Assembly (NCBI RefSeq): GCF_007752535.1
Contig: NZ_CP036426.1
Location: forward strand, 4,960,001-5,024,000
Direction: 5' to 3'
Source of the DNA: Tautonia plasticadhaerens
GTDB lineage: Bacteria; Planctomycetota; Planctomycetia; Isosphaerales; Isosphaeraceae
DNA: 64,000 nt
The notes beneath the pieces were generated by a model, which was not told the DNA's origin, searched no databases, and saw only the letters and a program-made list of their open reading frames with translations. This document shows positions 1 through 64,000 of the stretch, in pieces. A program made the position numbers and the translations under genes. Every line of letters starts with the position of its first letter. Position 1 is the first letter of the stretch.

Positions 1-2
1 TC

Positions 3-1157
3 GGCGTGGGGATCCAGGGGAGGGGCCTGGCCGTCCGGATGGCGAGGAGGCCCGACGCGCAGGTCGTCGCCGTGGCCGACGTGGTGGACATCCGACGGGA
101 CGACGCGAAGGCCCGGATCGAGAAGGCGACCGCCGACCGGGACGGCTCCGCCTCGCACACCGGCTGCGACGTCTACCACGACTTCCGGGAGCTGCTCGCC
201 CGGGACGACCTCGACGCCGTCATCATCGCCACCCCCGACCACTGGCATGCGATCCCCTGCGTCATGGCCGCCGACGCGAAGAAGCACATCTACTGCGAGA
301 AGCCGCTGACGCACAACATCGCCCAGGGCCGCACGATCGTCGACGCCGTGGCCCGCAACGGCATCACGTTCCAGACCGGCAGCCAGCAGCGAAGCCCCGG
401 CGAGTTCAGCGGCAACTTCCCCCGGGCCGTCGAGCTGGTCTGGAACGGCCGGATCGGTGAGGTGAAGACGATCCGGGTCGGCGTCGGCGGCCCCCCCAAG
501 CCGGTGGACCTCGCCGAGGAGCCGGTTCCCGAGGGGACCGACTGGGACTTCTGGGTCGGCCCCGCCGCCTTCCACCCCTACAACGAGATCCTCTGCCCGA
601 AGGGGGTCCACGACCACTTCCCCGACTGGAGGGGCTACGCCCCATACGGCAATGGCGGCATTGCCGACATGGGGGCCCACCACTTCGACATCGCCCAGTG
701 GGCCTTGAAGAAGCACGAGTCCGGCCCGGTCTCGATCATCCCCCCGGAGGGGGACGACACCTCGGGGCTCCGATTCGTCTACGACGACGGCGTCGAGATG
801 ATCCACGGCGGGCCCGACGACTGCACCTTCGAGGGGACCGAGGGGATCATCCGCGTCGGCCGATCGAAGTTCGAGACCGAGCCCGAGTCCCTCGCCGGGC
901 CCCTGCCCGAGGGCGCCGAACGCGTCGACGCCGAGGGCGACCACTACGACAACTTCCTCGCGGCGATCAGGGGGGAGGCCCGCCCCGTCGCCCCCGCCGA
1001 GGTCGGCCACCGGACCGCCAGCGTCTGCCACCTCGGCGTGATCGGCTACACCCTCCGTCGCCCCTTGACCTGGGACCCCGACGCCGAGCGGTTCGTCGAC
1101 GACGACGAGGCGAATGCGCTCAGGACCGAGGAGTACCGCCGGCCCTGGTCGCTCTGA
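3..1157 (+). CDS. Gfo/Idh/MocA family oxidoreductase (5' end outside window)
   Basis: NAD(P)-dependent sugar or cyclitol dehydrogenase-like protein. The reading frame is open to the window edge. The first possible start, GTG at 6, lies inside the glycine-rich Rossmann motif (G-x-G-x-x-G-R-G), so the true N-terminus, probably with a Tat or Sec signal, is missing. The family hallmark EKPLTHN sits at about residues 98-104 counted from that GTG, followed by the C-terminal alpha/beta domain with GGIADMGAHHFDIAQW. Planctomycetes carry many paralogues of this family, often exported and linked to sugar-polymer breakdown. The substrate cannot be told from sequence. A ThuA-like gene follows on the same strand, a frequent partner of this family. 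Confidence 0.9.
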   Translation, partial: GVGIQGRGLAVRMARRPDAQVVAVADVVDIRRDDAKARIEKATADRDGSASHTGCDVYHDFRELLARDDLDAVIIATPDHWHAIPCVMAADAKKHIYCEKPLTHNIAQGRTIVDAVARNGITFQTGSQQRSPGEFSGNFPRAVELVWNGRIGEVKTIRVGVGGPPKPVDLAEEPVPEGTDWDFWVGPAAFHPYNEILCPKGVHDHFPDWRGYAPYGNGGIADMGAHHFDIAQWALKKHESGPVSIIPPEGDDTSGLRFVYDDGVEMIHGGPDDCTFEGTEGIIRVGRSKFETEPESLAGPLPEGAERVDAEGDHYDNFLAAIRGEARPVAPAEVGHRTASVCHLGVIGYTLRRPLTWDPDAERFVDDDEANALRTEEYRRPWSL

Positions 1158-1260
1158 GCGGGCCTGGTCGCCGGGCGGCGTCCGGCCCGACTGCCTCCGA
1201 AACCGCGGTTCGTCCCGAGCTTCCGTCACCCCTCACCCGAGATCGAATCGAGGATTCCCA

Positions 1261-2280
1261 ATGCTTCGCACCCCCGTCCGAACCGCCCTGCTCTCCCTCA
1301 CGCTCCTCGGCACGACCGCCGCCGCCGAGGATCCCTGGGTCGTCTACGAGGGGGGAGAGGGCCCCGGGAAGGGCACGCGCATCGTCCTCGTCTCGGGAGA
1401 CGAGGAGTATCGCTCCGAGGAGGGCCTGCCGCAGCTTGGCAAGATCCTGGCGACGCGCCACGGGTTCACCTGCACGGTGCTGTTCGCGATCGACCCGGAG
1501 ACCGGCGAGATCGACCCGAACAACATCCGGAACATCCCCGGGCTGGAAGCGCTGGAGGATGCCGAACTGATGATCATCGCCGCCCGGATGCGCGACCTTC
1601 CCGACGAGCAGATGAGACACGTCGTCGACTACGTGGAGTCCGGCCGGCCGATCATCGGCATCCGGACCGCGACCCACGCCTTCAAGCTTCCGGGGGATTC
1701 GACCTTCGGCCACTACTCCTGGGACAGCAAGGCCCCCGGCTGGGAGGGCGGCTTCGGCCGGAAGGTGCTGGGAGAGACGTGGATCAGCCACCACGGCGCC
1801 CACGGCAAGGAGAGCACCCGCGGGGTCGTCGCCCCCGACGCGGAGGGCCACCCGATCACCCGGGGGATCGACGACGGCGACATCTGGGGCCCGACCGACG
1901 TGTACGGCGTCCGACTCCCTCTGCCGGGGGATAGCCAGCCGATCATCCTCGGCCAGGTCCTCGGCGGCATGAGTCCCGAGGACCCTCCCGTCGAGGGGGA
2001 GAAGAACGACCCGATGATGCCGATCGCCTGGACGAAGACCTTCGACGGCGCCCGGGTCTTCGCCACCACCGCCGGCTCGTCGGTCGACCTGGAGAGCGAG
2101 GGACTGCGTCGCCTCCTGGTCAACGCCTGCTACTGGTGCCTCGGGATGGAGGGACAGATCCCGGAAGGGGGCACCGAGGTCGACCTCGTCGGCGAGTACG
2201 CGCCGACCCCGTTCGGCTTCAACGGCTACACCCGGGGGGTGACGCCGTCGGACCTGGCGATCGAGGGCCCGGGCCGCTGA
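1261..2280 (+). CDS. ThuA-like domain protein, exported
   Basis: 339-residue protein of the ThuA-like (glutamine-amidotransferase-fold) family, which often accompanies Gfo/Idh/MocA oxidoreductases in sugar metabolism. I chose the ATG at 1261 because it gives a clean signal peptide (MLRTPVRTALLSLTLLGTTA, ending AEA-like before EDPW) and has GAGG about nine bases upstream. The frame stays open upstream to 1114, but that part is compositionally noncoding. Family-like stretches include IVLVSGDEEYRSEEGLPQL and GIRTATHAF. The expected location is periplasmic. The exact reaction is unknown for the family, although trehalose utilisation gave it its name. Confidence 0.88.
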   Translation: MLRTPVRTALLSLTLLGTTAAAEDPWVVYEGGEGPGKGTRIVLVSGDEEYRSEEGLPQLGKILATRHGFTCTVLFAIDPETGEIDPNNIRNIPGLEALEDAELMIIAARMRDLPDEQMRHVVDYVESGRPIIGIRTATHAFKLPGDSTFGHYSWDSKAPGWEGGFGRKVLGETWISHHGAHGKESTRGVVAPDAEGHPITRGIDDGDIWGPTDVYGVRLPLPGDSQPIILGQVLGGMSPEDPPVEGEKNDPMMPIAWTKTFDGARVFATTAGSSVDLESEGLRRLLVNACYWCLGMEGQIPEGGTEVDLVGEYAPTPFGFNGYTRGVTPSDLAIEGPGR

Positions 2281-2562
2281 CCGGCCGGCCGAGGTGGTCG
2301 AGTCCAGCTCGTTCCTCTCGCTCCGATCCCCCGGGGTGAGGGAGGTCCCTCTCCTCCAGAGCGCCGATTTCCCCCCAACCCCGCCCGTCGGGAGTGGGAC
2401 GGGATCGTCGTCCGCGATTGCTCCGCGTCGGCCCCGGCTTTGCGTCAACGGTTCCGCCGATGCTCACGCATTCCCCGAGAGCAGCCCGGCCGGGGCCCCT
2501 CGACGAGGGCCGCAGGAGCGGCACCGGGGCCCCGGCCGATCCCAGGGACCGAGGACGACGAG

Positions 2563-3294
2563 ATGATGAAGCGATTGACCCTCCTGGCCGCCGCCTTCAC
2601 GCTGGCAGCGACCCCCGCCCTGACGACCTTCGCCCGCCAGCAGGACCCCGCCCCTGCCGGCCGGTCGCCCACTCAGCAGCCCGAGGAGGCTCGACGCGGC
2701 CTCCAGACGAAGGGCCAGGCCCAGCCCGGTCAGCAGCAGGCCCAGCCCGGTCAGCAGCAGGCCCAGCCCGGACAGGTGCAGTCCCCCCAGGGGATGAATG
2801 ACCAGCTGTTCGTCATGGCCGCCGCCGAGGCGGGCATGGGCGAGATCGGCATCAGCCAGCTGGCGATGCAGAAGTCGCAGGACCAGCAGGTCCAGCAGTA
2901 CGCCGATCAGATGATCCAGGACCACACCCAGGCCAACCAACAGCTCATGCAGCTCGCCCAAGCCAAGGGGATCGAGGTCCCCCAGCGTCCCGGCCTGAAG
3001 GACACCGCCTCGGCCATGGCCCTGGCCGTCTGCGACTCCTCTCAGTTCTCGCAGGAGTTCTTCAAGCAGCAGGAGGCCGCGCACATCCTGGCCATCGGCC
3101 TGTTCAAGGCCGAGTCCCAGCACGGCCAGGACCCCGAGATCCGGGAGTTCGCCCAGACCACCCTGCCCAAGCTGGAGCAGCACCTCCAGATGGCCCGCCA
3201 GAATCAGGGCGGCGGTCAGGGCCAGCCCGGTCAGTCGCAGTCCGGCCAGGGCCAAACCGATGACCTCGGCGCCCCGACCGGCGACACGCCCTGA
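2563..3294 (+). CDS. DUF4142 domain protein, exported
   Basis: 243 residues with a signal peptide (MMKRLTLLAAAFTLAATPAL). A Gln/Pro/Gly-rich linker follows, with three copies of a seven-residue repeat (QAQPGQQ). The DUF4142 helical domain spans about residues 80-220 (DQLFVMAAAEAGMGEIGISQ and YADQMIQDHTQAN are recognisable), and a second Gln/Gly-rich tail ends the protein. DUF4142 proteins are ferritin-like four-helix bundles of unknown function, usually outside the cytoplasm. Two ATGs are adjacent at 2563 and 2566, with GAGG about twelve bases upstream of the first. The frame is open upstream to 2440 without coding character. Confidence 0.87.
   Translation: MMKRLTLLAAAFTLAATPALTTFARQQDPAPAGRSPTQQPEEARRGLQTKGQAQPGQQQAQPGQQQAQPGQVQSPQGMNDQLFVMAAAEAGMGEIGISQLAMQKSQDQQVQQYADQMIQDHTQANQQLMQLAQAKGIEVPQRPGLKDTASAMALAVCDSSQFSQEFFKQQEAAHILAIGLFKAESQHGQDPEIREFAQTTLPKLEQHLQMARQNQGGGQGQPGQSQSGQGQTDDLGAPTGDTP
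2716..2775 (+). repeat. 21-bp tandem repeat inside DUF4142 gene
   Basis: Two perfect 21-base units beginning CAGGCCCAGCCCGG (2716-2736 and 2737-2757) are followed by a third unit, 18 bases long and ending with one substitution (2758-2775). They encode the QAQPGQQ linker repeats. In-frame slippage here would change linker length without breaking the gene. Confidence 0.9.
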
Positions 3295-3346
3295 GCGGCC
3301 CGGGTCGGGACCGACCTACTACCGCCCGATCGATCCTCCTGGTTTC

Positions 3347-3376
3347 GGTCCCGGTCCCCCGATCGGGGCCGGGACC
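3347..3376. terminator. Candidate bidirectional terminator hairpin
   Basis: Eight-base arms GGTCCCGG and CCGGGACC enclose a further CCCC/GGGG pairing, with a two-base bulge on one side. It lies between the convergent DUF4142 (+) and DUF1501 (-) genes. A second set of inverted GATGCCGGATG/CATCCGGCATC repeats lies at about 3482-3553. There is no clear U-tract, as is usual for very high-GC genomes. Confidence 0.5.
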
Positions 3377-3554
3377 AGGCCTCGGAAGGGTTCGGGCGGA
3401 GTCAGACCATCGAGTCCAACGAGCGACCGGCTCGTGCGGGTCGACGGCCGTCGGATTGAACTCGTCATGGCCGATGAAACGGCGGATGCCGGATGGCCAA
3501 TGCCCGATGCCCGGGCGAGTCACGGCGATCTGGCATCCGGCATCCGGCATCGAA

Positions 3555-5009
3555 TCAGAACAACTCCCCGATCGGTCCACCCTTGTCGACGATCGGCCGG
3601 GGGCGGCCGTCCATCTCCTCGTAGTGGGCGTCGAGGGGCACTCCCATGTGGCGGTAGATGGTGGCGGCGAGGTCGCCGGGGGTGACGGGGCGGTCCTTGA
3701 TGTGGCCGCCGTCGGGCATGGACGCGCCGATCACCTGGCCGTGCCTCAGGCCGCCGCCGGCCAGGCACATCGACATGAGATGGGGCCAGTGGTTCCGGCC
3801 GTCGGTGCTGCCCTGCGTGCCGATCATCGGCGTCCGGCCGAACTCTCCCATGGCGATCACGAGCACGTCGTCGAGCATCCCGAGCCGGTCCAGGTCGCCC
3901 ACCAGAGTGGTGATCAGGTGGTCGAACAGCGGCAGGAGCGGGCCCAGGCCGTTCTTGATGCCGCCGTAGGGCGGGATGTTGTCGCCGTGGGTGTCCCAGG
4001 TGCCCGAGGCGGTGTGGTAGCTCAGATCCAGCGTCACGAACGACGACCCGGCCTGCACCAGTCGACGGGCCAGCAACGCCTGCTGGAGCCAGAGGTGCTT
4101 GCCGAATCGGTCCCGGACCTGCTCCGGCTCCCGGTCCAGGTCGAAGGCGTCCCGGGCGCGTCGGCCGGCGAGCAGCTCGACGGCCTGCCGGCCGTAGTCG
4201 TCCATCGCGTCGACCTCGGCGTTGGACTCGACGGCCTCCCTCACGTCGTCGAACCGCTCCAGCAGCGAACGGCGGCTCCGCACCCGGCCCTCGTCCAGGC
4301 CGTTGGGCATCCGGAATAGCTCGGCGCTGCTCATCCGGCCGGTGTCGACGCCGACGTTGGAGTAGATCGGCAGCTTCGCCGCCTGGTTGGCGATGAATGG
4401 GTCGTATTCCTTCCCGAGCACCCCGGCATGGGCGATGTGCGACCGGGAGGTCTGGAACGCGACGTAGGGCGGCATCGCCGGGTGATTCGCCCCCCGGTGC
4501 TTGGCCACGACCGAGCCGATCGCCGGGTAGGAATCTCCCCTCGGGTTGATCCGGGGCGCCGCCTCCAGGTTGCCGGTCTGGAAGACCTTGTTCGGCTCGT
4601 GGTTGCTGTGGGTGGGGTCGACCGACCGGATGATCGTGAACTTGTCGAGCATCGCCGCCTGCTTCGGCAGGTGCTCGCAGATCGAGACGCCCGGCAGTGC
4701 CGTCTGGATCGTGCCGAAGGGGCCCCGGTTCTCGTAAGGGCTGTCGGGCTTGGGGTCCCAGGTGTCGATCTGGCTGGGGCCTCCGGCCATCCAGAGGAGG
4801 ATGACCGCCTTGTTCCCGGCGATCGGCGTCCCCCTGGCCGACGCCTCAGCCCGATACTGGAGGAGGCCCGGCAGCGTCAGCCCGGCGATCCCGGCCATGC
4901 TCGCCTTGAGCAGGTTGCGGCGGGATTGGAGCATTAGCCCCTCGCGACGCATCGCGTTGAAGTGTTCGAAGGCGTGCCGGTGGCCGTGGCCTCGGTTCCC
5001 GGTGGTCAT
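3555..5009 (-). CDS. DUF1501 domain protein (Tat-exported)
   Basis: 484 residues of the DUF1501 family, which has an alkaline-phosphatase/sulfatase-like fold and is expanded in planctomycetes. A Tat-type signal (RRNLLKAS plus a hydrophobic stretch) starts near residue 30, so the ATG at 5009 leaves a longish n-region. An internal ATG about 25 codons later (MLQSRRNLLKAS) is an alternative start. Family landmarks are LLWMAGGPSQIDTWDPKPDS, the phrase WDTHGDN, and GEFGRTPMIG near the C-terminus. The expected location is periplasmic or paryphoplasmic. The biochemical activity of the family is not established. Confidence 0.9.
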   Translation of the reverse strand: MTTGNRGHGHRHAFEHFNAMRREGLMLQSRRNLLKASMAGIAGLTLPGLLQYRAEASARGTPIAGNKAVILLWMAGGPSQIDTWDPKPDSPYENRGPFGTIQTALPGVSICEHLPKQAAMLDKFTIIRSVDPTHSNHEPNKVFQTGNLEAAPRINPRGDSYPAIGSVVAKHRGANHPAMPPYVAFQTSRSHIAHAGVLGKEYDPFIANQAAKLPIYSNVGVDTGRMSSAELFRMPNGLDEGRVRSRRSLLERFDDVREAVESNAEVDAMDDYGRQAVELLAGRRARDAFDLDREPEQVRDRFGKHLWLQQALLARRLVQAGSSFVTLDLSYHTASGTWDTHGDNIPPYGGIKNGLGPLLPLFDHLITTLVGDLDRLGMLDDVLVIAMGEFGRTPMIGTQGSTDGRNHWPHLMSMCLAGGGLRHGQVIGASMPDGGHIKDRPVTPGDLAATIYRHMGVPLDAHYEEMDGRPRPIVDKGGPIGELF

Positions 5010-5147
5010 GGGCGGCTCCCGATTCGGCTGGGCTCCGGCCCACGCGTCGGGTGGCCGGGTGGGGGGAGATCTCGGGGAGATCGACTCGATCGGACGAGGC
5101 GGATCGGGAGAGGACCGCGCCGGGTCGGGTCGAGTCGGGAGGGTCGG

Positions 5148-6650
5148 TCAGGCGAGGGCCTCGGCGATGACCTCGGCCTCGGGCACCAGTGGGAGCGGGC
5201 GTCCCTGGCGGTCGGCCCATCCGGAGGCGGGGTCGATGCCGAGCTGGTGCAGGATCGTCGCGAGGACGTCCTTGGGGGAGATCGGCCGGTCGAGCGGGTC
5301 GGAGGCGATCCGGTCGGAGGAGCCGACCACCCTCCCCCGGGCGATCCCTCCCCCCGCCAGTAGCAGGGAATAGCAGCGGGACCAGTGGTCGCGACCGCCT
5401 CCCTGGGCGTGGCTGATCCGGGGGGTCCGGCCGTGCTCGCTGAGCACGGCGACGAGCGTCTCGTCCAGCAGGCCTCGGCGGTCCAGGTCCAGCAGCAGGC
5501 CGGAGAGGGTCTGGTCGAGTCCCGGCAGCAGCTCGTCCTTCATGCGGGGGTAATGGTCCCAGTGCGTGTCCCAGCCCGTGCCGGCCAGGCCGTATTCGTC
5601 CCAGAAGACGGAGACGAACCGCCCCCCGGCCTCGACGAGGCGCCTGGCGGTGAGGCTCGCCTGGCCGAAGAGGGTCATGCCGTAGAGGTCCCGGGTCTCG
5701 GCGGATTCCTCCGACAGGTCGAAGGCCCGGGCGAGGTTGCCCGACTGCATCATGCCCATCGCCATCGACCGCTGCTCGTCGACGCCCAGACGATCCCATT
5801 GCCGGTCCAGTCCCGGCCGGGCGGCCTCGATCTGCTCCAGCAGCGACCGACGCCGGTCCAGGCGGTCGAGCGTCAGCTCCGGGGGCCGTCCGGTCACTTC
5901 GGCCAGGCGGAACCGGCCGCCGGGGTCGATGCCGCGGTACGGCTCGGGTCCCTCCCAGACCTTGTTTACCAGGGTCTTCCGAGCGGAGACGGTCCCCTGC
6001 CCTTCGAACTCGGCCCAGACCGGGTCGAACGACGGGCCGAGGAACCCGCCGTAGGGCCCCGCCCGGGCGACCTCACCGACCCGTCGGGTGCTGAATCCCC
6101 AGGGCAGGCCGATGTTCCGGGGCACCGGTGGGACCGCACCCTCCGGCGCGCCTCGCCGGTCCATGTAGTCGACCGCCGAGCCGAGGTAGGGCCAGTGGCC
6201 GGCGTCCCTCGGGTTCAGCTCCATCGGCAGCTCGATCCGGGGAATCGCCGTGGTGGCGAAGGCCACGCCGTGGATCGGATACGGGTGCGTCACCGACCGC
6301 AGAACGGTGACCTTGTCCATCACCCGGGCCATCCTCGGCAGGCCCTCGCCGAGGTCGAGCCCGGGCATCACGCTGGGGATCGTCCCCAGCTCCCCCCGGA
6401 CCTCCGACGGTGCCCCGGGCTTGGGGTCGAACGTCTCGATCTGGCTGGGAGCCCCGTACAGGTAGAGCAGGATGCAGGATTTCGCCTTTCCGAACCCCGG
6501 CAAGGTTCGAGTCCCCTCGGAGGCTGCCGCCGGCACCGCCCCCCCGCCCGACAGGCCCAGCCCCAGCAGGCCGAGCGAGCCGACCTGCAACAGGTCGCGC
6601 CGGGTCAGGCCGTCGCACAGCCGCTTCGGACCGCCGAGGACTCGGATCAT
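5148..6650 (-). CDS. DUF1501 domain protein, second copy
   Basis: 500 residues, with a Tat-like signal TRRDLLQVGSLGLLGLGL near the N-terminus. The DUF1501 core is recognisable from LYLYGAPSQIETFDPKP, GTGWDTHWDHYPRM and LSEHGRTPRISHAQGG. It lies 138 bp upstream of the other DUF1501 gene on the same strand and could be co-transcribed with it. The two are clearly diverged paralogues rather than a recent duplication. Planctomycete DUF1501 proteins are commonly paired with DUF1549/DUF1553 cytochrome-like partners. No such partner is adjacent here, so the job of the pair is unknown. Confidence 0.9.
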   Translation of the reverse strand: MIRVLGGPKRLCDGLTRRDLLQVGSLGLLGLGLSGGGAVPAAASEGTRTLPGFGKAKSCILLYLYGAPSQIETFDPKPGAPSEVRGELGTIPSVMPGLDLGEGLPRMARVMDKVTVLRSVTHPYPIHGVAFATTAIPRIELPMELNPRDAGHWPYLGSAVDYMDRRGAPEGAVPPVPRNIGLPWGFSTRRVGEVARAGPYGGFLGPSFDPVWAEFEGQGTVSARKTLVNKVWEGPEPYRGIDPGGRFRLAEVTGRPPELTLDRLDRRRSLLEQIEAARPGLDRQWDRLGVDEQRSMAMGMMQSGNLARAFDLSEESAETRDLYGMTLFGQASLTARRLVEAGGRFVSVFWDEYGLAGTGWDTHWDHYPRMKDELLPGLDQTLSGLLLDLDRRGLLDETLVAVLSEHGRTPRISHAQGGGRDHWSRCYSLLLAGGGIARGRVVGSSDRIASDPLDRPISPKDVLATILHQLGIDPASGWADRQGRPLPLVPEAEVIAEALA

Positions 6651-6979
6651 CGGGGCGGACCTCCCCAGGGTCGGTACGGGTCGGTGTTCGACGGGTGTTG
6701 AACACGCCTCGTTTTAACAGGCGAACGGCCCGAGGGGAAGGCGTCACGGCGCATTCCCCCGGATCGACGCCGGATCGATCCGCCGGATGCGCGCACCTCA
6801 AGGTCGGCCCCGGCCGGGCGATCGTTGGGATCGCCCGGCCGGGGCCGACTTCGAGGTGCGAGATTCCGAGTGGGGGATTCCGGCGGATCAGGCCGGGGGC
6901 ATCAAGACGGCGTCGATCGCGTGGATGAGGATTGGGAGGGTGACCGGCCGCCGATCGGGCCGGTCGTCGGACCGGGGGA
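6651..6979. other. Intergenic region with large hairpin
   Basis: 329 bp between the fasciclin gene and the downstream DUF1501 gene, both on the minus strand. Apart from the hairpin at 6794-6860 I see a short T-rich stretch near 6709-6715 that could belong to the promoter of the 6650 gene. No credible ORF or RNA gene was recognised. Confidence 0.6.
6794..6860. terminator. Very strong hairpin, probable terminator
   Basis: Perfect 21-bp arms at 6804-6824 and 6830-6850 enclose a five-base loop (GTTGG). The structure is extended by outer arms GCACCTC (6794-6800) and GAGGTGC (6854-6860) across a three-base imperfect step. It follows the stop of the fasciclin gene, both on the minus strand, so transcription termination is the simplest role. 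There is no U-tract, and the size is unusual for a plain terminator. Confidence 0.6.
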
Positions 6980-7465
6980 TTACTGTTCGGGGGGCAGGAG
7001 CACGGAGTCGATCACGTGGATGACGCCGTTGGTTGCCGGCACGTCGGCCTTCACCACCCGGGCCTTGCCGACCATGAGCATCTCGCCCCGACCGGAGATG
7101 GGCAGCGGGCAGCCTTCGAGCAGGGTCTTGACCTCCGAACCGGCCGCCTTCTTCGCGTCCGAGGCCATCACTTCCTGCGGGATGACGTGGAACTTCAGGA
7201 TCCGGGCCAGGCCCTCGGGGTCGCCGGCCAGGGCGTCGGTGGTGCCCTTGGGCAACTTGGCGAAGGCCTCGTCGGTGGGGGCGAAGACGGTGTAGGGCCC
7301 GCCCTCCTCGAGCGCCTTGTCCAGGCCGCTCAGCTTCAGGTAGGAGTAGAGGGTCTGGAAGTTGGGCTCCTCGGCGACGTACTCGACGAGGCTCTTGGAG
7401 GCCTCCTGGGCGGCGGCCGGCGAGGCGAGGGCGAGGGCCAGGATCGGCGCGACGAACGGATGCAT
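6980..7465 (-). CDS. Fasciclin (FAS1) domain protein, exported
   Basis: 161 residues: a signal peptide (MHPFVAPILALALASPAAAQ) followed by one FAS1 domain. Typical FAS1 landmarks are YTVFAPTDEAFAKLP (H1-like box), LKFHVIPQEV and the terminal NGVIHVIDSVLLP. FAS1 domains mediate adhesion or ligand binding at cell surfaces. The frame is open upstream to 7606, but the ATG at 7465 gives the signal peptide and has AAGAGGAA-like purines just upstream. It is likely a single-gene unit, ended by the hairpin at 6794-6860. Confidence 0.92.
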   Translation of the reverse strand: MHPFVAPILALALASPAAAQEASKSLVEYVAEEPNFQTLYSYLKLSGLDKALEEGGPYTVFAPTDEAFAKLPKGTTDALAGDPEGLARILKFHVIPQEVMASDAKKAAGSEVKTLLEGCPLPISGRGEMLMVGKARVVKADVPATNGVIHVIDSVLLPPEQ

Positions 7466-7602
7466 GGTGATTCCTCTTGCGGTTGCGAGTGCGAGGCGGT
7501 GGGGATCGGCCCGAGCCATCCCGGGCCGCCCGACGGCCGACCTCCCTGGGGGACGGCTCGCCATCGCATGAACTCGTGCCGCAAGCCCGATGCCGAGGGG
7601 AG

Positions 7603-9258
7603 TCACTCCGGGGTCGGCTCGACGAGGTCCCGGGCCGCCCAGGCGTCGTAGAGCGCCGACAGTTCGGCCACGAGATCCGGCCGTTCGACGGCCCGGTCAA
7701 CCGTCTCGGTCCGGTCCTCGGCCAGGTTGTAGAGCTGCCAGGGTCGACCGGACGGGGCGATCAGCTTCCAGCCCCCCCGTCGCAAGGCCCGAGACCCGAA
7801 GTGCTCCCAGTAAAGTACGTCGTGCCCCTCGCGATGTCCTCCCCGCAGGATTGGGACGAGGCTGAGGCCCTCCATCGGGGCGATGGCCCGCCCCTCGAAC
7901 GTGGTGGGATAGGAGGCCCCGGCGAGGTCGACGCAGGTCGCCATCACGTCGATGACGTGGCCCGGTTGCGCGGTGATCGTGCCGCCCTCGACGCCGAGCC
8001 CGGCGGGCCAGTGGGCGATCAGGGGGGTGCAGATGCCCCCCTCGAACGTCTCGGCCTTCCAGCGCCTCAGCGGCGTGTTCACGGCGTTGGCCCACATCGG
8101 CCCGATGCCGGCGAAGGTGGTCTCGGGGCCGGGGAGGACCTCCTTCTCCGTCGTGTAGACGACCTCACGTCCGTCCCTGGTGTGCGAGGGCCGGTCGAAG
8201 CCGGGACGCCCGGGGACCTCGGGGCTCGCGCCGTTGTCGGAGAGGAAGAGGATAAGGGTGTCTTCAAGCCTCCCCTGCTCTCCCAGGGCGTCGAGGATGC
8301 GGCCGATGCCCCGGTCCATCCGGTCGACCATCGCCGCGTGGACCGCCATCGCCCGGGCCTCCCACGGCTGGTGGGGGTTCTCGTCCCAGGATCGATCGGG
8401 CTGCACCCGGGGAGGGAGCGGGGCGGTCTCCGGGTCGATCAGGCCGAGGTCGATCATCCGGCGGTATCGGGAGTCACGGAGGGCATCCCAGCCGTCGGCG
8501 TAAGTGTCGGCGTAGCGGTCGATGTCCTCGGGAGGGGCGTGGAGCGGCCAGTGTGGTGCGGTGTGGGCGACGTAGAGGAAGAACGGCCGGTCGTCGTCGG
8601 CCTGCGCGATCATGCGGGCGGCCTCGTCATTGATCGCGTCGGTGTAGTAGAAGCCTCCGGGGACGGCCTCGACCGGCTCGGTGCCCCGGACGAGGCTGAA
8701 GGGGTCGAAGTAGTCGACCACGCCCCAGATCGTGCCGAAATGCGCGTCGAAGCCGCGGTTGACGGGGTAGGTAGCCGGGTCGGAGAACGGGCCGAGGTCG
8801 AGCCGATGGCCGACCCATTCCGCGTTCCGGGGCCCGTCCGGCGTGAGGGACAGGTGCCACTTGCCGACCATCATCGTCTGATAGCCGGAAGAACCGAGCA
8901 CCTCGGCGATCGTGACCGTGTCGTCCCGCAACGTGCCCCGGTAGCCAGGCTGACCCGCGTCGAACGTCATGCGGCCGACCCCGGCGCGGTGGGGATAGAG
9001 GCCGGTCATCAGTGAGGCCCGGGTCGGGCAGCACCGGGACGTATTGTAGAACTGCGAGAACCTCAGCCCCGCGGCGGCGAGGCGGTCGAGGTTCGGCGTG
9101 GCGATCTCGCCGCCGAAGCAGCCGAGGTCGGAATAGCCGAGGTCGTCGGCCATGATCAGGACGATGTTCGGCCGGTCGTCGGCTCGGACGCCGCCGATCA
9201 TCGCGAGGATCGACCAGGACACGAACGAGACGGTTTGCCATCGGACGCGCAAACGCAT
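7603..9258 (-). CDS. Type I sulfatase (arylsulfatase family), exported
   Basis: 551 residues. A signal peptide is followed by the sulfatase N-terminal domain with NIVLIMADDLGYSDLGCFGG (metal ligands near D38/D39). The formylglycine motif is C76-C-P-T-R80 in SRCCPTRASLMTG, so it needs the maturation enzyme FGE, encoded elsewhere. Downstream, FLYVAHTAPHWPLHAP and LILFLSDNGASPE fit the active-site His and Asp-Asn motifs. The frame is open far upstream, but the start is set by the signal peptide at 9258. Expected role: removal of sulfate from sulfated polysaccharides outside the cytoplasm. The esterase, DUF1552 and DUF1592 genes lie directly upstream on the same strand. Confidence 0.93.
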   Translation of the reverse strand: MRLRVRWQTVSFVSWSILAMIGGVRADDRPNIVLIMADDLGYSDLGCFGGEIATPNLDRLAAAGLRFSQFYNTSRCCPTRASLMTGLYPHRAGVGRMTFDAGQPGYRGTLRDDTVTIAEVLGSSGYQTMMVGKWHLSLTPDGPRNAEWVGHRLDLGPFSDPATYPVNRGFDAHFGTIWGVVDYFDPFSLVRGTEPVEAVPGGFYYTDAINDEAARMIAQADDDRPFFLYVAHTAPHWPLHAPPEDIDRYADTYADGWDALRDSRYRRMIDLGLIDPETAPLPPRVQPDRSWDENPHQPWEARAMAVHAAMVDRMDRGIGRILDALGEQGRLEDTLILFLSDNGASPEVPGRPGFDRPSHTRDGREVVYTTEKEVLPGPETTFAGIGPMWANAVNTPLRRWKAETFEGGICTPLIAHWPAGLGVEGGTITAQPGHVIDVMATCVDLAGASYPTTFEGRAIAPMEGLSLVPILRGGHREGHDVLYWEHFGSRALRRGGWKLIAPSGRPWQLYNLAEDRTETVDRAVERPDLVAELSALYDAWAARDLVEPTPE

Positions 9259-9332
9259 GGGCACCCTCCCCTCCGGATCTACACCGCGGGGCCCATTCTC
9301 GGGTTTCCGGAGGGCGGGGGCCAGTGGCCTGC

Positions 9333-10211
9333 TCAGAGTCCCCGGCCGTCCTCGGCGACCGTGGTGGGATCGAGGATCCCGGTGTCGGCCAGCCAGTCCG
9401 CCAGGCGATCGGGCCAGGTCTTGATCGAATTCAAGCGGGAGCGGTTGCCCATGTTGAAGCCGTGACCTCCCCGGGCGAGGACGTGCGCCTCCACCGGGGC
9501 CCGCGCGTCGCGGTACTGCCGGAACAGCGAGTCGATGACCCTGGCGGCCCCCCGGTCGTCGTTGGCGACGAGCAGGAAGGCGGGGGGGGCGTCGGAGGGG
9601 ACGGCCTCCGGCAGGCCGATCGGGCCGGGGTAGACCTGCACGAGGAAGTCGGGCCGGGCGTGGATCCGTTGGATGGGATCGCTCGCAGCCGGATCCGCGC
9701 CGGACGGGCCGAAGGCGACCATCGAGGCCACCTCGCCCCCGGCCGAGAACCCCATGATGCCGACCCGATCGGGGTCGACCCCCCACTCCCCCGCCCGGCT
9801 CCGGACGAGTCGCATGGCGCGGAGCCCATCCTCCCGAGCGTGTTCCTCGATCGCATAGGGCGAGCCTTCTTCGCGGGCGAGCCGGTACTTGAGCACGAAG
9901 GCGGCCACGCCGATCCCGTTGAGGAACTCGGCCGCCTCCACCCCCTCGGCGTCGTAGACCAGCAGGCGGTGGCCGCCGCCGGGGCAGATGACCATTGCGG
10001 CGCCTGTCGCCTCGCCTTCGGGGGGGAGGAAGGCGGTGATCGTCGGATTGTGGACGTTGCGGACCCAGTAGTCCTGGGCCTCTTCCGGTTCGTCCCGACG
10101 CCCCTCGGATCCCGGTGCCCCCTCGGACCAGAGGGGGATGACCACGGGATCCTCCGAGACGGCCACCGTCGACGCGGATAGCAGCAGGAGCGAGAGCATC
10201 GGGGCGGTCAT
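9333..10211 (-). CDS. Alpha/beta hydrolase, acetyl-xylan-esterase-like, exported
   Basis: 292 residues with a signal peptide (MTAPMLSLLLLSASTVAVSE). The oxyanion-hole motif HRLL..CPGGGH-like is at about residues 76-81. The nucleophile elbow is GFSAGG (Ser156), and the probable catalytic His lies in GGHGFNMGN near residue 258. The pattern matches the esterase/lipase group often labelled xylanase-associated or BD-FAE-like in polysaccharide-degrading bacteria. It sits 74 bp upstream of the sulfatase and 24 bp downstream of the DUF1552 gene, suggesting one transcript. The substrate is inferred only from family and context. Confidence 0.87.
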   Translation of the reverse strand: MTAPMLSLLLLSASTVAVSEDPVVIPLWSEGAPGSEGRRDEPEEAQDYWVRNVHNPTITAFLPPEGEATGAAMVICPGGGHRLLVYDAEGVEAAEFLNGIGVAAFVLKYRLAREEGSPYAIEEHAREDGLRAMRLVRSRAGEWGVDPDRVGIMGFSAGGEVASMVAFGPSGADPAASDPIQRIHARPDFLVQVYPGPIGLPEAVPSDAPPAFLLVANDDRGAARVIDSLFRQYRDARAPVEAHVLARGGHGFNMGNRSRLNSIKTWPDRLADWLADTGILDPTTVAEDGRGL

Positions 10212-10235
10212 CGCGGTGGTCCCGTCGTGGTCGGA

Positions 10236-11639
10236 TCAGAGATTGCCGAGGCGGTCGGTCGAGTCGCCGAACCGGGGGAGGTCGGACACGCCCATCCGGT
10301 CGGCCATGCCGAGGAACAGGTTCGACATGGGCTTGGAGCGATGATTGACGTATCGGCCGGCGGTCAGGGTGCCGCCGCCGCCCCCGGCGAGCAGGACGGG
10401 GAGGTTCTCGTGGGTGTGGCGATTGGAGTCGGCGTTGCCGCTGCCGTAGACGATCATCGAGTTGTGCAGCAGGGAATTGCCGTCGGCGTCGGGCGTGTCG
10501 CGGAGGCGGCGGAGGAAGCCGGCGAACTGCTGGATGTACCAGCGGTCGATGTCGGCGAGCTTGTCCATCCACTCCTGCCGGTTCTGGTGATGCGACAGGT
10601 CGTGGTGCCCCTCGGGCACGCCGATGAAGTCGAACGAGCGGTTGCTGCCGTCGTGGGACAGCAGCAGGGAGGCGACCCGGGTCGAGTCGGTCTGGAAGGC
10701 GAGCAGCATCATGTCGAACATGAGCCGGACGTACTCGGCGAAGTCGGGGGGGACGCCCGGCGGGGTTGCGATGCCGGGATCCTCGACCGGGCCGAATTGC
10801 TCGGCCTTCTCGATGCGGCCCTCGATCTCCCGGACGCCGGTGAGGTACTGGTCCAGCTTCGGGCGGTCGTCCGAGCCGAGCCGACGCTGCATCGACCGGG
10901 CCTCGTCCATGACGAAGTCGAGCACCGAACGCTGCTCCTGCCGCCGGCGCTGGAGGTTCGCCCAGCGCTCGCCGGGGGAGCCCTCGCCGAAGAGACGCTC
11001 GAAGGCGAGCCGGGGGTTGGACTCGGGGGCCATCGGCGTCGTCGGCGAGGACCAGGAGATGTTGAACTGGTAGGCGCAGGCATAGCCCGAGTCGCAGGCC
11101 CCCGACCGTCGGCCCGGCTCGCAGGACAGCTCCAGCGAGGGGAACCGCGTCAGGTGGCCGATCCGGCGGGCGATGACCTGATCGATCGAGACGCCGGCCC
11201 GGATGTCGGTGGCGCTCTTGTTCAGGCGGACGCCGGTGAGGAAGGTGCCGTTGCCCCGGGCATGGTCGCCGGCACCGTCAGGGCCGCCGTCGGCGGTGGT
11301 GTGGTCCAGCCCCCCGAGGACCTGGACGAGGTCGCGGACCTCCTCCAGGGGTTCCAGCGTCCGACTGAGCCTCAGGTCCGCCCCGCTCCCCTCGGACTCG
11401 GGCCACCAGGCCTTCGGAATGGCCCCGTTGGGGAAGAAGACGAAGGCCGATCGCAGGGGGGCCCCGGTCGTCGCCGTCGCCAGGCCGTCCCCGGCGGCGG
11501 AGGCCGAGGCGGCCAGCGCCCCGGTGGTCTTCAGCGATGCGAACGCCGGAAGGGCCACGCACGCCCCCAGGCCTCGGAGGAACCCTCGACGGCTGACTCC
11601 GGCGGGATCGGGCCTGGTGCGGTCAGTTCGATCGGACAT
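10236..11639 (-). CDS. DUF1552 domain protein (Tat-exported)
   Basis: 467 residues. A Tat signal at the start (SRRGFLRGLGACVALPAFAS, Arg17-Arg18) is followed by the DUF1552 domain, recognisable from FFPNGAIPKAWWPE, GGLDHTTADGG and YGSGNADSNRHTHENLPVLL. The ATG at 11639 has a strong GGAGGA ribosome-binding site seven to twelve bases upstream, which decides the start over the open frame to 11741. It directly follows the DUF1592 gene (98-bp gap), the classical planctomycete pairing. Function is not established; the fold is predicted to be alkaline-phosphatase-like. Confidence 0.93.
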   Translation of the reverse strand: MSDRTDRTRPDPAGVSRRGFLRGLGACVALPAFASLKTTGALAASASAAGDGLATATTGAPLRSAFVFFPNGAIPKAWWPESEGSGADLRLSRTLEPLEEVRDLVQVLGGLDHTTADGGPDGAGDHARGNGTFLTGVRLNKSATDIRAGVSIDQVIARRIGHLTRFPSLELSCEPGRRSGACDSGYACAYQFNISWSSPTTPMAPESNPRLAFERLFGEGSPGERWANLQRRRQEQRSVLDFVMDEARSMQRRLGSDDRPKLDQYLTGVREIEGRIEKAEQFGPVEDPGIATPPGVPPDFAEYVRLMFDMMLLAFQTDSTRVASLLLSHDGSNRSFDFIGVPEGHHDLSHHQNRQEWMDKLADIDRWYIQQFAGFLRRLRDTPDADGNSLLHNSMIVYGSGNADSNRHTHENLPVLLAGGGGGTLTAGRYVNHRSKPMSNLFLGMADRMGVSDLPRFGDSTDRLGNL

Positions 11640-11737
11640 CGCGTGTCCTCCTTCGCTTCGGTTCGATTCATCGGTTTCGAGGCGGAAGGGCCCGGGTCGG
11701 CCGAAGGCCGGGGCGGCGGCGGAATCCCGGCCGGCGG

Positions 11738-14359
11738 TCACTCCTCCCCGACCCGGTCATCCGGGTCGGCAGGGACCCCGGCGGCGTCGCGATTGGCATG
11801 CCCGGGATCGCGTCGTCGCTGGAAGGGCGCCGAGTCGATGATCGCGGCGATCAGCTCGGTGGCCCGCCCGCCCCGCGCCTCCAGGCGGTCGACGATGGCA
11901 TCCACCGTCCCCTCGTCGGGGTATTCCAGGCCCCGCCCGAGGGCATAGGTGAGCATCTTCTCGGTCAGGCAGCGGTAGAAGTCGAGCCGGCGGTCCTCGG
12001 CGAGGATGCGCTTCAGCTCCTTGACGCCGTCGAACGGCTCGCCGGTGATCAGCACCCCGGAGGCGTCGATCGGGCCGCTGCGCTCCTGCTCCCGGTACAT
12101 GCCCAGCGCGTTGAAGTGCTCCAGGGCCAGGCCGAGCGGGTCCATCCGGTTGTGGCAGGAGTTGCAGAGCGGGTCGCTGCGGTGCAGCTCCATCGCTTCC
12201 CGGAGGGTTGGCGTGCGCCCTTCGATCTCCTTGCCCGCCTCCTCCAGCGAGGGGATGTTCGGCGGCGGGGGTGCCGGCGGGGTGCCGAGGATGTTCTCCA
12301 GGATGAACAACCCTCGCTTCACGGGGGAGGTCCGGTCGGGGTTCGAGGTGACGGTGAGCACCGTGCCCTGCGTCAGCACGCCCCCCCGGGGGCTGTCGGG
12401 CGGGAGGTCCACCTTCCGCATCTCATCCCCTTCGACCCCCTCGATCCCGTACAGGGTGGCCAGCCGATCGTTGAGGAAGGTATAGCCGCTGTCGAGCAGT
12501 TCGATCAGGGGGCGATCCTCCCGGACGATGTGCTCGAACAGCAGCTCCGTCTCGGCCCGCATCGCCCGGCGGAGGGAGCCGTCCAGTTCGTACCGCTCGA
12601 ACCGCTCCCGGGAGCGGAAGAACGCCTCGCGGATCACCTCCAGCTCGGCCTCTTCCTCGTCGGTCAGGTTCTCCGGGTCCTTGCGGCGCAACTCCCGGAA
12701 TCGATCCCGGTTGCGTTCGGCATCAGGGTCGGGGGGGGTGTCCCGGGAGAGGACGGCGTAGGTGTTCACCTGGACCGAGTCGACATCCCGGGCCTGGAGC
12801 CACTGACCGACGAAGTTGCGGATGAACTGCTCGGAGCGGTCGTCGGCCAGCATCCGGGAGAGCTGGGCGTCCAGGTTCTCCCGCAGTTGGCTCCGCTCGG
12901 CCAGGCGGAACAACTCGTCGTCGGGCATGGTCGACCAGAGGAAGTACGACAGTCGGGAGGCCAGCGCGTACTCGTCGATCCTCGGGTACGGCCCCAAGGA
13001 GCCGGGCTCGACCCCCTCCTCCCGGAACAGGAACCGGGGAGAGGCGAGCACCGCCACCATCGCCTGGGCCATCCCGGACTCGAAGGTCCGGTTCTCCTGC
13101 CCCGCGACGAACATGGCGATGTCCGCGAGCCGATCCGCCGTCTCGGCCCCGGCCGGGCGGCGGAAGGCCCGGGTGGCGAATCGATCGAGCAGGTCGCGTG
13201 CGTAGCGGCGGCGACCGGATTCATCCTCGGGCACTTCGCCGGGGAAAAACCGCTCATACCCCTCGGGCCGGACCAGATGCTCCTCGCCCATCGGCCCCCG
13301 GACGGTGAGGGCGTCGACCCGCATGGTGAGCGACCGGACCTGCTCCTCGTCCGGCGTCAGGGGCTCCAGCCTGACGGCAAGGTCGTGGTCGCCGGCCTGC
13401 CAGTCGAGGTCGAACTCGAAGCGGAAGGATTCGCCGCTCTCCTGGCTGAATTCCCTGCTCAGCAACTTCTCCCCGTCGACCTCGAAGGTGATGAGGCAGA
13501 GGTTCGAGTCGAACTTCCCCTCGACATACTGCTCGTGGGCCGAAAGGCTGAGGATCAGCTGATAGTCCCCCTCGTATTCCGCCTCGGCGATGGTCGAAAC
13601 CCGGGCCGGCTCGTAGTAGGACAGGGTGCGAGAACGGTCGCGCCGCCTCCTCGTCTCTTCGTCCTCTTCGTCGCCCTCGTCGCGGAATCGGGAGCCGGGG
13701 ATCGTCCGCTCGGGGACGACGCCGGAGGTGGTCGGCACCACCCGGGAGACGATTTCCTGGGCCGCGGCGATGTACTTCTCCATCAGCAGCGGGGAGATCG
13801 TCAGCACGTCGCCGATGGTGTCGAAGCCGTGGCCGGTGTCGTCGGGGGGGAATTCGGCAGTAGTGTCGAAGTCGACGCCCATCAGATCCCGGATCGTGTT
13901 GCGGTACTCGACCCGGTTCAGGCGGCGGACGGTCACCCGGCCCGGGTCGGGCCGGTCGGGGTCGAGCCCGAGGGCGCCGGCCTTGATCCAGTCCTGGAGC
14001 TGCTCCCGCTCCTCGGGGGTCGGCGCCGGCTCGTCGGCCGGGGGCATGATGCCGGCCCGGACGTTCTTGAGCACGGCGAGCCAGGCCTCCCGGTCCTGGT
14101 CGGCATCGGCGCCGTCTGAAAAGGCGAGCGCCTCTAGGTCGACGCCCCCCTTCGTGATCCCCAACCCGTGGCAGGTGAAGCAGTTGTCTTCGAGGATCGG
14201 CAGGATCCGTTCCTCGAACAGGGCTCGGTCGTCCTCCGCGAGCGTGACGCGGCCGGGGGTCGACGACGCCAGCAGGAGCAGGAGGCCCCAGGCGAGGGGC
14301 GATCGGGCCCGAGACGGGCCGACGACCCGCCGCGTGGAGAGGGCGTGAATCGCTCGCAT
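11738..14359 (-). CDS. DUF1592-family multidomain cytochrome-like protein
   Basis: About 873 residues with the usual planctomycete order: signal peptide or anchor (ARSPLAWGLLLLLASS), an N-terminal cytochrome-like segment with C60-F-T-C63-H64, then DUF1587, DUF1595, DUF1592, DUF1588 and DUF1585 regions. The last contains LCNSCHNRMDPLGLALEHF. An acidic insert (EGDEEDEE-like) lies near residue 235. It forms the standard pair with the downstream DUF1552 gene. The role is unproven; the haem-type motifs suggest periplasmic redox chemistry. The start could instead be the ATG at 14386, nine codons upstream, since neither site has a clear Shine-Dalgarno sequence. Confidence 0.9.
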   Translation of the reverse strand: MRAIHALSTRRVVGPSRARSPLAWGLLLLLASSTPGRVTLAEDDRALFEERILPILEDNCFTCHGLGITKGGVDLEALAFSDGADADQDREAWLAVLKNVRAGIMPPADEPAPTPEEREQLQDWIKAGALGLDPDRPDPGRVTVRRLNRVEYRNTIRDLMGVDFDTTAEFPPDDTGHGFDTIGDVLTISPLLMEKYIAAAQEIVSRVVPTTSGVVPERTIPGSRFRDEGDEEDEETRRRRDRSRTLSYYEPARVSTIAEAEYEGDYQLILSLSAHEQYVEGKFDSNLCLITFEVDGEKLLSREFSQESGESFRFEFDLDWQAGDHDLAVRLEPLTPDEEQVRSLTMRVDALTVRGPMGEEHLVRPEGYERFFPGEVPEDESGRRRYARDLLDRFATRAFRRPAGAETADRLADIAMFVAGQENRTFESGMAQAMVAVLASPRFLFREEGVEPGSLGPYPRIDEYALASRLSYFLWSTMPDDELFRLAERSQLRENLDAQLSRMLADDRSEQFIRNFVGQWLQARDVDSVQVNTYAVLSRDTPPDPDAERNRDRFRELRRKDPENLTDEEEAELEVIREAFFRSRERFERYELDGSLRRAMRAETELLFEHIVREDRPLIELLDSGYTFLNDRLATLYGIEGVEGDEMRKVDLPPDSPRGGVLTQGTVLTVTSNPDRTSPVKRGLFILENILGTPPAPPPPNIPSLEEAGKEIEGRTPTLREAMELHRSDPLCNSCHNRMDPLGLALEHFNALGMYREQERSGPIDASGVLITGEPFDGVKELKRILAEDRRLDFYRCLTEKMLTYALGRGLEYPDEGTVDAIVDRLEARGGRATELIAAIIDSAPFQRRRDPGHANRDAAGVPADPDDRVGEE

Positions 14360-14632
14360 CGGATCTCGTGGTGGGCTCTGTGGCATGGGATCGCAGCGTC
14401 GAATCGGGTCGCCATCGGCACCCGGCCAGGGTACCTGATTGAGCGACGTTAAACATCCCCCGGCCGAAAAAAGATCGAACCAGCCGGGGGGGGTCGGCAC
14501 GAGGCGGGGTTATGGGGGAGAATCGGCTCCTCCCCACAGTGTTGAGCGGCAGGCGGGCGTTGCCTGCGCCCACTTTCCCCGGGGACATGTTCGAGTTCGC
14601 GGTCGATCGCGGGGGGACTTCGAGGGCGGTGC

Positions 14633-14941
14633 CTACCCCGAAACGCGGAGATGCTGGATTTGATGGCGACGGAGCCATTCGAGCAGGGCTTCCTGCTCCT
14701 CGCTCAGTTCGACCTCGGTGAAGTTCTCGGAGTCGAGCGGGGAGACGAGCAGGATGACGCCCTCCTCCAGGGCGCGATCGACCTCCTCCCGGGCGATCCA
14801 GAATTCATCGGGCCCAAGGGGGGGGACGCCGGGGGCGTCGGAGGCGCTCCGGAAATAGACGAGCTGCGAGCGGAGCCGTTCGGTGATCGGCCTCGGGGGG
14901 ACCTCGGGGCGGTCGACCGGATGGAGGCGGGGCTGGGCCAT
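14633..14941 (-). CDS. Small hypothetical protein
   Basis: 102 residues, unrecognised. The protein is acidic in its second half (REEVDRALEEGV, SPLDSENFTEVELSEEQEAL) and ends WLRRHQIQHLRV. There is no signal peptide or membrane segment. Its codon use matches the neighbours and it has clear stop and start codons with no overlap, so I regard it as real. It could be a small planctomycete-conserved regulator or structural protein, but no motif tells which. Confidence 0.6.
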   Translation of the reverse strand: MAQPRLHPVDRPEVPPRPITERLRSQLVYFRSASDAPGVPPLGPDEFWIAREEVDRALEEGVILLVSPLDSENFTEVELSEEQEALLEWLRRHQIQHLRVSG

Positions 14942-15217
14942 CGCTGGGGGGGACCTCGAAGGTGTTCGAGCCGCCGGGGGGGGGGCGAGGCATCGGACCG
15001 ACGTCCTCCCGGGAGATCCCCATCCTATCGGCCCGCCCCCTACCCTGCCATCTCCCCGAAACGACGGGGACGCCCGGGTTCCGTCAGGGATCAGGCCCCG
15101 AAACCGACGGAGGAGCGTGATGGAGGGGGGAAGTGAAACGCCCGAGGCGTCCGCGTCCGTCCGACCGATCCGCCATGACCTCGGATTCCCGGAAGCCCTC
15201 GAAGGCCGGACCTCGGC

Positions 15218-16474
15218 TCAACCCTCCGGGACCATCAGGCGGATCAGCAGGATGACGCCGAGGATGAGGATCGCCCAGACACTCATGGTCACCAGGGCGA
15301 TCCGGACCGGGGTCGAGATCCGGGGCGATCGGCGCCGGGACGGCGGAGGAGCGGGTCGCGGAGGGGGATCGGCCTCGGTGGCGGGGAGGTCGCCCGCGGC
15401 GGCGTCGGGGGGGCTCGCGTCGGCGTCGCCGGAGGCGAGCCAGCGGCGGAGGGACGAGGCGAGGTCGCCGATGGTGGGGAAGCGGTCCTCGGGACGTCGA
15501 CCGAGGGCCCGGAGGCAGATCGATTCGAGGGCGGGAGGGAGGTCGGGGCGGAACTGCCGGGGTGAGGGAGGGGCCTCCTCCAGCTTCCGGTAGATGACCA
15601 CGTGGGAGGGGCCCTGGAACGGCCTGCGGCCGCAGAGCAGCTCGAACAGGACGACCCCGAGGCTGTACTGGTCGCTCGCCGGGGGGACGTCCCCGGAGAT
15701 CCCGGCCGCGACCTCCGGGGCCATGTAACCGGGGGTGCCCATGATGGTGCCGACCTCGGTGATCGTCGCGTTGCTGGACCCCCGGTGCTGGGCCAGGCCG
15801 AAGTCGGCGAGCAGGGCCTCCCCCGAGGCGTCGATCAGCACGTTCGTGGGCTTCACGTCGCGGTGAATGATCCCGAGCTCGTGGGCGTGGTCCAGCGCCT
15901 CGGCCAAGTCCGAGACGATCTCGGCGGCCCTGCTCGCCGGCAACGGCCCGCCGGGGAGCAGGTCGGCCAGCGTGGAGCCGGGGACGTACGCCGACGCGAT
16001 GTAGTGCCGCCCCTCGTCGTCCACCCCGGCGTCGAAGACCGGGACGATGTGGCCGTGCCTGAGCCGTCCCGCCGCCCTCGCCTCGCGGAGGAACCGCTCG
16101 ACGGCCGAGGGAGACTCCAGCACGCCCGGGTGCGGCACCTTCAGGGCGACGTCCCGATCGAGCTGGGGATCGTACGCGCAGTAGACCGCGCCGAACGCCC
16201 CGGAGCCGATCTCACGCTTGACCCGGTATCGGCCGACGTGCAATGGCGCCGCCGACCCGGCTCGGACGCGATGCCCTTCCCCCTCGACGAAGGTGGTCAG
16301 CTCCAGGGTCCCGGCGGAGCCGACCCGCCCGGCCTCGGGGATCTCCACCGTCGCGCCGGAGAACGTCGTCCGCTCGCCGCAGATCGGGCAGCGCACGGGC
16401 TGCCCTGTGAGGGATTCGTCGAAGCGGTTCGACCGCCCGCACGACGGGTTCGGGCATCGGACGGTCACGGGCAT
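15218..16474 (-). CDS. Serine/threonine protein kinase with zinc ribbon and C-terminal TM
   Basis: 418 residues. An N-terminal zinc ribbon (C7, C12, C29, C32) is followed by a Hanks-type kinase domain at about residues 82-345. It has the glycine loop GSGAFGAVY, Lys112 in VALKVPH, H204-R205-D206 in HRDVKPTN, DFG at 224-226 and GTPGYMAPE, so all catalytic residues are present. A Pro-rich linker leads to one C-terminal transmembrane helix (about 393-416) with only a few residues beyond, so the kinase faces the cytoplasm. It is a typical planctomycete signalling kinase. No target can be named. Confidence 0.95.
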   Translation of the reverse strand: MPVTVRCPNPSCGRSNRFDESLTGQPVRCPICGERTTFSGATVEIPEAGRVGSAGTLELTTFVEGEGHRVRAGSAAPLHVGRYRVKREIGSGAFGAVYCAYDPQLDRDVALKVPHPGVLESPSAVERFLREARAAGRLRHGHIVPVFDAGVDDEGRHYIASAYVPGSTLADLLPGGPLPASRAAEIVSDLAEALDHAHELGIIHRDVKPTNVLIDASGEALLADFGLAQHRGSSNATITEVGTIMGTPGYMAPEVAAGISGDVPPASDQYSLGVVLFELLCGRRPFQGPSHVVIYRKLEEAPPSPRQFRPDLPPALESICLRALGRRPEDRFPTIGDLASSLRRWLASGDADASPPDAAAGDLPATEADPPPRPAPPPSRRRSPRISTPVRIALVTMSVWAILILGVILLIRLMVPEG

Positions 16475-16630
16475 GGGCGGGCCTTGGGGCGGATCGGATC
16501 GGGACGTTCGGCGAGCGGGGCGGGTCGAGCGGCCTCCCCGCTCGCGAGGGCCGGCGACCGGCCCTGAGCCACCTATCGTATGCCGGGGACCGACCCCGTG
16601 GCCACCGGCCGTCGGGGAGACTCGAACCCC

Positions 16631-18286
16631 CTATGACCTGGGGTGGAACATGTTCCAGAGCAGCCAGGCCCCCATCACGACGGCGATCGAGTATCCGGCG
16701 ATCCCCAGCCCCGTCCAGCCGACCCCGGCGGCGATGATCAGCGAGGAGCCGACGATCAGACCGGCGATGACGATGCCGGCGGCCAGCGAGTTCCCCGTCC
16801 GGGTCAGCTCGCCGACGAGCTGCTCGAACCGGTTCAGGTCGAACGTCACGCGCAGTTCGCCCCTGCGGATCGATTCGAGCGACTGGCCGAGGACCTCGGG
16901 CAGCAGCGTCGCCACCCGCTGCACGTCCTCGGCGGTCCGGCCGGCGGCGGCGAGCAGCCTCCAGGGGCTGTATCGCCTCCGGGTCAGCTCGGCGACATAG
17001 GGCCGGGCGTGCGAGGCGATGTCGAAATGCGGGTCGAGGTACCGACCGACGCTCTCGATCGTCACCAGCGCCCGGATCAGGAGCATCAAGTCCGGGGGGA
17101 GCCTGAGGCTGTGCGAGCGGATCAGGGCCACCAGCTCGCCGAGGAGCTTTGAGAGGTCGATCGAGTCGAGCGTCAGCTCGGAATAGGTCAGGACCATCTC
17201 GCCGATGTCGCGCCGGAGGCCGCGATAGTCGACCCCCTCCCCGCTGATCTCCAACTCGTCGAGCGCCCGCATGACGCGGTCGGTGTCCTGGGCCATCAGG
17301 CCGAGCAGCAGGTCGGCGATCCGCTCCCGGCTGGGCAGGTCGAGCTGGCCGAAGAGGCCGTAATCAAGCTGGGCGACCACGCCGTCGGCCATCACCCGGA
17401 TGTTCCCCGCGTGCGGGTCGGCGTGGAAGAGTCCATAGGTGAAGATCTGCTTGGCCAGCAGGGTGCCCCCCCGGGAGGCGACCTCCCTCGGGTCCAGCCC
17501 CAGGGCGCGGATGCCGTCGAGGTCGTCGACGCCGACGCCGTCGATCCGCTCCATCGTCAGCACGCGGCCGGTCGACAGCGAGTCGATCGCCTCGGGGACG
17601 CGGACGAACGGCATGCCCGCCTGCTGGAGCCGACACCGCTGCATGGTCCGGCGCTCGGCGTTGAGGTCCAGCTCCCGCTTGAGGTTCCGCTCGAACTCCT
17701 TCGCCAGCGCCACGGGCCGGGCTGCGGCCAGCCAGGGGATCCGCCGCTCGGCCAGGTGGGCGAGGTTCTTCAAGATATCCAGGTCCGCCTGCACGACCTT
17801 CTCGATCCCCGGCCGACGGACCTTCAGGACGACCTGGCGGCCGTCGGGCAGGGTGGCGGCGTGGACCTGGGAGATGGAGGCCGAGGCCAGCGGCGTCGGG
17901 TCGATCACCCCGAACAGCTCGCCGGGGTGGGCGAAGTCGGCCCGGAGGATCGCCTCGGCCTCCTCGAACGGGAAGGGGCGGACCTCGTCCCGCAGCAGGC
18001 TCAGCTCCTGGATGTAAGGGTCCGGCAGCAGGTCGGGGCGGCCGCTGAGCAGCTGGCCGAGCTTGACGAAGGTCGGCCCGAGGTCCTCCAGGACCATGCG
18101 GAGCCGCTGGGCTCGGTCGCTGGGCGGGACGTTCTCCTCCCCCAGCGCCAGGTTCTCCAGCGGCCGGACGATGCCCTCCAGGTGCATCGCCGAGACGATG
18201 TCCTGGTAGCCGTACTTCATCAGCGTGGCGAGGATCTGCCGGTATCGCGGCAGGTCCCTCAAGTGGACGACGGTTTCTCGGAGCAC
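16631..18286 (-). CDS. ABC1/AarF/UbiB family atypical kinase
   Basis: 551 residues of the UbiB/ADCK family, ATPases tied to isoprenoid-quinone biosynthesis or handling. The family motif LGPTFVKLGQLLSGRPDLLP lies near residues 69-88, followed by VHAATLPDGRQVVLKVRRPG (nucleotide-binding Lys), HADPHAGNIRVM and LDYGLFGQL (metal-binding Asp). Two C-terminal hydrophobic segments (AAGIVIAGLIVGSSLIIAAG and AGYSIAVVMGAWLLW) anchor it in the membrane. The gene follows the kinase on the same strand, with 156 bp between them. No quinone-pathway gene is nearby, so the ubiB symbol is only provisional. Confidence 0.92.
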   Translation of the reverse strand: MLRETVVHLRDLPRYRQILATLMKYGYQDIVSAMHLEGIVRPLENLALGEENVPPSDRAQRLRMVLEDLGPTFVKLGQLLSGRPDLLPDPYIQELSLLRDEVRPFPFEEAEAILRADFAHPGELFGVIDPTPLASASISQVHAATLPDGRQVVLKVRRPGIEKVVQADLDILKNLAHLAERRIPWLAAARPVALAKEFERNLKRELDLNAERRTMQRCRLQQAGMPFVRVPEAIDSLSTGRVLTMERIDGVGVDDLDGIRALGLDPREVASRGGTLLAKQIFTYGLFHADPHAGNIRVMADGVVAQLDYGLFGQLDLPSRERIADLLLGLMAQDTDRVMRALDELEISGEGVDYRGLRRDIGEMVLTYSELTLDSIDLSKLLGELVALIRSHSLRLPPDLMLLIRALVTIESVGRYLDPHFDIASHARPYVAELTRRRYSPWRLLAAAGRTAEDVQRVATLLPEVLGQSLESIRRGELRVTFDLNRFEQLVGELTRTGNSLAAGIVIAGLIVGSSLIIAAGVGWTGLGIAGYSIAVVMGAWLLWNMFHPRS

Positions 18287-18518
18287 CGGGCGTCGGGCCT
18301 TTCGATCGGGCTCGGGTCGGCCGACGGGCCCCGGCCCGTCCGTCCCCCGCCAGCCTACTCGAAGCCCGCCCGGCGCCTCAAGCGACGACGGGCCACGCCC
18401 CCCGGGCCGAGGGCGGGGTTGTGGGGTACCCGAGATCCGGGGTAAACTGGTTGTTGCATGAGGTTCCGCAGCAAACTGCCGTCGGAACGACCCCGGCCCG
18501 AAACCCTGGGATGACCTA

Positions 18519-18848
18519 ATGCCCGTCGATCAATCCGTCGAATCGCCCGTCCGGGTCATCAGCGACGCCGATGACCTGGCCGAGGCTCGGCTGGAAGCCG
18601 CCGGCTTCATCTTCCACGGTACGGTCCCCGAGCCCGAGGCCCCCCGAAAGGCCGTCCGAGCGACCACCAACATCCTCCACTTCGCCCGCTGCCCCAAGAT
18701 CGACCGGGGCCAGAACGATCCCGATTTGCTCTGGTTCCGCACCATCCGCGTCGCCAAGCGACACCTCGACGAAGTCGTCGGGGGCGGGCGATGGAAGTGG
18801 TGCAAGCACTGCCAGCAGGAAGTCACCCAGCGCCTGCTCAACGAGTGA
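18519..18848 (+). CDS. Small hypothetical protein with Cys motif
   Basis: 109 residues, unrecognised. C58 (FARCPK) and C95-x-x-C98 (WCKHC) could form an incomplete zinc site. There is no signal peptide or membrane helix. It starts at ATG 18519 after GGATGACCTA, a poor ribosome-binding context. Codon use is like the neighbours, and two hairpins follow it, supporting a real single-gene unit. The TTG-rich stretch near 18451-18456 upstream could be part of its promoter, but I see no convincing -10/-35 pair. Confidence 0.6.
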   Translation: MPVDQSVESPVRVISDADDLAEARLEAAGFIFHGTVPEPEAPRKAVRATTNILHFARCPKIDRGQNDPDLLWFRTIRVAKRHLDEVVGGGRWKWCKHCQQEVTQRLLNE

Positions 18849-18872
18849 CGCTGCCCCCGGCCTGCTCCCGCG

Positions 18873-18900
18873 AGGTGGGTCCGCGAGTCGAGACCCACCT
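18873..18900. terminator. Candidate terminator hairpin 1 between convergent genes
   Basis: Perfect nine-base arms AGGTGGGTC (18873-18881) and GACCCACCT (18892-18900) enclose a ten-base loop. The hairpin sits between the convergent 109-aa gene (+) and the beta-helix gene (-). Confidence 0.55.
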
Positions 18901-18927
18901 TCGGGACACGGGAGGCCGGGCACGATG

Positions 18928-18957
18928 CGGGTGGGCCGCCCTCCCCGGGCCCACCCG
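18928..18957. terminator. Candidate terminator hairpin 2 between convergent genes
   Basis: Perfect ten-base arms CGGGTGGGCC (18928-18937) and GGCCCACCCG (18948-18957). Placed just before the stop of the minus-strand beta-helix gene, it probably ends that transcript. Confidence 0.55.
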
Positions 18958-18969
18958 ACGGGGCGTCGA

Positions 18970-21900
18970 TCAACTCCGGCCGGCCCACCGGCGCGTCGGC
19001 CTCGGGAGCCCGTCGATCAGCCCCAGGGAGGCCAATCGGCCACGATAGGCCTCGCGGATCTCCTCCATCGCTCGCCTCCGGGCAAGGTGCCGCTCCCGGT
19101 TGATCGCCCGGACCATCGCCAGGCGTTCCTGCCAGGTCGTCGGCCGGGGCCGAAGCGCGGCGCGGTGAGACGGATCGATCCGGGCCTGCGGCGTCTCGGG
19201 CGCCGGGACTGGTCCCGAGTGCGACGCCGGCGGATCGACGACAGTCGGGGTCGGCGTCCCGCCACCCGACTCGATCGCGCCGGGAGTAAGTGCCTCCGGG
19301 GCAAGTCCGTCGTCGGACGTCGCCCCGATGCCGGCCGACGAGTCGCCGAGAATGGTCGTCGGGGCCGGGCTGGTCGGCAAACTCGGGTCGACCGCCCCGC
19401 CCTGGAGCGTGATGCCGACGGTCGTGCCATCGCTGAAGCGGAGGCGCACGAAGTACGACCTGCCGGGATCGAGTTGGTGGGGCTGGAAGTACACCTCGGC
19501 CCGGTCGGATCGCGGGGCCTGCACGAGCGAGGCCCGCCAGTAGGGTCCAGCGATGTTGTGCTGCCAGATGCCGCCTCCCCAGCCCCGGACCTCGGCCGAG
19601 GTGATCGAGCGGTCGGTCGGCAAGCCCGTCAGCGCGATGCCGATGTCCTGAAAGCCGTCGGCCTGGGCGACGTCGGAGCGTCGGCCGACGAGGTCGACGC
19701 CGGGGCGCTGGCCGATCCAGGTGCCAACCGGCGTGGGCATCGCCGCCCGGATGATCGCCTCGGCCCCGAGGTTCCCCGCCGCGTCGATCGCGCGGACGGC
19801 GACCGACGTCGACTCGAACGGCAGGCCGCGGGGCCGGAAGGTCGTCGCCCCGGCCAGGGGGATCGAGGGGCCGCCGTCGACCTGATAGACGTAGTCGGCC
19901 GCCCCCGCCATCGGCGAGAACGAGAGCCGACCGGCTCCCAGATGGGACAGGCCCGAGACCGGGCCGGGGGCCGTGGCGTCGATCGTCACCGGTCGGCCCG
20001 GGCCGTCGGTCGCATTGCCGGCGGCGTCGATCCGGCGGACGGAGAATCGGTACGTGCCGTCGGCCAGGGGGCCGCCGGCCCGGAGCGAGCCGGTGCCGGA
20101 CCTCCGGTCGACCTCGACCCCGTCCCGGAGCAGGGCGAGCACGTCTCCGCTGTCGATCACCGCCCGGAACAGCGGGTCGACCAGGCGGGTCAGGTTGTCG
20201 GTCGGGGAGATTCCCGTATCCTGGCCCGGTGCGAGCGAGACGGAGGCGGCGGGGGGCGGGGTCGCGTCGATGGTGAAGGCGGTCGGCGCGTCGGGCGTCG
20301 CGTTCCCGGCCGCGTCGATCCGTCGGATGGAGAATCGATGCGCCCCGTCGGCCAGGGGTCCTCCGACCCGGAGCGTCCCCGGGCCGACCCTGCGGTCCTG
20401 CTCCCGGCCGTCGAGCAGGAGGATCAGGGTGTCGGTCGCGTCGCCGTCGGCGACGAACGTCGGCGAGGTGATCCGGGTCAGTCGGTCGGAATCCGAGATC
20501 CCGGTGTCCTGGCCCGGCCCGAGCCTCGGCGTCACCGCCGGCGGTGCCGTCGTGTCGAGCCGGAAGGTGATGCTGCCCTCGGGACCGGGGCGGCCGAAGT
20601 CGTCGATCCCCCGGACCAGCACGGTCACGACGCCGTCGGAGACCCCCTGGGGCATGAACACGTCTTCGCTCGAGACCGGCCGATGGGACGGTTGTCCGAC
20701 GAGGCGGTATTCCAGCGAGGAGGCCCAGGAGGGGCTGGCGAAGGTTAGGCGGGGGTCCCGGGTGAGGCCATCGCCCTGGCTGGACCCGGTGTCGGCCACC
20801 AGCCGGAGCCCTTCGATGGGTGGCAGCGGCTGGGCGGGGAGCGGGACGCCCTGGGAGGCGATCGAGACGCCGTTGAGGATCGCGTTCGTCGCGTCGATCC
20901 CCCCCCCCAGCCCGATCCCCGGCGGCACCTTGATCGCGTTGCCGGAAGTGACGACGCGGGACTCGAGCGGGTCGATCGACAGCGCGTCGCCGACCCGCAT
21001 CGCCGCGGGGGCGGCCGTCTTTCCGGTCCGCTTGAAGAAGTCCGGCGACCAGGAGAATAGGTTGTCGGCGATCTCGGCGTCGAAGTAGGTGCGTCCCCGG
21101 CTGCTCTTGGCCCAGGGATATCGGGCGAGCCCGGCGTCGAGCCCGGTCAGGCTGTCCTCGATCGTGTTCGAGGCGAAGCGGACGCCGAACATCGGCGTGT
21201 GGGTCCAACCCCAGTGCACGGTCCGCTCGGAGGCCGAAGAGGCCAGGCGGACGTCGGCCCCGCCGAGGAGGCGATTGCCCGAGACCTCGGCGTCGAAGTG
21301 CGCCCCGGCCAGCACGAGGGGGGAGGCCACGGAGCTTCCCCGGACGTCGACCGAGTTGTCCCGGATGTCGAGGCCGACGAACGCGCCGGAGACGGAAACG
21401 ACGCCGATCGGCCGGTCGGTCGGCAGGGGAGTGTCCAGCACCAGGGTCCGCTGGTCGATCACCTGCGCCACCCGCCGCCACTGCCCGGCCATCGGACCGG
21501 AGAGGACGGCGACCACGTCCCCGGATCGGATCACCTCGCCCTGGGGGGGCGGGATCTGGAGGATCGAGCCGTCGGCGGAGAGCCCGCTGGGCATCCCCTC
21601 GAAGTTGACCCGGTAGGCCTCGGTGAGGATGACCTCCGGGGCGTTCGGGTGCGGCTGGGCGTCGTCGTCCCGGGGGCCGATGCCCTCGACCCGATTGCGT
21701 TCGACCCGAATCTCGGAGCCGTTCTGGGTCATGACCAGGAACCGGTAGGTCTTGCCCGATCCCGGCAATGGCGAGGCCACGTTGTCGAGGACGTCGACGT
21801 CATGGGCGTTGGTCATGGCGAAGACGTCGTACGCCCAGGTCCCGGGCATGGCCCCCCTGTAGGTGTTGCCCGAGATTTCCCAGGGGCCCCCGATGACCCG

Positions 21901-23595
21901 GACCGTCCCGCCCCGGAGCGCGTTGCCGAGGATCCGCCCGTCCTCGGCCGAGGCGAGGTTGACCAGCGCCGCCGACCGCTCCCAGGGGCCGGAGGTCGAT
22001 GAGGCGGGCGGGCCTTCCAGGTCGAGGTTCGAGAGGACGATCCCGACCTTCACCGAGCCGAGGGTCGGCGTCCTCGTGTCGGTGCTGGCGATGACGGCCG
22101 GGTCGTAGGGGACCGTCCAGTCCCACCGCACCGGGCCGTCGAAGCGGACGGCGAACCCGTCGAGCGTTGTGTTCCCGCGGTGGACGAGGATTGCCGAGCC
22201 CCAGGGCGTGGCGGAATCCGGCTGCGAGAATCGGAGCGTCGCCCCCGGATCCGCGGTGATCGTGATCGGCCGGTTCAGGGCCAGCGGGCGGTCGAGCCGG
22301 TACTCGCCGGCGGCCAGCCGGATCGACCCGTACGAATCGGCCAACGCCTGGAGGTCGTCCCCCGGCCGGGCGACGACGGAGGAGGGCGACGGCCGGGCCG
22401 CCCTCCTCGACGGATCCGCGGCGCCGCCGTCGAGGCGGACGATCGAGATCGACCCGTCGTCATAGGACAGCCGGAGGGTCATCGTCGTGCCGGTCTCGTC
22501 CTTCTCGGGAGGGAAGGCGATCGAGGCCCGGGTCGGGTCGCCGGGATCGCGGCGGAAGGCGAGGGCCCGGGCGTTGGGCTCGACCCCGATCGAGGAGCCG
22601 GCGGGGGTCGAGAACGCCCAGGTCACGCCACGGTCGGAGCCGGAGAGCGAGGCGGCGACCACCGCCCTCCCGGCGGGCAGCCCGGCCAGCTCGACCGAGG
22701 CGGCGCCGAGTCCGGCGACCGGGTCGTCGGACTGGCCGGCCCAACGGCCGGTGACCGCCTCGGGACGGGTCGGCACCGAGGCGGGGGGGGGGACGGCGAG
22801 GCCCGGCTCGGTCGGCCCGCCGAGCAGCTCGACGAGGTCGAGGGTGCCGTCGGCGTAGGAGATCGTCAGGGACAGCGGGAGTCCGTCCAGGTCGACGCCG
22901 GGCTGGACGTAGAGCCGGCCGAGGCTCGGGTCGGTGGCGTCCCGGATCAATTCGGCGTTGGGGAGGCCGTCGGCGTTGGTCCCCGATTGCCAGGCCAGTG
23001 GGCCGGGCCCCCTGACGTCGATCCCGTCGATCTCGACGCCGGCCGTCAGGTTGGCCAGCGCGATGACCGCGTCCTGAACCCCGTCCGGCCCGACCGAGGT
23101 GCCGGGGCCGACCCGGTCGGAGCCGTCCTGGCCGACCCAGGAGGGTTGGGCGACCGCCTCGGGCATCCGGAAGGTCGGGTCGGCCACCCCACCGGCCAGG
23201 GAGACCAGCGAGGTCGAGCCGTCCTCGAACCAGAGCCGCACCGAGAACGGCCGCCCCACCTCGACCTTGTACGGATCGAAGAAGACATCGGCGTTCGTCG
23301 ATCCCGGGACCTGGGCGAACGCCGCGGTCCAGTGGGTGCCGTCCCCGTTGTACGACCAGATCCCGCCGCCATGGCCCCGGACCTCGGCCGCGGTGACGGG
23401 GAGGCCGGGCGGGAGGTCCGAGAGCGCGAGCCGGACGTCCTGGATGCCGTTCGGGGCGGGGGTCGAGGACCGGCCGACCAGGTCGTGCCGGTCCTGGCCG
23501 ACCCAGGTCCCGGTCGGCGGCCCTGAGCTCAAGAGGTTTCGGATCTCCAATGCTTCACACGACGGACGGACGGGTCGCTTCCGGTGCGTGTTCAT
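18970..23595 (-). CDS. Giant secreted beta-helix protein with repeated WVGQ domains
   Basis: 1541 residues. The N-terminus MNTHRKRPVRPSCEALEIRN continuing LLSS matches the planctomycete LEpRxLLS-type targeting segment and fixes the start at 23595, although the frame is open to 23967. About 110-residue units opening with WVGQ or WAGQ and ending DGSTSLVSLAGG-like occur near residues 30, 152 and 290 and again near 1288. Between them lies a right-handed parallel beta-helix region (about 400-960, many N/D-rich turns). Two or three copies of an Ig-like repeat follow (LGPGQDTGISDSDRLTR; RIDAAGNAT). The tail is Arg-rich. It is probably a surface or extracellular adhesin or polysaccharide-binding protein; no catalytic site was recognised. 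Confidence 0.85.
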   Translation of the reverse strand: MNTHRKRPVRPSCEALEIRNLLSSGPPTGTWVGQDRHDLVGRSSTPAPNGIQDVRLALSDLPPGLPVTAAEVRGHGGGIWSYNGDGTHWTAAFAQVPGSTNADVFFDPYKVEVGRPFSVRLWFEDGSTSLVSLAGGVADPTFRMPEAVAQPSWVGQDGSDRVGPGTSVGPDGVQDAVIALANLTAGVEIDGIDVRGPGPLAWQSGTNADGLPNAELIRDATDPSLGRLYVQPGVDLDGLPLSLTISYADGTLDLVELLGGPTEPGLAVPPPASVPTRPEAVTGRWAGQSDDPVAGLGAASVELAGLPAGRAVVAASLSGSDRGVTWAFSTPAGSSIGVEPNARALAFRRDPGDPTRASIAFPPEKDETGTTMTLRLSYDDGSISIVRLDGGAADPSRRAARPSPSSVVARPGDDLQALADSYGSIRLAAGEYRLDRPLALNRPITITADPGATLRFSQPDSATPWGSAILVHRGNTTLDGFAVRFDGPVRWDWTVPYDPAVIASTDTRTPTLGSVKVGIVLSNLDLEGPPASSTSGPWERSAALVNLASAEDGRILGNALRGGTVRVIGGPWEISGNTYRGAMPGTWAYDVFAMTNAHDVDVLDNVASPLPGSGKTYRFLVMTQNGSEIRVERNRVEGIGPRDDDAQPHPNAPEVILTEAYRVNFEGMPSGLSADGSILQIPPPQGEVIRSGDVVAVLSGPMAGQWRRVAQVIDQRTLVLDTPLPTDRPIGVVSVSGAFVGLDIRDNSVDVRGSSVASPLVLAGAHFDAEVSGNRLLGGADVRLASSASERTVHWGWTHTPMFGVRFASNTIEDSLTGLDAGLARYPWAKSSRGRTYFDAEIADNLFSWSPDFFKRTGKTAAPAAMRVGDALSIDPLESRVVTSGNAIKVPPGIGLGGGIDATNAILNGVSIASQGVPLPAQPLPPIEGLRLVADTGSSQGDGLTRDPRLTFASPSWASSLEYRLVGQPSHRPVSSEDVFMPQGVSDGVVTVLVRGIDDFGRPGPEGSITFRLDTTAPPAVTPRLGPGQDTGISDSDRLTRITSPTFVADGDATDTLILLLDGREQDRRVGPGTLRVGGPLADGAHRFSIRRIDAAGNATPDAPTAFTIDATPPPAASVSLAPGQDTGISPTDNLTRLVDPLFRAVIDSGDVLALLRDGVEVDRRSGTGSLRAGGPLADGTYRFSVRRIDAAGNATDGPGRPVTIDATAPGPVSGLSHLGAGRLSFSPMAGAADYVYQVDGGPSIPLAGATTFRPRGLPFESTSVAVRAIDAAGNLGAEAIIRAAMPTPVGTWIGQRPGVDLVGRRSDVAQADGFQDIGIALTGLPTDRSITSAEVRGWGGGIWQHNIAGPYWRASLVQAPRSDRAEVYFQPHQLDPGRSYFVRLRFSDGTTVGITLQGGAVDPSLPTSPAPTTILGDSSAGIGATSDDGLAPEALTPGAIESGGGTPTPTVVDPPASHSGPVPAPETPQARIDPSHRAALRPRPTTWQERLAMVRAINRERHLARRRAMEEIREAYRGRLASLGLIDGLPRPTRRWAGRS

Positions 23596-24141
23596 GACAG
23601 CGATCGCCGGCTCTCGATGGTTTCGTCGCGGAAGCTCATCCGTGGGTGCGACGTGGAGACTCCAACTCCCTCCCTGCCCTCGCCAAGACTGTAGATCCCG
23701 GGACCGGCCCATCGGATTCGGGCTCGCCTGCCCCGGCGGATTGACCCCGTGCGATCCGACGCACCGGCCAGCCCGGGGCGTCCGGGCCCGGTCGTCGGGA
23801 CGACGGGCGTGCGGCGAACCGGGCGACGGTGTCGCTCCCTCTCGCCGCCGTCTCGGAGGCCGGATCCGGTCCTCCGGGGCCGTCCCTCGATCGGCCGATC
23901 GGGGCGGTTCGGCCGGGTCCGCCCTGCATGGAGATGGGTCTGGCCCGTACTGTGGGGAGCTTACCACGCGACGACGGCCGTGGGCGGGATTTTCCCCCTT
24001 GAGCGGCCCGAGGCCCCCGGCAACTCCCCCTCCCGGAGGGCGGCCCGGGATGCTAGAATCCGCCCCGTGCCGAGGCCCCGGGGCCCACCGTCACCGGGAC
24101 GGGACGGGACGATCACGACCCCCTCGTCGGAGCGAATCGAC
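23596..24141. other. Divergent intergenic region
   Basis: 546 bp between the divergently read beta-helix gene and proC. Both promoters must lie here, but I could not pick out a convincing -35/-10 pair in this GC-rich sequence. The apparent N-terminal extensions of both genes through this region lack coding character. Nothing else was recognised. Confidence 0.55.
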
Positions 24142-24990
24142 ATGACCGACTCCCTGACCGGACCCGGGACGAGATGGGGGTTCATTGGCGCCGGGAAGAT
24201 GGCCTCGGCCCTGATCCGGGGGATGGTCCGGGCCGGCACCGCCCCCCCCTCCTCGATCGCCGCCAGCGACCCGTCCCCCGAGGCCCGGGCCGCCCTTGAG
24301 GCCGAGGGGGTCATGGCGACCGGGTCGAACGCGGAGGTCGCCGACCGGAGCGACGTCATCGTGCTGGCCGTGAAGCCGCAGGCGATGGACGTCGCCCTCG
24401 GGGAGTTGGGGGGCCGGGCGTCGGGGAAGCTCGTGGTGTCGGTGGCCGCCGGGGTCATGGTCGACCGGCTGGCCTCGGGGCTGGGACCGGGGGTGAGGGT
24501 CGTGCGGGTCATGCCGAACACGCCGGCCCTGGTCGGCGAGGGGGCGGCGGCCTACTGCCTCGGGCCGGGGGTGACGGGGGAGGACGAGGGACTGGTGCTC
24601 CGGATGCTCCAATCCGTCGGCATCGCCCGACGGGTCCCGGAGTCGCTGATGGACGCGGCGACGGGACTCTGCGGCAGCGGCCCGGCATTCGTCTACGCGG
24701 TCGTCGAGGCGATGTCGGACGGCGGGGTGCTGGCCGGCCTCCCCCGGGACCTCGCCACGGCGATGGCGGCGCAGACCGTCCTCGGGTCGGCCCGGATGGT
24801 GCTGGAGACGGGGTTGCATCCGGGGGCCCTGAAGGACCAGGTGACCAGCCCCGGCGGCACGACGATCGCCGGGGTGCACGCCCTGGAGCGGGGAGGGCTT
24901 CGCGCCGCCCTGATCGACGCCGTCAAGGCCGCCGCGACGCGGTCGGCCGAGCTGGCCGAGGAGGCCCGGGGCCGCCCGACGGGCCACTGA
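24142..24990 (+). CDS. proC: Pyrroline-5-carboxylate reductase
   Basis: 282 residues. It catalyses the last step of proline biosynthesis, NAD(P)H reduction of pyrroline-5-carboxylate, in the cytoplasm. The Rossmann fingerprint GFIGAGKMASALIRGM is at about residues 13-28, with VMPNTPALVGEGAAAYC and the C-terminal dimerisation motif LKDQVTSPGGTTIAG. The start at ATG 24142 fits the family length; the frame is open upstream to 23749 without coding signal. It stands alone, with no other proline genes adjacent. Confidence 0.96.
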   Translation: MTDSLTGPGTRWGFIGAGKMASALIRGMVRAGTAPPSSIAASDPSPEARAALEAEGVMATGSNAEVADRSDVIVLAVKPQAMDVALGELGGRASGKLVVSVAAGVMVDRLASGLGPGVRVVRVMPNTPALVGEGAAAYCLGPGVTGEDEGLVLRMLQSVGIARRVPESLMDAATGLCGSGPAFVYAVVEAMSDGGVLAGLPRDLATAMAAQTVLGSARMVLETGLHPGALKDQVTSPGGTTIAGVHALERGGLRAALIDAVKAAATRSAELAEEARGRPTGH

Positions 24991-25034
24991 GCCTCCTCCG
25001 GTCATCGATGACGGTCCTTTCCCGGGCCGGCCGG

Positions 25035-26459
25035 TCAGGCCGGGTTCGAGAGGGCGGCAATCTGGGGGTCCGTCAGCGCCCGGCCGACGGCATAGATCTC
25101 GGTGATCCGGCCGTCGAGGTGGCGGAAGCCGGCCGACTCGACCGGCCCGCCGACCCGGCAGCTCGCCCCGGCGAGGTCGGTCCCGTGGTCGATCGTCGCG
25201 GCGGGGCCGGAGGGGGCCCCGGCGACGAACACCCGGAGGTCCGAGCCGTTGCGGCGGACCCCGATCACGGCGTCGGCCCCTGCGGCGAGGGTGGCCGCCG
25301 AGGTCGCCGAGGCCAGCGTCCCGCCGATGGGCCGGTACGAGGCGACGACCTGGCCGGCGGGCGTGATCGCGAGCCGGTTGACCACGCTCGCCCCGGAGTC
25401 GGCCTCGGTGTAGACCACCGCAGGGCTTCCCGAGGGCAGGACGTCGAGCCGAAGCCTCGCCAGCATCGTGAACCCCGGCCGGGCGCCGACCAGTGGGCCG
25501 GAGTCCCGGCCGAGTCGGTCGTCGGTTCCGTCGAAGTCCAGGAATCCGGCCGAACGCCATGCGGGCCGGGCGGCGACCGCAGCCTGGGAGAACGCCGGCC
25601 CGCCGTGCCGGTCGGCCCAGCGAAGGACCGGGTCGGAGTCGTCGGCCGGGCCCTCGGCGACGCCGTCGGCGGCGGCCGGCGAGCCGATCGGGGTGAGGGT
25701 GTGGCCGTTGCCGGTGGAGTCGACCCCGGCGACCGGGTTGCCGTCCAGCTCATGGAACATGACGAGGCCGGCTCGCAACGCCGGGGGCATCCCCGAGTAG
25801 GACAGGCCGGACCCGGAATTAAACAGGGCCGTCACGTCGGCCTGGGAGAGGGCCCGATTGCCCCAGACGCCGAACTGGTCGAGCCGGCCGGGCAGCAGGT
25901 GCAGCCGAGAGGTCGAGCCGCCGAAGTTGGAGCCCAGGTCGAGGTGGGTCGGGGTGATCGTGCCGAAGGAGGCCGAGGCGACCGTTCCGGCGACGCCGTT
26001 GACGTAGATCGACAGGGAGCCGCCGCTGCGGACCCCGACGACGTGGTGCCACTGGCCGGTCGGCAGGGCGGGGCCGATGGCGGTCGCGCCGGTCCCCGAA
26101 TCCCCGGTGACGATGAATCGTGCCGAGGAGTCGGAGGAGGAGATGCCGAGGTAGAAGCCGATCGGGTTGCTCTGGGCGGTCGAGCGGTGGGCCGCGATCG
26201 TCCGTGAGGTGCCCGAGCCGCCCGACAACCACACCCAGGCCTGGACGCTGTAATTGGTGCCCAGCGTGCCCATCAGCGAGCCGGCACGGGAGAGGTACTG
26301 GCTCGTGCCGTCGAGCGTCACCGCGCCCCGGGAGGCGACGCCGGAGGCGGCGTCGAGCCAGAGGAGCAGGTCGGGGGCGTCCTCACGCGAGTACACGGGT
26401 TCGCCGGGCCGTACCGGCCGATAGATGGCGAGGGAGCGACGCTTTTTCAAGGGAGTCAT
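25035..26459 (-). CDS. LamG/concanavalin-like domain protein
   Basis: 474 residues with two LamG (concanavalin A-like) domains, at about residues 40-225 (LDGTSQYLSRAGSL, SVQAWVWLSGGSGTSRTIAA, GQWHHVVGVRSGGSLSIYVN) and about 295-470 (FDGTDDRLGRDSGP, IGVRRNGSDLRVFVAG). The ATG at 26459 starts a basic N-terminus, MTPLKKRRSLAIYRP, with no obvious signal peptide. The phrase YSREDAPDLLLWLDAASGV resembles the start of other planctomycete LamG proteins. It may be a carbohydrate-binding or minor structural protein. An alternative GTG start at 26669 would add 70 residues that look noncoding. Confidence 0.8.
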   Translation of the reverse strand: MTPLKKRRSLAIYRPVRPGEPVYSREDAPDLLLWLDAASGVASRGAVTLDGTSQYLSRAGSLMGTLGTNYSVQAWVWLSGGSGTSRTIAAHRSTAQSNPIGFYLGISSSDSSARFIVTGDSGTGATAIGPALPTGQWHHVVGVRSGGSLSIYVNGVAGTVASASFGTITPTHLDLGSNFGGSTSRLHLLPGRLDQFGVWGNRALSQADVTALFNSGSGLSYSGMPPALRAGLVMFHELDGNPVAGVDSTGNGHTLTPIGSPAAADGVAEGPADDSDPVLRWADRHGGPAFSQAAVAARPAWRSAGFLDFDGTDDRLGRDSGPLVGARPGFTMLARLRLDVLPSGSPAVVYTEADSGASVVNRLAITPAGQVVASYRPIGGTLASATSAATLAAGADAVIGVRRNGSDLRVFVAGAPSGPAATIDHGTDLAGASCRVGGPVESAGFRHLDGRITEIYAVGRALTDPQIAALSNPA

Positions 26460-26851
26460 CCTCGTGGCCTCGTTCGGGCCGGGGTCGGCCGCGGGACGAG
26501 GCGGATCGAAGGAGCCGATGGGCGTGGAGAGGCGTCGTGCCCCGGTCCGTCCCGTCGGGCCCCGGCGGCATCGCCGGGTCTCCCCCTGGGGTGCCGGCCG
26601 CTCCCGGCCCGGCTCGGACAGTGCAGTCCCGTCAGCTTTAATATCGTGGGAAGCGGCCTCGCCAGTCACAAAAAAATGACGGCGGAGTCGTCACGGGCCC
26701 GCTCCGGGGCGCGTTGACATCTCGCGGAGCGATCTGCTACCGTTTCGGTCGACTCCCGGAGGGACGTCCCCTCCTTGCGGGCGATCACCCAGCGAATTGC
26801 CCCCGGGGAGCCACGCCTCTCCCCCCCGCCTCGATCCCCCGAGGCCGGGGC
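26460..26851. other. Divergent intergenic region with promoter candidate
   Basis: 392 bp between the LamG gene (-) and the ABC-permease operon (+). It includes an A/T-rich patch around 26638-26680 (TTTAATATC; a run of seven A), uncommon in this genome and probably regulatory, and the -35/-10 pair listed separately at 26714. Confidence 0.55.
26714..26743 (+). promoter_or_regulatory. Candidate sigma-70 type promoter for permease-hldD-hldE
   Basis: A perfect TTGACA (26714-26719) is followed after 18 bases by TACCGT (26738-26743), a partial match to TATAAT. It lies about 200 bp upstream of the permease ATG and points into the surface-polysaccharide gene group. Confidence 0.45.
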
Positions 26852-26941
26852 ATGCCGCGGTCGACCGCCCCCGACGAGCTCGACCCCCTGCCCGAGGAAC
26901 TGAAGGAGGGCGCTCGGCTCCCGGGCGACCCGATCAACTGA
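26852..26941 (+). CDS. Possible 29-aa leader peptide overlapping permease start
   Basis: A short frame from ATG 26852 encodes an acidic peptide beginning MPRSTAPDELDPLPEELKEG. Its TGA shares a base with the permease ATG (TGATG arrangement), which would allow translational coupling. No homologue is recognised. It may equally be an untranslated leader. Confidence 0.25.
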   Translation: MPRSTAPDELDPLPEELKEGARLPGDPIN

Positions 26942-27789
26942 TGAGCACCAACGCCTCCCGACCCCTCGCCGAGACCGTCATCGAGCCGCGTACCGGCTGG
27001 CGGCTCGTCGACCTCTCGGAGCTGCGCGACTACGGGGATCTGCTCTGGTTCCTGGTCTACCGGAACCTGAAGGGGCGCTACGTCCAGTCGTCGCTGGGGC
27101 TGGGATGGGTGGTGATCCAGCCGGTGGTGACCCTGATGATCTTCACCCTGGTCTTCGGCCGGGTGGTGAAGATCCAGCCGCCGGGCGGGACCCCGTTCTC
27201 GGTATTCGTCTTCATCGGGCTGGTGAGCTGGCAGTTCTTCTCCGGGGCGATGACTTCCGCCGGGGCGAGCATCCATGGCGAGTCCTCGGTCGTCTCCAAG
27301 GTCTACTTCCCCCGGCTGATCCTGCCGCTGTCGGTGGTCCTCAGCCGGCTCGTCGACCTTATGGTCTCGCTGGTCCTGCTGCTGGTCCTGATGGCCCTCA
27401 ACGGCCTGGTCCCGCCTCCCAGGGCGCTTCTGATCGTCCCGATGCTGGTCATCCTCGTGACCTGCCTCGCCCTGGGCATGGGGCTCTGGCTCTCCGCCCT
27501 GGCGGTGCAGTATCGAGACGTCGCCTACTCGATGGGCTTCATGGCACAGATCTGGATGTACCTCAGCCCGATCTTCTATTCCCCCGAGATGATCCCGGAG
27601 CGGTTCCGCCTGATCTTCGGCCTCAACCCCATGGTCGGCATCATCACCGGCCTGAGGTCGGGCCTGGTGGACTATCCGCCCTTCCCCTGGGCACTGGTGG
27701 CCCAGTCGGTCGCGATCACTGCGGTCGTTCTGGTCAGCGGGGCGCTCTACTTCCGCCGCTCGGAGCGCCTGTTCGCCGACGTCGTCTGA
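26941..27789 (+). CDS. ABC-2 type polysaccharide/lipid export permease
   Basis: 282 residues, inner-membrane permease of the Wzm/KpsM type. A cytoplasmic N-terminus with YGDLLWFLVYRNLKGRYVQS and SLGLGWVVIQPVVTLMIFTLVF is followed by about six membrane helices. The family signature LSPIFYSPEMIPERFRLIFGLNPM is present before the last helix. It normally works with a separate ATPase; none is adjacent, so the partner must be elsewhere. It is read in the same direction as hldD and hldE, which suggests export of a heptose-containing glycan. The ATG at 26941 was preferred over the upstream open frame by homology to the family N-terminus. Confidence 0.9.
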   Translation: MSTNASRPLAETVIEPRTGWRLVDLSELRDYGDLLWFLVYRNLKGRYVQSSLGLGWVVIQPVVTLMIFTLVFGRVVKIQPPGGTPFSVFVFIGLVSWQFFSGAMTSAGASIHGESSVVSKVYFPRLILPLSVVLSRLVDLMVSLVLLLVLMALNGLVPPPRALLIVPMLVILVTCLALGMGLWLSALAVQYRDVAYSMGFMAQIWMYLSPIFYSPEMIPERFRLIFGLNPMVGIITGLRSGLVDYPPFPWALVAQSVAITAVVLVSGALYFRRSERLFADVV

Positions 27790-27905
27790 ACGCCGCCGAG
27801 GCCTCCCGCGCCGAGCGTCCGGCTCCGATCCGAGCCGAGAGGACCTCTCGGGGGACGTGACGGTCCCGGTCGGCCCCCGTCCCCCCCTTCCCCGGATCCC
27901 TCGCC

Positions 27906-28850
27906 ATGTACATCGTCACGGGCGCCGCCGGCTTCATCGGCTCCAACGTCGTCCACGCGTTGAACCTTCGAGGCGTCTCGGACGTGATCGCCGTCGACAA
28001 CCTCCAGCTCGGCGACAAGTTCCGCAACCTCAAGGATTGCCAGGTCGCCGACTACCTGGACGTCTCCGAGTTCCGGGACCGGATCCGTTCCGGAGACGAC
28101 TTCGGCGGCGGCGTCCGGGCCGTGCTCCACCAGGGGGCCTGCGCCGACACCACCGAGTCGGACGGCCGCTACATGATGGATAACAATTTCACCTTCTCCA
28201 AGGAGCTGCTCCGCTGGTCGACCGGCCAGGGCGCGGCCCTCGTCTACGCCTCCAGCGCCTCGGTCTACGGCGCCGGGGGCGTCTGCCGGGAGGAGGCGGA
28301 GTGCGAGGACCCGCTGAACGTCTACGCCTACTCCAAGCTCCTGTTCGACCGCTACGTCCAGCGCGCCCGATCGACCTTGAAGACCACGGTCGTCGGCCTC
28401 CGGTACTTCAACGTCTACGGCCCGAGGGAGGGGTTCAAGGGCAGGATGGCTTCGATGGTCCACCAGCTCCACCATCAGGTCGCCCGGGACGGCGTCGCCC
28501 GGCTGTTCGAGGGGACCGACGGCTACGGCCCCGGTGAGCAACGCCGGGATTTCGTCTTCGTCGGCGACGTGGCCAGGGTCAACCTCTTCTTCGCCGACGG
28601 CCCCCCCCGGGTGGGCGTCTTTAATGTCGGCACCGGGGAGGCCCGGAGCTTCAACGACATCGTCACCGTGCTGATCGAGCACCTCGGCCGGGGCCGGGTG
28701 GAGTACATCCCCTTCCCCGACTCCCTGCGCGGCAAGTACCAGTCGTTCACCCAGGCGGACTTGACCCAATTGCGGGAAATCGGGTACGAGGAACCCTTCA
28801 CCTCGCTCGAGGAGGGGATCCGGCGGCTCATCGACGCCTCCGGGGCCTGA
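27906..28850 (+). CDS. hldD: ADP-L-glycero-D-manno-heptose-6-epimerase
   Basis: 314 residues, short-chain dehydrogenase-type nucleotide-sugar epimerase. The NAD-binding motif GAAGFIGSN is at residues 6-14, followed by LHQGACADTTESDGRYMMDNN, the active-site YAYSK (Tyr-x3-Lys), RYFNVYGPRE and GRMASMVHQLHHQ, all typical of HldD rather than generic epimerases. It converts ADP-D-glycero- to ADP-L-glycero-beta-D-manno-heptose for the lipopolysaccharide inner core. It lies 24 bp upstream of hldE, so the two are very likely co-transcribed. Confidence 0.95.
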   Translation: MYIVTGAAGFIGSNVVHALNLRGVSDVIAVDNLQLGDKFRNLKDCQVADYLDVSEFRDRIRSGDDFGGGVRAVLHQGACADTTESDGRYMMDNNFTFSKELLRWSTGQGAALVYASSASVYGAGGVCREEAECEDPLNVYAYSKLLFDRYVQRARSTLKTTVVGLRYFNVYGPREGFKGRMASMVHQLHHQVARDGVARLFEGTDGYGPGEQRRDFVFVGDVARVNLFFADGPPRVGVFNVGTGEARSFNDIVTVLIEHLGRGRVEYIPFPDSLRGKYQSFTQADLTQLREIGYEEPFTSLEEGIRRLIDASGA

Positions 28851-28874
28851 TCGGGGCGGGGAATTCGTCGCCGA

Positions 28875-30401
28875 ATGGACTCGCGACGATTCGGAGATCG
28901 GAAACCCGGCAGGCCCGGGCCGGTCCCCCGACCACCGGCAGGAGGCGAGCCCGTGTTCACCTGGTCGAACGTCCGGGCCCTGGTCATCGGCGACGTGATG
29001 CTGGACCGCTACCTCGAAGGAGAGGTCAACCGCATCTCCCCCGAGGCCCCAGTCCCCGTAGTCCGCCTGGCCCGGGAGTGGTACCGCCCCGGCGGGGCCG
29101 GGAACGTCGCCGCCTCGCTCGCGGGCCTGGGATGCCGGACGATGCTGGCCGGAGCCTCCGGGGCCGACCCCGAGTCCGATCGCCTCCGCCAGGCCCTGCT
29201 CGACTCCGGTGTGTCGCACTGCGTCCTCGCCGAGCGGCCCGGCAGCCGGACCATCTGCAAGACCCGGGTCGTCTCCCAGGGCCACCACCAGCTCCTCCGG
29301 CTCGACCAGGACGGCGCCCGGGACGAATATCGCGCCGCCGGGACCGACCTGAAGGACCGGCTCGCCGCACTTCTGGCCGATCAGGACGTGGTCGTCCTCT
29401 CCGACTACGACAAGGGCACCCTGACCCCCTCGCTGGTCCGGGCCGCAATCGACGCCTGCCGGGAGCGGTCGATCCCCTGCGTCGTCGACCCCAAGCAACT
29501 GGACTTCCGCGCCTATGCCGGGGCCACCCTGCTGACCCCGAACCTGCTGGAGGCCCGACGCGCCGCCGCCCGCCCCCTGGACGACGACGACGCCGTCGCC
29601 GAGGCCGCCGCCGAGCTTCGGGGACGGCTCGACCTGGACCACATGCTCATCACCCGGGGGGCCGACGGCATGACGCTCGCCACGTCGAGCGGCCTGCACC
29701 ACTTCCCGGCCGAGGTCCGGGAGGTGGCCGACGTGACCGGCGCCGGCGACACGGTGGCCGCCGTGCTCGCCGCCTGCCTGGGGGGCGGGCTCGGGGTCGA
29801 GGACGCCTGCCGGGCGGCCAGCGTGGCGGCGGGGATCGCCGTCGGGCACCCGGGCTGCTACGTCGTGCAGGGGGACGAGCTGGACTGGGCCCTCCGGGGG
29901 CATTCCCCCAAGGTCCGATCCCCCGAGGCCGCCCGACGCTGGGCACTCGATCAGCGTCGGGCCGGTCGGGCCGTCGTCTTCACCAACGGTTGTTTCGACA
30001 TCCTCCACGCCGGGCACCTCTCCTGCCTGGAGGCCGCCCGGAAGCTGGGAGACGCCCTGGTCGTCGGCCTGAACTCCGACGCCTCCGTCCGGGGCCTGAA
30101 GGGACCGACCCGCCCGGTCGTCGGCCAGGACCACCGCGCCGCCCTGCTCGCCGGCCTCTCCTGCGTCGACGCCGTCGTCCTCTTCGACGGCCCCACCCCC
30201 GAGGACCTGATCCGCCAGATCGAGCCCGACGTCCTTGTCAAGGGCGGCGACTACTCGATCGATGGCATCGTCGGAGCCGACCTCGTCCGGGCCCAAGGCG
30301 GCCGGGTTGCCACCATCCCCCTCGTCCCCGGCCTGAGCACCACCTCCATCTTCGCCGCCTCCCGGGACGCCGAGTCCCGCCGCCACTCGAACTCCGCGTG
30401 A
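28875..30401 (+). CDS. hldE: Bifunctional heptose 7-phosphate kinase / heptose 1-phosphate adenylyltransferase
   Basis: 508 residues, two domains. The N-terminal PfkB/ribokinase-like kinase (about 35-335) carries GDVMLDRYLEGEVNRISPEA, a GGAGN substrate motif and the DVTGAGDTVAA anion hole. The C-terminal cytidylyltransferase-like domain (about 360-500) carries TNGCFDILHAGH and LVKGGDYSIDGIVGAD. It makes ADP-heptose precursor for surface polysaccharide. The first 25 residues are not conserved-looking; translation might instead start at GTG 28953. This is the last host gene before the insertion-sequence pile-up that begins 50 bp downstream. Confidence 0.95.
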   Translation: MDSRRFGDRKPGRPGPVPRPPAGGEPVFTWSNVRALVIGDVMLDRYLEGEVNRISPEAPVPVVRLAREWYRPGGAGNVAASLAGLGCRTMLAGASGADPESDRLRQALLDSGVSHCVLAERPGSRTICKTRVVSQGHHQLLRLDQDGARDEYRAAGTDLKDRLAALLADQDVVVLSDYDKGTLTPSLVRAAIDACRERSIPCVVDPKQLDFRAYAGATLLTPNLLEARRAAARPLDDDDAVAEAAAELRGRLDLDHMLITRGADGMTLATSSGLHHFPAEVREVADVTGAGDTVAAVLAACLGGGLGVEDACRAASVAAGIAVGHPGCYVVQGDELDWALRGHSPKVRSPEAARRWALDQRRAGRAVVFTNGCFDILHAGHLSCLEAARKLGDALVVGLNSDASVRGLKGPTRPVVGQDHRAALLAGLSCVDAVVLFDGPTPEDLIRQIEPDVLVKGGDYSIDGIVGADLVRAQGGRVATIPLVPGLSTTSIFAASRDAESRRHSNSA

Positions 30402-30451
30402 CCTGGGCCGCTCCGGGTCCCGACGAGCAGCCGCAATCGTGTCGATTCCCC

Positions 30452-31577
30452 TACTGACACCACCACGGCGAACTGAACGGTCGGGCGGCGATGTTCGTAG
30501 TATGGGCATGAGACCCATCGGGACCGCCGAAGAACTCGAACGCCGTCGTCGCAGGGCCGTGGAGCTGGTCAAGTGGGGGGAGTCGCCCTCCAAGGTCGCC
30601 TACTTCTTGGGTTGCGGTCGCTCCTCGGTCTACACCTGGCTCAAAGCCGAGCGGGAGGCCCCCGAGACGCTGGCCGCCAGGCCGCATCCCGGCCCGCCGC
30701 CCCGGCTCTCCGACGAGCAGATCGGGGAGTTGGAGGGCCTGCTCCTGAAGGGGTCCAGGGCCCACGGCTGGCCCAACGACCTCTGGAGCGCCCACCGGGT
30801 CGCCGAGGTCATCCGCCGCCATTTCGGCGTCAGCTACCACGTCGAGCACGTCCGCAAGCTGATCCGGCGGCGGCCGAGCTGGAGCAGCCAGAGGCCGCAG
30901 AAGAAGGCCCGGCAGCGGAACGAGGCGAAGACCACCAACTGAAGGGCCAAGGAGCTGCCACGGATCATCCGGGAGGCCGACGCCCGCAAGGCGCACCTGG
31001 TGTTCCTCGACGAGTCGGGCTTCCAGCTCTCGCCGGTGGTGCGCCGCACTTACGCCCCGAGGGGCAAGACGCCGATCGTCGAGGCGTGGCACCGCAAGGG
31101 GCTCATCTCGGCCATCAGCGCCGTGACCGTCAGCCCGGTGCAACGTCGGCCCAACCTGTACTTCCGCCTGCTGCCGGACAATGCCAACGCCCATGGCAGG
31201 GACACGACGGCCTTCCTGGCCCAGCTGCGGGGCGAGCTTCGAAACCCGATGTCGGTCCTCTGGGACTAGAGCAAGATCCACGAGCGATTGTCGGTGGTGA
31301 AGGAGTACCTGACGAGGCACCCGGAGATCCTCACCGAGGACTTCCCCGGCTACGCCCCCGAGGCCAATCCCGACGAGGGGGCCTGGGGCTGGACGAAGTA
31401 CCACCGGCTGCCGAACTACGCCCCCGAGGACACGGCGGACCTTCGGTCCCACCTGTGGGCGGAGTTGTCGTTGTTGCGGGAGCGGTGTGATCTGCTCGCC
31501 TCCTTCATCCGGCACGCCGAGATACCCATCCCGCTCCGATTGTAGGGCCCGTCTCGTTTGCCGTGCTGGTGTTAGTA
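30452..31577 (+). mobile_element. IS630-family element (inactive)
   Basis: Imperfect terminal repeats: the left end reads TACTGACACCACCACGGCGA, and the right end, reverse-complemented, reads TACTAACACCAGCACGGCAA. The outer TA on each side fits the TA target duplication of the IS630/Tc1 group. The element encloses the broken transposase at 30502-31545. Confidence 0.85.
30502..31545 (+). pseudogene. IS630-family transposase with two in-frame stops
   Basis: One continuous frame of about 347 codons is interrupted by TGA at 30940-30942 and TAG at 31267-31269. The first third is a helix-turn-helix region (VELVKWGESPSKVAYFLGCG). The DDE part follows with LVFLDESGFQLSP (first Asp), VLWD just before the TAG (second Asp) and APEANPDEGAW (Glu). 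Apart from the two stops the frame is undamaged, so inactivation looks recent. Read-through at both codons is a remote alternative. Confidence 0.85.
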
Positions 31578-31583
31578 AAAGCC

Positions 31584-32476
31584 CTAACAGAGTTAGCCAA
31601 CGAGGCTCGTGGTATGCGACCGATGCGGGCATCGATCCGTCGTCCGCTCGGAGCCCTCGCCATGGCCAAGCCGCTCTTGCCCGACGCTTCGTGGGACCGC
31701 ATCCGGCCGCTGCCGCCGCCGCCGGAGCCCAAGCGACCCGACCGACCGGGGCGGAAGCGGCTCCACGACCGCCGCTGCCTCGTCGGCATCTTGCTCGTCC
31801 TCAGGACGGGCATCCCCCGGGAGGACCAGCCGATGGAGATGGGCTGCGGCTCGGGCATGGCCTGCTGGCGGCACCTGGGGTACTGGACACGATGCGGCGT
31901 CTGGCGCCGGCTGCACGAGCTGCTGCTGGCCGAGCTGGAGTACGCCGGGCAGATCGACTGGGAGCGCGCCGCCGTCGACAGCGCCTCGCTGCGTGCCCGC
32001 GGCGGGGGCGAGGCGACCGGCCCGAGCCCGGTGGGCCGCCGCAAGAAGGGGAGCAAGCACTTCGCCGTCGTCGACGGGGGCGGCAAGCCGCTGGCGACGC
32101 GGACCACCGCGGCGAACCGGCCGGACGTCTCGGAGTTGAAGGGGTCGGTGGACGCGGTACCGCCGGTGCGCGGCAAGCGGGGCCGGCCGCGGCGGCGGCC
32201 CGACGCGATGGACGCCGATCGCGGCTCCGACTCGAAGGCCCACCGACGGGGCCTGCCTCGGCGCGGGCTCACGCCGCGGTTCGCCCGGCGCGGCACGCCG
32301 CACGGCAGCGGTCTGGGCGAGGTCCGCTGGGTGGTGGAGCGGACGTTGTCCTGGTTGTTCACTTCGGCCGCCTTAGCGTGAGGAGAGACCGCTCGGCGGG
32401 GGTCCACCAGGGGTTCGTCGACCTGGCGGCCTCGATCATCTGCTTCAGGCAGCTACCCGAAGGTCAACTCTGTTAG
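31584..32476 (+). mobile_element. IS5-family element (frameshifted)
   Basis: The ends carry CTAACAGAGTT (31584-31594) and the inverted AACTCTGTTAG (32466-32476). It lies only six bases from the right end of the preceding IS630. Its right terminus abuts the IS701-like element, whose TTAG target duplication overlaps the last bases. Confidence 0.75.
31662..32476 (+). pseudogene. IS5-family transposase, frameshifted near its end
   Basis: Starts at ATG 31662 (MAKPLLPDASWDRIRPLP). The DDE core is present: AAVDSASLRARGGGEATGPS (first Asp), DADRGSDS (second Asp) and VRWVVERTLSW (Glu). Just after the Glu, near 32352-32362, the frame runs out of register and stops at 32381. The expected ending (HFGRLSVRRDRSAG...SIICFRQL) continues in another frame to a TAG inside the terminal repeat. 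It is probably inactive. Confidence 0.8.
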
Positions 32477-32478
32477 TA

Positions 32479-32780
32479 CTACTCCGTTAGTATCTGGGGT
32501 GGCGAATCGGTGAGCCCCCGACAGTAGGGGCAATCATGCCGGCAGATCGGGGCCAGCAGCCGCTGCAACGCCCGCCGGATCGACGGCAGCGTGATCACCG
32601 GACCTCGGCGCCCCCCTCTTTGCCCGGCCGGGATCGCTCCCGACGGGCTCGTCGCTGTTCCGATGCCAGGAAGCCGTAGGCCAGCATCACCAGGCAGGCG
32701 TGGTGGTGGAAGCCCCGCCAGGAGCGGCCCTCGAAGTGATCCAGGCCCAACTCCTCCTTCATCTGCTGGTAGCCCTGCTC
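32479..32780 (-). pseudogene. 3' fragment of the split IS701-like transposase
   Basis: Encodes the C-terminal part: [20 protein letters not shown] with the catalytic Glu region, then [19 protein letters not shown], ending in frame 0 with a TGA at 32595-32597. In the -1 frame the tail continues TLPSIRRALQRLLAPIC and HDCPYCRGL to the stop at 32479. The 5' remainder is at 35294-36379, 2.5 kb away. Confidence 0.85.
32610..32616 (-). promoter_or_regulatory. Candidate -1 frameshift heptamer (split copy)
   Basis: On the minus strand the frame-0 codons read GAG GGG GGC, giving the slippery heptamer G_GGG_GGC, five codons before the frame-0 TGA. The same heptamer is in the complete copy at 42877-42883. 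Confidence 0.5.
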
Positions 32781-32816
32781 GATGTTCCAGCCATAATGCC
32801 CTCCAAGAGCGCGATG

Positions 32817-32849
32817 GGGCGGCCCGGCTCGCCCTGAGCCGGGCCGCCC
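32817..32849 (-). terminator. Hairpin just after the serine recombinase gene
   Basis: Perfect 14-bp arms GGGCGGCCCGGCTC (32817-32830) and GAGCCGGGCCGCCC (32836-32849) enclose the loop GCCCT. It begins five bases past the recombinase stop codon. It is probably a terminator, though a role at the element end is possible. Confidence 0.65.
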
Positions 32850-32854
32850 TCACT

Positions 32855-34972
32855 CTACCGTCCCGGGCGCGGCCTCGGTCTGGTCAGTTCGGCAAGCCGC
32901 CCCTTGTTCGCCCACGTCCGCGGCAGCCGGCGGAGCTCGCGCAGCCGCCGCAGCTCGGACCCGTCGGCCCAGATCACGTGGTGGCCCTGGGCGTCGCGAT
33001 GCGCCGTCAACCACCCGACCCGCACCCATCGCCGCACCGTGTCTCGCGACACCCCCAGCCGACGCGCCAGCGACGACGGCCGGTATTCGTCGCGGCCGAG
33101 GCCGGCCGGGCTGCCGAAGGGCGTGCGGGCCAGCCCCAGGTGCCAGAGCAGCCGTTGCACCATCCCCCGCGTGAACCGCTCGGCCCGCTTCGGGGGACGG
33201 AACCCCTCGACGTTGAGCCGCTCGGCCATCGCCGCCGGGCTGAGCCGCTCGGCGCGCCATCCCCGCAGTCGCTCGACCAGTCGGGGGTAGTCGGCCAGGA
33301 GGTCGTACCGCTTCACCGGCCGGGACATGGCGTGCGACTCGGTCATGCCGCCGGACCAGTGGAGCGTCACATCGACCCGCTCGCTCGCCTTGTCCACGGT
33401 GACGGACACGTGGTCAATCAGGAGTCGGGCGATCCGCTGCCGCTCGGCGGGCGTCGTCGTCGTCGCCTGCCACACCGCCGGCAAGTCGCCGGCCAGCGAC
33501 CGGATCGTCCGCTCGTCGTCCGGTGAGAGCCGACCGGGGGCCGACCCCCGCCACCGCTCGTGCTCGTCCTCGAGGCGCCGCTGCGCCCTCAACGCCTCCT
33601 CCCAGCGCCGCTCCAACTCGCGGCCGACCAGGCGATTCTCCGGCTCGCAGGCCTGGTACTGCCGGGCCGCGCGGTCGGCCTCGCAGCCGGCGCGTTCGAG
33701 GCGGAGCCGCCAGTGCCGGGCCAGCTCGGACCGCTCGCGCTCGACCTCGGCCACCGCCGCCAAGCTCGCCTCCAGCGCCGCCGGCTCCACCGCCGCCAGG
33801 ACCCGGCCGGCGACCAGCCCGTCGAGCGCCGGCCCGGAGAGGCTCTGGCAGATCGGCTCGGCGTGGTCGGCCGCCCCGCGGGCACAGGTGTAGCTGTACC
33901 GGCCCGTCGCCCCCGAGTACCGCACGAGCATCCGCCGGCCGCACCGCCCGCACCGCAGGAGTCCGGCCAGCAGCGAGGCCCCCTGCCGCGGCGCGCCGGG
34001 GCGGTCCCGGCGGGCCCGGTTGGCCTCCAGCCGCTCCTGGTTGTCACAGAACCGCTCCCAGGTGATGTAGGCCGGCAGCCGGTCGCGGATCAGCACCAGG
34101 CACTCCTCCGGGCGGCGGACCAGCTTGCCGGTGTCGGGCCGCCCGGGCCGCTTGCGCCGCGGGTCGACCTCCCGGTGGCCGAACCGGTAGGCACCGGCGT
34201 AGGCCGGGTGGTGCAGGACGTTCGACAGCGTCGGGCGGTTCGGCCGCCGCCACTCCAACCCGCCGCGGTTGGGGCCGTGGCGGGGTCGGATCGGGATGCG
34301 GACCCCGTGGTGGACCAGGTAGCGGAGCAGGCCGTGCAGGGTACCCTCGCGGTCGAACCGGTCGAAGATCAGCCGCACGGTCGCCTGGACCTGCTCGTCG
34401 GGGTCGATCGCCCACTCGCCCGAGGCGAGGCGTACGTAGCCCAGCGGCGGGGAGCCCATCGGCTCGCCCCGGCGGGCCTTGTTGAGCCGGCCCTGGCACA
34501 TCCGCTCCTTGATGACATGAAGTTCTGCCTCGTTCAACATGCCGTGCAGGCCCAGCAGGAGCCTGTCGTTGTGGTCGGCCGGGTCGTAGACGGCGTCGGC
34601 GTCGGCCAGGAGCACGCGGAAGCGGGCGCAGAGCTCGAGCAGCTGGTGCCAGTCGCGGTTGGACCGGGCCAGCCGGCTCATCTCCAGGCCGAGGATCAGC
34701 CCGACGTTGTCGAGCGCCACCTCGGCCAGCAGCCGCTGGAACCCGGGCCGGCCCTCGATCGACTGGCCGCTCTTGCCCAGGTCGTCGTCGATCGTGGTGA
34801 CGCGGTCCCGTGGCCACCCGAGGGCGACGGCGCGGTCGGCCAGGGCGTACTGCCGGTCGGTGGACTCGCGGTGGTCGAGCACCTGCTGGGGTGTGGATTG
34901 GCGGACGTAGACGAAGGCCGCCCGGTCGAGATGCCAGGGCCGGAGCTTGGGCGAGCGGGTTGCGTCACTCAT
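32855..34972 (-). CDS. Large serine recombinase with C-terminal MerR-like HTH
   Basis: 705 residues. The resolvase catalytic domain (about 15-165) has VYVRQSTPQQ with nucleophile Ser26, and GLEMSRLARSNRDW. The recombinase domain (about 170-300) has PLGYVRLASGEW and LHHPAYAGAYRFGHREVDP. A zinc ribbon (RCGRCGRRMLVRYSG and later Cys) and a coiled-coil-like Arg/Glu-rich stretch follow. Unusually, it adds about 200 residues ending in a MerR-like helix-turn-helix (SSLARRLGVSRDTVRRWVRV). All catalytic residues look intact. It is the presumed mobility gene of the surrounding 2.5-kb element. It starts at ATG 34972, overlapping a small upstream ORF by ATGA. Confidence 0.9.
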   Translation of the reverse strand: MSDATRSPKLRPWHLDRAAFVYVRQSTPQQVLDHRESTDRQYALADRAVALGWPRDRVTTIDDDLGKSGQSIEGRPGFQRLLAEVALDNVGLILGLEMSRLARSNRDWHQLLELCARFRVLLADADAVYDPADHNDRLLLGLHGMLNEAELHVIKERMCQGRLNKARRGEPMGSPPLGYVRLASGEWAIDPDEQVQATVRLIFDRFDREGTLHGLLRYLVHHGVRIPIRPRHGPNRGGLEWRRPNRPTLSNVLHHPAYAGAYRFGHREVDPRRKRPGRPDTGKLVRRPEECLVLIRDRLPAYITWERFCDNQERLEANRARRDRPGAPRQGASLLAGLLRCGRCGRRMLVRYSGATGRYSYTCARGAADHAEPICQSLSGPALDGLVAGRVLAAVEPAALEASLAAVAEVERERSELARHWRLRLERAGCEADRAARQYQACEPENRLVGRELERRWEEALRAQRRLEDEHERWRGSAPGRLSPDDERTIRSLAGDLPAVWQATTTTPAERQRIARLLIDHVSVTVDKASERVDVTLHWSGGMTESHAMSRPVKRYDLLADYPRLVERLRGWRAERLSPAAMAERLNVEGFRPPKRAERFTRGMVQRLLWHLGLARTPFGSPAGLGRDEYRPSSLARRLGVSRDTVRRWVRVGWLTAHRDAQGHHVIWADGSELRRLRELRRLPRTWANKGRLAELTRPRPRPGR

Positions 34973-35250
34973 GGCCGGCCTCCTCGCTTCGGGTGGCCGC
35001 CAGGAGCCTGGCGAGGAGTTGGCCGAGCAGGTCGCGGAGCTGTCGCTGCCGGTCGGCCGGCAGGCGGGCCCAGATCGTCGGTGCGACCGTCGGCGGTGGG
35101 CAGGGCGCCGTCGTCAGGCGCGGGGGGGAGCGTTGTGACGGGGGGCGACGGACATGCGATGTCTCCCGATGCCGAGGTCAGGTGATGTCGGCACCACGCC
35201 GCCAGCTCAAGCAGCGCGGCGGCGCTGATCGTAACCGCCGCCGGGGGTGC
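34965..35250 (-). pseudogene. Small ORF upstream of serine recombinase, frame uncertain
   Basis: Two frames carry protein-like sequence. The first reads TISAAALLELAAWCRHHLT near 35170-35240. After a change of frame the second reads TIWARLPADRQRQLRDLLGQ and LLARLLAATRSEEAGHE, ending in a TGA inside the recombinase start (34965). Neither frame has a clear ATG start. This suggests an accessory gene of the element broken by a frameshift around 35050-35110, or translated with a shift. The function is unknown. Confidence 0.4.
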
Positions 35251-35293
35251 TGCACCACCGGTCGCTTGAGGTGCAGTCTGCTTGGCACGTCTC

Positions 35294-36379
35294 CACCGGC
35301 CAGCGGCTCTTCCAGAGCCGCACCGCCTTGATCCGGCTAGTCCGTGGCGGCAAGTTGCTGACGGCATACTTGATCTTCCCGTCGGCCTGCTCCTCGATCA
35401 ACAACCGCACCGGCTCTGCCCCGACGCACTCGCCGGTGGCCCAGCCGGACGCCGGCCAGACCCGAAGCCAGGCGAAGCGACCCGACAGCTTGCCCTTGGT
35501 CCCCTCACGCCACGTCCCCTTGTGCCGCGGCGTCCTCGCGGCCAATTCCTTCAAGTTCATCGGCCGCGGCGCGCCCTCGGCCAGGCGATGCCGCTTGCGC
35601 GGTCGGCCGCCCGTGCCGGCCTTCGGCTCCTCCCAACTCGGCGGCGCGGTGAAGCCGACCAGCTCGTCGGTGACCCCGACGATGTACCGCAGCCGCCGCT
35701 GCTCCAGGCCGTCGCGGAAGTCGCCCGAGACGCCGTAGCCGGCGTCGGCCACGACGAAGCGGCCCGGCAGGCCCTCGGCACGCACCCGGTCGAGCAACTC
35801 CAGGGCGATCTGCCCCTTGCTCAGCGGGCGGCGTTCGGGCTCGGGTACGCCGGCCTCGTCGAGCCGCTCCTCGTCGCCCAGCCAGCGTCCCGGCAGGTAG
35901 AGCCGCATCGCCAGCGGGCAGTGGCCCTCGGGGCTGACGTAGCGGACCGAGGGGGCCACCTGGCAGTTGGCCCGCTTGCCCAACGCGCCGCAATACTGCC
36001 GCTGGACCCCGACGGAGTGCTTGCCCTGCTCGGGGAAGCTGGTGTCGTCGAAGACGAAGATGCCCCTCGGCGAGGCGAAGGCCTCGGCCATGACGGCGCG
36101 ATGGCGCCTCCAGACATCCCGCTCGTCCCAGGCGGCCTGGTTGACGAACTGCTGCAGGGCCTGCTCGGGGTCGGCGACGTCCAGGCCGGCGGGCAGGGCG
36201 ACGCGTCGGGAGAGGGGCTCGATGCTCTTGCGTTCGCCGTCGATGAGCAGGCCGTGGAGATAGACGTGGGCCCAGGCGGCCTGCCGGGCGCGGGCGAAGT
36301 CGGGCCGGAACCGGGCGGCGTAGGCGTCGAGGCGTTGCAGGACGTCGGGGGGAAGTTCGGGGGTGTAGGTCTTGCTCAT
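35294..36379 (-). pseudogene. 5' fragment of the split IS701-like transposase
   Basis: Starts MSKTYTPELPPDVLQRLDAY at ATG 36379. It contains the first catalytic Asp region (VFDDTSFPEQGKHSVGVQRQ) and the second (VVADAGYGVSGDFRDG), and ends at RLWKSRWPVE, where the inserted element begins. The frame runs on as junk to a stop at 35207. The catalytic Glu and C-terminus are on the other fragment (32479-32780), so no active protein can be made. Confidence 0.9.
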
Positions 36380-36436
36380 ACCTCACGGTACGAACAAACC
36401 GCCTCGATCGTTCCGTAGAACCCAACGGAGTAGTAT

Positions 36437-37376
36437 TAGTAACTATATTAATAGCGTCATGCGGCCCTGATCCGGTGGAGCCTCCGGTACCAGAGCAAGC
36501 CGCAGGCCGGTTGGATCAGGCCGAGGGAGTTCTCCTCATGCTCGTCGTAGCGGACCAGCAGCCCCCGACACTTCGACAGCCAGGCCAGCGCCCGCTCCAC
36601 CACCCAGCGGCGGGCCTTCCGCCGGCCCGGCCGCCGCTCCGGGCGGGGTCCGCCACGGGCCGGACGGATGTGGGGGACATACCCATGCCCCTCGGCCACC
36701 CCACGAGCCGGTCCGTTGTCATACCCGGCGTCCAGGCACAGGTGCTGCTCGACCTGCTCGGGGTCGGGCCGCTCGGTCACCACCGCACGGATCGTCGCCT
36801 CCAGCAGCGTGAAGTCCGGGGCGTTGGCCCCGGCGATGACCACGCCCAGCGGCCCGCCGTCGCCCTCGACCAGCAGGCCCTGCTTGGTCCCCGGCTTGGC
36901 CCGGTCGGTCGGGTCGGGGCCCGTCTGTTTCCCCCCCGAACCGGGCCTTGCCCGGCCGCCCGTCGGCCGCCTGCCACCGCCATTGGACCTCGCCCAGCTC
37001 GTCGCACTCCTCGACCAGCAGGGCCCGGATCCGCTCGAAGACGCCGTGGCGGCACCGCCGCTGGGACCAGCGGTGCACCGGGCTGTCGTCGCCATACTCC
37101 CTGGGCAGCGTGTGCCACTGGCAGCCGCTGCGGGGGCGGGAGATGATGCCGTCGAAGGCCGCCCGCCAGTCGATCCGGCCCCGGCCGCCGTGCTCCTCGG
37201 GCGGCGGCGGGGCGTCTTCGAGCAGGATCGGCTCGATCCGCTCCCAGAGGGCGTCGGGCACCTCCCAGATGGTCTCCAGCGGCTTGACCCCTCGACTCTT
37301 CCGTCCCATGGCTGCGTCTCCTGAGGTGATCGCCCCGCCCCCTCAAGGTACGCAGCCGGTTCGGGTTAGATACTAT
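36437..37376 (-). mobile_element. IS5-family element with two overlapping frames
   Basis: The boundaries are approximate. A weak repeat TAGTAACTA at 36437 and TAGTATCTA (inverted) ending near 37376 are the best end candidates. It encloses the IS5-type transposase 36457-37309. The left side adjoins the TTAG duplication of the IS701-like element. Confidence 0.5.
36457..37309 (-). pseudogene. IS5-family transposase in two frames (orfA 36719-37309, orfB 36457-37095)
   Basis: The frame from ATG 37309 (MGRKSRGVKPLETIWEVPDA) covers the N-terminus through WQAADGRPGKARFGG. The rest of the DDE domain is in another frame: GPDPTDRAKPGTKQGLLVEG, HLCLDAGYDNG (second Asp), RRWVVERALAWLSKCRGLLV (Glu). The switch falls in a run of seven G on the minus strand (36931-36937); six would restore one frame. 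Either one base was gained in the run, or slippage at the run makes the full protein, as some IS5 relatives do. Confidence 0.75.
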
Positions 37377-37469
37377 GCCCGGAGCGAGCCGGGCGAGTTG
37401 CTGTGAGCCGCCGACATGGCAAGCTCCAGGAGGGGGGTTAGCAGGTCCCTCGGATACGGAGTCTTTACC
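37377..37469 (+). ncRNA. Possible IS110 bridge-RNA region
   Basis: This noncoding leader immediately precedes the IS110 transposase. It begins with a perfect six-base hairpin (GCCCGG at 37377-37382, loop AGCGAG, CCGGGC at 37389-37394). IS110-group elements are known to encode a structured bridge RNA in a noncoding end that pairs with donor and target DNA. I cannot fold or align it, so this is a location-based suggestion. Confidence 0.3.
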
Positions 37470-38651
37470 ATGCCAGCGACCCACGACCGCGATCATAGCA
37501 CGGCCTCCACCCCGACGCTCTACCTGGCCTTCGAGCTGGGCTGGACCACCTGGAAGCTCGCCTTCGCCGACGCACCGGCCCGCGCCCCGCGTCAGGTCAC
37601 CATCCCGGCCCGCGACACCGACGCCCTCCGGCGTGAGATCGCCCGGGCCCGCCGACGCCTCGGCCTGCCCGACGACGCGCCGGTCCGCTCGGTCTTCGAG
37701 GCCGGCCGCGATGGCTTCTGGCTGCATCGCTACCTGATCCACCACGGCCACGAGAACCTCGTCGTCGACCCGGCCAGCATCGAGGTCAACCGCCGCGCCC
37801 GCCGCGCCAAGAGCGACGGCCTGGACGTCGTCAAGCTGCTGGCCATGCTCCAGCGGCACCACGGCGGCGAGCGCGGGCTGTGGGCCGTGGTGAACGTCCC
37901 CGCGCCCGAGGACGAGGACCGCCGCGCCCCGCAGCGCGAGCTGATGGCCCTGAAGGCCGAGCGGACCGAGCACTCCAACCGGATCAAGGGGCTGCTGGCC
38001 CACCTCGGCCTGGCGTTCGTCGTCGACGGCCGCCTGCCCGAGCGGCTGGCCGCCCTGCGGCAGTGGGACGGCCGCCCGGTGCCCGAGCACACGGCGGCGC
38101 GGCTGCTCCGCGAGTTCGAGCGATGGAAGCTCGTCGACGCCCAGGTCCGCGACCGCGAGAACGCCCAGCGGCGGGCCGTCCGCGACGACGCGGCGCCGCA
38201 CGTCGAGCAGGTCCGCCGGCTGATGGACCTCAAGGGGGTCGGTCCGGTGGGGGCCTGGCTGCTGGTGCAGGAGATCTTCGGGTGGCGTCGGATCAAGAAC
38301 CGCCGCGAGTTGGCCAGCCTGGTGGGCCTGGTGCCGACGCCGTACCAGAGCGGCTCGTCGCACCGCGAGCAGGGCATCAGCAAGGCGGGCAACCGGCGGG
38401 TGCGGTGGATGCTGGTGGAACTGGCCTGGATGTGGCTCCAGTACCAGCCGCGGAGCGCGCTGAGCCGGTGGTATCACGAGCGGTTCGGCTCGGGCAACGC
38501 GCGGGCGCGGAAGGTGGGGATCGTGGCCCTGGCGCGCAAGCTGTTGGTGGCGTTCTGGAAGTACCTGGAGTTCGGCGAGGCGCCGGAGGGGGCGGAGATG
38601 GTGCCCTGGAGGAAGAAGCTCAACGGCCGGCTGCCGGCGGGTACGGGCTGA
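37470..38651 (+). CDS. IS110-family transposase
   Basis: 393 residues, full length for the family. The N-terminal RuvC-like DEDD domain begins TLYLAFELGWTTWKLAF, with Glu22 where the first acidic residue, usually Asp, is expected. The second acidic position is in FEAGRDGFWLHR, followed by IEVNRRARRAKSDGLDVVKL with the third. The C-terminal transposase_20 domain carries DLKGVGPVGAWLLVQEIFGW and YQSGSSHREQGISKAGNRRV with the catalytic Ser. The start at ATG 37470 fits the family; an earlier in-frame ATG is at 37416. It appears intact. Confidence 0.9.
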   Translation: MPATHDRDHSTASTPTLYLAFELGWTTWKLAFADAPARAPRQVTIPARDTDALRREIARARRRLGLPDDAPVRSVFEAGRDGFWLHRYLIHHGHENLVVDPASIEVNRRARRAKSDGLDVVKLLAMLQRHHGGERGLWAVVNVPAPEDEDRRAPQRELMALKAERTEHSNRIKGLLAHLGLAFVVDGRLPERLAALRQWDGRPVPEHTAARLLREFERWKLVDAQVRDRENAQRRAVRDDAAPHVEQVRRLMDLKGVGPVGAWLLVQEIFGWRRIKNRRELASLVGLVPTPYQSGSSHREQGISKAGNRRVRWMLVELAWMWLQYQPRSALSRWYHERFGSGNARARKVGIVALARKLLVAFWKYLEFGEAPEGAEMVPWRKKLNGRLPAGTG

Positions 38652-38676
38652 GGGCGAGGGCGAGGGCGAGGGCGAG
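38651..38676 (+). repeat. AGGGCG tandem repeat
   Basis: Four perfect copies of AGGGCG plus AG directly follow the IS110 stop codon. They may mark the element end or be a simple slippage repeat. Confidence 0.8.
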
Positions 38677-39191
38677 AATTATGCTGACCCTCTCACACGA
38701 TCAAATCTGAGGGCCTGAGCGCGAGCCAGTGAGCGGCCGTCGGCGGGCGGGGCGACCGGGACAGACGCCGGGCCCCCGGTGAGGGGGCCGTGGGTTAGAG
38801 GGGATCGCCCCGCTCACCGGCTGGGAGTCGTCGGCGACGAACGTAGTAATGGGTGCCCCGGAGGCCGAGGCCGCCGGGCACGGAGAGAAGGTCGTGCCGG
38901 CAATCTGCCGCACGTCGCGACGCCAGCCACCCGCCGAGAGGTCGCTTGAGGTCCGGGATTGGGACCAGGAGATCGGGACGGGGAGGGCGGTCGAGGTCGA
39001 AGGATCGGGAGGAGGCCGGTCGCCGGGACGAAGGGCGGGGCCGGCAGCGATCACGGTCCGTCACGGGCTGAGGTGCGTGGAGAGATCGGTCTTGAGGCTT
39101 GACGTCGGCACCTTCATAGAAGGTTCTGAGATAGATTCCTAGGTGGGAGAGTCCGTAGAAGGAATGCCGAAACGCCCTCTGACGAATGTCG
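38652..39191. other. Region without recognisable gene
   Basis: 540 bp between the IS110 gene and the IS256 element. It is GC-rich, and several short frames on both strands have no recognisable protein. The stretch 38800-39070 reads on the minus strand as possible decayed coding sequence (TTFVADDSQPVSGAIP in one frame), but I cannot assign it. There is no RNA gene or strong hairpin. Confidence 0.5.
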
Positions 39192-39311
39192 GATAGTGCA
39201 TCCTGGTTTCTGGAAATCCCCCGCCCGCCTGGGCGAGGGCTCGGCTTGAAGCGGCGGGTCACCGCCGGTCCCCCCGGAAAGTGCCGACCGACCCCAGGGA
39301 GACCGCCGCCG

Positions 39312-40497
39312 ATGACCCACCAGGATCAACCTGCCGCCATCGACGAGGTCATGGAACTGCTGGCCGAGCATGGCTCCGACGGCCTGGCCCAGGCCATCGG
39401 CGTCCTGCGCGACGAGCTCATGGAGCGGGAGCGGACCCAGGCCCTCGGGGCCGCCCCCCACCGGCGATCCGAGGCACGCAAGGGCTCCGCCAACGGCTCC
39501 AAGCCCGAGACGCGGCACACCCCGATGGGGCCGATCGCCGTCCGGGTGCCGCAGGCCCGAGGCCTCGACCCCTATGCCTCGGCGTTGGAGAGGGGCGTCC
39601 GCAGCGAGCGGGCGTCGAAGCCGGCCGTCGCCGAGAGGGACGGGCCGGGCGTCTCGACCGGCAAGGGGGCCGCCATCGCCGAGCGGCCCCGCGGGTCGGA
39701 GGTCACCGGCAGTCAGGTCAGCCGGGCCGCCGGGGCCCTCGACGAGGGACCGGAGGGGTGGCGGGGCCGCCCGCCGGGGGAGACGCCGTACCCGATCCCG
39801 GATGCCCGCGGCGAGGAGGTCCGCCTCGGCGGCTCGATCGTCTCGTGTGCGGTGCTGAATCGTCTCGTGTGCGGTGCTGACGGCCATCGGCATCGATCCC
39901 GGGGGCCGGCGGTCGATCCCCGGGGTCGGCGTCTCGATGGCGGAGGCGGAGGTCCACTGGCGGGGCTTCCCGGCCTCGCTGCAGGCCCGTGGGCCGCACG
40001 GGGTCGAGATGCCCGCCGGCGACGCCCACGCCGGCCGGGAGCAGGCCCTGGCCGCCCGGCTGACCGGCGTGCCGCGGCGGCGGGGCCAGTCCCCCCCGGC
40101 GGAGGACGCCCCGGCCTACGTGCCGAGGCCGTCGCTGCCGCCGGAGGTCGCCGCCGGCCCGCGGGCGGTCTTCGACGCCCCGGATCGCGGCGAGGCCGAG
40201 CGGCGACTGGGCCTGGCGGCGAGGAGGTGCCGGGCCGTGGCCCCGAAGCCGGCCGAGTGGCTGGAGCAGGACGTGCCGGAGGGGCTGACCATCTTCACGC
40301 TGCCGCCGGGCCGCCGGCGGCGGCTGCGGACGAGCGACATGCCGGAGCGGCTGAACGAGGAGGTGAGCCGGCGGACGCAGGTGGCGGGGTTGACCCCGAA
40401 CGAGGGATCAGTCCTGCGGCTGGTCAGTGCGGTGTTGATGGGGGTCAGCGAGGGCTGGGAGACAGGGCGGAGACGTTTGGCGACGGGACCGGGGTGA
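39312..40497 (+). pseudogene. IS256-family (Mutator-like) transposase, frameshifted
   Basis: Starts at ATG 39312 (MTHQDQPAAIDEVMELLAEH). The N-terminal half runs to GGSIVSCAVL, where an exact 22-base tandem duplication (39837-39880) throws the frame. The C-terminal half continues from TAIGIDPGGRRS in another frame to 40497. Acidic motif residues remain visible (PDARGEEVR, AGDAHAG, ERLNEEVSRRT). Many positions normally Leu, Trp, Phe or Tyr read Pro, Arg or Gly, so point decay accompanies the frameshift. Confidence 0.85.
39837..39880 (+). repeat. Exact 22-bp tandem duplication breaking the IS256 transposase
   Basis: The unit beginning ATCGTCTCGTGTGCGG and ending TGCTGA occurs at 39837-39858 and 39859-39880 without mismatch. 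Being 22 bases long, it shifts the frame. Confidence 0.95.
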
Positions 40498-40580
40498 CCT
40501 GTCCGCCTTCAGGCCGGGAATTTACAGAAAGGGGGTTGCACGATCTTGCGGGACAGGCGAATCGACCCAAAGCAAACAAC

Positions 40581-40614
40581 AAAGCCCACTTGGGATTGCT
40601 CCCAAGTGGGCTTT
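40581..40614 (-). terminator. Rho-independent-like terminator behind tRNA-like 3' end
   Basis: A perfect 15-bp stem: AAAGCCCACTTGGGA (40581-40595), loop TTGC, TCCCAAGTGGGCTTT (40600-40614). On the minus strand it is followed by a T-rich tail (GTTGTTTGCTTTGG), the normal order for an intrinsic terminator. It directly follows the tRNA-like terminus at 40618-40632. Confidence 0.7.
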
Positions 40615-40617
40615 GAG

Positions 40618-40632
40618 TGGAGGCGGCGGGAA
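40618..40632 (-). other. tRNA/tmRNA-like 3' terminus, possible attachment-site scar
   Basis: On the minus strand TTCCCGCCGCCTCCA looks like the 3' side of a T-stem, an acceptor-stem strand (CGCCTCC) and discriminator A. The rest of a T-arm is absent upstream, so it is only a terminus. Displaced tRNA or tmRNA 3' ends are left at the far attachment site of integrated elements. No intact partner gene was noticed in the window. Confidence 0.4.
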
Positions 40633-41068
40633 GAAAGTCGAATCGCCATTTCTGTTGCCAGCAAAGGACTTGCGGAAAGGCGTCTCCGGCTTATCGGCCA
40701 CCCGATCGGTCATCCGAGCCCTATCGGACACCTGGCCAGATGTCGGCCCGGATCGAGTGCCGGACGGACAGTCTCGGGACGCAGGTTGAGTTCTCGAAGA
40801 ATCCACTACTCGTCCTGCGATGATCTTGTTGCGACCCAAGCTCAACCCCGCTCCGCCCCTTTCCCAATTTCACTTCCCCATCCCCGATCAGCCCCCTCCG
40901 AGCCCCTTCCATTTCCGCCCCCAGCCCCCGTCGGTCGTCGCCCCTAGGGCCGGCCGAGAGGAGATTGGGAGGACTGTAAGTGGGAGCGTGGGGGCGTGGA
41001 TTGGGTTCGGAGGTATGCAAGGGTGGAAGAGCATGCATGGCGGCTGACGGAGCGGCGGCGTCCCTGCG

Positions 41069-42355
41069 TCACGCTAGAAGTTCGGAAGACCCGACCTCAT
41101 GCCTCGTCTGGGAGGTCAGCCGCTCGATGACCTCCACCGCCCTCCCGACTCCGTCCTCCGAACGCATCCGCTCCCCGAGCCGCTGCGCTCTCGTCCTCAT
41201 CTCCATGTCTCCGGTCGCCTGGCGGATCGCCCCGGCGAGTCGATCCGCCGTCAGCCGCTTCTGCGGGATCGGCTCGGGTCCGACGCCGACGCCCGAGACG
41301 ACCCGGCCCCAGTACGGCTGGTCCCCGAAGAACGGGCAGATCCCCGTCGGCCTGCCCGCCCCCAGCCCCGCCGCCGTGGTCCCCGCCCCGCCATGGTGGA
41401 CGACCGCCGCCGTCCGGGGGAAGAGCCAGTCGTGCGGCACAGAGTCAACGACCAGGATGTCGTCGGACGCCTCGACGCCCCCGAGCCCGCCCCAGCCCGT
41501 CGCCAGGATGCCACGCTGCCCAGACCGCCCCAGCGCCTCGACGACCAGGCGGGTGACCTCCTCGGGGCACTGGCTCGCCATGCTCCCGAAACCGACGTAG
41601 ACCGGTGGCGGGCCAGACTCCAGGAACGATGCGAGTTCCGACGGCGGCTCGTACCCAGACTCCTCCAGGGACCAGAAGCCGTTGACGTGGACCGACTCGG
41701 GCCAGTCGTCCGGCGGCTCGATCACGCTCGGGGAGAAGGCATAGAGTACCGGGATCGGCTCGCCATCCCGACGAAGCTCGTCCTCGAAGCGAGAACGTGG
41801 CGGGAGCCCCAGGACCTCCTGTCGCCAGCGGTTGATGACCCCAAGGAACGGCAGCGTCATGAAGCGGGTCAGCGAGTAGCTGAGGCGGTTGAGGGACCCT
41901 CCCAGGCTGCGGGCCGGCAGGATCGGGTTGGGGAAGCTGCGGGTGGGCACCAGCATCGGCAGGTACAGTCCCACGAAGGCCGGGATGCCCAGGGCCATGG
42001 CGATATCCCGACCCCCGATCGACTTCGGGTGGTAGATGAGGCACTCCGAGCCCCGGCATGCCTCCCAGGCGTCGTCGAGGATGCGGCGGACCAGCGGCGG
42101 GATGGTCGTCCGCATCGCCCGGAGGGTCTCCAGCGGGCTTCCCCGGAGGATCGCCTTGCCCTGGTCCGACTTCACCAGTTCGAGGAAGTCGGCACGCAGC
42201 GGGGCGTAGGCGAGTCCGTGTTGGACGACGAAGCCCTCGAAGTCCGTGCCGGTGGCGACTGTGACCTCGTGCCCGGCTCGCTTCAGGCCGACTGCCAGGG
42301 CGACGAAGGGCCTCAAGTCGCCCATCGTGCCGACCGTAAGGATCGTGATCTTCAT
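41069..42355 (-). CDS. Glycosyltransferase family 1 (UGT/MGT-like)
   Basis: 428 residues, start MKITILTVGTMGDLRPFVAL at ATG 42355. The two-Rossmann GT-B fold is recognisable. The C-terminal nucleotide-sugar site is HHGGAGTTAAGLGAGRPTGI followed by PFFGDQPYWGRVV, as in macrolide and sterol glucosyltransferases and rhamnosyltransferases. It probably glycosylates a small lipophilic acceptor or lipid. The gene stands alone between mobile elements, so it may be cargo. The frame is open upstream to 42529 without coding character. Confidence 0.9.
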   Translation of the reverse strand: MKITILTVGTMGDLRPFVALAVGLKRAGHEVTVATGTDFEGFVVQHGLAYAPLRADFLELVKSDQGKAILRGSPLETLRAMRTTIPPLVRRILDDAWEACRGSECLIYHPKSIGGRDIAMALGIPAFVGLYLPMLVPTRSFPNPILPARSLGGSLNRLSYSLTRFMTLPFLGVINRWRQEVLGLPPRSRFEDELRRDGEPIPVLYAFSPSVIEPPDDWPESVHVNGFWSLEESGYEPPSELASFLESGPPPVYVGFGSMASQCPEEVTRLVVEALGRSGQRGILATGWGGLGGVEASDDILVVDSVPHDWLFPRTAAVVHHGGAGTTAAGLGAGRPTGICPFFGDQPYWGRVVSGVGVGPEPIPQKRLTADRLAGAIRQATGDMEMRTRAQRLGERMRSEDGVGRAVEVIERLTSQTRHEVGSSELLA

Positions 42356-42519
42356 GCGATCGTCCGCTCCGGGGTGCTCCTGGGTTGTCCGGCGGATCGA
42401 GGGCCGTGCAATTCGAGTCGTTCGAGGGTCGAATGGGTTCAACCTGGATGATCGGGGCTCGGTGATGACCGGCTGAGCGGAGCGATGACCGACCCGGAGA
42501 GGTCGATGAGCGGCAGGGC

Positions 42520-42711
42520 GTGTCGGCATCCAGAAGTGGCCTCATCCTCGCCACCAACCCCATGCTGCTCGATCTGCTCGGCTACACCGATGATGACTAC
42601 GCCGGCAGGTCCTCGTTCGACATCGGGGACCTCGCTCCACCCTGTCCCAGTCTGGGCGCAGGAGACAGGGGACTCGACCTGACCGGCCGGCAGAAGGGCG
42701 GGGACGAGTGA
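42520..42711 (+). pseudogene. PAS-domain fragment
   Basis: A 63-codon frame reads ATNPMLLDLLGYTDDDYAGR, the core of a PAS sensor domain (NpallellGYteeEl pattern), and then breaks down. No start, partner domain or signalling output is present. It is probably the remnant of a sensor kinase cut off by the neighbouring IS701-like insertion 33 bp downstream. Confidence 0.55.
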
Positions 42712-42745
42712 TTATCGGAACACCCCGAGGAAAAGGAGCTTAGTA

Positions 42746-42882
42746 CTACTCCGTTAGTTGCTCGGGAGGTGGGTCGACGAGTCCCCGGCAGTAGGGGCAG
42801 TCGTGCCGGCAGATCGGGGCCAGCAGGCGTTGCAGGGCCCGGCGGATCGACGGCAGCGTGATCACCGGACCTCGGCGCCCCC
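42746..42882 (-). other. C-terminal tail of IS701-like transposase in -1 frame
   Basis: Beyond the frame-0 stop the -1 frame encodes [20 protein letters not shown] and HDCPYCRGLVDPPPEQLTE. This resembles the usual C-terminus of IS701 transposases. The split copy preserves the same tail, and nearly all base differences between the copies are synonymous in this frame, so it is probably translated. Confidence 0.6.
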
Positions 42883-44133
42883 CCTTTTGCCCGGCCGGGG
42901 TCGACCCCGGCGGGCTCGCCGCTGCTCGAGTGCCAGGAAGCCGTAGGCCAGCATCACCAGGCAGGCGTGGTGGTGGAACCCGCGCCAGGAGCGGCCCTCG
43001 AAGTGGTCCAGCCCGAGTTCCTCCTTCATCTGCTGGTAGCCCTGCTCCACCGGCCAGCGGCTCCGCCACAGCCGCACTGCCCGCAGGCGGCTGGTGCCCG
43101 CCGGCAGGTCGCTGAAGGCGTACTTGAGCTTGCCGTCGGCCTGCTCCTCGATCAGCAGCCAGAGCGGCTCCTCGCCGGCACAGTCGCCGGTGGCCCAGCC
43201 GTGCCCCGGCCAGACCCGCAGCCAGGCGAAGCGGCCCGACATCGGGCCCTTCGTCCCTTCGCGCCAGGTGACCTTCCGCCGCGGCGTCCGCGAGGCCAGC
43301 TCCCTCAGGCTGACCGGCCGGGGGGATCCCTCGGCCAGGCGGGGCCGCTTCTGCGGGCGGCCGCCCGTCGCGGCCGTCGGCTCGATCCACCGGGGCTCCT
43401 CGGTGAAGACCACCAACTCGTCGGTGACGCCGACGATATAGTGCAGGCCACGCTCGGCCAGGCCGGCGCGGGACGGCCCGGAGACGCCGTAGCCGGCGTC
43501 GGCCAGCACCAGCTGCCCCGGCAGCCCCTCGCCACGGACCCGGTCCAGCAGCTCCAAGGCGATCTGCCCCTTGGTCAGCATCCGCCGCTCCGGCTCGGGC
43601 ACGCCCGCCCGGTCGAGGCGCGCCTCGTCCCCCAGCCAGCTCTCCGGCAGGTACAGCCGCAGGTCGAGCGGGCAGTGCCCCTTCGGGCTGACGTAGTGCA
43701 CCGAGACGGCGCACTGGCAGTTGGCCTTCTTGCCCAGCGCGCCGCAGTGCTGACGCTGCACCCCGACGGAGTGCTTGCCCTGCTTGGGGAAGGTCGTGTC
43801 GTCGATGACGAAGATGCCGGCCGGGTCGGCGAAGCACTCGGCCATGACGGCCCTGTAGCGCTTCCAGGCCGCCTGCTCGTCCCAGGGGCTCTGGCTGACG
43901 AACTGCTGCAGCGCCTGCTCGGGGTCCTTGACGGCCAGCTCGGGCGGCAGGGGGACGCGTCGGGAGAGCGGCTCGATGCTCTTGCGCTCGCCGTCGGTGA
44001 TCAGGCCGCGGAGATAGACCGGGCACCAGCGGGCGGGCCGATCGAGGGCGAAGGCGTCGCGGAAGCGGGCGGCGTAGGCGTCGAGGCGTGAGAGGGCCTC
44101 GGGGTCGAGTTCGGGGGTGTAGGTCTTGCTCAT
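42862..44133 (-). CDS. IS701-family transposase
   Basis: 423 residues in frame 0, start MSKTYTPELDPEALSRLDAY at ATG 44133 (an upstream in-frame ATG at 44151 adds six residues). The DDE residues are visible: VIDDTTFPKQGKHSVGVQRQ (first Asp), VLADAGYGVSG (second Asp), [19 protein letters not shown] (Glu). Frame 0 ends GKRGGAEVR at 42862, shorter than usual. A slippery G_GGG_GGC heptamer at 42877-42883 would move ribosomes into the conserved tail ending at 42746. It appears functional, and with its ends intact the element may still be active. Confidence 0.92.
   Translation of the reverse strand: MSKTYTPELDPEALSRLDAYAARFRDAFALDRPARWCPVYLRGLITDGERKSIEPLSRRVPLPPELAVKDPEQALQQFVSQSPWDEQAAWKRYRAVMAECFADPAGIFVIDDTTFPKQGKHSVGVQRQHCGALGKKANCQCAVSVHYVSPKGHCPLDLRLYLPESWLGDEARLDRAGVPEPERRMLTKGQIALELLDRVRGEGLPGQLVLADAGYGVSGPSRAGLAERGLHYIVGVTDELVVFTEEPRWIEPTAATGGRPQKRPRLAEGSPRPVSLRELASRTPRRKVTWREGTKGPMSGRFAWLRVWPGHGWATGDCAGEEPLWLLIEEQADGKLKYAFSDLPAGTSRLRAVRLWRSRWPVEQGYQQMKEELGLDHFEGRSWRGFHHHACLVMLAYGFLALEQRRARRGRPRPGKRGGAEVR
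42877..42883 (-). promoter_or_regulatory. Candidate -1 programmed frameshift site
   Basis: On the minus strand the frame-0 codons read AGG GGG GGC, placing the canonical X_XXY_YYZ heptamer G_GGG_GGC five codons before the TGA. A slip of one base joins the transposase core to the conserved C-terminal tail. The heptamer is retained in the diverged split copy at 32610-32616. Confidence 0.55.
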
Positions 44134-44285
44134 ACCACCTGGTACGAACAAGACCCCGGGGCTGGTTCGTAGTGGCTAACGGAGTAGTATTAAAAGCGAT
44201 GTTGATAACCTACATCGACTTGCCGGTGGCCCGAACACATTGCCTTTGTTTCCTAGATCACCCTGGTTAGACTGCTGTTACAGCC

Positions 44286-45986
44286 ATGGTAACGGAGCCA
44301 CGCCCGATGCCTGTCATTGCCTATAGCTACATCCGGTACGCTCGCCCGGAGCAGATGCCGGGCGACAAGTTCAGACGACTGTCCGAGCGGACGATCGAGA
44401 TCTGCGAGAAGAACGGCTGGATGCTGGACGACACGCTCACGATCAGCGACCTCGGTGTCCCAGCGTCCCGGTCGGGGGACTCAACGCAGGGGGCACTGGG
44501 CTCCTTCTTGGGCGAGATCAGGGCGGGGACAGTGCCCGCCGGGAGCGTCCTGATCGTCGAGCACCTCGATGGCCTTTCACGGGACAAGATCAACGGCACA
44601 CTTGAGATGTTTCGTGAAATCCTTAACTCTGGAGTTACTCTCTATACGCTCATTCCAGATCGACACCATACACGGCAGAGCGTGGAGGACATCGCTTCGC
44701 TCCTGGAGCCGATCCTCGCCATGAGCCGGGCGAATGAGGAGAGCGCCCTGAGGAGCGACCGGCTGAAGCGATCCTGGAAGGAGAAGAGGGATCGGATCAA
44801 GTCCGGCGAGGTCCTGAGCGGCAGGCTCCCCGCCTGGATCTCGCCGGAGGACGGCAAGCTCCGCATCAACGAACACGGCGACAGGGTCAGGGAGCTAGTA
44901 CGACTCCTGCTGAAGGGTCACGGGACGACGGCGATCTGCAAGAGGTGGAATGCCGAAGGCGTGCCGACCATAGGGAGATCCCAGCACTGGACCAGGTCAT
45001 ACATCCAGAAAATCACCCACAGTCGTGCGCTAATTGGCGAATATCAACCCCATGTGATTCAGGGGGGAAAGCGGATACCGGCCGGCGATCCGATCCCGGA
45101 TTACTACCCGGCGCTCGTCGACGAGGCGACCTTCTACGAGATCCAGGGGCTGCTGGAGAAGAGGAAGACCAGCCGAGGAAGAACAGGATCGAAGATAGTT
45201 AACCTTTTCACGGGTTATGTGTACACGCAGGACGGCTTCCCGGCGACCCTCGTCCAGAAGGGATCGAAGGGCCGCAAACACCGACTCGTCTCCTCGGGAG
45301 CCCTCCGGGCCTGCGAGGGGGCGATGCCGTACCGGTCCTTCGACTATGCCCTGATCGAACGGGCGATCCTGACGTTCTTCCGGAGAGTCCGGGTCGACGA
45401 CCTGTTCCCTCCGACCGATGGCTCGTCGGACGAGTTGCAGAGGCTTGCCGGGAGGCATGAGACCATCCGGGCGCAGGTTGCTCGGCTCGAAAGCAAGCTG
45501 GAGACGGAGGGCGACCTGGAGCCGCTGCGGAGGGCAATTCGGAAGCTCGAAGACGAGCGTCGGCAGGCGCAGAGAGATCTCGATGAACAGCGGGCAAGGC
45601 TGAACACCCCCAGGGCGGAACACCTCGATGAGACGCAATCCCTATTGCGCCTCCTGGACACTGCGAAGGAAGGCCAGGTGGGCGACATCCGCCGACAGAT
45701 AAGGAACCGCCTTCGGCAACTGATCGACGAGATATGGCTCAACATCAACGACCAGGATTACGGCAGGACCTGCCTGATCCACTTCTATACGTCCGACGGA
45801 GAACGGCAGTGCATCCTCATCAATCACATTGGTCAATTATTTGAATACGTCCTCTACAACGAGGAGATTGCTGTTCTTGGCGAGGAAAGCCACAAGACGG
45901 GCAAGGGCTGGGTGCTGCCCCCAGACAACGCCGCCGGGTTCTTGGCGGACTTCCGGCGTGAGAAACAGTCGGCTCTAAAGCGGTGA
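44286..45986 (+). CDS. Serine-recombinase-family protein lacking the catalytic serine
   Basis: 566 residues (545-560 if started at the ATG at 44307, which has GGAG upstream). The resolvase-like domain (about 10-160) reads AYSYIRYARPEQ where active relatives read Y-x-R-(F/V)-S, so Ala19 replaces the nucleophile. ISDLGVPASRSG and LIVEHLDGLSRDKIN keep the other motif positions. A recombinase domain (about 180-290, YIQKITHSRALIGEYQP), a degenerate zinc-ribbon region and a long coiled coil (about 380-450) follow. Base composition is noticeably less GC-rich than neighbouring genes, suggesting transfer. It may be a dead integrase, a DNA-binding regulator or use another residue. Confidence 0.85.
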   Translation: MVTEPRPMPVIAYSYIRYARPEQMPGDKFRRLSERTIEICEKNGWMLDDTLTISDLGVPASRSGDSTQGALGSFLGEIRAGTVPAGSVLIVEHLDGLSRDKINGTLEMFREILNSGVTLYTLIPDRHHTRQSVEDIASLLEPILAMSRANEESALRSDRLKRSWKEKRDRIKSGEVLSGRLPAWISPEDGKLRINEHGDRVRELVRLLLKGHGTTAICKRWNAEGVPTIGRSQHWTRSYIQKITHSRALIGEYQPHVIQGGKRIPAGDPIPDYYPALVDEATFYEIQGLLEKRKTSRGRTGSKIVNLFTGYVYTQDGFPATLVQKGSKGRKHRLVSSGALRACEGAMPYRSFDYALIERAILTFFRRVRVDDLFPPTDGSSDELQRLAGRHETIRAQVARLESKLETEGDLEPLRRAIRKLEDERRQAQRDLDEQRARLNTPRAEHLDETQSLLRLLDTAKEGQVGDIRRQIRNRLRQLIDEIWLNINDQDYGRTCLIHFYTSDGERQCILINHIGQLFEYVLYNEEIAVLGEESHKTGKGWVLPPDNAAGFLADFRREKQSALKR

Positions 45987-46170
45987 GAGGACCGTCGGCT
46001 GCCTAATTGTGTGCGGACGAGCGCCATGCTTTCGTCGCCGACTATCACACGGTCCTAGCCCCCGCCGCCTGGGGCGATGATGGCGAGTGGCAACGATTCC
46101 GACTGGCAAGGTGCAGGAGTTAATAATGGTCATTGATATTGCCGATCGATGATCTTAGGAAACACGTCTA

Positions 46171-47391
46171 GTGGTCGTCCGCTATTGAGTTGCCGGGTAT
46201 AGTCGGTGCAGTTTGATCCGGGCATCCGCCGTGGTGAACTGCCACCGAATGCCCACCATCCGCTCGTTGCGGTCCTCCTCCCACGCCGCGACCTCCCGCT
46301 TCAGTTCCTCGCTCGACCCGATCCGCCGGTCCAGGCACTGCCTCGCCAGCACCGACAGCTCGATCTCCGCCATGTTCAGCCAACTCCCGTGCTTCGGCGT
46401 GTGGTGGATCTCCAACTTCCCGGCGATCCGACGGGCCCGCTCCGGCGGGAACGCCTCGTACAGCGAGGCGATCTTGTGCGTGTTCAGGTTGTCCATCACC
46501 AGCACGACCTTCTCCGCCTCCTCGTGCACCTCCTCCACCAGCCAACGCACCACCTCGGCGAAGTCCAACGCCGTCCGACGCTCGGTGACGTGGACCGCAC
46601 GCCACCCCAGCAGCGGCATCGTCACCATGAACAGGTTGGCCGTCCCGTTGCGGACGTATTCGTGATCGAACCGCTCGAGCCGCCCTGGCGCTGCCGGGAT
46701 CGGCACGACCGTCTCGCCGATCAGTTGCTTGCTCGCCTCGTCGAGGCAGACCAGCGGTCGCGTCTCGTCGTAGGGCCGGTGGTAGACCTCCAGCACGTCC
46801 TCCATCGCCGCCACGAACTCGGCGTTCGCCTCCGGCGGGATGCACCACTGCTGCTTCAGATGCGGCCTCAGTTCGCTTTTTTCAAAGAGCGGCGCACCGT
46901 CTCGTCGGAGATCGAGGGGACGATCTCCAACTCGACGAGCTTGTCGGCCAGCAATCGCATCGTCCAGGCCTTGCGGCCGTCGGGGGGCTCCGAGCAGGCC
47001 AGGGCGATCAACTTCGCCTCGGCCCGGCCGTCGAGGGCCCGCTGGCGGCTGGGACGGGCCTGCGTCTTGCGGACCAGGGCGGCCTCCAGGCCCTGCTCGA
47101 CGAACCGCTGGCGGACCCGCTCGATGGTGGCGACAGAGACCTCGACGGCCTCGGCGATGCGGTCGTCGGGCCAGGCGGGCCCGCCCTCGGCGGCATCAGC
47201 CTTGAGGAGGATGCGGGCATGGGCCAGTTTCAGAGCGGAGGCCTTGCCGGCGGAGATGAGATCGAGGAGGGCCTGGCGTTCGTCGGCGGTGAGCGTCACG
47301 ATGTACTTCTTCATGTCGATGCTCCTGAAGCGGTTAGGGCTCCAGGAGAACCGATTGCAGCCCATCCCTCAAGTCGTCAGTGGCCGACCAC
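46171..47391 (-). mobile_element. IS630-family element
   Basis: Inverted ends GTGGTCGTCCGCT (from 46171) and GTGGTCGGCCACT (inverted, to 47391) are each flanked by TA (46169-46170; 47392-47393), the target duplication of the IS630/Tc1 group. It carries a transposase in two frames (46182-47314). Confidence 0.88.
46182..47314 (-). CDS. IS630-family transposase, two frames joined at an A6 run
   Basis: The frame from ATG 47314 (MKKYIVTLTADERQALLDLI) holds the helix-turn-helix region to SLKKAN and stops at 46868. The -1 frame continues without a break from the run of six A (46877-46882 on the plus strand read as T6): SELRPHLKQQWCIPPEANAE, then LVCLDEASKQLIGE (first Asp), VLVMDNLNTHK (second Asp) and HGSWLNMAEIELSVL (Glu), ending at 46182. 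The clean junction at a homopolymer favours programmed frameshifting or slippage over decay. The part from ATG 46814 could also be made alone. Confidence 0.8.
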
Positions 47392-47642
47392 TAGCCAACC
47401 GAGCCCTCAATCCGTATTATCCTCTCGCCGGGCACGAGCCCGGCAAAAAATGGGAACCAAAGGGGTGATCTTGCTCACATCGTCAGCCTCTTCGCCACAC
47501 ACCGGAGACCATTAATCAGTAGTTTCCCCGAATCACTCCACCCCATCTCCGGCGGTGCGTAGCGTCTCCCCGCTACCCGCACCGTGAGGTGGCTCGGTCG
47601 GCCCCGGATTTCCCGCCTCGAACGCCCGTCGGCGTCGGATCG

Positions 47643-49025
47643 CTACCCGCCGACCCCGCCGACCCCGCCGACCCCGCCGCACGACCGCCTCGAACCGTCC
47701 TCCCGCCCTTCTCCCAGCCATTCCGACAGGAGCCGCCGGATTTCCGGGCCGTGCCGTCGCAGCAGTCGTTCGACATCGAGCACGCTCGGCCGGTCCTTCT
47801 TGCGGTTCCACGGCGGCCGGAACCACCAGCCCACCTCGCCGGCCGCCTCCAGCCGGAACTGGGCCAGCCGCAGCAGGCTCATCGTCACCCACTGGGCCTG
47901 GCTCGTCCGCTCGATCGGCTTCCTCGTCCAGGCCCGGCACTGCTCCCATCCCAACCGCTGCTTTAGGTCTCGAAATCCGTCCTCCTGCCGGAAGCGGGCG
48001 GCGAACAACTCGACCATCTGAAGCCCGGTCAACTCCACGGCCGAGGTGACCAGGGCGAACCGCTTCTTGTACCCCTCGACGCAGGCGACGACCGCCTTGA
48101 TGGGCACCCCATGGCCGGCCACCCGCCACCGGCCGACGACCTCCTTCCAGCGGACCCGCCGCCGCCGGCCGTAGACCAGGGCGTGCCCCTCGTGCCACGG
48201 CCCGGACCACCGGCCGCCCCGGCGGGGCGGCTCCAGCTTCTTGCCCCACTTCGGCATCGGCCCCCGCTGCCCCTCGCGGCGTCCGGTCGGCGGCGGGGCG
48301 TGCAGCCGGGCGTCGTGCCGCAGCCGGGTCAGGAACTCGATGCGGGGCGAGTCGCCCTCGGGCGTGACCAGCGGCCGGATCACGCTCTTCAGGGCGTAGC
48401 CGCCGTCGAAGACGGCCAGGTGCCGCCCGCCGGTGATCCGGGCCTGCTCCCGGATCAGTTCCACGGCCAGTTCGCACTTCGTGCGGAAGCCCACCTTCGG
48501 CCCGACGAACCCCGACCGGGCCGGCAGTTGCGACTTGCGGAAGTAGAGCCGTCCCGAGACCGGCAGGAACCAGGCGGGCCGACCGGGCTCATCGAGCAAG
48601 GCCCCGAGCACGACCCAGTTATGGGCCCGGACGGTGGCGGCCCGGTTGGGGCAGCGGGCGGTGTACTCGTGGAACGTGCAGGTTCCCCAGACGTGCTTGC
48701 CCGAGCGGTGGACCTTGGTGTCATCGACCGCCGGGGCGTGATAGCCGTGCCAGGTGCGGCCGGGGGCCTGCTCGACGAGCCGGGTCAGGCTGCGGGTGAC
48801 GGCCCCGGCATCCCAGGCCCCGTACTCGGCGAAGCGTTCCATCGCCCGCCAGTCGGCCGGCCGGTCGAGGGCCAGGACCGACTGCGTGACGGTATGCTCC
48901 TCGACGTTGAGGGCCAGGCCGGTGACCCACTCGACGAAGCGGCGGTGTCCGGGCCGGTTGAAGGCCCAGGCGAAGCGGGCGAGCAGTGCTTGCCAGATCG
49001 ACCAGAGCAGCGTAGCGTCGGTCAT
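47643..49025 (-). CDS. IS4/IS701-like DDE transposase
   Basis: 460 residues, start MTDATLLWSIWQALLARFAW at ATG 49025. The catalytic positions are recognisable: HAPAVDDTKVHRSGKHVWGT (first Asp), HLAVFDGGYALKSVIRPL (second Asp), FRQEDGFRDLKQRLGWEQCR (Glu). The C-terminus is Gly-Val-rich, encoded by a 9-bp tandem repeat just before the stop. It appears intact. The exact family (IS4 superfamily group) cannot be settled by eye. Confidence 0.85.
   Translation of the reverse strand: MTDATLLWSIWQALLARFAWAFNRPGHRRFVEWVTGLALNVEEHTVTQSVLALDRPADWRAMERFAEYGAWDAGAVTRSLTRLVEQAPGRTWHGYHAPAVDDTKVHRSGKHVWGTCTFHEYTARCPNRAATVRAHNWVVLGALLDEPGRPAWFLPVSGRLYFRKSQLPARSGFVGPKVGFRTKCELAVELIREQARITGGRHLAVFDGGYALKSVIRPLVTPEGDSPRIEFLTRLRHDARLHAPPPTGRREGQRGPMPKWGKKLEPPRRGGRWSGPWHEGHALVYGRRRRVRWKEVVGRWRVAGHGVPIKAVVACVEGYKKRFALVTSAVELTGLQMVELFAARFRQEDGFRDLKQRLGWEQCRAWTRKPIERTSQAQWVTMSLLRLAQFRLEAAGEVGWWFRPPWNRKKDRPSVLDVERLLRRHGPEIRRLLSEWLGEGREDGSRRSCGGVGGVGGVGG
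47652..47678 (+). repeat. 9-bp tandem repeat GACCCCGCC x3
   Basis: Three perfect copies at the 3' end of the IS4-like transposase gene, encoding its Gly-Gly-Val tail on the minus strand. Confidence 0.9.
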
Positions 49026-49151
49026 CGGGGCATCTCCTGGTGCGGGACCGGATGAGGTGGTGATCAACCCATCAAGGTCCGATCGGGAGATGCCCCGCTC
49101 AAGATGCAACAGGAGGCCGGTAGGAGTGCAGGTTTTCGGGGAAACTACTGT

Positions 49152-50237
49152 CTAGAAGGGCAGCAAGAGTTGCCGACCAGAACGGGGCGCCGAGTCGAAT
49201 TCGAGTGAAGACACGGTTACGCCAAGCAACCGGATCCCCTGACTGGTCGGGAATAGCGGCTCGGTGAGCGCGAAGACGAGTCCCTCGAGTATGGCCCGCG
49301 ATGCAACCGGATCATCGATGGTCCGACTGCGGGTGATCTGCCGGAAGTCGGAGAATTTGACCTTGAGCGTCGCCGTCCGGCCCCGGATCGTCGAACTCTC
49401 GCAGTAGGACCAGACCTTGTTGATTAGCGGCTCGAGGACCGCGCGGGCCTCCTCGGGCGTGAAGATGTCGGCTCCGAACGTCGCCTCCGCGCCGATGGAC
49501 TTGCGGACGCGATCGGCAGAGACGGGACGCTCGTCGATGCCCCGAGCCAGCCAGTAGTAGTAGGGGCCTACCTTGCCGAAATGTTCCTGGAGGTACGACA
49601 ACGATCGGGCCTTCAGGTCGCTGCCGGTGTAGATCCCGAGCCCCTCCATCTTCGACTGCGTCGCGGGGCCGATCCCGTGGAACTTCCCCACCGGCAGGGC
49701 TTCGACATAGGCAGGCCCCATCCCCGGCGTGATGACGAACAGGCCGTCGGGCTTGTCCTCGTCCGATGCCATCTTCGCCAGGAACTTGTTGTAGGAGACC
49801 CCGGCCGACGCGGTCAGCCCCGTCTCGACGCGGATCCTGGCCCGGATCTTCTCGGCGATCTCGGTGGCCGAGGCCATGGATTTCAGGTTCTCGGTGACGT
49901 CGAGATAGGCCTCGTCGAGCGAGAGGGGCTCGATGAGCGGCGTGTACTCGGCGAAGATCGAGCGGATCTGGTGCGACACGGAGCGGTAGACGTCGAACCG
50001 CGGCTTCACGAAGATCAGCCCGGGGCACTTCCGCCTCGCCGTGACCGACGGCATGGCGGACCGGACGCCGAAACGTCGGGCCTCATAACTCGCGGCCGCC
50101 ACGACTCCCCGCTCTCGCGAGCCGCCGACCGCGATGGGCTGACCGCGGAGCTCGGGATGATCACGCTGCTCGACGGACGCATAGAAGGCGTCCATATCGA
50201 CGTGAATGACCTTTCGCGGCTGATCCGGCCCGACCAC
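49152..50237 (-). CDS. dinB: DNA polymerase IV (Y-family translesion polymerase)
   Basis: 361 residues, complete. The catalytic metal motifs are HVDMDAFYASVEQRDHPELR and LIEPLSLDEAYLDVTE. The palm/finger region has YEARRFGVRSAMPS, the helix-hairpin-helix region VGKFHGIGPATQSKMEGLGI, and the little-finger domain IRGRTATLKVKFSDFRQITR. The C-terminus SAPRSGRQLLLPF resembles a beta-clamp-binding peptide (QLLLPF). It starts at GTG 50237, giving VGPDQPRKVIHVDMD. An IS4-like element sits directly after its stop and an IS5 begins 39 bp upstream, so its native promoter may be displaced. Confidence 0.95.
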   Translation of the reverse strand: MVGPDQPRKVIHVDMDAFYASVEQRDHPELRGQPIAVGGSRERGVVAAASYEARRFGVRSAMPSVTARRKCPGLIFVKPRFDVYRSVSHQIRSIFAEYTPLIEPLSLDEAYLDVTENLKSMASATEIAEKIRARIRVETGLTASAGVSYNKFLAKMASDEDKPDGLFVITPGMGPAYVEALPVGKFHGIGPATQSKMEGLGIYTGSDLKARSLSYLQEHFGKVGPYYYWLARGIDERPVSADRVRKSIGAEATFGADIFTPEEARAVLEPLINKVWSYCESSTIRGRTATLKVKFSDFRQITRSRTIDDPVASRAILEGLVFALTEPLFPTSQGIRLLGVTVSSLEFDSAPRSGRQLLLPF

Positions 50238-50276
50238 GCTCGCGTCCTCGGACTCAATGACCTCGATCCGGTCTTA

Positions 50277-51210
50277 CTGGCTATCCGGTAATCGGGCCAC
50301 CTCGTAAACTCTTGCTCGATCAGGAGGTCCGCACCACACGCCGACGACGGAGCATGCCCCGCTGCGGAAGCCCTACCCCTCCGACCTCACCGACGAGCAG
50401 TGGGCCCTCATCGAGCCGCTGATCCCCGCCTACGAGGTCGGTCGGCCCCGGGAGGTCGACATGCGGGAGGTGCTCGACGCCGTCCTCTACCTCAACCGCT
50501 CGGGCTGCCAGTGGGACATGCTGCCGCACGACCTGCCGCCCAAGAGCACCGTCTACGACCACTTCGCCCGCTGGCGGGACGACGGGACGTGGCAGCGGAT
50601 CATGGACACCCTGCGGCAGCGGGTCTGGGCCGAGGCCGGCCGTGAGCCGAGCCCGAGTGCCGGGAGCATCGACAGCCAGACGGTCAAGGGCACGGAGGTC
50701 GGCGGCGAGCGGGGCTACGACGGCGGCAAGAAGCTCTCGGGGGTGAAGCGGCATATCATCGTGGATACGCTGGGGTTGCTGCTGGTGGTCGTCGTCTCGG
50801 CGGCCTCGGCCGACGACGGGACGTATGCCCCCGAGGTGCTGGGCGAGTTGACCGCCGAGCACCGCAGCCGGCTGGAGTTGGTGTGGGCCGACTCGAAGTA
50901 CCACAACCACCGCCTGGAGTCGTGGCTGGCGGAGGAGGAAGTCGGCTACCGGATCGAGGTGGTGAGCCGGCCGCCCGGCTCGAAGGGGTTCGTGAAGTTG
51001 CCGAGGCGTTGGGTGGTGGAGCGGACCTTCGCCTGGCTGGGGCGCTACCGGCGGCACAGCTGGGACTACGAGTGGTATCCCGAGTCGAGCGAGTCGATGA
51101 TCCGCATCAGTTCGATCCATCGGATGCTCAGGCTCTTGAAGCCGGATTGGTCCAGCCGGCAGGCACCGTTCAAGTACCGGAAAGTGCAGGAATAATTACC
51201 GGACAGCCAG
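50277..51210 (+). mobile_element. IS5-family element with TTA target duplication
   Basis: Inverted ends CTGGCTATCCGGTAAT (50277-50292) and ATTACCGGACAGCCAG (51195-51210), one mismatch, flanked by TTA on both sides (50274-50276; 51211-51213). 934 bp, typical for the family. Confidence 0.9.
50461..51195 (+). CDS. IS5-family transposase
   Basis: 244 residues from ATG 50461 ([20 protein letters not shown]). The conserved N-terminal segment [20 protein letters not shown] is encoded in frame upstream from about 50360 but has no ATG or GTG start; a nearby ATG (50352) is out of frame by two bases. The DDE residues are present: [20 protein letters not shown] (first Asp), [10 protein letters not shown] (second Asp), [18 protein letters not shown] (Glu). 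The protein may be truncated at the N-terminus or use a non-standard start. Confidence 0.8.
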
Positions 51211-51422
51211 TTAGTCTCTCGATCGGGCTGCCACCGGAAGGCTCACTTTCGGCGGTAGTGGCCTCTCGAAATTCTACCGCACAAATGACCACTCGCGCAC
51301 AAAAGTCCCGAGGCGCCGCGGAATCGCCTTGGCGCCCGCGGGGGGTTGAACTGCTAATCGGGTCTGCAACGGTCGTTGAGGCGGCCCAAGGCACCATCAC
51401 CCGGGCATGCCCCCCGCGGGGA

Positions 51423-52882
51423 TCACGGCTCCGGCCAGAGGGCGTTGAGGGATTCCACGGTCCGATCGACGAGCACCTGGCCCCCTTCCGGGCCGACGAG
51501 GGCGCTCTCCACGATGGCGCTGTAGCCCCCGCCTCGGGTGGCCTGGGCCGTCGGGACGTACGAGCCGGGGCCGGCGAGCTGGATGAGGAAGGTCTGAAGC
51601 GCCCGGCTCCGGGCCTTGATCCGGATGCCGAACTCGGTGAACAGCTCGAAGTCGTTCGTCGCGATCGCGACGTCCCCCAGCCGGATCGCGTGCAGCTCCA
51701 TCGGATACGGCCCGACGTCCCCGGACTGCTGGCGCTCGAACCTCGACACGACGTCGCCGTGCCAGACGACCAGCCGGCGGTTGCGAGGATCCTCCGACAG
51801 CGACTCGACCTTCGCGCGGGCCTCGGCGGCCTCGGCCTCGGTGACCTCCCGGGCGGGCAGCTCGATCGTCGCGACGGTGTGGGTGAGGACCGGATCGGAA
51901 TGCTGCTCCCGGCGGGCCCCCTCGTACGCCTCGTCCCAGGCGGCGACGAGGCGCATCGAGAGTTCCTCCAGGCGGGTCAGGCCGCGGAGGGCCCGCATGC
52001 GTTCCTCGGCGCGCTCGCGATACATGAGGTGGGGGGACTGGTCTCCGGCCGCGCCGGTCCAACCCAGCACGAGCAGATCCTCCCCGTGGCGTGAGCAGAG
52101 CGTCTCGCGGACGTCGTGCCAGAAGTCGGCGTTGATGGACGAGCGTCCCACGACCTCCTGGGCGGACAGGCGACGTTGATCGCCGTGGCGAGGAGGTCAC
52201 CGTCTGAGTCCCAGAAGAAGAGGACCTCGACGCCGTGGTCCTCGGGGCCCTCGATACCTCGGAAGTCGGGGCGATCGGTCGGGCCGTACATCTGGGCCCG
52301 GCCGTCGGCGTACACCGACCGGCGATTCTGGCCCAGGACGGCGTGCCCGAGCCCCCAGCCGACCCGCCCCGGCGTGCGTTCTTCCCAGGCCCGGATGACG
52401 GCGTCGGCGACCCGAACCGACAGGAACTCGGCGTACTCGGACGGCGGCATGACGCCCGCCTCGGGGATCGCATAGTCCCCCTCCGCCGTGACGGGCGCGG
52501 TGTGGGTGTGGGTGGCGCTGAGCACCAGCTTGCAGGGATCGACGTCGGGTAGGCGTTCACCGACGAGTTGCCGGACCCGTTCGAGGACCGCGGCCTCGAT
52601 CGCGACGAGGTCGCATGAGACGAGGATGGCATGATCGAGGGCCCGGTCGCCCTCTCGTGATTCCAGGGCGAGAGCGGTGGCCGTGACCGGGCTCTCGACA
52701 CGCTGGGAAATGCGGGTCTGCATCTGGCCGGCGAGGGCGGCGGGACGGTCGGGGGTGATGCTCACGGTGGCCCCGCCGATATGCAGGTCGGCGGCCGGGC
52801 ATGAGGCGTTCGGTGCGAGCGTCGAGAGGACGGCGAGGAGGCCGAAGATCGACGACAGCCTCGGCGGTCTGGCGAGCGGCAT
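51423..52882 (-). pseudogene. Neutral/alkaline ceramidase-like protein, frameshifted
   Basis: About 485 codons. The 5' frame starts at ATG 52882 with a signal peptide and the ceramidase N-terminal domain: ATVSITPDRPAALAG, ALDHAILVSCDLVAIEAAVL, LVLSATHTHTAP. At about 52161-52166, after AINVACP, the frame is lost; the rest (VVGRSSINADFWHDVRETLC, LVLGWTGAAGDQSPHLMYRE, then to SLNALWPEP) continues in another frame to 51423. One missing base restores a single protein. It would be an exported amidase or ceramidase-like enzyme. The lesion may be real or a sequence error. Confidence 0.85.
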
Positions 52883-52994
52883 GGCCGGGTTGCTCCTGGT
52901 ACAGTTGCCGGGGAGGGAGGTTCGCCTGGAGAGCTGGGGGCCTCCGCCTCAGTCATGTTCGGCTGAGTCTCAGACGGACCTCAGGGCGAGGCTA

Positions 52995-54228
52995 GTGGGC
53001 CGTCAATCTTCAATTGACGGGTAAAGCTTCCGCAGCTTCCGGCGAGCGGCGGCCAGTGTGAAGGTCCAGTGGATTCGGGCTCTCCTCACATTCCGCCGGT
53101 GTTCCCAGGCCGCCACCTCCGCCGCCAGCTTGGCCGGACCCTCCAGCCGGCGATCCAGGCATTGCTGGTTCATGACGCTGATCTCCGTCTCGGCCATGTT
53201 CAGCCAACTGCCGTGCTTGGGTGTGTAGTGGAACTCGATCCGGTCCAGGAGCCGACGTGCCACCTCCGGCGAGAACGCCTCGTAGGGGCTCGCCCCGTCG
53301 TGCGTATTCAAGTTGTCCTGCACCAGCAGGACCTTCTCCGCTCGGGGGTAGTGCACCTCCACCAGGTCCCGGATGCAGCCGGCGTAGTCCCGCCGGGTCC
53401 GGCGTCCGGTCACCTTGACATGACGCCAGCCCCGCAGCGGCTCGCACATCATCAACTGGTGGCAGACGCCCTCCCGCTCGTACTCGTAGTCCACCTGAGC
53501 CGGTCGGCCCGAGCGGCACCGCCTGGGTGGCCGCACCTCGCCGAAGAGTTGCTTGCACGCCTCGTCGAAGCAGGCGACCGGGAACCTCGGGTCGTAGGGC
53601 CGCAGGTGGACCTGGATCACGTCCTCCATCCGCCAGACGTACTCGGCGTCGGCCTCGGGCGGGATGCACCGGGTCTCGACGATTCAGGGCTTGATGTCGT
53701 TCTTTTGAGAGCCTGGCGGACGGTCTCGGTGCTGATCGACTCGGCCAGGCCCAGGACGACCAGTTCGTCGGCCAGCAGTTGCGGCGTCCAGTGGCATCGG
53801 CCCTGCGGCGGATCGCTGCACGCCAGTCGGACCAACCGCTGCTCGATGTCCCCCTTGATCTTGATCTTGTCCGGTCGTGGCGGCTGGGGACCCCGACTGA
53901 TGGCCGCCTGAACGCCGTCGATGACGAACCGCTGACGGACCCGGGCGATGGTTCGTAGGCTGACCCCAAGTGCGTCGGCGATCCGCTCATCCGAGTGCTC
54001 TTGGCCGGCTCTGGTATCGGCCAGGAGGAGGATACGGGCATGGGCCAGCTTGCGGGCGGCAGCCTTGCCGGTGGAGACCAGGTGCTGCAACTCAGCCCGC
54101 TCCTCCTCGGTCAGGGTGACCCGGTACTTGTCCATCGCGATGCTCCTGGTTCATGAGGTTCGTGCCTTCGCCAAACCTCATCAAGGCAGGACCCTACGCT
54201 ACCGGTCAAATGAAGATTGACGGCCCAC
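52995..54228 (-). mobile_element. IS630-family element inserted at the SGNH hydrolase 3' end
   Basis: Long inverted ends beginning GTGGGCCGTCAATCTTCA match at 25 of 27 positions. TA is duplicated at 52993-52994 and 54229-54230. The insertion replaces the last residues of the neighbouring hydrolase. Confidence 0.9.
53003..54135 (-). pseudogene. IS630-family transposase, frameshift plus nonsense codon
   Basis: The frame from ATG 54135 (MDKYRVTLTEEERAELQHLV) holds the helix-turn-helix part to RQALKR, then drifts. The -1 frame from the AAAA run at 53703-53706 reads KNDIKP, then hits TGA (53684-53686) where Trp is expected, and continues IVETRCIPPEADAEYVWRME to the DDE part: VACFDEACKQLFGE, VLLVQDNLNTHDG, HGSWLNMAETEISVM. 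Unlike the copy at 46182 it cannot be rescued by one slip, so it is probably dead. Confidence 0.85.
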
Positions 54229-54942
54229 TAGCGCGTTTCGGATTGCGGGATGCAGGGTCTCGGCGAGCTCGCGATGGCCGAGGGGGTTGGGGTGGCAGCC
54301 GTCGGTCGTCCATTCGGCCAGGTCCTGGCCGTCGGCACGGGCCGCGGTCCAGCGGGAGAAATGGTCCACCAGCGGGACGCCACATTCGGCCGCGACCTCG
54401 CGGCAGGCGTCCATGAAGGGAGTGAGACGGGCGTTGGGGGATTCGCCGAGGCCGTTGACCGGAGCATTGTCGGCCCAGCGGGGCTCGGTCATCAGGATCG
54501 GCGTGATGCCGCGTCTGCGAAGGGCGGCGACGATCGCGCGGAGGTTTGCCGCGTAGTCCTCCCGCGAGATCCGGCTCGAGTTCGAGCCGGGATCGACGTA
54601 GCTGTCGTTCGTGCCGTACATGACGGTGACGACCCGAGGGCGGAGCTCGACGACGGCGTCGAGCCGCTCGAGGGCCTGGTCGGTGCGCTCGCCGCCGATG
54701 CCGAGGTTGACGACCTCGGCGGCGATGCCGTCGGCCTCAAGGGCGCGCTCAGCCAGGGCGGCGAACGTGTCCTCCGGGCGGACGCCGGGGCGGACGCCCC
54801 TGGTGATCGAGTCGCCGAGGGCCACCACGCGAGCGGCCCGAGGGGCGGGATCATCGGCCGTCGCGGAGGGTCCGGAGCCGATCAACCCGAGGGTGATGAG
54901 CAGGCCACAGAGCCGGGGTCCAGTGCCCGAGAGATCCGCCAT
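54199..54942 (-). CDS. SGNH/GDSL hydrolase, exported
   Basis: 247 residues with a signal peptide (LCGLLITLGLIGSGPSATA). Block I is VALGDSITRG with nucleophile Ser, block III YGTNDSY, and block V TDGCHPNPLGH with the Asp/His pair. It is a lipase, esterase or carbohydrate-esterase type enzyme acting outside the cytoplasm. The last ten residues (LVGRQSSFDR) are encoded by the terminal repeat of the IS630 inserted at its end. Without the IS the gene would end LASP after PAIRNA. The catalytic core is untouched. Confidence 0.9.
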   Translation of the reverse strand: MADLSGTGPRLCGLLITLGLIGSGPSATADDPAPRAARVVALGDSITRGVRPGVRPEDTFAALAERALEADGIAAEVVNLGIGGERTDQALERLDAVVELRPRVVTVMYGTNDSYVDPGSNSSRISREDYAANLRAIVAALRRRGITPILMTEPRWADNAPVNGLGESPNARLTPFMDACREVAAECGVPLVDHFSRWTAARADGQDLAEWTTDGCHPNPLGHRELAETLHPAIRNALVGRQSSFDR

Positions 54943-54992
54943 CGTTCACCACTGATCGATAACGATCGGAAGTCATTGTGATCCCAGATCGG

Positions 54993-56663
54993 TCACGGAT
55001 TCGACGCCGTGCGGTCGCGCATCGCGAGCTCGGCGATCTCCTCCGGTGAGATCGCTCGGGAGTACAGGCGGAGGTCGCTGAGGCGGCCGCGGAAATGGTC
55101 GTACGCCCCGAAACCGATCCGGAGCGGGGCCTGGTTGGTCAGGTCAAGGGGCGGCGACGCCGGGGCGGAGGAGGACGACGCAACCTCATCCCCGTCGACG
55201 TGGAGCGAGAGCCGCCCTCCCTCGCGGACGGCCGCCAGGTGACGCCATCCCGGCGAGAGCGGGCGGTCGAGGGTCACGCTCTGCCCGGCCTCCAGGGCAT
55301 GGACACGTCCGGAGGGGAGCGTGCCGCAAAAGAGGCGGCCGTCGAAGACGGCCATCGACCACGCGCGGCGGTAACGCACGTCGGGGGTCCGATCGAGCCG
55401 GCCGGTCGGGGTCCAGCGGCTGCCTTCGTCGAGACGGTAGACCTCCGCCAGGGGGAGCGTGCCGGCGTAGAGCTTGCCGTTGTGGAGTGCCATCCCCATG
55501 ACTTCCTTCTCCTCGCCGAGCCGGCCGGCCGTGACCCAGCGATCGCCGTCATCGAGTCGGAAGACCCGGCCGTTCGGCCAGGTGCCGACGTGCAACGCGC
55601 CCTGGGAAATCTCGAACGAATAGGTCTGGCCGGAGTCCTCCAGGTCGGGGAAGGCCTGCCAGGCCTCGCCGTCGAACCGGCAGACGGAGCAGGAGTCATA
55701 CGAACCCGCATAGAGATGCCCGTTGAAGACGCCCATCGGGACGACGCGGCGGCCGTCGGCGGGCAGGGGGCATCGCTGCCAGGCGTCGCCCCCGAGGTGG
55801 CGGAAGAAGCCGGCGGGGCGGTAGAGCGACGAGGCGTAGAGCTCGCCTCGGAAGACGGCAAGGCCGCCCAAGGCCTCGACGTCGGGCAAGCGGCCGCAGT
55901 CGGTCCAGGAGCCGTCGCCGTCGTATCGGGCGACCTTGCCGCCGAGGTTCTCGTTCGGCGACTCGGGCAGGGACGAGCCGGCCAGCCGGTATCGGCCCGT
56001 GCCGGCGTAGAGCCGGCCGTCGAAGGTCGCCAGCGACGTGACGGCGTTGCAGCGGTCGGGGCTGCCGCAGTCGACCCAGCGCGAGCCGCCGTCGAACCGA
56101 TAGACGTGCCCGACCCCGTCCGGCCCGGCCTCGCAGGTACCGACGAACAGGTGGCCGTCGTGGACCGCCATCGCCATCACGAAGACGGCGTTGCCCGGCC
56201 GGCCGCAGTCGGTCCAGGCCGGCTCGGTGCCGGCGTCGATCCCGAAATGGACGTTGCGCTCGTTGGACTGGCTGTTCGTCGCCCCCGCACCGCTTTTGAT
56301 GCACCAATTCAGGCCGCGGCGGGCGACGGGGTCGTACTGGCTCACCAGGTCGCCGAGGACGTCGTCGAGCGACTCCTCGGTGTAGACCCAGGCGGCGAGC
56401 GTGAAGTCGCCCCGGCCGAGATCGAGCCCGGGGCTCGGGGGGACCTCGACATACGACGATTTCCCGTCGAATCCCGCCGCACCGCGGGCGGCACCGTCGG
56501 GGCCGGATACGGAGAGGTCGACGGCGACGGCCCGGCCGTGGTGACCATGGCCCGAGGTGTCGTTCACGCCGCCGGAGAATGTCCAGTGGCCGACCAGGCC
56601 GCGGTCCTCCGAGCGAGCGGGCAGGGTGGCGAGGGCCGCGGCCAGCAAGAGGGTCCACCGCAT
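54993..56663 (-). CDS. LamG protein with inserted propeller-like repeats, exported
   Basis: 556 residues with a signal peptide (MRWTLLLAAALATLPARS). A LamG domain starts LVGHWTFSGGVNDTSGHGHH and FTLAAWVYTEESL. It is interrupted by about seven repeats of roughly 45 residues with the pattern FDGRLYAGT / FNGHLYAGSYD / HNGKLYAGTLPL, likely a beta-propeller. The LamG part resumes at GWRHLAAVREGGRLSLHVDG and RLYSRAISPEEIAELAM. It is probably a secreted carbohydrate-binding or sialidase-like protein; no catalytic residues were recognised. The signal peptide supports the ATG at 56663 over 56708. Confidence 0.85.
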   Translation of the reverse strand: MRWTLLLAAALATLPARSEDRGLVGHWTFSGGVNDTSGHGHHGRAVAVDLSVSGPDGAARGAAGFDGKSSYVEVPPSPGLDLGRGDFTLAAWVYTEESLDDVLGDLVSQYDPVARRGLNWCIKSGAGATNSQSNERNVHFGIDAGTEPAWTDCGRPGNAVFVMAMAVHDGHLFVGTCEAGPDGVGHVYRFDGGSRWVDCGSPDRCNAVTSLATFDGRLYAGTGRYRLAGSSLPESPNENLGGKVARYDGDGSWTDCGRLPDVEALGGLAVFRGELYASSLYRPAGFFRHLGGDAWQRCPLPADGRRVVPMGVFNGHLYAGSYDSCSVCRFDGEAWQAFPDLEDSGQTYSFEISQGALHVGTWPNGRVFRLDDGDRWVTAGRLGEEKEVMGMALHNGKLYAGTLPLAEVYRLDEGSRWTPTGRLDRTPDVRYRRAWSMAVFDGRLFCGTLPSGRVHALEAGQSVTLDRPLSPGWRHLAAVREGGRLSLHVDGDEVASSSSAPASPPLDLTNQAPLRIGFGAYDHFRGRLSDLRLYSRAISPEEIAELAMRDRTASNP

Positions 56664-56828
56664 GGAATGTCCCCGGATTCCTGGTGAGGTTTGATCCGTT
56701 CCTGACATTCTAACGAGTGACGGGTCTCAGAACCACATGACACGAGGCGGCCCCGGAACCCGTCCTGCACCGTGGAGAGGATAACCGTATCCGGCAAGGG
56801 AATCGAGCGGCCGGGCGCGGGAGGATAA

Positions 56829-57735
56829 GAAGCCCTGACAAAACCGTGTGGCATGGAGTTTGCGCCCTGGTGCTGTTTTCCTCCGAACCGAAGGAGACAC
56901 CACCATGGCGAGCGCCCACATGCCGGACGAGTTCTTCGATCTGGTTGCCCACCACCTGCCGCCGGAACCGGCCATCGGCCCCTACGGCGGGCGTCCGCCG
57001 ATCGGGCACCGGGTCGCCCTGCGTGTCATCTGGTTCGTCCTGGCCACCGGCAATCGCTGGGAGGATGTCCCGCAGGAACTCGGCTGCTCAGGTCGCACCG
57101 CCCATCGCCGGCTGCGGGCCTGGGAGGAGGCCGGCATCTGGGACCGCCTCCATGCCGACCTGCTGAGGCTGCTCCGCAAGGCTGGCAAGCTGGAGACCGA
57201 CACGGTGGTCGTCGACGGCGTGACGGTGCGGGCCTCCGGCGGCGGCGAGGCGACCGGCCCGAGCCCCGTCGACCGCAGCAGGAAGGGCACGAAGCACACG
57301 GTGATGGTCAGTCGCACCGGAGTGCCGCTGGCGATCCGCACCGCCGGGGCCAACGAGAGCGACCACCGCCAGATCATCCCGCTGGTGCTCGACTTCCCGA
57401 GCGTCGCCGGCAAACCGGGCAGGCCGAAGCAGTTGCCGGATGACCTGTATGCCGACCGGGGCTACGACAGCGAGGGGACGAGGGCGTTACTGCGTTGGAT
57501 GGGCATCGAGCCGCACATCGCCAAGCGTCGGACACCGCACGGCAGCGGGCTGGGCAAGGTCCGCTGGGTGGTGGAGCGGACGATCGGCTGGATCAAGGGC
57601 CTGCGGCGGATGCGGGTGCGGTACGACCGGCTGGGGGTGATCCAGGACGCCTGGACGACCCTGGCGGCCTGTGTCATCTGCTTCCGTATCCTCCACCAGG
57701 ATGTGATGTGATTCACCCGGTTTTGTCAGGGCTTC
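56829..57735 (+). mobile_element. IS5-family element with TAA target duplication
   Basis: Inverted ends GAAGCCCTGACAAAACCG (from 56829) and CGGTTTTGTCAGGGCTTC (to 57735), flanked by TAA on both sides (56826-56828; 57736-57738). Confidence 0.92.
56905..57711 (+). CDS. IS5-family transposase, intact
   Basis: 268 residues, start at ATG 56905 (MASAHMPDEFFDLVAHHLPP) preceded by AAGGAGA. The DDE residues are present: TVVVDGVTVRASGGGEATGP (first Asp), LYADRGYDSEGTRALL (second Asp), VRWVVERTIGWIKGLRRMRV (Glu). A full-length gene with matching ends makes this the best candidate in the window for a currently active IS5. Confidence 0.93.
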   Translation: MASAHMPDEFFDLVAHHLPPEPAIGPYGGRPPIGHRVALRVIWFVLATGNRWEDVPQELGCSGRTAHRRLRAWEEAGIWDRLHADLLRLLRKAGKLETDTVVVDGVTVRASGGGEATGPSPVDRSRKGTKHTVMVSRTGVPLAIRTAGANESDHRQIIPLVLDFPSVAGKPGRPKQLPDDLYADRGYDSEGTRALLRWMGIEPHIAKRRTPHGSGLGKVRWVVERTIGWIKGLRRMRVRYDRLGVIQDAWTTLAACVICFRILHQDVM

Positions 57736-57923
57736 TAAGAGGGATGGCGGGGCACCGAGGGCCTTCGCACCCCTTCTGGTCAGCACGTCGGGAAGCCGTC
57801 ATCCGCTGCGTCGATCCCATGGCTCCCGGCCGAGGGCGGGTAATCGAGGGGCCCTTCTTCTCGAGCAAAAGGCCTGGTAGATTGACCAATGTTGTTCCCC
57901 ATCCGGAAACGGAGTGTCGATCC

Positions 57924-59393
57924 ATGCCGGGCGAGATTCCCCTGAGACGACCGACCCCGCGACCGAATGGGTGCTCCGCCTCGGCCGCATGGCCGTGGCT
58001 CCTCGTCGCAATGCTCGCGATCGGGCTGGGATCGGCCCGGGCCGATGAGGCGGAGGCGACCTGGTGTGTCGGCGTGGCCCGGGTCGTGATCACCCCGGAG
58101 ACGGGAGTCTGGCTCGCCGGCTACGGCACGAAGCGTCCGCCCGACGGCACGATCCACGACCTCTGGGCGAAGGCCATCGCTATGTAGGACGCGACAGGCC
58201 GACGCGCGGTACTCGTCACGAGCGACTTCCAGGGCATCCCCAGGAGTGTGAGCGACCGGGTCTTCGAGCGGCTCCGGGCCGAGCTCGGCCTGGAGCGACG
58301 CCAGGTCATGCTGACGTTCTCGCATAATCACTGCGGGCCCCGACTGGGGGACGACTTTGTCGACTATTACCCGGTCGAGCCCGAACAGGCCGCGCTGGTC
58401 GACGAGTACTCCGACCTCGTGGTGGAGAAGCTGGACTGCCTCGTCGGCGATTCGCTCGCGGCCCTCGCACCGGCAACCATCCGAGTCGGCACGGGGCGGG
58501 CGACGATCGCCGTGAACCGCCGCAACAACCGGGAGGCGGAGGTCCCCCAGCTCATCGAGCGAGGCGAGCCGCTGGCCGGGCCGGTGGACCACGACGTGCC
58601 GGTGCTCACAGCCACGCGGCCCGACGGCGGCCTGGCGGCCGTGCTCTTCGGCTACGCCTGCCACCCGACGACGCTCAGCTTCACGACCTGGTGCAACGAT
58701 TACCTCGGCTTCTCCCAGCTCGAGCTGGAGCAGGCCCACCCCGGGGCGTTGGCGATGTTCGTGAACACCTGCGGGGGCGACCAGAACCCGCTGCCTCGCC
58801 GCACTGTCGAGCTCTGCCGCCTGTACGGCCACCGTCTCGCCTCGGCGGTCGAGGGGGCGATGGACGGCCCCTTGCGGCCGATCCGGCCGGAGGTGCGGAC
58901 CGCCTTCGCCCTCGTCGAGTTGCCGTACCTGAAGGTCGTCACCCGCGAGGTGCTCGAGGATCGGGTGGACGACGCCAACCCGATCCTCGCCCGGTGGTCC
59001 GCCCGCATGCTCCGGCGCCTGGAGGCCGGGGAAGCCTTCGCGCCGTCGAATCCGTATCCGGTCCACGCCTGGAGGCTCGGGGACGACACGCTCGTCCTCG
59101 GCCTGGGCGCCGAGGCGGTCGTCGATTACGCCCTCCGCTTCAAGCGGGAATACGGGCCGCAGACTTGGGTCTGCGGGTATGTGGACGACATGATCGCGTA
59201 CATCCCCTCCCGGCGGGTCTGGGAGGAAGGGGGATACGAGGGCGGCTCGTACCTCTACGAGTATGGCCGGCCGGCGTTCCGCTGGGCGGGCGACGTCGAG
59301 GACCGGATCGCCGCGACGGTGGACCGGCTCGTGGAACAAGTCCGCGGGGCGACTCGCGTCGAGCGGGGGCCGCAGGAGGGAGCGAAGCCATGA
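57924..59393 (+). pseudogene. Neutral/alkaline ceramidase-like protein with in-frame TAG
   Basis: 490 codons from ATG 57924. A signal peptide (WPWLLVAMLAIGLGSARA) is followed by GVARVVITPETGVWLAGYGT. At 58185-58187 a TAG interrupts AKAIAM-stop-DATGRRAVLV; one base change from GAG would explain it. The frame continues intact: LVTSDFQGIPRSVSDRVFER, MLTFSHNHCGP (ceramidase-type His-rich motif), VLFGYACHPTTLSF, VNTCGGDQNPLPRRT, to 59393. The second half (from GTG 58248) could be made alone but would lack export. It is not a close duplicate of the gene at 51423. Confidence 0.85.
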
Positions 59394-59863
59394 CCCCGAT
59401 GTTCCCACGATCGTCCGCCACCGCCGAGCCCCTGCCAAATTGAGCCAGGGCCTCCCGCGGCCGTCCCGATCATTGCCGCTCCGGGGAAGTCACGCCGATC
59501 GTCTCCTGTCAGACCGATGCCCACGTGTCTGGTCCCTGGTCGGTCGGATGCCGGGACCTCGTTCTTTACTTCCGCGTACTCCGCCATCCGCATGGCCTGC
59601 ACCAACGCCCCTCCCCCGACCGGGGGAGAGTCGGCCTTCGGAACCGGCGGAACCGGCCCGGATCGCAACCCGCAACGCCGCCGATAACCGTCCGAGACAG
59701 CCTGGACGTTGCCGGGGCAACATACGGAACGAGGCGGCCTCGTTGCGCCATCGGTCCGAAACACCGGGCATAAGACCGAGCGGCCTTTCGCCCGGCTCGG
59801 CCGAATTCGCAGTCCGAGAACACGCCGCGAGGCGACGACGTCCGGCGCCAGGCATCGTCAGGG
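59394..59863. other. Intergenic region, nothing recognised
   Basis: 470 bp between the ceramidase-like pseudogene and the convergent J-domain gene. There are several overlapping short frames, none protein-like. No strong hairpin or RNA gene was seen. Confidence 0.5.
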
Positions 59864-60760
59864 TCACCCTGACCCCCCGACCTTTCGGGCAATCCCATCG
59901 CCGGCCGTCGCGAAATAGGCCAGCGCCGCCCGATAGGCCTGCTCGACCGTGCGGAACTCCGCGGGGTCGCCGCCCGCGTCCGGGTGCGAGGCCCGGGCCC
60001 GTCGGCGGTACGCGGCCTTGATGGAGTCGATCGAGCAGGGGAACCGGACGCCGAGCAAGTCGCACCAGGCGTGCTTCGCCGTCAGGGCCGCCTCCACGTC
60101 GCGGATGCCGTCCTCCTCGCTGGCATAGAAGGTCATGCCGCGATGCGCGGGGCCGCAGCGGAACCTCCCCTCCGCCCGCAGCGTGGCCCGATCGACGGCC
60201 AGCGTACGCACCTTCGGGGCCTCCTCCGGCGATCCCCCGGCTCGTCCCGCCCGACGAGCCCATTCGTCCTCGTCGAAGGGATCGCACTCGACGTGGATCT
60301 TCCGGGCGGTATGCCTGGCGATCCGATGCCGGGTCACCGCGACATGCCCGATCGCGTCGGGCGGCTCTCGCTCGGTCGCGCAATAGAGGAAGGCGAGACG
60401 GGGCGACCCCTCGTGCCGCTTCAGCCGACCACCAGGGCGGCCGAAGCGAGCCCTGGGCCTGGTGTCGACGCGGCCCACGACTCCTCGCTTCGTGCCCGGC
60501 ACGTGGGCCGCGATGCCGCCGCGACGCTTGTAGCCGGAGGCCCACCTGGCGGGCAGTCGCTTCAACCCGGGGCCGAGCCGCTCGGCGGCCTTGAGCTCGG
60601 CCCGGTCGGCGGACGCCTCATAGCCGGTGGCCAGGGCGGGCGAGAGGGCTCGGGCCTCGGCCTCGCTCTCCCACGCGGCCCAGAACCAGCGTCCGATCCC
60701 GACCGAGCAGCATGCGAAGACCGGGGCCTCTCTGGTTTCCTCACTCGTCACGGTCGGCAT
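59864..60760 (-). CDS. J-domain (DnaJ-like) protein with unknown N-terminal domain
   Basis: 298 residues from ATG 60760 (MPTVTSEETREAPVFACCSV). The last 70 residues form a J domain: CDLLGVRFPCSIDSIKAAYR, the HPD motif at about 259-261 (RASHPDAGGD) and FRTVEQAYRAALAYF. Normal J domains are N-terminal; here the domain is C-terminal. The first ~220 residues (GRWFWAAWESEAEARALS, FLYCATEREPPDAIGHVAV) are unrecognised. The HPD loop implies interaction with an Hsp70. It is read divergently from the tyrosine recombinase. The frame is open far upstream, but the coding look begins at 60760. Confidence 0.8.
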   Translation of the reverse strand: MPTVTSEETREAPVFACCSVGIGRWFWAAWESEAEARALSPALATGYEASADRAELKAAERLGPGLKRLPARWASGYKRRGGIAAHVPGTKRGVVGRVDTRPRARFGRPGGRLKRHEGSPRLAFLYCATEREPPDAIGHVAVTRHRIARHTARKIHVECDPFDEDEWARRAGRAGGSPEEAPKVRTLAVDRATLRAEGRFRCGPAHRGMTFYASEEDGIRDVEAALTAKHAWCDLLGVRFPCSIDSIKAAYRRRARASHPDAGGDPAEFRTVEQAYRAALAYFATAGDGIARKVGGSG

Positions 60761-61018
60761 GCCTCCGGGAGGGGGATCGTCGCCGTTTCCATTATGGGAC
60801 CCCTCGCGGCCGACATCGATAGCCCGTGACCGGCACGTCGGGTCGGCGTGCGATCCGCGGCCTTCGGCAAAGCCGCTCGGTTCGCAACTCTCCCACGCCG
60901 GATTTCTTGAGCGCACTGGTCCGGCCCCGGTCGATTTCTCATTTTTGGATTCGATGAGCAGGCGCGGGGACGGGCCCCGCGAGCCGGTGGGGCCCGGGGC
61001 GGCGACGGAGCCGATGAG

Positions 61019-62065
61019 ATGCTGACGACCCTCAGGACGGCGGCCGAGGGCTACCTCCGCGCCAAGGCCCTCTCGCGAGGGACCCGCAACGAGTACCTCA
61101 CGACCCTCCGGAAGTGGGAGGAGTGGGGCGCCGGCACGCCGATCGAGCAGCTCCAGCGCAGGGACATCCGCGAGTTCCTCGACCGGGTCCACGAGCAGGC
61201 CGTCAGGGATCGGGGGACCAACCCCGGCCGCACGGCCAACAAGGCCCGCGAGCACCTCCGCGCCATCCTCTCCTGGGCCTGGGAGCAGGAGCTGATCGAG
61301 GCGCCCCCGCGGTTCCCCGGCCCCAGGGACCAGCGCGACGTGGCCGGCCGCCACTACCTGACCAAGGCCGAGATCAACGCCCTCTACTTCGCCACCTACA
61401 AGATGGGGCGGCCGCGGGGCTGGGACGCCGCGTACCCGGTCGGCCGGTACTGGCGTGCCGCCCTGGTCGTGTTCTTCAACTACGGCGTGGACACCGGGAC
61501 CGTCTGGCGGTCCACGCCGGCCCACGAGCCGATCCTCAGGCGGCACGTCATCTGGGACCGGCGATCGCCGGACCGAGAGGCGAAGGAGCAGTCGCCCTGG
61601 GGCTGGCTCTTCTACCGCCGGGTGAAGACCGGCAAGGCGTTCTACCGGCCGATGAACCGAGTGGTGCACGCGCACCTGCGCGGCCTGATGCCGGACGACT
61701 CGCAGCCCGAAGCGCCCGTGTTCCTCGGCGGCGGGGCCCGGCCCAACGCCCGCTTCCAGGCCCTGTGCGAGCATGCCGGCATCAAGCCGAGGCTGGACGT
61801 CGAGACCGGCCGGGAGGAGCCCTGGGAGCTGAAGGACCTGAGGAAGACGTGCGCGACGTACCACGACGAGCACGTGCCGGAGTCGTCGGTGGAGATCCTC
61901 GGCCACTCGGTCGGCGGGATCACCTATCGCCACTACGCGCACCGGGCCCCGCTGGCGTTCCGGGCGATCATGACGCTGCCGCAGCCGAGTGCGTTCTCGA
62001 CCATCCTGAGGGGGAAGGACAGCGAGTGCACGTGCTGCCGGCGGCGGTTCGCCGACGCCGCCTGA
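61019..62065 (+). CDS. Tyrosine recombinase/integrase-like protein
   Basis: 348 residues. The N-terminal core-binding (SAM-like) domain (about 1-90) has LRTAAEGYLRAKALSRGTRN and REHLRAILSWAWEQELIEAP. The C-terminal catalytic domain has LKDLRKTCATYH (Arg275), EILGHS (His296) and YRHYAHR (probable nucleophile Tyr306). The first catalytic Arg box, usually TG-x-R-x-x-E, reads DTGTVWRSTP, so the canonical position is altered. The tail has a Cys pair (ECTCCRRR). It may be the integrase of the mobile region or a domesticated relative. Confidence 0.8.
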   Translation: MLTTLRTAAEGYLRAKALSRGTRNEYLTTLRKWEEWGAGTPIEQLQRRDIREFLDRVHEQAVRDRGTNPGRTANKAREHLRAILSWAWEQELIEAPPRFPGPRDQRDVAGRHYLTKAEINALYFATYKMGRPRGWDAAYPVGRYWRAALVVFFNYGVDTGTVWRSTPAHEPILRRHVIWDRRSPDREAKEQSPWGWLFYRRVKTGKAFYRPMNRVVHAHLRGLMPDDSQPEAPVFLGGGARPNARFQALCEHAGIKPRLDVETGREEPWELKDLRKTCATYHDEHVPESSVEILGHSVGGITYRHYAHRAPLAFRAIMTLPQPSAFSTILRGKDSECTCCRRRFADAA

Positions 62066-62332
62066 CGCGGCCGACCACACCGAAGCAGGCTGCGCCAGTG
62101 ATTGTCCGTCTAGCGAACCTCACCCAAGGCATGTCAATTCGAGTTCTGCGTAGTCTGCCCCCAAAGGTGCAGGCCGCCGCAAATCCAAATAGATGGATGA
62201 TAATATCGGAGCACGCCCCTCCTCTTCTCTCTTGCTCTTCCTCGTCGCCCGTAGCTCTCGGCTCGGGACATCGAGGCACTCTTCGAGTCTCGTGCCCGCT
62301 TCACCGATGCCGTCGGGGGGTTCCGGGGTATC

Positions 62333-63838
62333 ATGGCCCAAGATCGGATGAATCGAGAGGGGATGGTCGCCGGGACGGGAGTGACAGCGATGCAGGGATC
62401 GACGAGCCGGGCCGGATCGGCGTTCGTTGGTGGTTGGTTCCTCGCCCTCCTCTCGACTCTGGGCGGCCTCACGTCCCTCGAAGCGCGTCATCTCTATGCG
62501 CCTGGCGAGGGTCGGTCAACCGAAGGGGGCGGGCCCGTCTCCGCCGACGGCGCGTTGTCGTTCCCTCCCCGCCTCCCCGGGGGGAAAGACGTGGTGACGG
62601 ACACCTCCGAGGCCTTCCTCCGCCCGCCCGCCTCGCTCAGGAGCGAGGTCGAAGTCGCCGAGACGCCCCCCACCGTCGACCTCCTGTACTATCCCGGGCA
62701 GGATTACCCGGGGCAGCCGTGGTCGGGCTGGGGCGATGGCCTGGCGACGCGGGGGAAGTACTACTCCTCGATCGGCGACCATCTGACCATCGGCATGAAG
62801 GGGGACGGCTCGCACGGGACCGGGACGGCGCGAGTCTTCGAGTATGACCCCAGGGCGAAGCGATTCCGCATGCTGGTGGACGTCGCCCGGGTCTTCGACC
62901 TGCCGGAGGGCCACTACACGCCGGGCAAGATCCACAGCCGCCTGGACCTGGGACGCGACGGCCGGCTCTACTTCTCGACCCACCGCGGCTCCCCGCGGTC
63001 GGCCATCGATCGGTACCGCTACCGGGGCGACTGGATCATCCGGTGCGATCCGGAGGGCGGGCGGGCGGAGGTGGTCGCCCACGGGCCGGTCCCGGGGCAC
63101 AGCATCCCCTGCGGCGTCCTCGACCCGGCCCGGATGATCTTCTACGGCGGGACGGCGGCCGGCCCGGACGTCGATCGCCAGGGCATCCGCTTCTTCGCCT
63201 ACGACGTGGCCCGCGATCGCCTACTCTATGCCGGCCCCGACGGCCCCTCACGGGCGATGATCTTCGCCGCGTCGACCGGCCGGGTCTACTGGGTGCCGAA
63301 CACGGACGAGGGCCCGCTGATGCGATTCGATCCCGAGTCGGGAGGGCCGCCGGTGGAGGTCGGCGGCCGGATCGGGGTGCGGGCGGCCACGGGGGAGACG
63401 CCGGGGGGCCGCGTCTATACCGCCTCGTCGGGGCAAGGGGCCGCCGATGCGGACCTCTGGTCGTTCGACACGGAGACGGAGGCGACGGCGAGGATCGGGA
63501 CGGTGGCGGTGGGGACGCAATCGTATGTCGCCTCGCTCGATGCCGACCCGACCGGGAGGTATGTCTACTACATCCCCGGCGCGCACGGCGGCAGCGAACG
63601 GGACGGCAGCCCGGTGGTGCAATTCGACGTCGAGACGGGTCGGAAGAGGGTGCTCGCGTTCCTGGACCCGTTCTACCAGGAGCGATACGGCCTGAGGCTG
63701 AAGGGCAGCTACGGTTCGGCGCTCTCGGCCGATGGGGAGAGGCTCTACGTGACGTGGAACGTCAGCCGGGGCGGGAGGGCGTGGGACAGCTGCGCCCTGA
63801 CGGTGATCCACATCCCCGAGGCGGAACGCCGCCCGTAG
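62333..63838 (+). CDS. Secreted beta-propeller-like protein
   Basis: 501 residues. A hydrophobic signal (FVGGWFLALLSTLGGLTSLE) lies 32-51 residues in, so translation may start at ATG 62366 or 62390 instead. The mature part has about six blade-like repeats (RVFEYDPRAKRFRMLVDVAR, GRVYWVPNTDEGPLMRFDPE, GRYVYYIPGAHGG, GERLYVTWNVSRGGRAWDS) as in SMP-30/NHL-type propellers. No active-site residues can be named. It is the last gene in the window; the 160 bp after it hold nothing recognisable. Confidence 0.75.
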   Translation: MAQDRMNREGMVAGTGVTAMQGSTSRAGSAFVGGWFLALLSTLGGLTSLEARHLYAPGEGRSTEGGGPVSADGALSFPPRLPGGKDVVTDTSEAFLRPPASLRSEVEVAETPPTVDLLYYPGQDYPGQPWSGWGDGLATRGKYYSSIGDHLTIGMKGDGSHGTGTARVFEYDPRAKRFRMLVDVARVFDLPEGHYTPGKIHSRLDLGRDGRLYFSTHRGSPRSAIDRYRYRGDWIIRCDPEGGRAEVVAHGPVPGHSIPCGVLDPARMIFYGGTAAGPDVDRQGIRFFAYDVARDRLLYAGPDGPSRAMIFAASTGRVYWVPNTDEGPLMRFDPESGGPPVEVGGRIGVRAATGETPGGRVYTASSGQGAADADLWSFDTETEATARIGTVAVGTQSYVASLDADPTGRYVYYIPGAHGGSERDGSPVVQFDVETGRKRVLAFLDPFYQERYGLRLKGSYGSALSADGERLYVTWNVSRGGRAWDSCALTVIHIPEAERRP

Positions 63839-64000
63839 CAGCCAAGGGGAGAGGCGAATCCCTCGGAAAATCCTAAGATCAATTCTGGATATCGTCGGTG
63901 ATCGTGCGCCTCTTGCCCTCAAATACACACCATGGAACAATGCTATGAAAAGGCTCTGCAGTGTGTAGTGGGTCCTGACCTGCGCCGGCCGCATTTCATT

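Follow-up and report, generated by a model that had tools for sequence, protein, structure and literature searches.

What is the 2.5-kb block with one large serine recombinase that lies inside an insertion sequence (IS) of Tautonia plasticadhaerens, and is its position there an accident? The block was found in a 64,000-nucleotide stretch of the genome, referred to here as the window. A sequence-only reading of the window had described it as a mobile element caught inside another IS. That it sits inside an IS holds, but it is no mere catch: the family to which it belongs inserts at the codon for the catalytic glutamate of DDE transposases.

The element and its ends

The outer IS701-like element is flanked by TTAG on both sides, and joining the flanks of the insert restores one open transposase frame, split between WPV[E] and QGYQQ. 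CTC stands on the plus strand at both junctions (32778-32780 and 35291-35293). The element limits, split point, CTC and target duplication given in the sequence-only reading were all exact on re-examination. The main features are as follows.

~32477..36435, minus strand: outer IS701-like element, with the TTAG duplication at 32473-32476 and 36436-36439
35291..36379, minus strand: upstream half of the split IS701-like transposase, to the catalytic Glu codon
32595..32780, minus strand: downstream half of the split transposase
32781..35293, minus strand: whole element, 2,513 bp including one shared GAG copy (left end); the same block occurs in 13 genomic copies
32778..32780, minus strand: second shared GAG copy (CTC on the plus strand), first codon of the downstream transposase half
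32855..34972, minus strand: large serine recombinase, 705 aa, Ser26 (ORF, Pfam, alignment)
32817..32849, minus strand: hairpin with a 14-bp stem between recombinase stop and right end (z = -5.3), present in relatives too
35228..35258, minus strand: possible promoter-like pair within the left end, recognised by eye in several relatives

The 9.4-Mb genome (G000) holds 13 copies that are base-identical over 2,513 bp, each starting with GAG and followed by GAG after its end, and the recombinase gene is intact in all of them with 100% amino-acid identity. At G000:C1:2019474-2019695 lies an outer IS without the insert; it is identical to the joined flanks over 222 bp and holds a single GAG, so that the duplication is limited to the shared bases; uninterrupted outer-IS copies at 83-88% identity are numerous in the same genome. 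With a length of 2,513 bp, mobility functions only and 13 copies with common ends, the block is an insertion sequence in the broad sense. As judged from these copies, the element is a free-standing minimal serine-recombinase unit with the short shared core GAG, within which crossover probably takes place at GA. The earlier suggestion of a minimal unit with a short crossover sequence is thus borne out: further copies, identical ends and the empty site were all found, with no larger element among them. A prophage or ICE remnant is excluded by the 13 identical copies; matches to the listed phage records are partial, covering 36-45% of the query, with identities of about 24-30%.

The 705 residues, the Ser26 and the C-terminal MerR-like helix-turn-helix (HTH) of the recombinase were recovered as first described, as was the hairpin. 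Above cut-off, Pfam matches comprised Resolvase (PF00239), Recombinase (PF07508) and the zinc ribbon (PF13408), and the HTH/MerR-like match covers residues 630-665; the scan gave no match to DUF4368 at E up to 0.1. S26 in VYVRQS is invariant across 13 relatives. Curated NCBIfam models for XisF (fdxN; 83.6 bits vs a cut-off of 375) and CcrC (SCCmec; 63.5 vs 900) and the IS607 model (16.5 vs 110) stayed below threshold, the TnpX catalytic domain matched weakly (E = 3e-4), and among solved relatives the SPbeta recombinase YokA is the closest in sequence. The large-serine-recombinase (LSR) domain set and a short shared core are both present. The enzyme would convert attP and attB into attL and attR.

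Relatives of about 43-77% identity were drawn from 99 related genomes and 80 named loci (Planctomycetota, Cyanobacteriota, Actinomycetota, Pseudomonadota, Myxococcota, SAR324, Chloroflexota and others), their ends being located by the RBS-ATG pattern at the right end or by split flanks; elements whose ends could be resolved are 2,437-2,632 bp long. Singulisphaera acidiphila DSM 18658 carries one such relative in four identical copies. Several relatives show, by eye, a similarly spaced -35/-10-like pair in the left end, within the frame called ORF-A below. Two loci, L034 (G000:C1:5134000-5148000) and L035, hold broken recombinase relatives, with pieces of 36-66% identity and one internal TGA; these adjoin an intact relative of 50% identity and resemble a graveyard of earlier arrivals. 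Window positions 30500-37400 are also crowded with transposase-like frames (30573-31545, 31563-32381, 36457-37309), some apparently broken by frameshifts.

Small frames and the predicted circle junction

The element was at first taken for a strictly single-gene unit. That description was given up when the recombinase start proved to overlap an upstream stop codon and when small overlapping frames upstream, including one that the attachment site divides, proved conserved. The short upstream ORF that had been noted does exist, yet its ATG at 35367 belongs to the outer IS and is partly an accident of the target. The frames are arranged as follows.

32781..32806, minus strand: right end with RBS (GGAGG), ATG at 32792-32794 and the first ORF-A codons as read on a circle; TGGAACATC is the right arm of attP; conserved in relatives
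34969..35292, minus strand: body of ORF-A from codon 6 onward, which lacks its own start codon in the integrated state and has a TGA stop overlapping the ATG of the recombinase
35114..35155, minus strand: ORF-B, a short SD-ATG frame leading into a poly-C run
35122..35128, minus strand: run of seven C at which translation might shift from ORF-B into ORF-C; the run is kept in most planctomycete members and in several others
34965..35129, minus strand: ORF-C frame (..TIWARLPADRQRQLRDLLGQLLARLLAATRSEEAGHE), the constrained frame of this stretch

A candidate recombinase start of the form ATGA (in a few cases GTGA or TTGA) overlaps the ORF-A stop in 91 of 96 loci, duplicates included. Integrated ORF-A has no conserved start. 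When the right end is joined to the left end, as in a circle, one frame is open in 11/11 elements with exact ends, e.g. MAGTSRRAKQTAPQATGG...ALLELAAWCRHH; indels in ORF-A among these elements come in threes, and codon 6 is Arg with either core (GA or TC). Exact ends were available for the window element from its 13 copies and for L071 from four copies. In the others the left end was selected from those candidates that preserved the frame and began with Arg, and was next matched against the split of the transposase; the cases concerned within the 11/11 are therefore not wholly independent of the ORF-A claim.

Constraint was assessed per segment. Frame A has no stops in the first segment and shows dN < dS there in most pairs; in the second it is frame C that is constrained, frame A being merely open. 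An initial description of ORF-A as one continuous conserved protein was revised, since the constraint in its second half sits in frame C. Between the segments, many planctomycete and some other members carry SD-ATG...PPR followed by a run of 6-8 C, and gammaproteobacterial members have no C run. This arrangement suggests a -1 frameshift from ORF-B to ORF-C at the poly-C run.

From these frames we infer that ORF-A would be whole only on the excised circle, with its RBS and start codon supplied by the opposite end of the element. It could instead be no gene at all, the right end being an attP arm that resembles an RBS and start and the open frame a product of chance in GC-rich DNA, where stops are scarce; the lack of constraint on frame A in the second half fits this reading. 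Against it, the circle frame stays open with indels in threes in less GC-rich proteobacterial members as well, the first half is constrained, Arg at codon 6 is kept across both cores, and the overlap of TGA with the recombinase start is maintained across phyla. On balance we consider the absence of a gene unlikely, while giving it some real weight, and prefer ORF-A as a circle-formed frame.

A role of the right-end ATG in re-initiating the transposase remnant was considered and rejected, since relative to the transposase it is out of frame when the insertion is parallel and antisense when it is antiparallel. Matches to the right-end string in viral contigs were likewise set aside, with no recombinase nearby and the look of ordinary gene starts. 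No circle or tandem attP junction was found in 148 genomes, which counts against the proposed circle, although a rare intermediate would be expected to go unseen. In five Streptomyces and Streptacidiphilus loci (L114, L125, L127, L130, L161) the upstream frame is short and resembles ORF-C rather than ORF-A, and recombinases of about 40% identity that are common on rhizobial plasmids (L196, L197, L248) have a short ORF overlapping their start.

Insertion at the catalytic-glutamate codon

Ten of the 13 copies in this genome, across seven different genes, lie in the GAG codon for the catalytic Glu of a DDE transposase (Tn5-, IS4- or IS701-like), and in the intact joined-flank frames the shared GAG encodes the Glu of RWxxE. 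The IS701-like targets read KSRWPV[E]QGYQQMK, RSRWPV[E]LGYQQMK and ATRWLV[E]EDIQSAK (PF13546 where scanned), the Tn5-like target SARWLV[E]EYHKALKTG (PF14706 and PF02281), and the IS4-like targets RARWNN[E]LDLRSIK and ERRWSG[E]VDIRSIK (PF01609). E360 of the Tn5-like target aligns with the Glu of RWRIEEFHK in the Tn5 transposase, the established catalytic residue E326 of that enzyme. The six distinct intact-flank DDE target ORFs contain 31-38 sense GAG triplets each, and the catalytic one was struck in 6/6. The seventh DDE gene is the left flank of a hybrid copy, L029 (RRRWQA[E]), whose left half comes from a different transposase and whose right half is IS701-like, which suggests a product of recombination between two copies. 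The remaining three copies lie outside DDE genes: L021 in a TPR gene, L028 with a DHFR-like gene at its left and an unrelated right flank, and L030.

Relatives contribute about 34 further Glu-codon insertions in at least five phyla, in transposases of six IS families.

IS630: L065 NPI[E], L083 TPI[E]
IS5: L071 and L073 RRRSIV[E]NLIGWLK, L072
ISAs1: L068, L069, L075, L076, L087, L135, L141
IS1380: L098, L151
IS701-like: L033, L094
IS4-like, e.g.: L070, L086, L090, L097, L105, L110, L116-L118, L122, L124, L128, L133, L140; Leptolyngbya copies L102, L143

When several of the targets are aligned to Pfam models, the Glu maps to DDE_Tnp_1 position 164 or close to it; in both IS630 targets it maps to DDE_3 position 123. 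Some family entries are weaker, depending on one flank, a motif recognised by eye or small custom profiles made from these very targets, and the short pieces of L043, L124 and L140 had no Pfam match. Three relatives depart from the pattern: the IS3 case L082 lies about nine codons beyond the catalytic Glu, the IS3 case L144 in the same C-terminal part and also downstream of that residue, and the Sorangium relative L142 in an FG-GAP-like gene. Judged by this set of insertion sites, the family targets the catalytic-Glu codon of DDE transposases specifically. Such targeting appears to be unreported: a literature search, with most subscription journals and preprints outside its reach, found no report of it.

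Core and orientation vary together. In elements with a GA core the recombinase runs parallel to the transposase gene and in those with a TC core antiparallel, so that in every case crossover would fall on GA of the Glu codon. On the tree, parallel cases are mostly planctomycetes (L105 being one from outside) and antiparallel cases mostly proteobacteria, SAR324 and Leptolyngbya. L083 is opposite to the window element in core and orientation at about 70% identity, which makes the core switch fairly recent there.

GAG is the only invariant base set among all sites of the window-type recombinase. The motif CGnTGG-N6-GAG-N18-AAG, the DNA of RWxxE-x6-K, was picked after the targets were known; it occurs 59 times in 9.4 Mb, and its reversed control 16 times. 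By eye, about 47 of these 59 matches are DDE active sites, with the same few ISs accounting for many of them. Protein conservation and DNA recognition are inseparable in these sequences, so the counts show no more than that reading of DNA could be enough for targeting. A partner beyond the DNA, such as a guide RNA, the transposase or its mRNA, could also be imagined, as the sites of one recombinase differ considerably outside GAG and TGG. We hold this to be highly improbable: the search for RNA families in the element found none, and the extended motif already picks mostly DDE sites. Known LSRs, moreover, recognise DNA.

The copies might also have spread mainly as passengers of outer ISs, with a recombinase that is now inactive, and shared outer ISs (one common to the window copy, L026 and L027, another to L023 and L031) agree with this. 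Very little probability attaches to this alternative, since the identical element with identical ends is found in nine or more distinct target genes or locations, more than movement of outer ISs can give, and since its recombinase gene has stayed intact and identical throughout. Insertion at nearly any GAG, with transposase copies being seen because they are harmless and ISs abundant, draws on the IS-rich genome, the lone invariant GAG and the three copies outside DDE genes, but it is largely refuted already and scarcely credible, as harmlessness does not explain why one particular sense GAG was struck in every distinct DDE gene or why relatives strike the same alignment column in unrelated IS families.

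Proposed cycle and comparison with known systems

The best explanation for the whole, which we regard as highly likely, is an element of IS size, mobilised by its own LSR, targeted to the Glu codon of DDE transposases and carrying an ORF-A formed on the circle. The recombinase would excise the element as a circle, leaving an attP junction such as GGAACATC-GA-GACGTG. The predicted attP, TGGAACATC-GA-GACGTGCCA, is nearly palindromic around GA and would be joined to the target at the GA of the Glu codon. Excision, crossover at GA and reintegration would follow from known large-serine-recombinase chemistry, and targeting is probably led by a long degenerate DNA motif, approximately CGnTGG-N6-GAG-N18-AAG for the window member. 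Copies in one common outer IS may also have travelled with that IS, served in trans by an intact transposase. As insertion destroys the transposase active site, the element would in effect be a hyperparasite of ISs, its abundant and dispensable home.

On the circle, the right end would give an RBS and ATG to ORF-A, which would be coupled through ATGA to the recombinase. Circle-only ORF-A may then raise recombinase synthesis or yield a helper protein, favouring reintegration, and integration would split ORF-A and silence it. The hairpin before the right end might stop recombinase transcripts. Lyras and Rood reportedly found in 2000 that the Tn4451 circle forms a promoter for tnpX; here circle formation would create a translation start with an ORF, either in place of a promoter or in addition to one. 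The switch proposed for ORF-A is in line with that report and with circle-specific integrase promoters of ICEs (PMC13023037).

TnpX of Tn4451/Tn4453 is a large serine recombinase that uses a 2-bp target core and excises a circle (PMC3158075). The present element, with a circle that we predict, is likely similar to Tn4451/Tn4453 and Tn6104 in being LSR-run with a short core. Tn4451-type elements, however, carry cargo and mobilisation genes, whereas this one of about 2.5 kb holds the recombinase and small frames with no cargo or mob gene, and its targets are DDE catalytic codons. For the multi-targeting LSR clade, the available text of Durrant et al. (PMC10083194) describes entry into several gene families through a longish degenerate motif and DUF4368 in 63% of members, not all; that text does not report transposase active sites as targets. 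The element here differs in having no DUF4368 match and in targets that have one structural position in common. IS607 shares the IS size and a serine recombinase with a MerR-like domain, and the available account of its transposases gives an inverted domain order and minimal target specificity (PMC4058570). IS607 has a small TnpA with an N-terminal MerR-like domain and usually tnpB; here a 705-aa protein has an N-terminal catalytic domain and a C-terminal HTH, with a codon-specific target and no TnpB. Among group I introns and inteins that carry homing endonucleases, insertion sites often coincide with active-site codons, where DNA is conserved (PMC3943268); these elements splice out and spare the host gene, whereas this element destroys it and moves by recombination, not repair. 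In mycobacteriophage BPs, attP lies inside the repressor gene and integration alters the product (PMC4557955), removing the 3' end with the prophage form active; here the 5' end would be removed and the whole gene would exist only on the circle. LSR transposons, multi-targeting LSRs, IS607 and homing introns are each partly similar, and none has the target rule. There is an appreciable chance that this rule together with a circle-only gene deserves its own class.

We lean, if only slightly, towards a wider interpretation, in which a pan-bacterial class homes to the DDE catalytic codon as DNA, uses its circle-only gene as an integration-state switch and acts as an IS hyperparasite or natural brake. 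Such genes are mostly annotated plainly as 'recombinase family protein', and their targeting behaviour is easily overlooked. The natural set assembled here, with a target that is seemingly a degenerate motif of 30-40 bp and a GA/TC core switch that tracks the orientation of insertion, is useful for studying how LSR specificity evolves, and the circle-only ORF would be a testable switch between integrated and free states. Repeated cutting of the active-site codon in many unrelated DDE transposases would amount to a direct force of IS against IS, parallel to homing introns.
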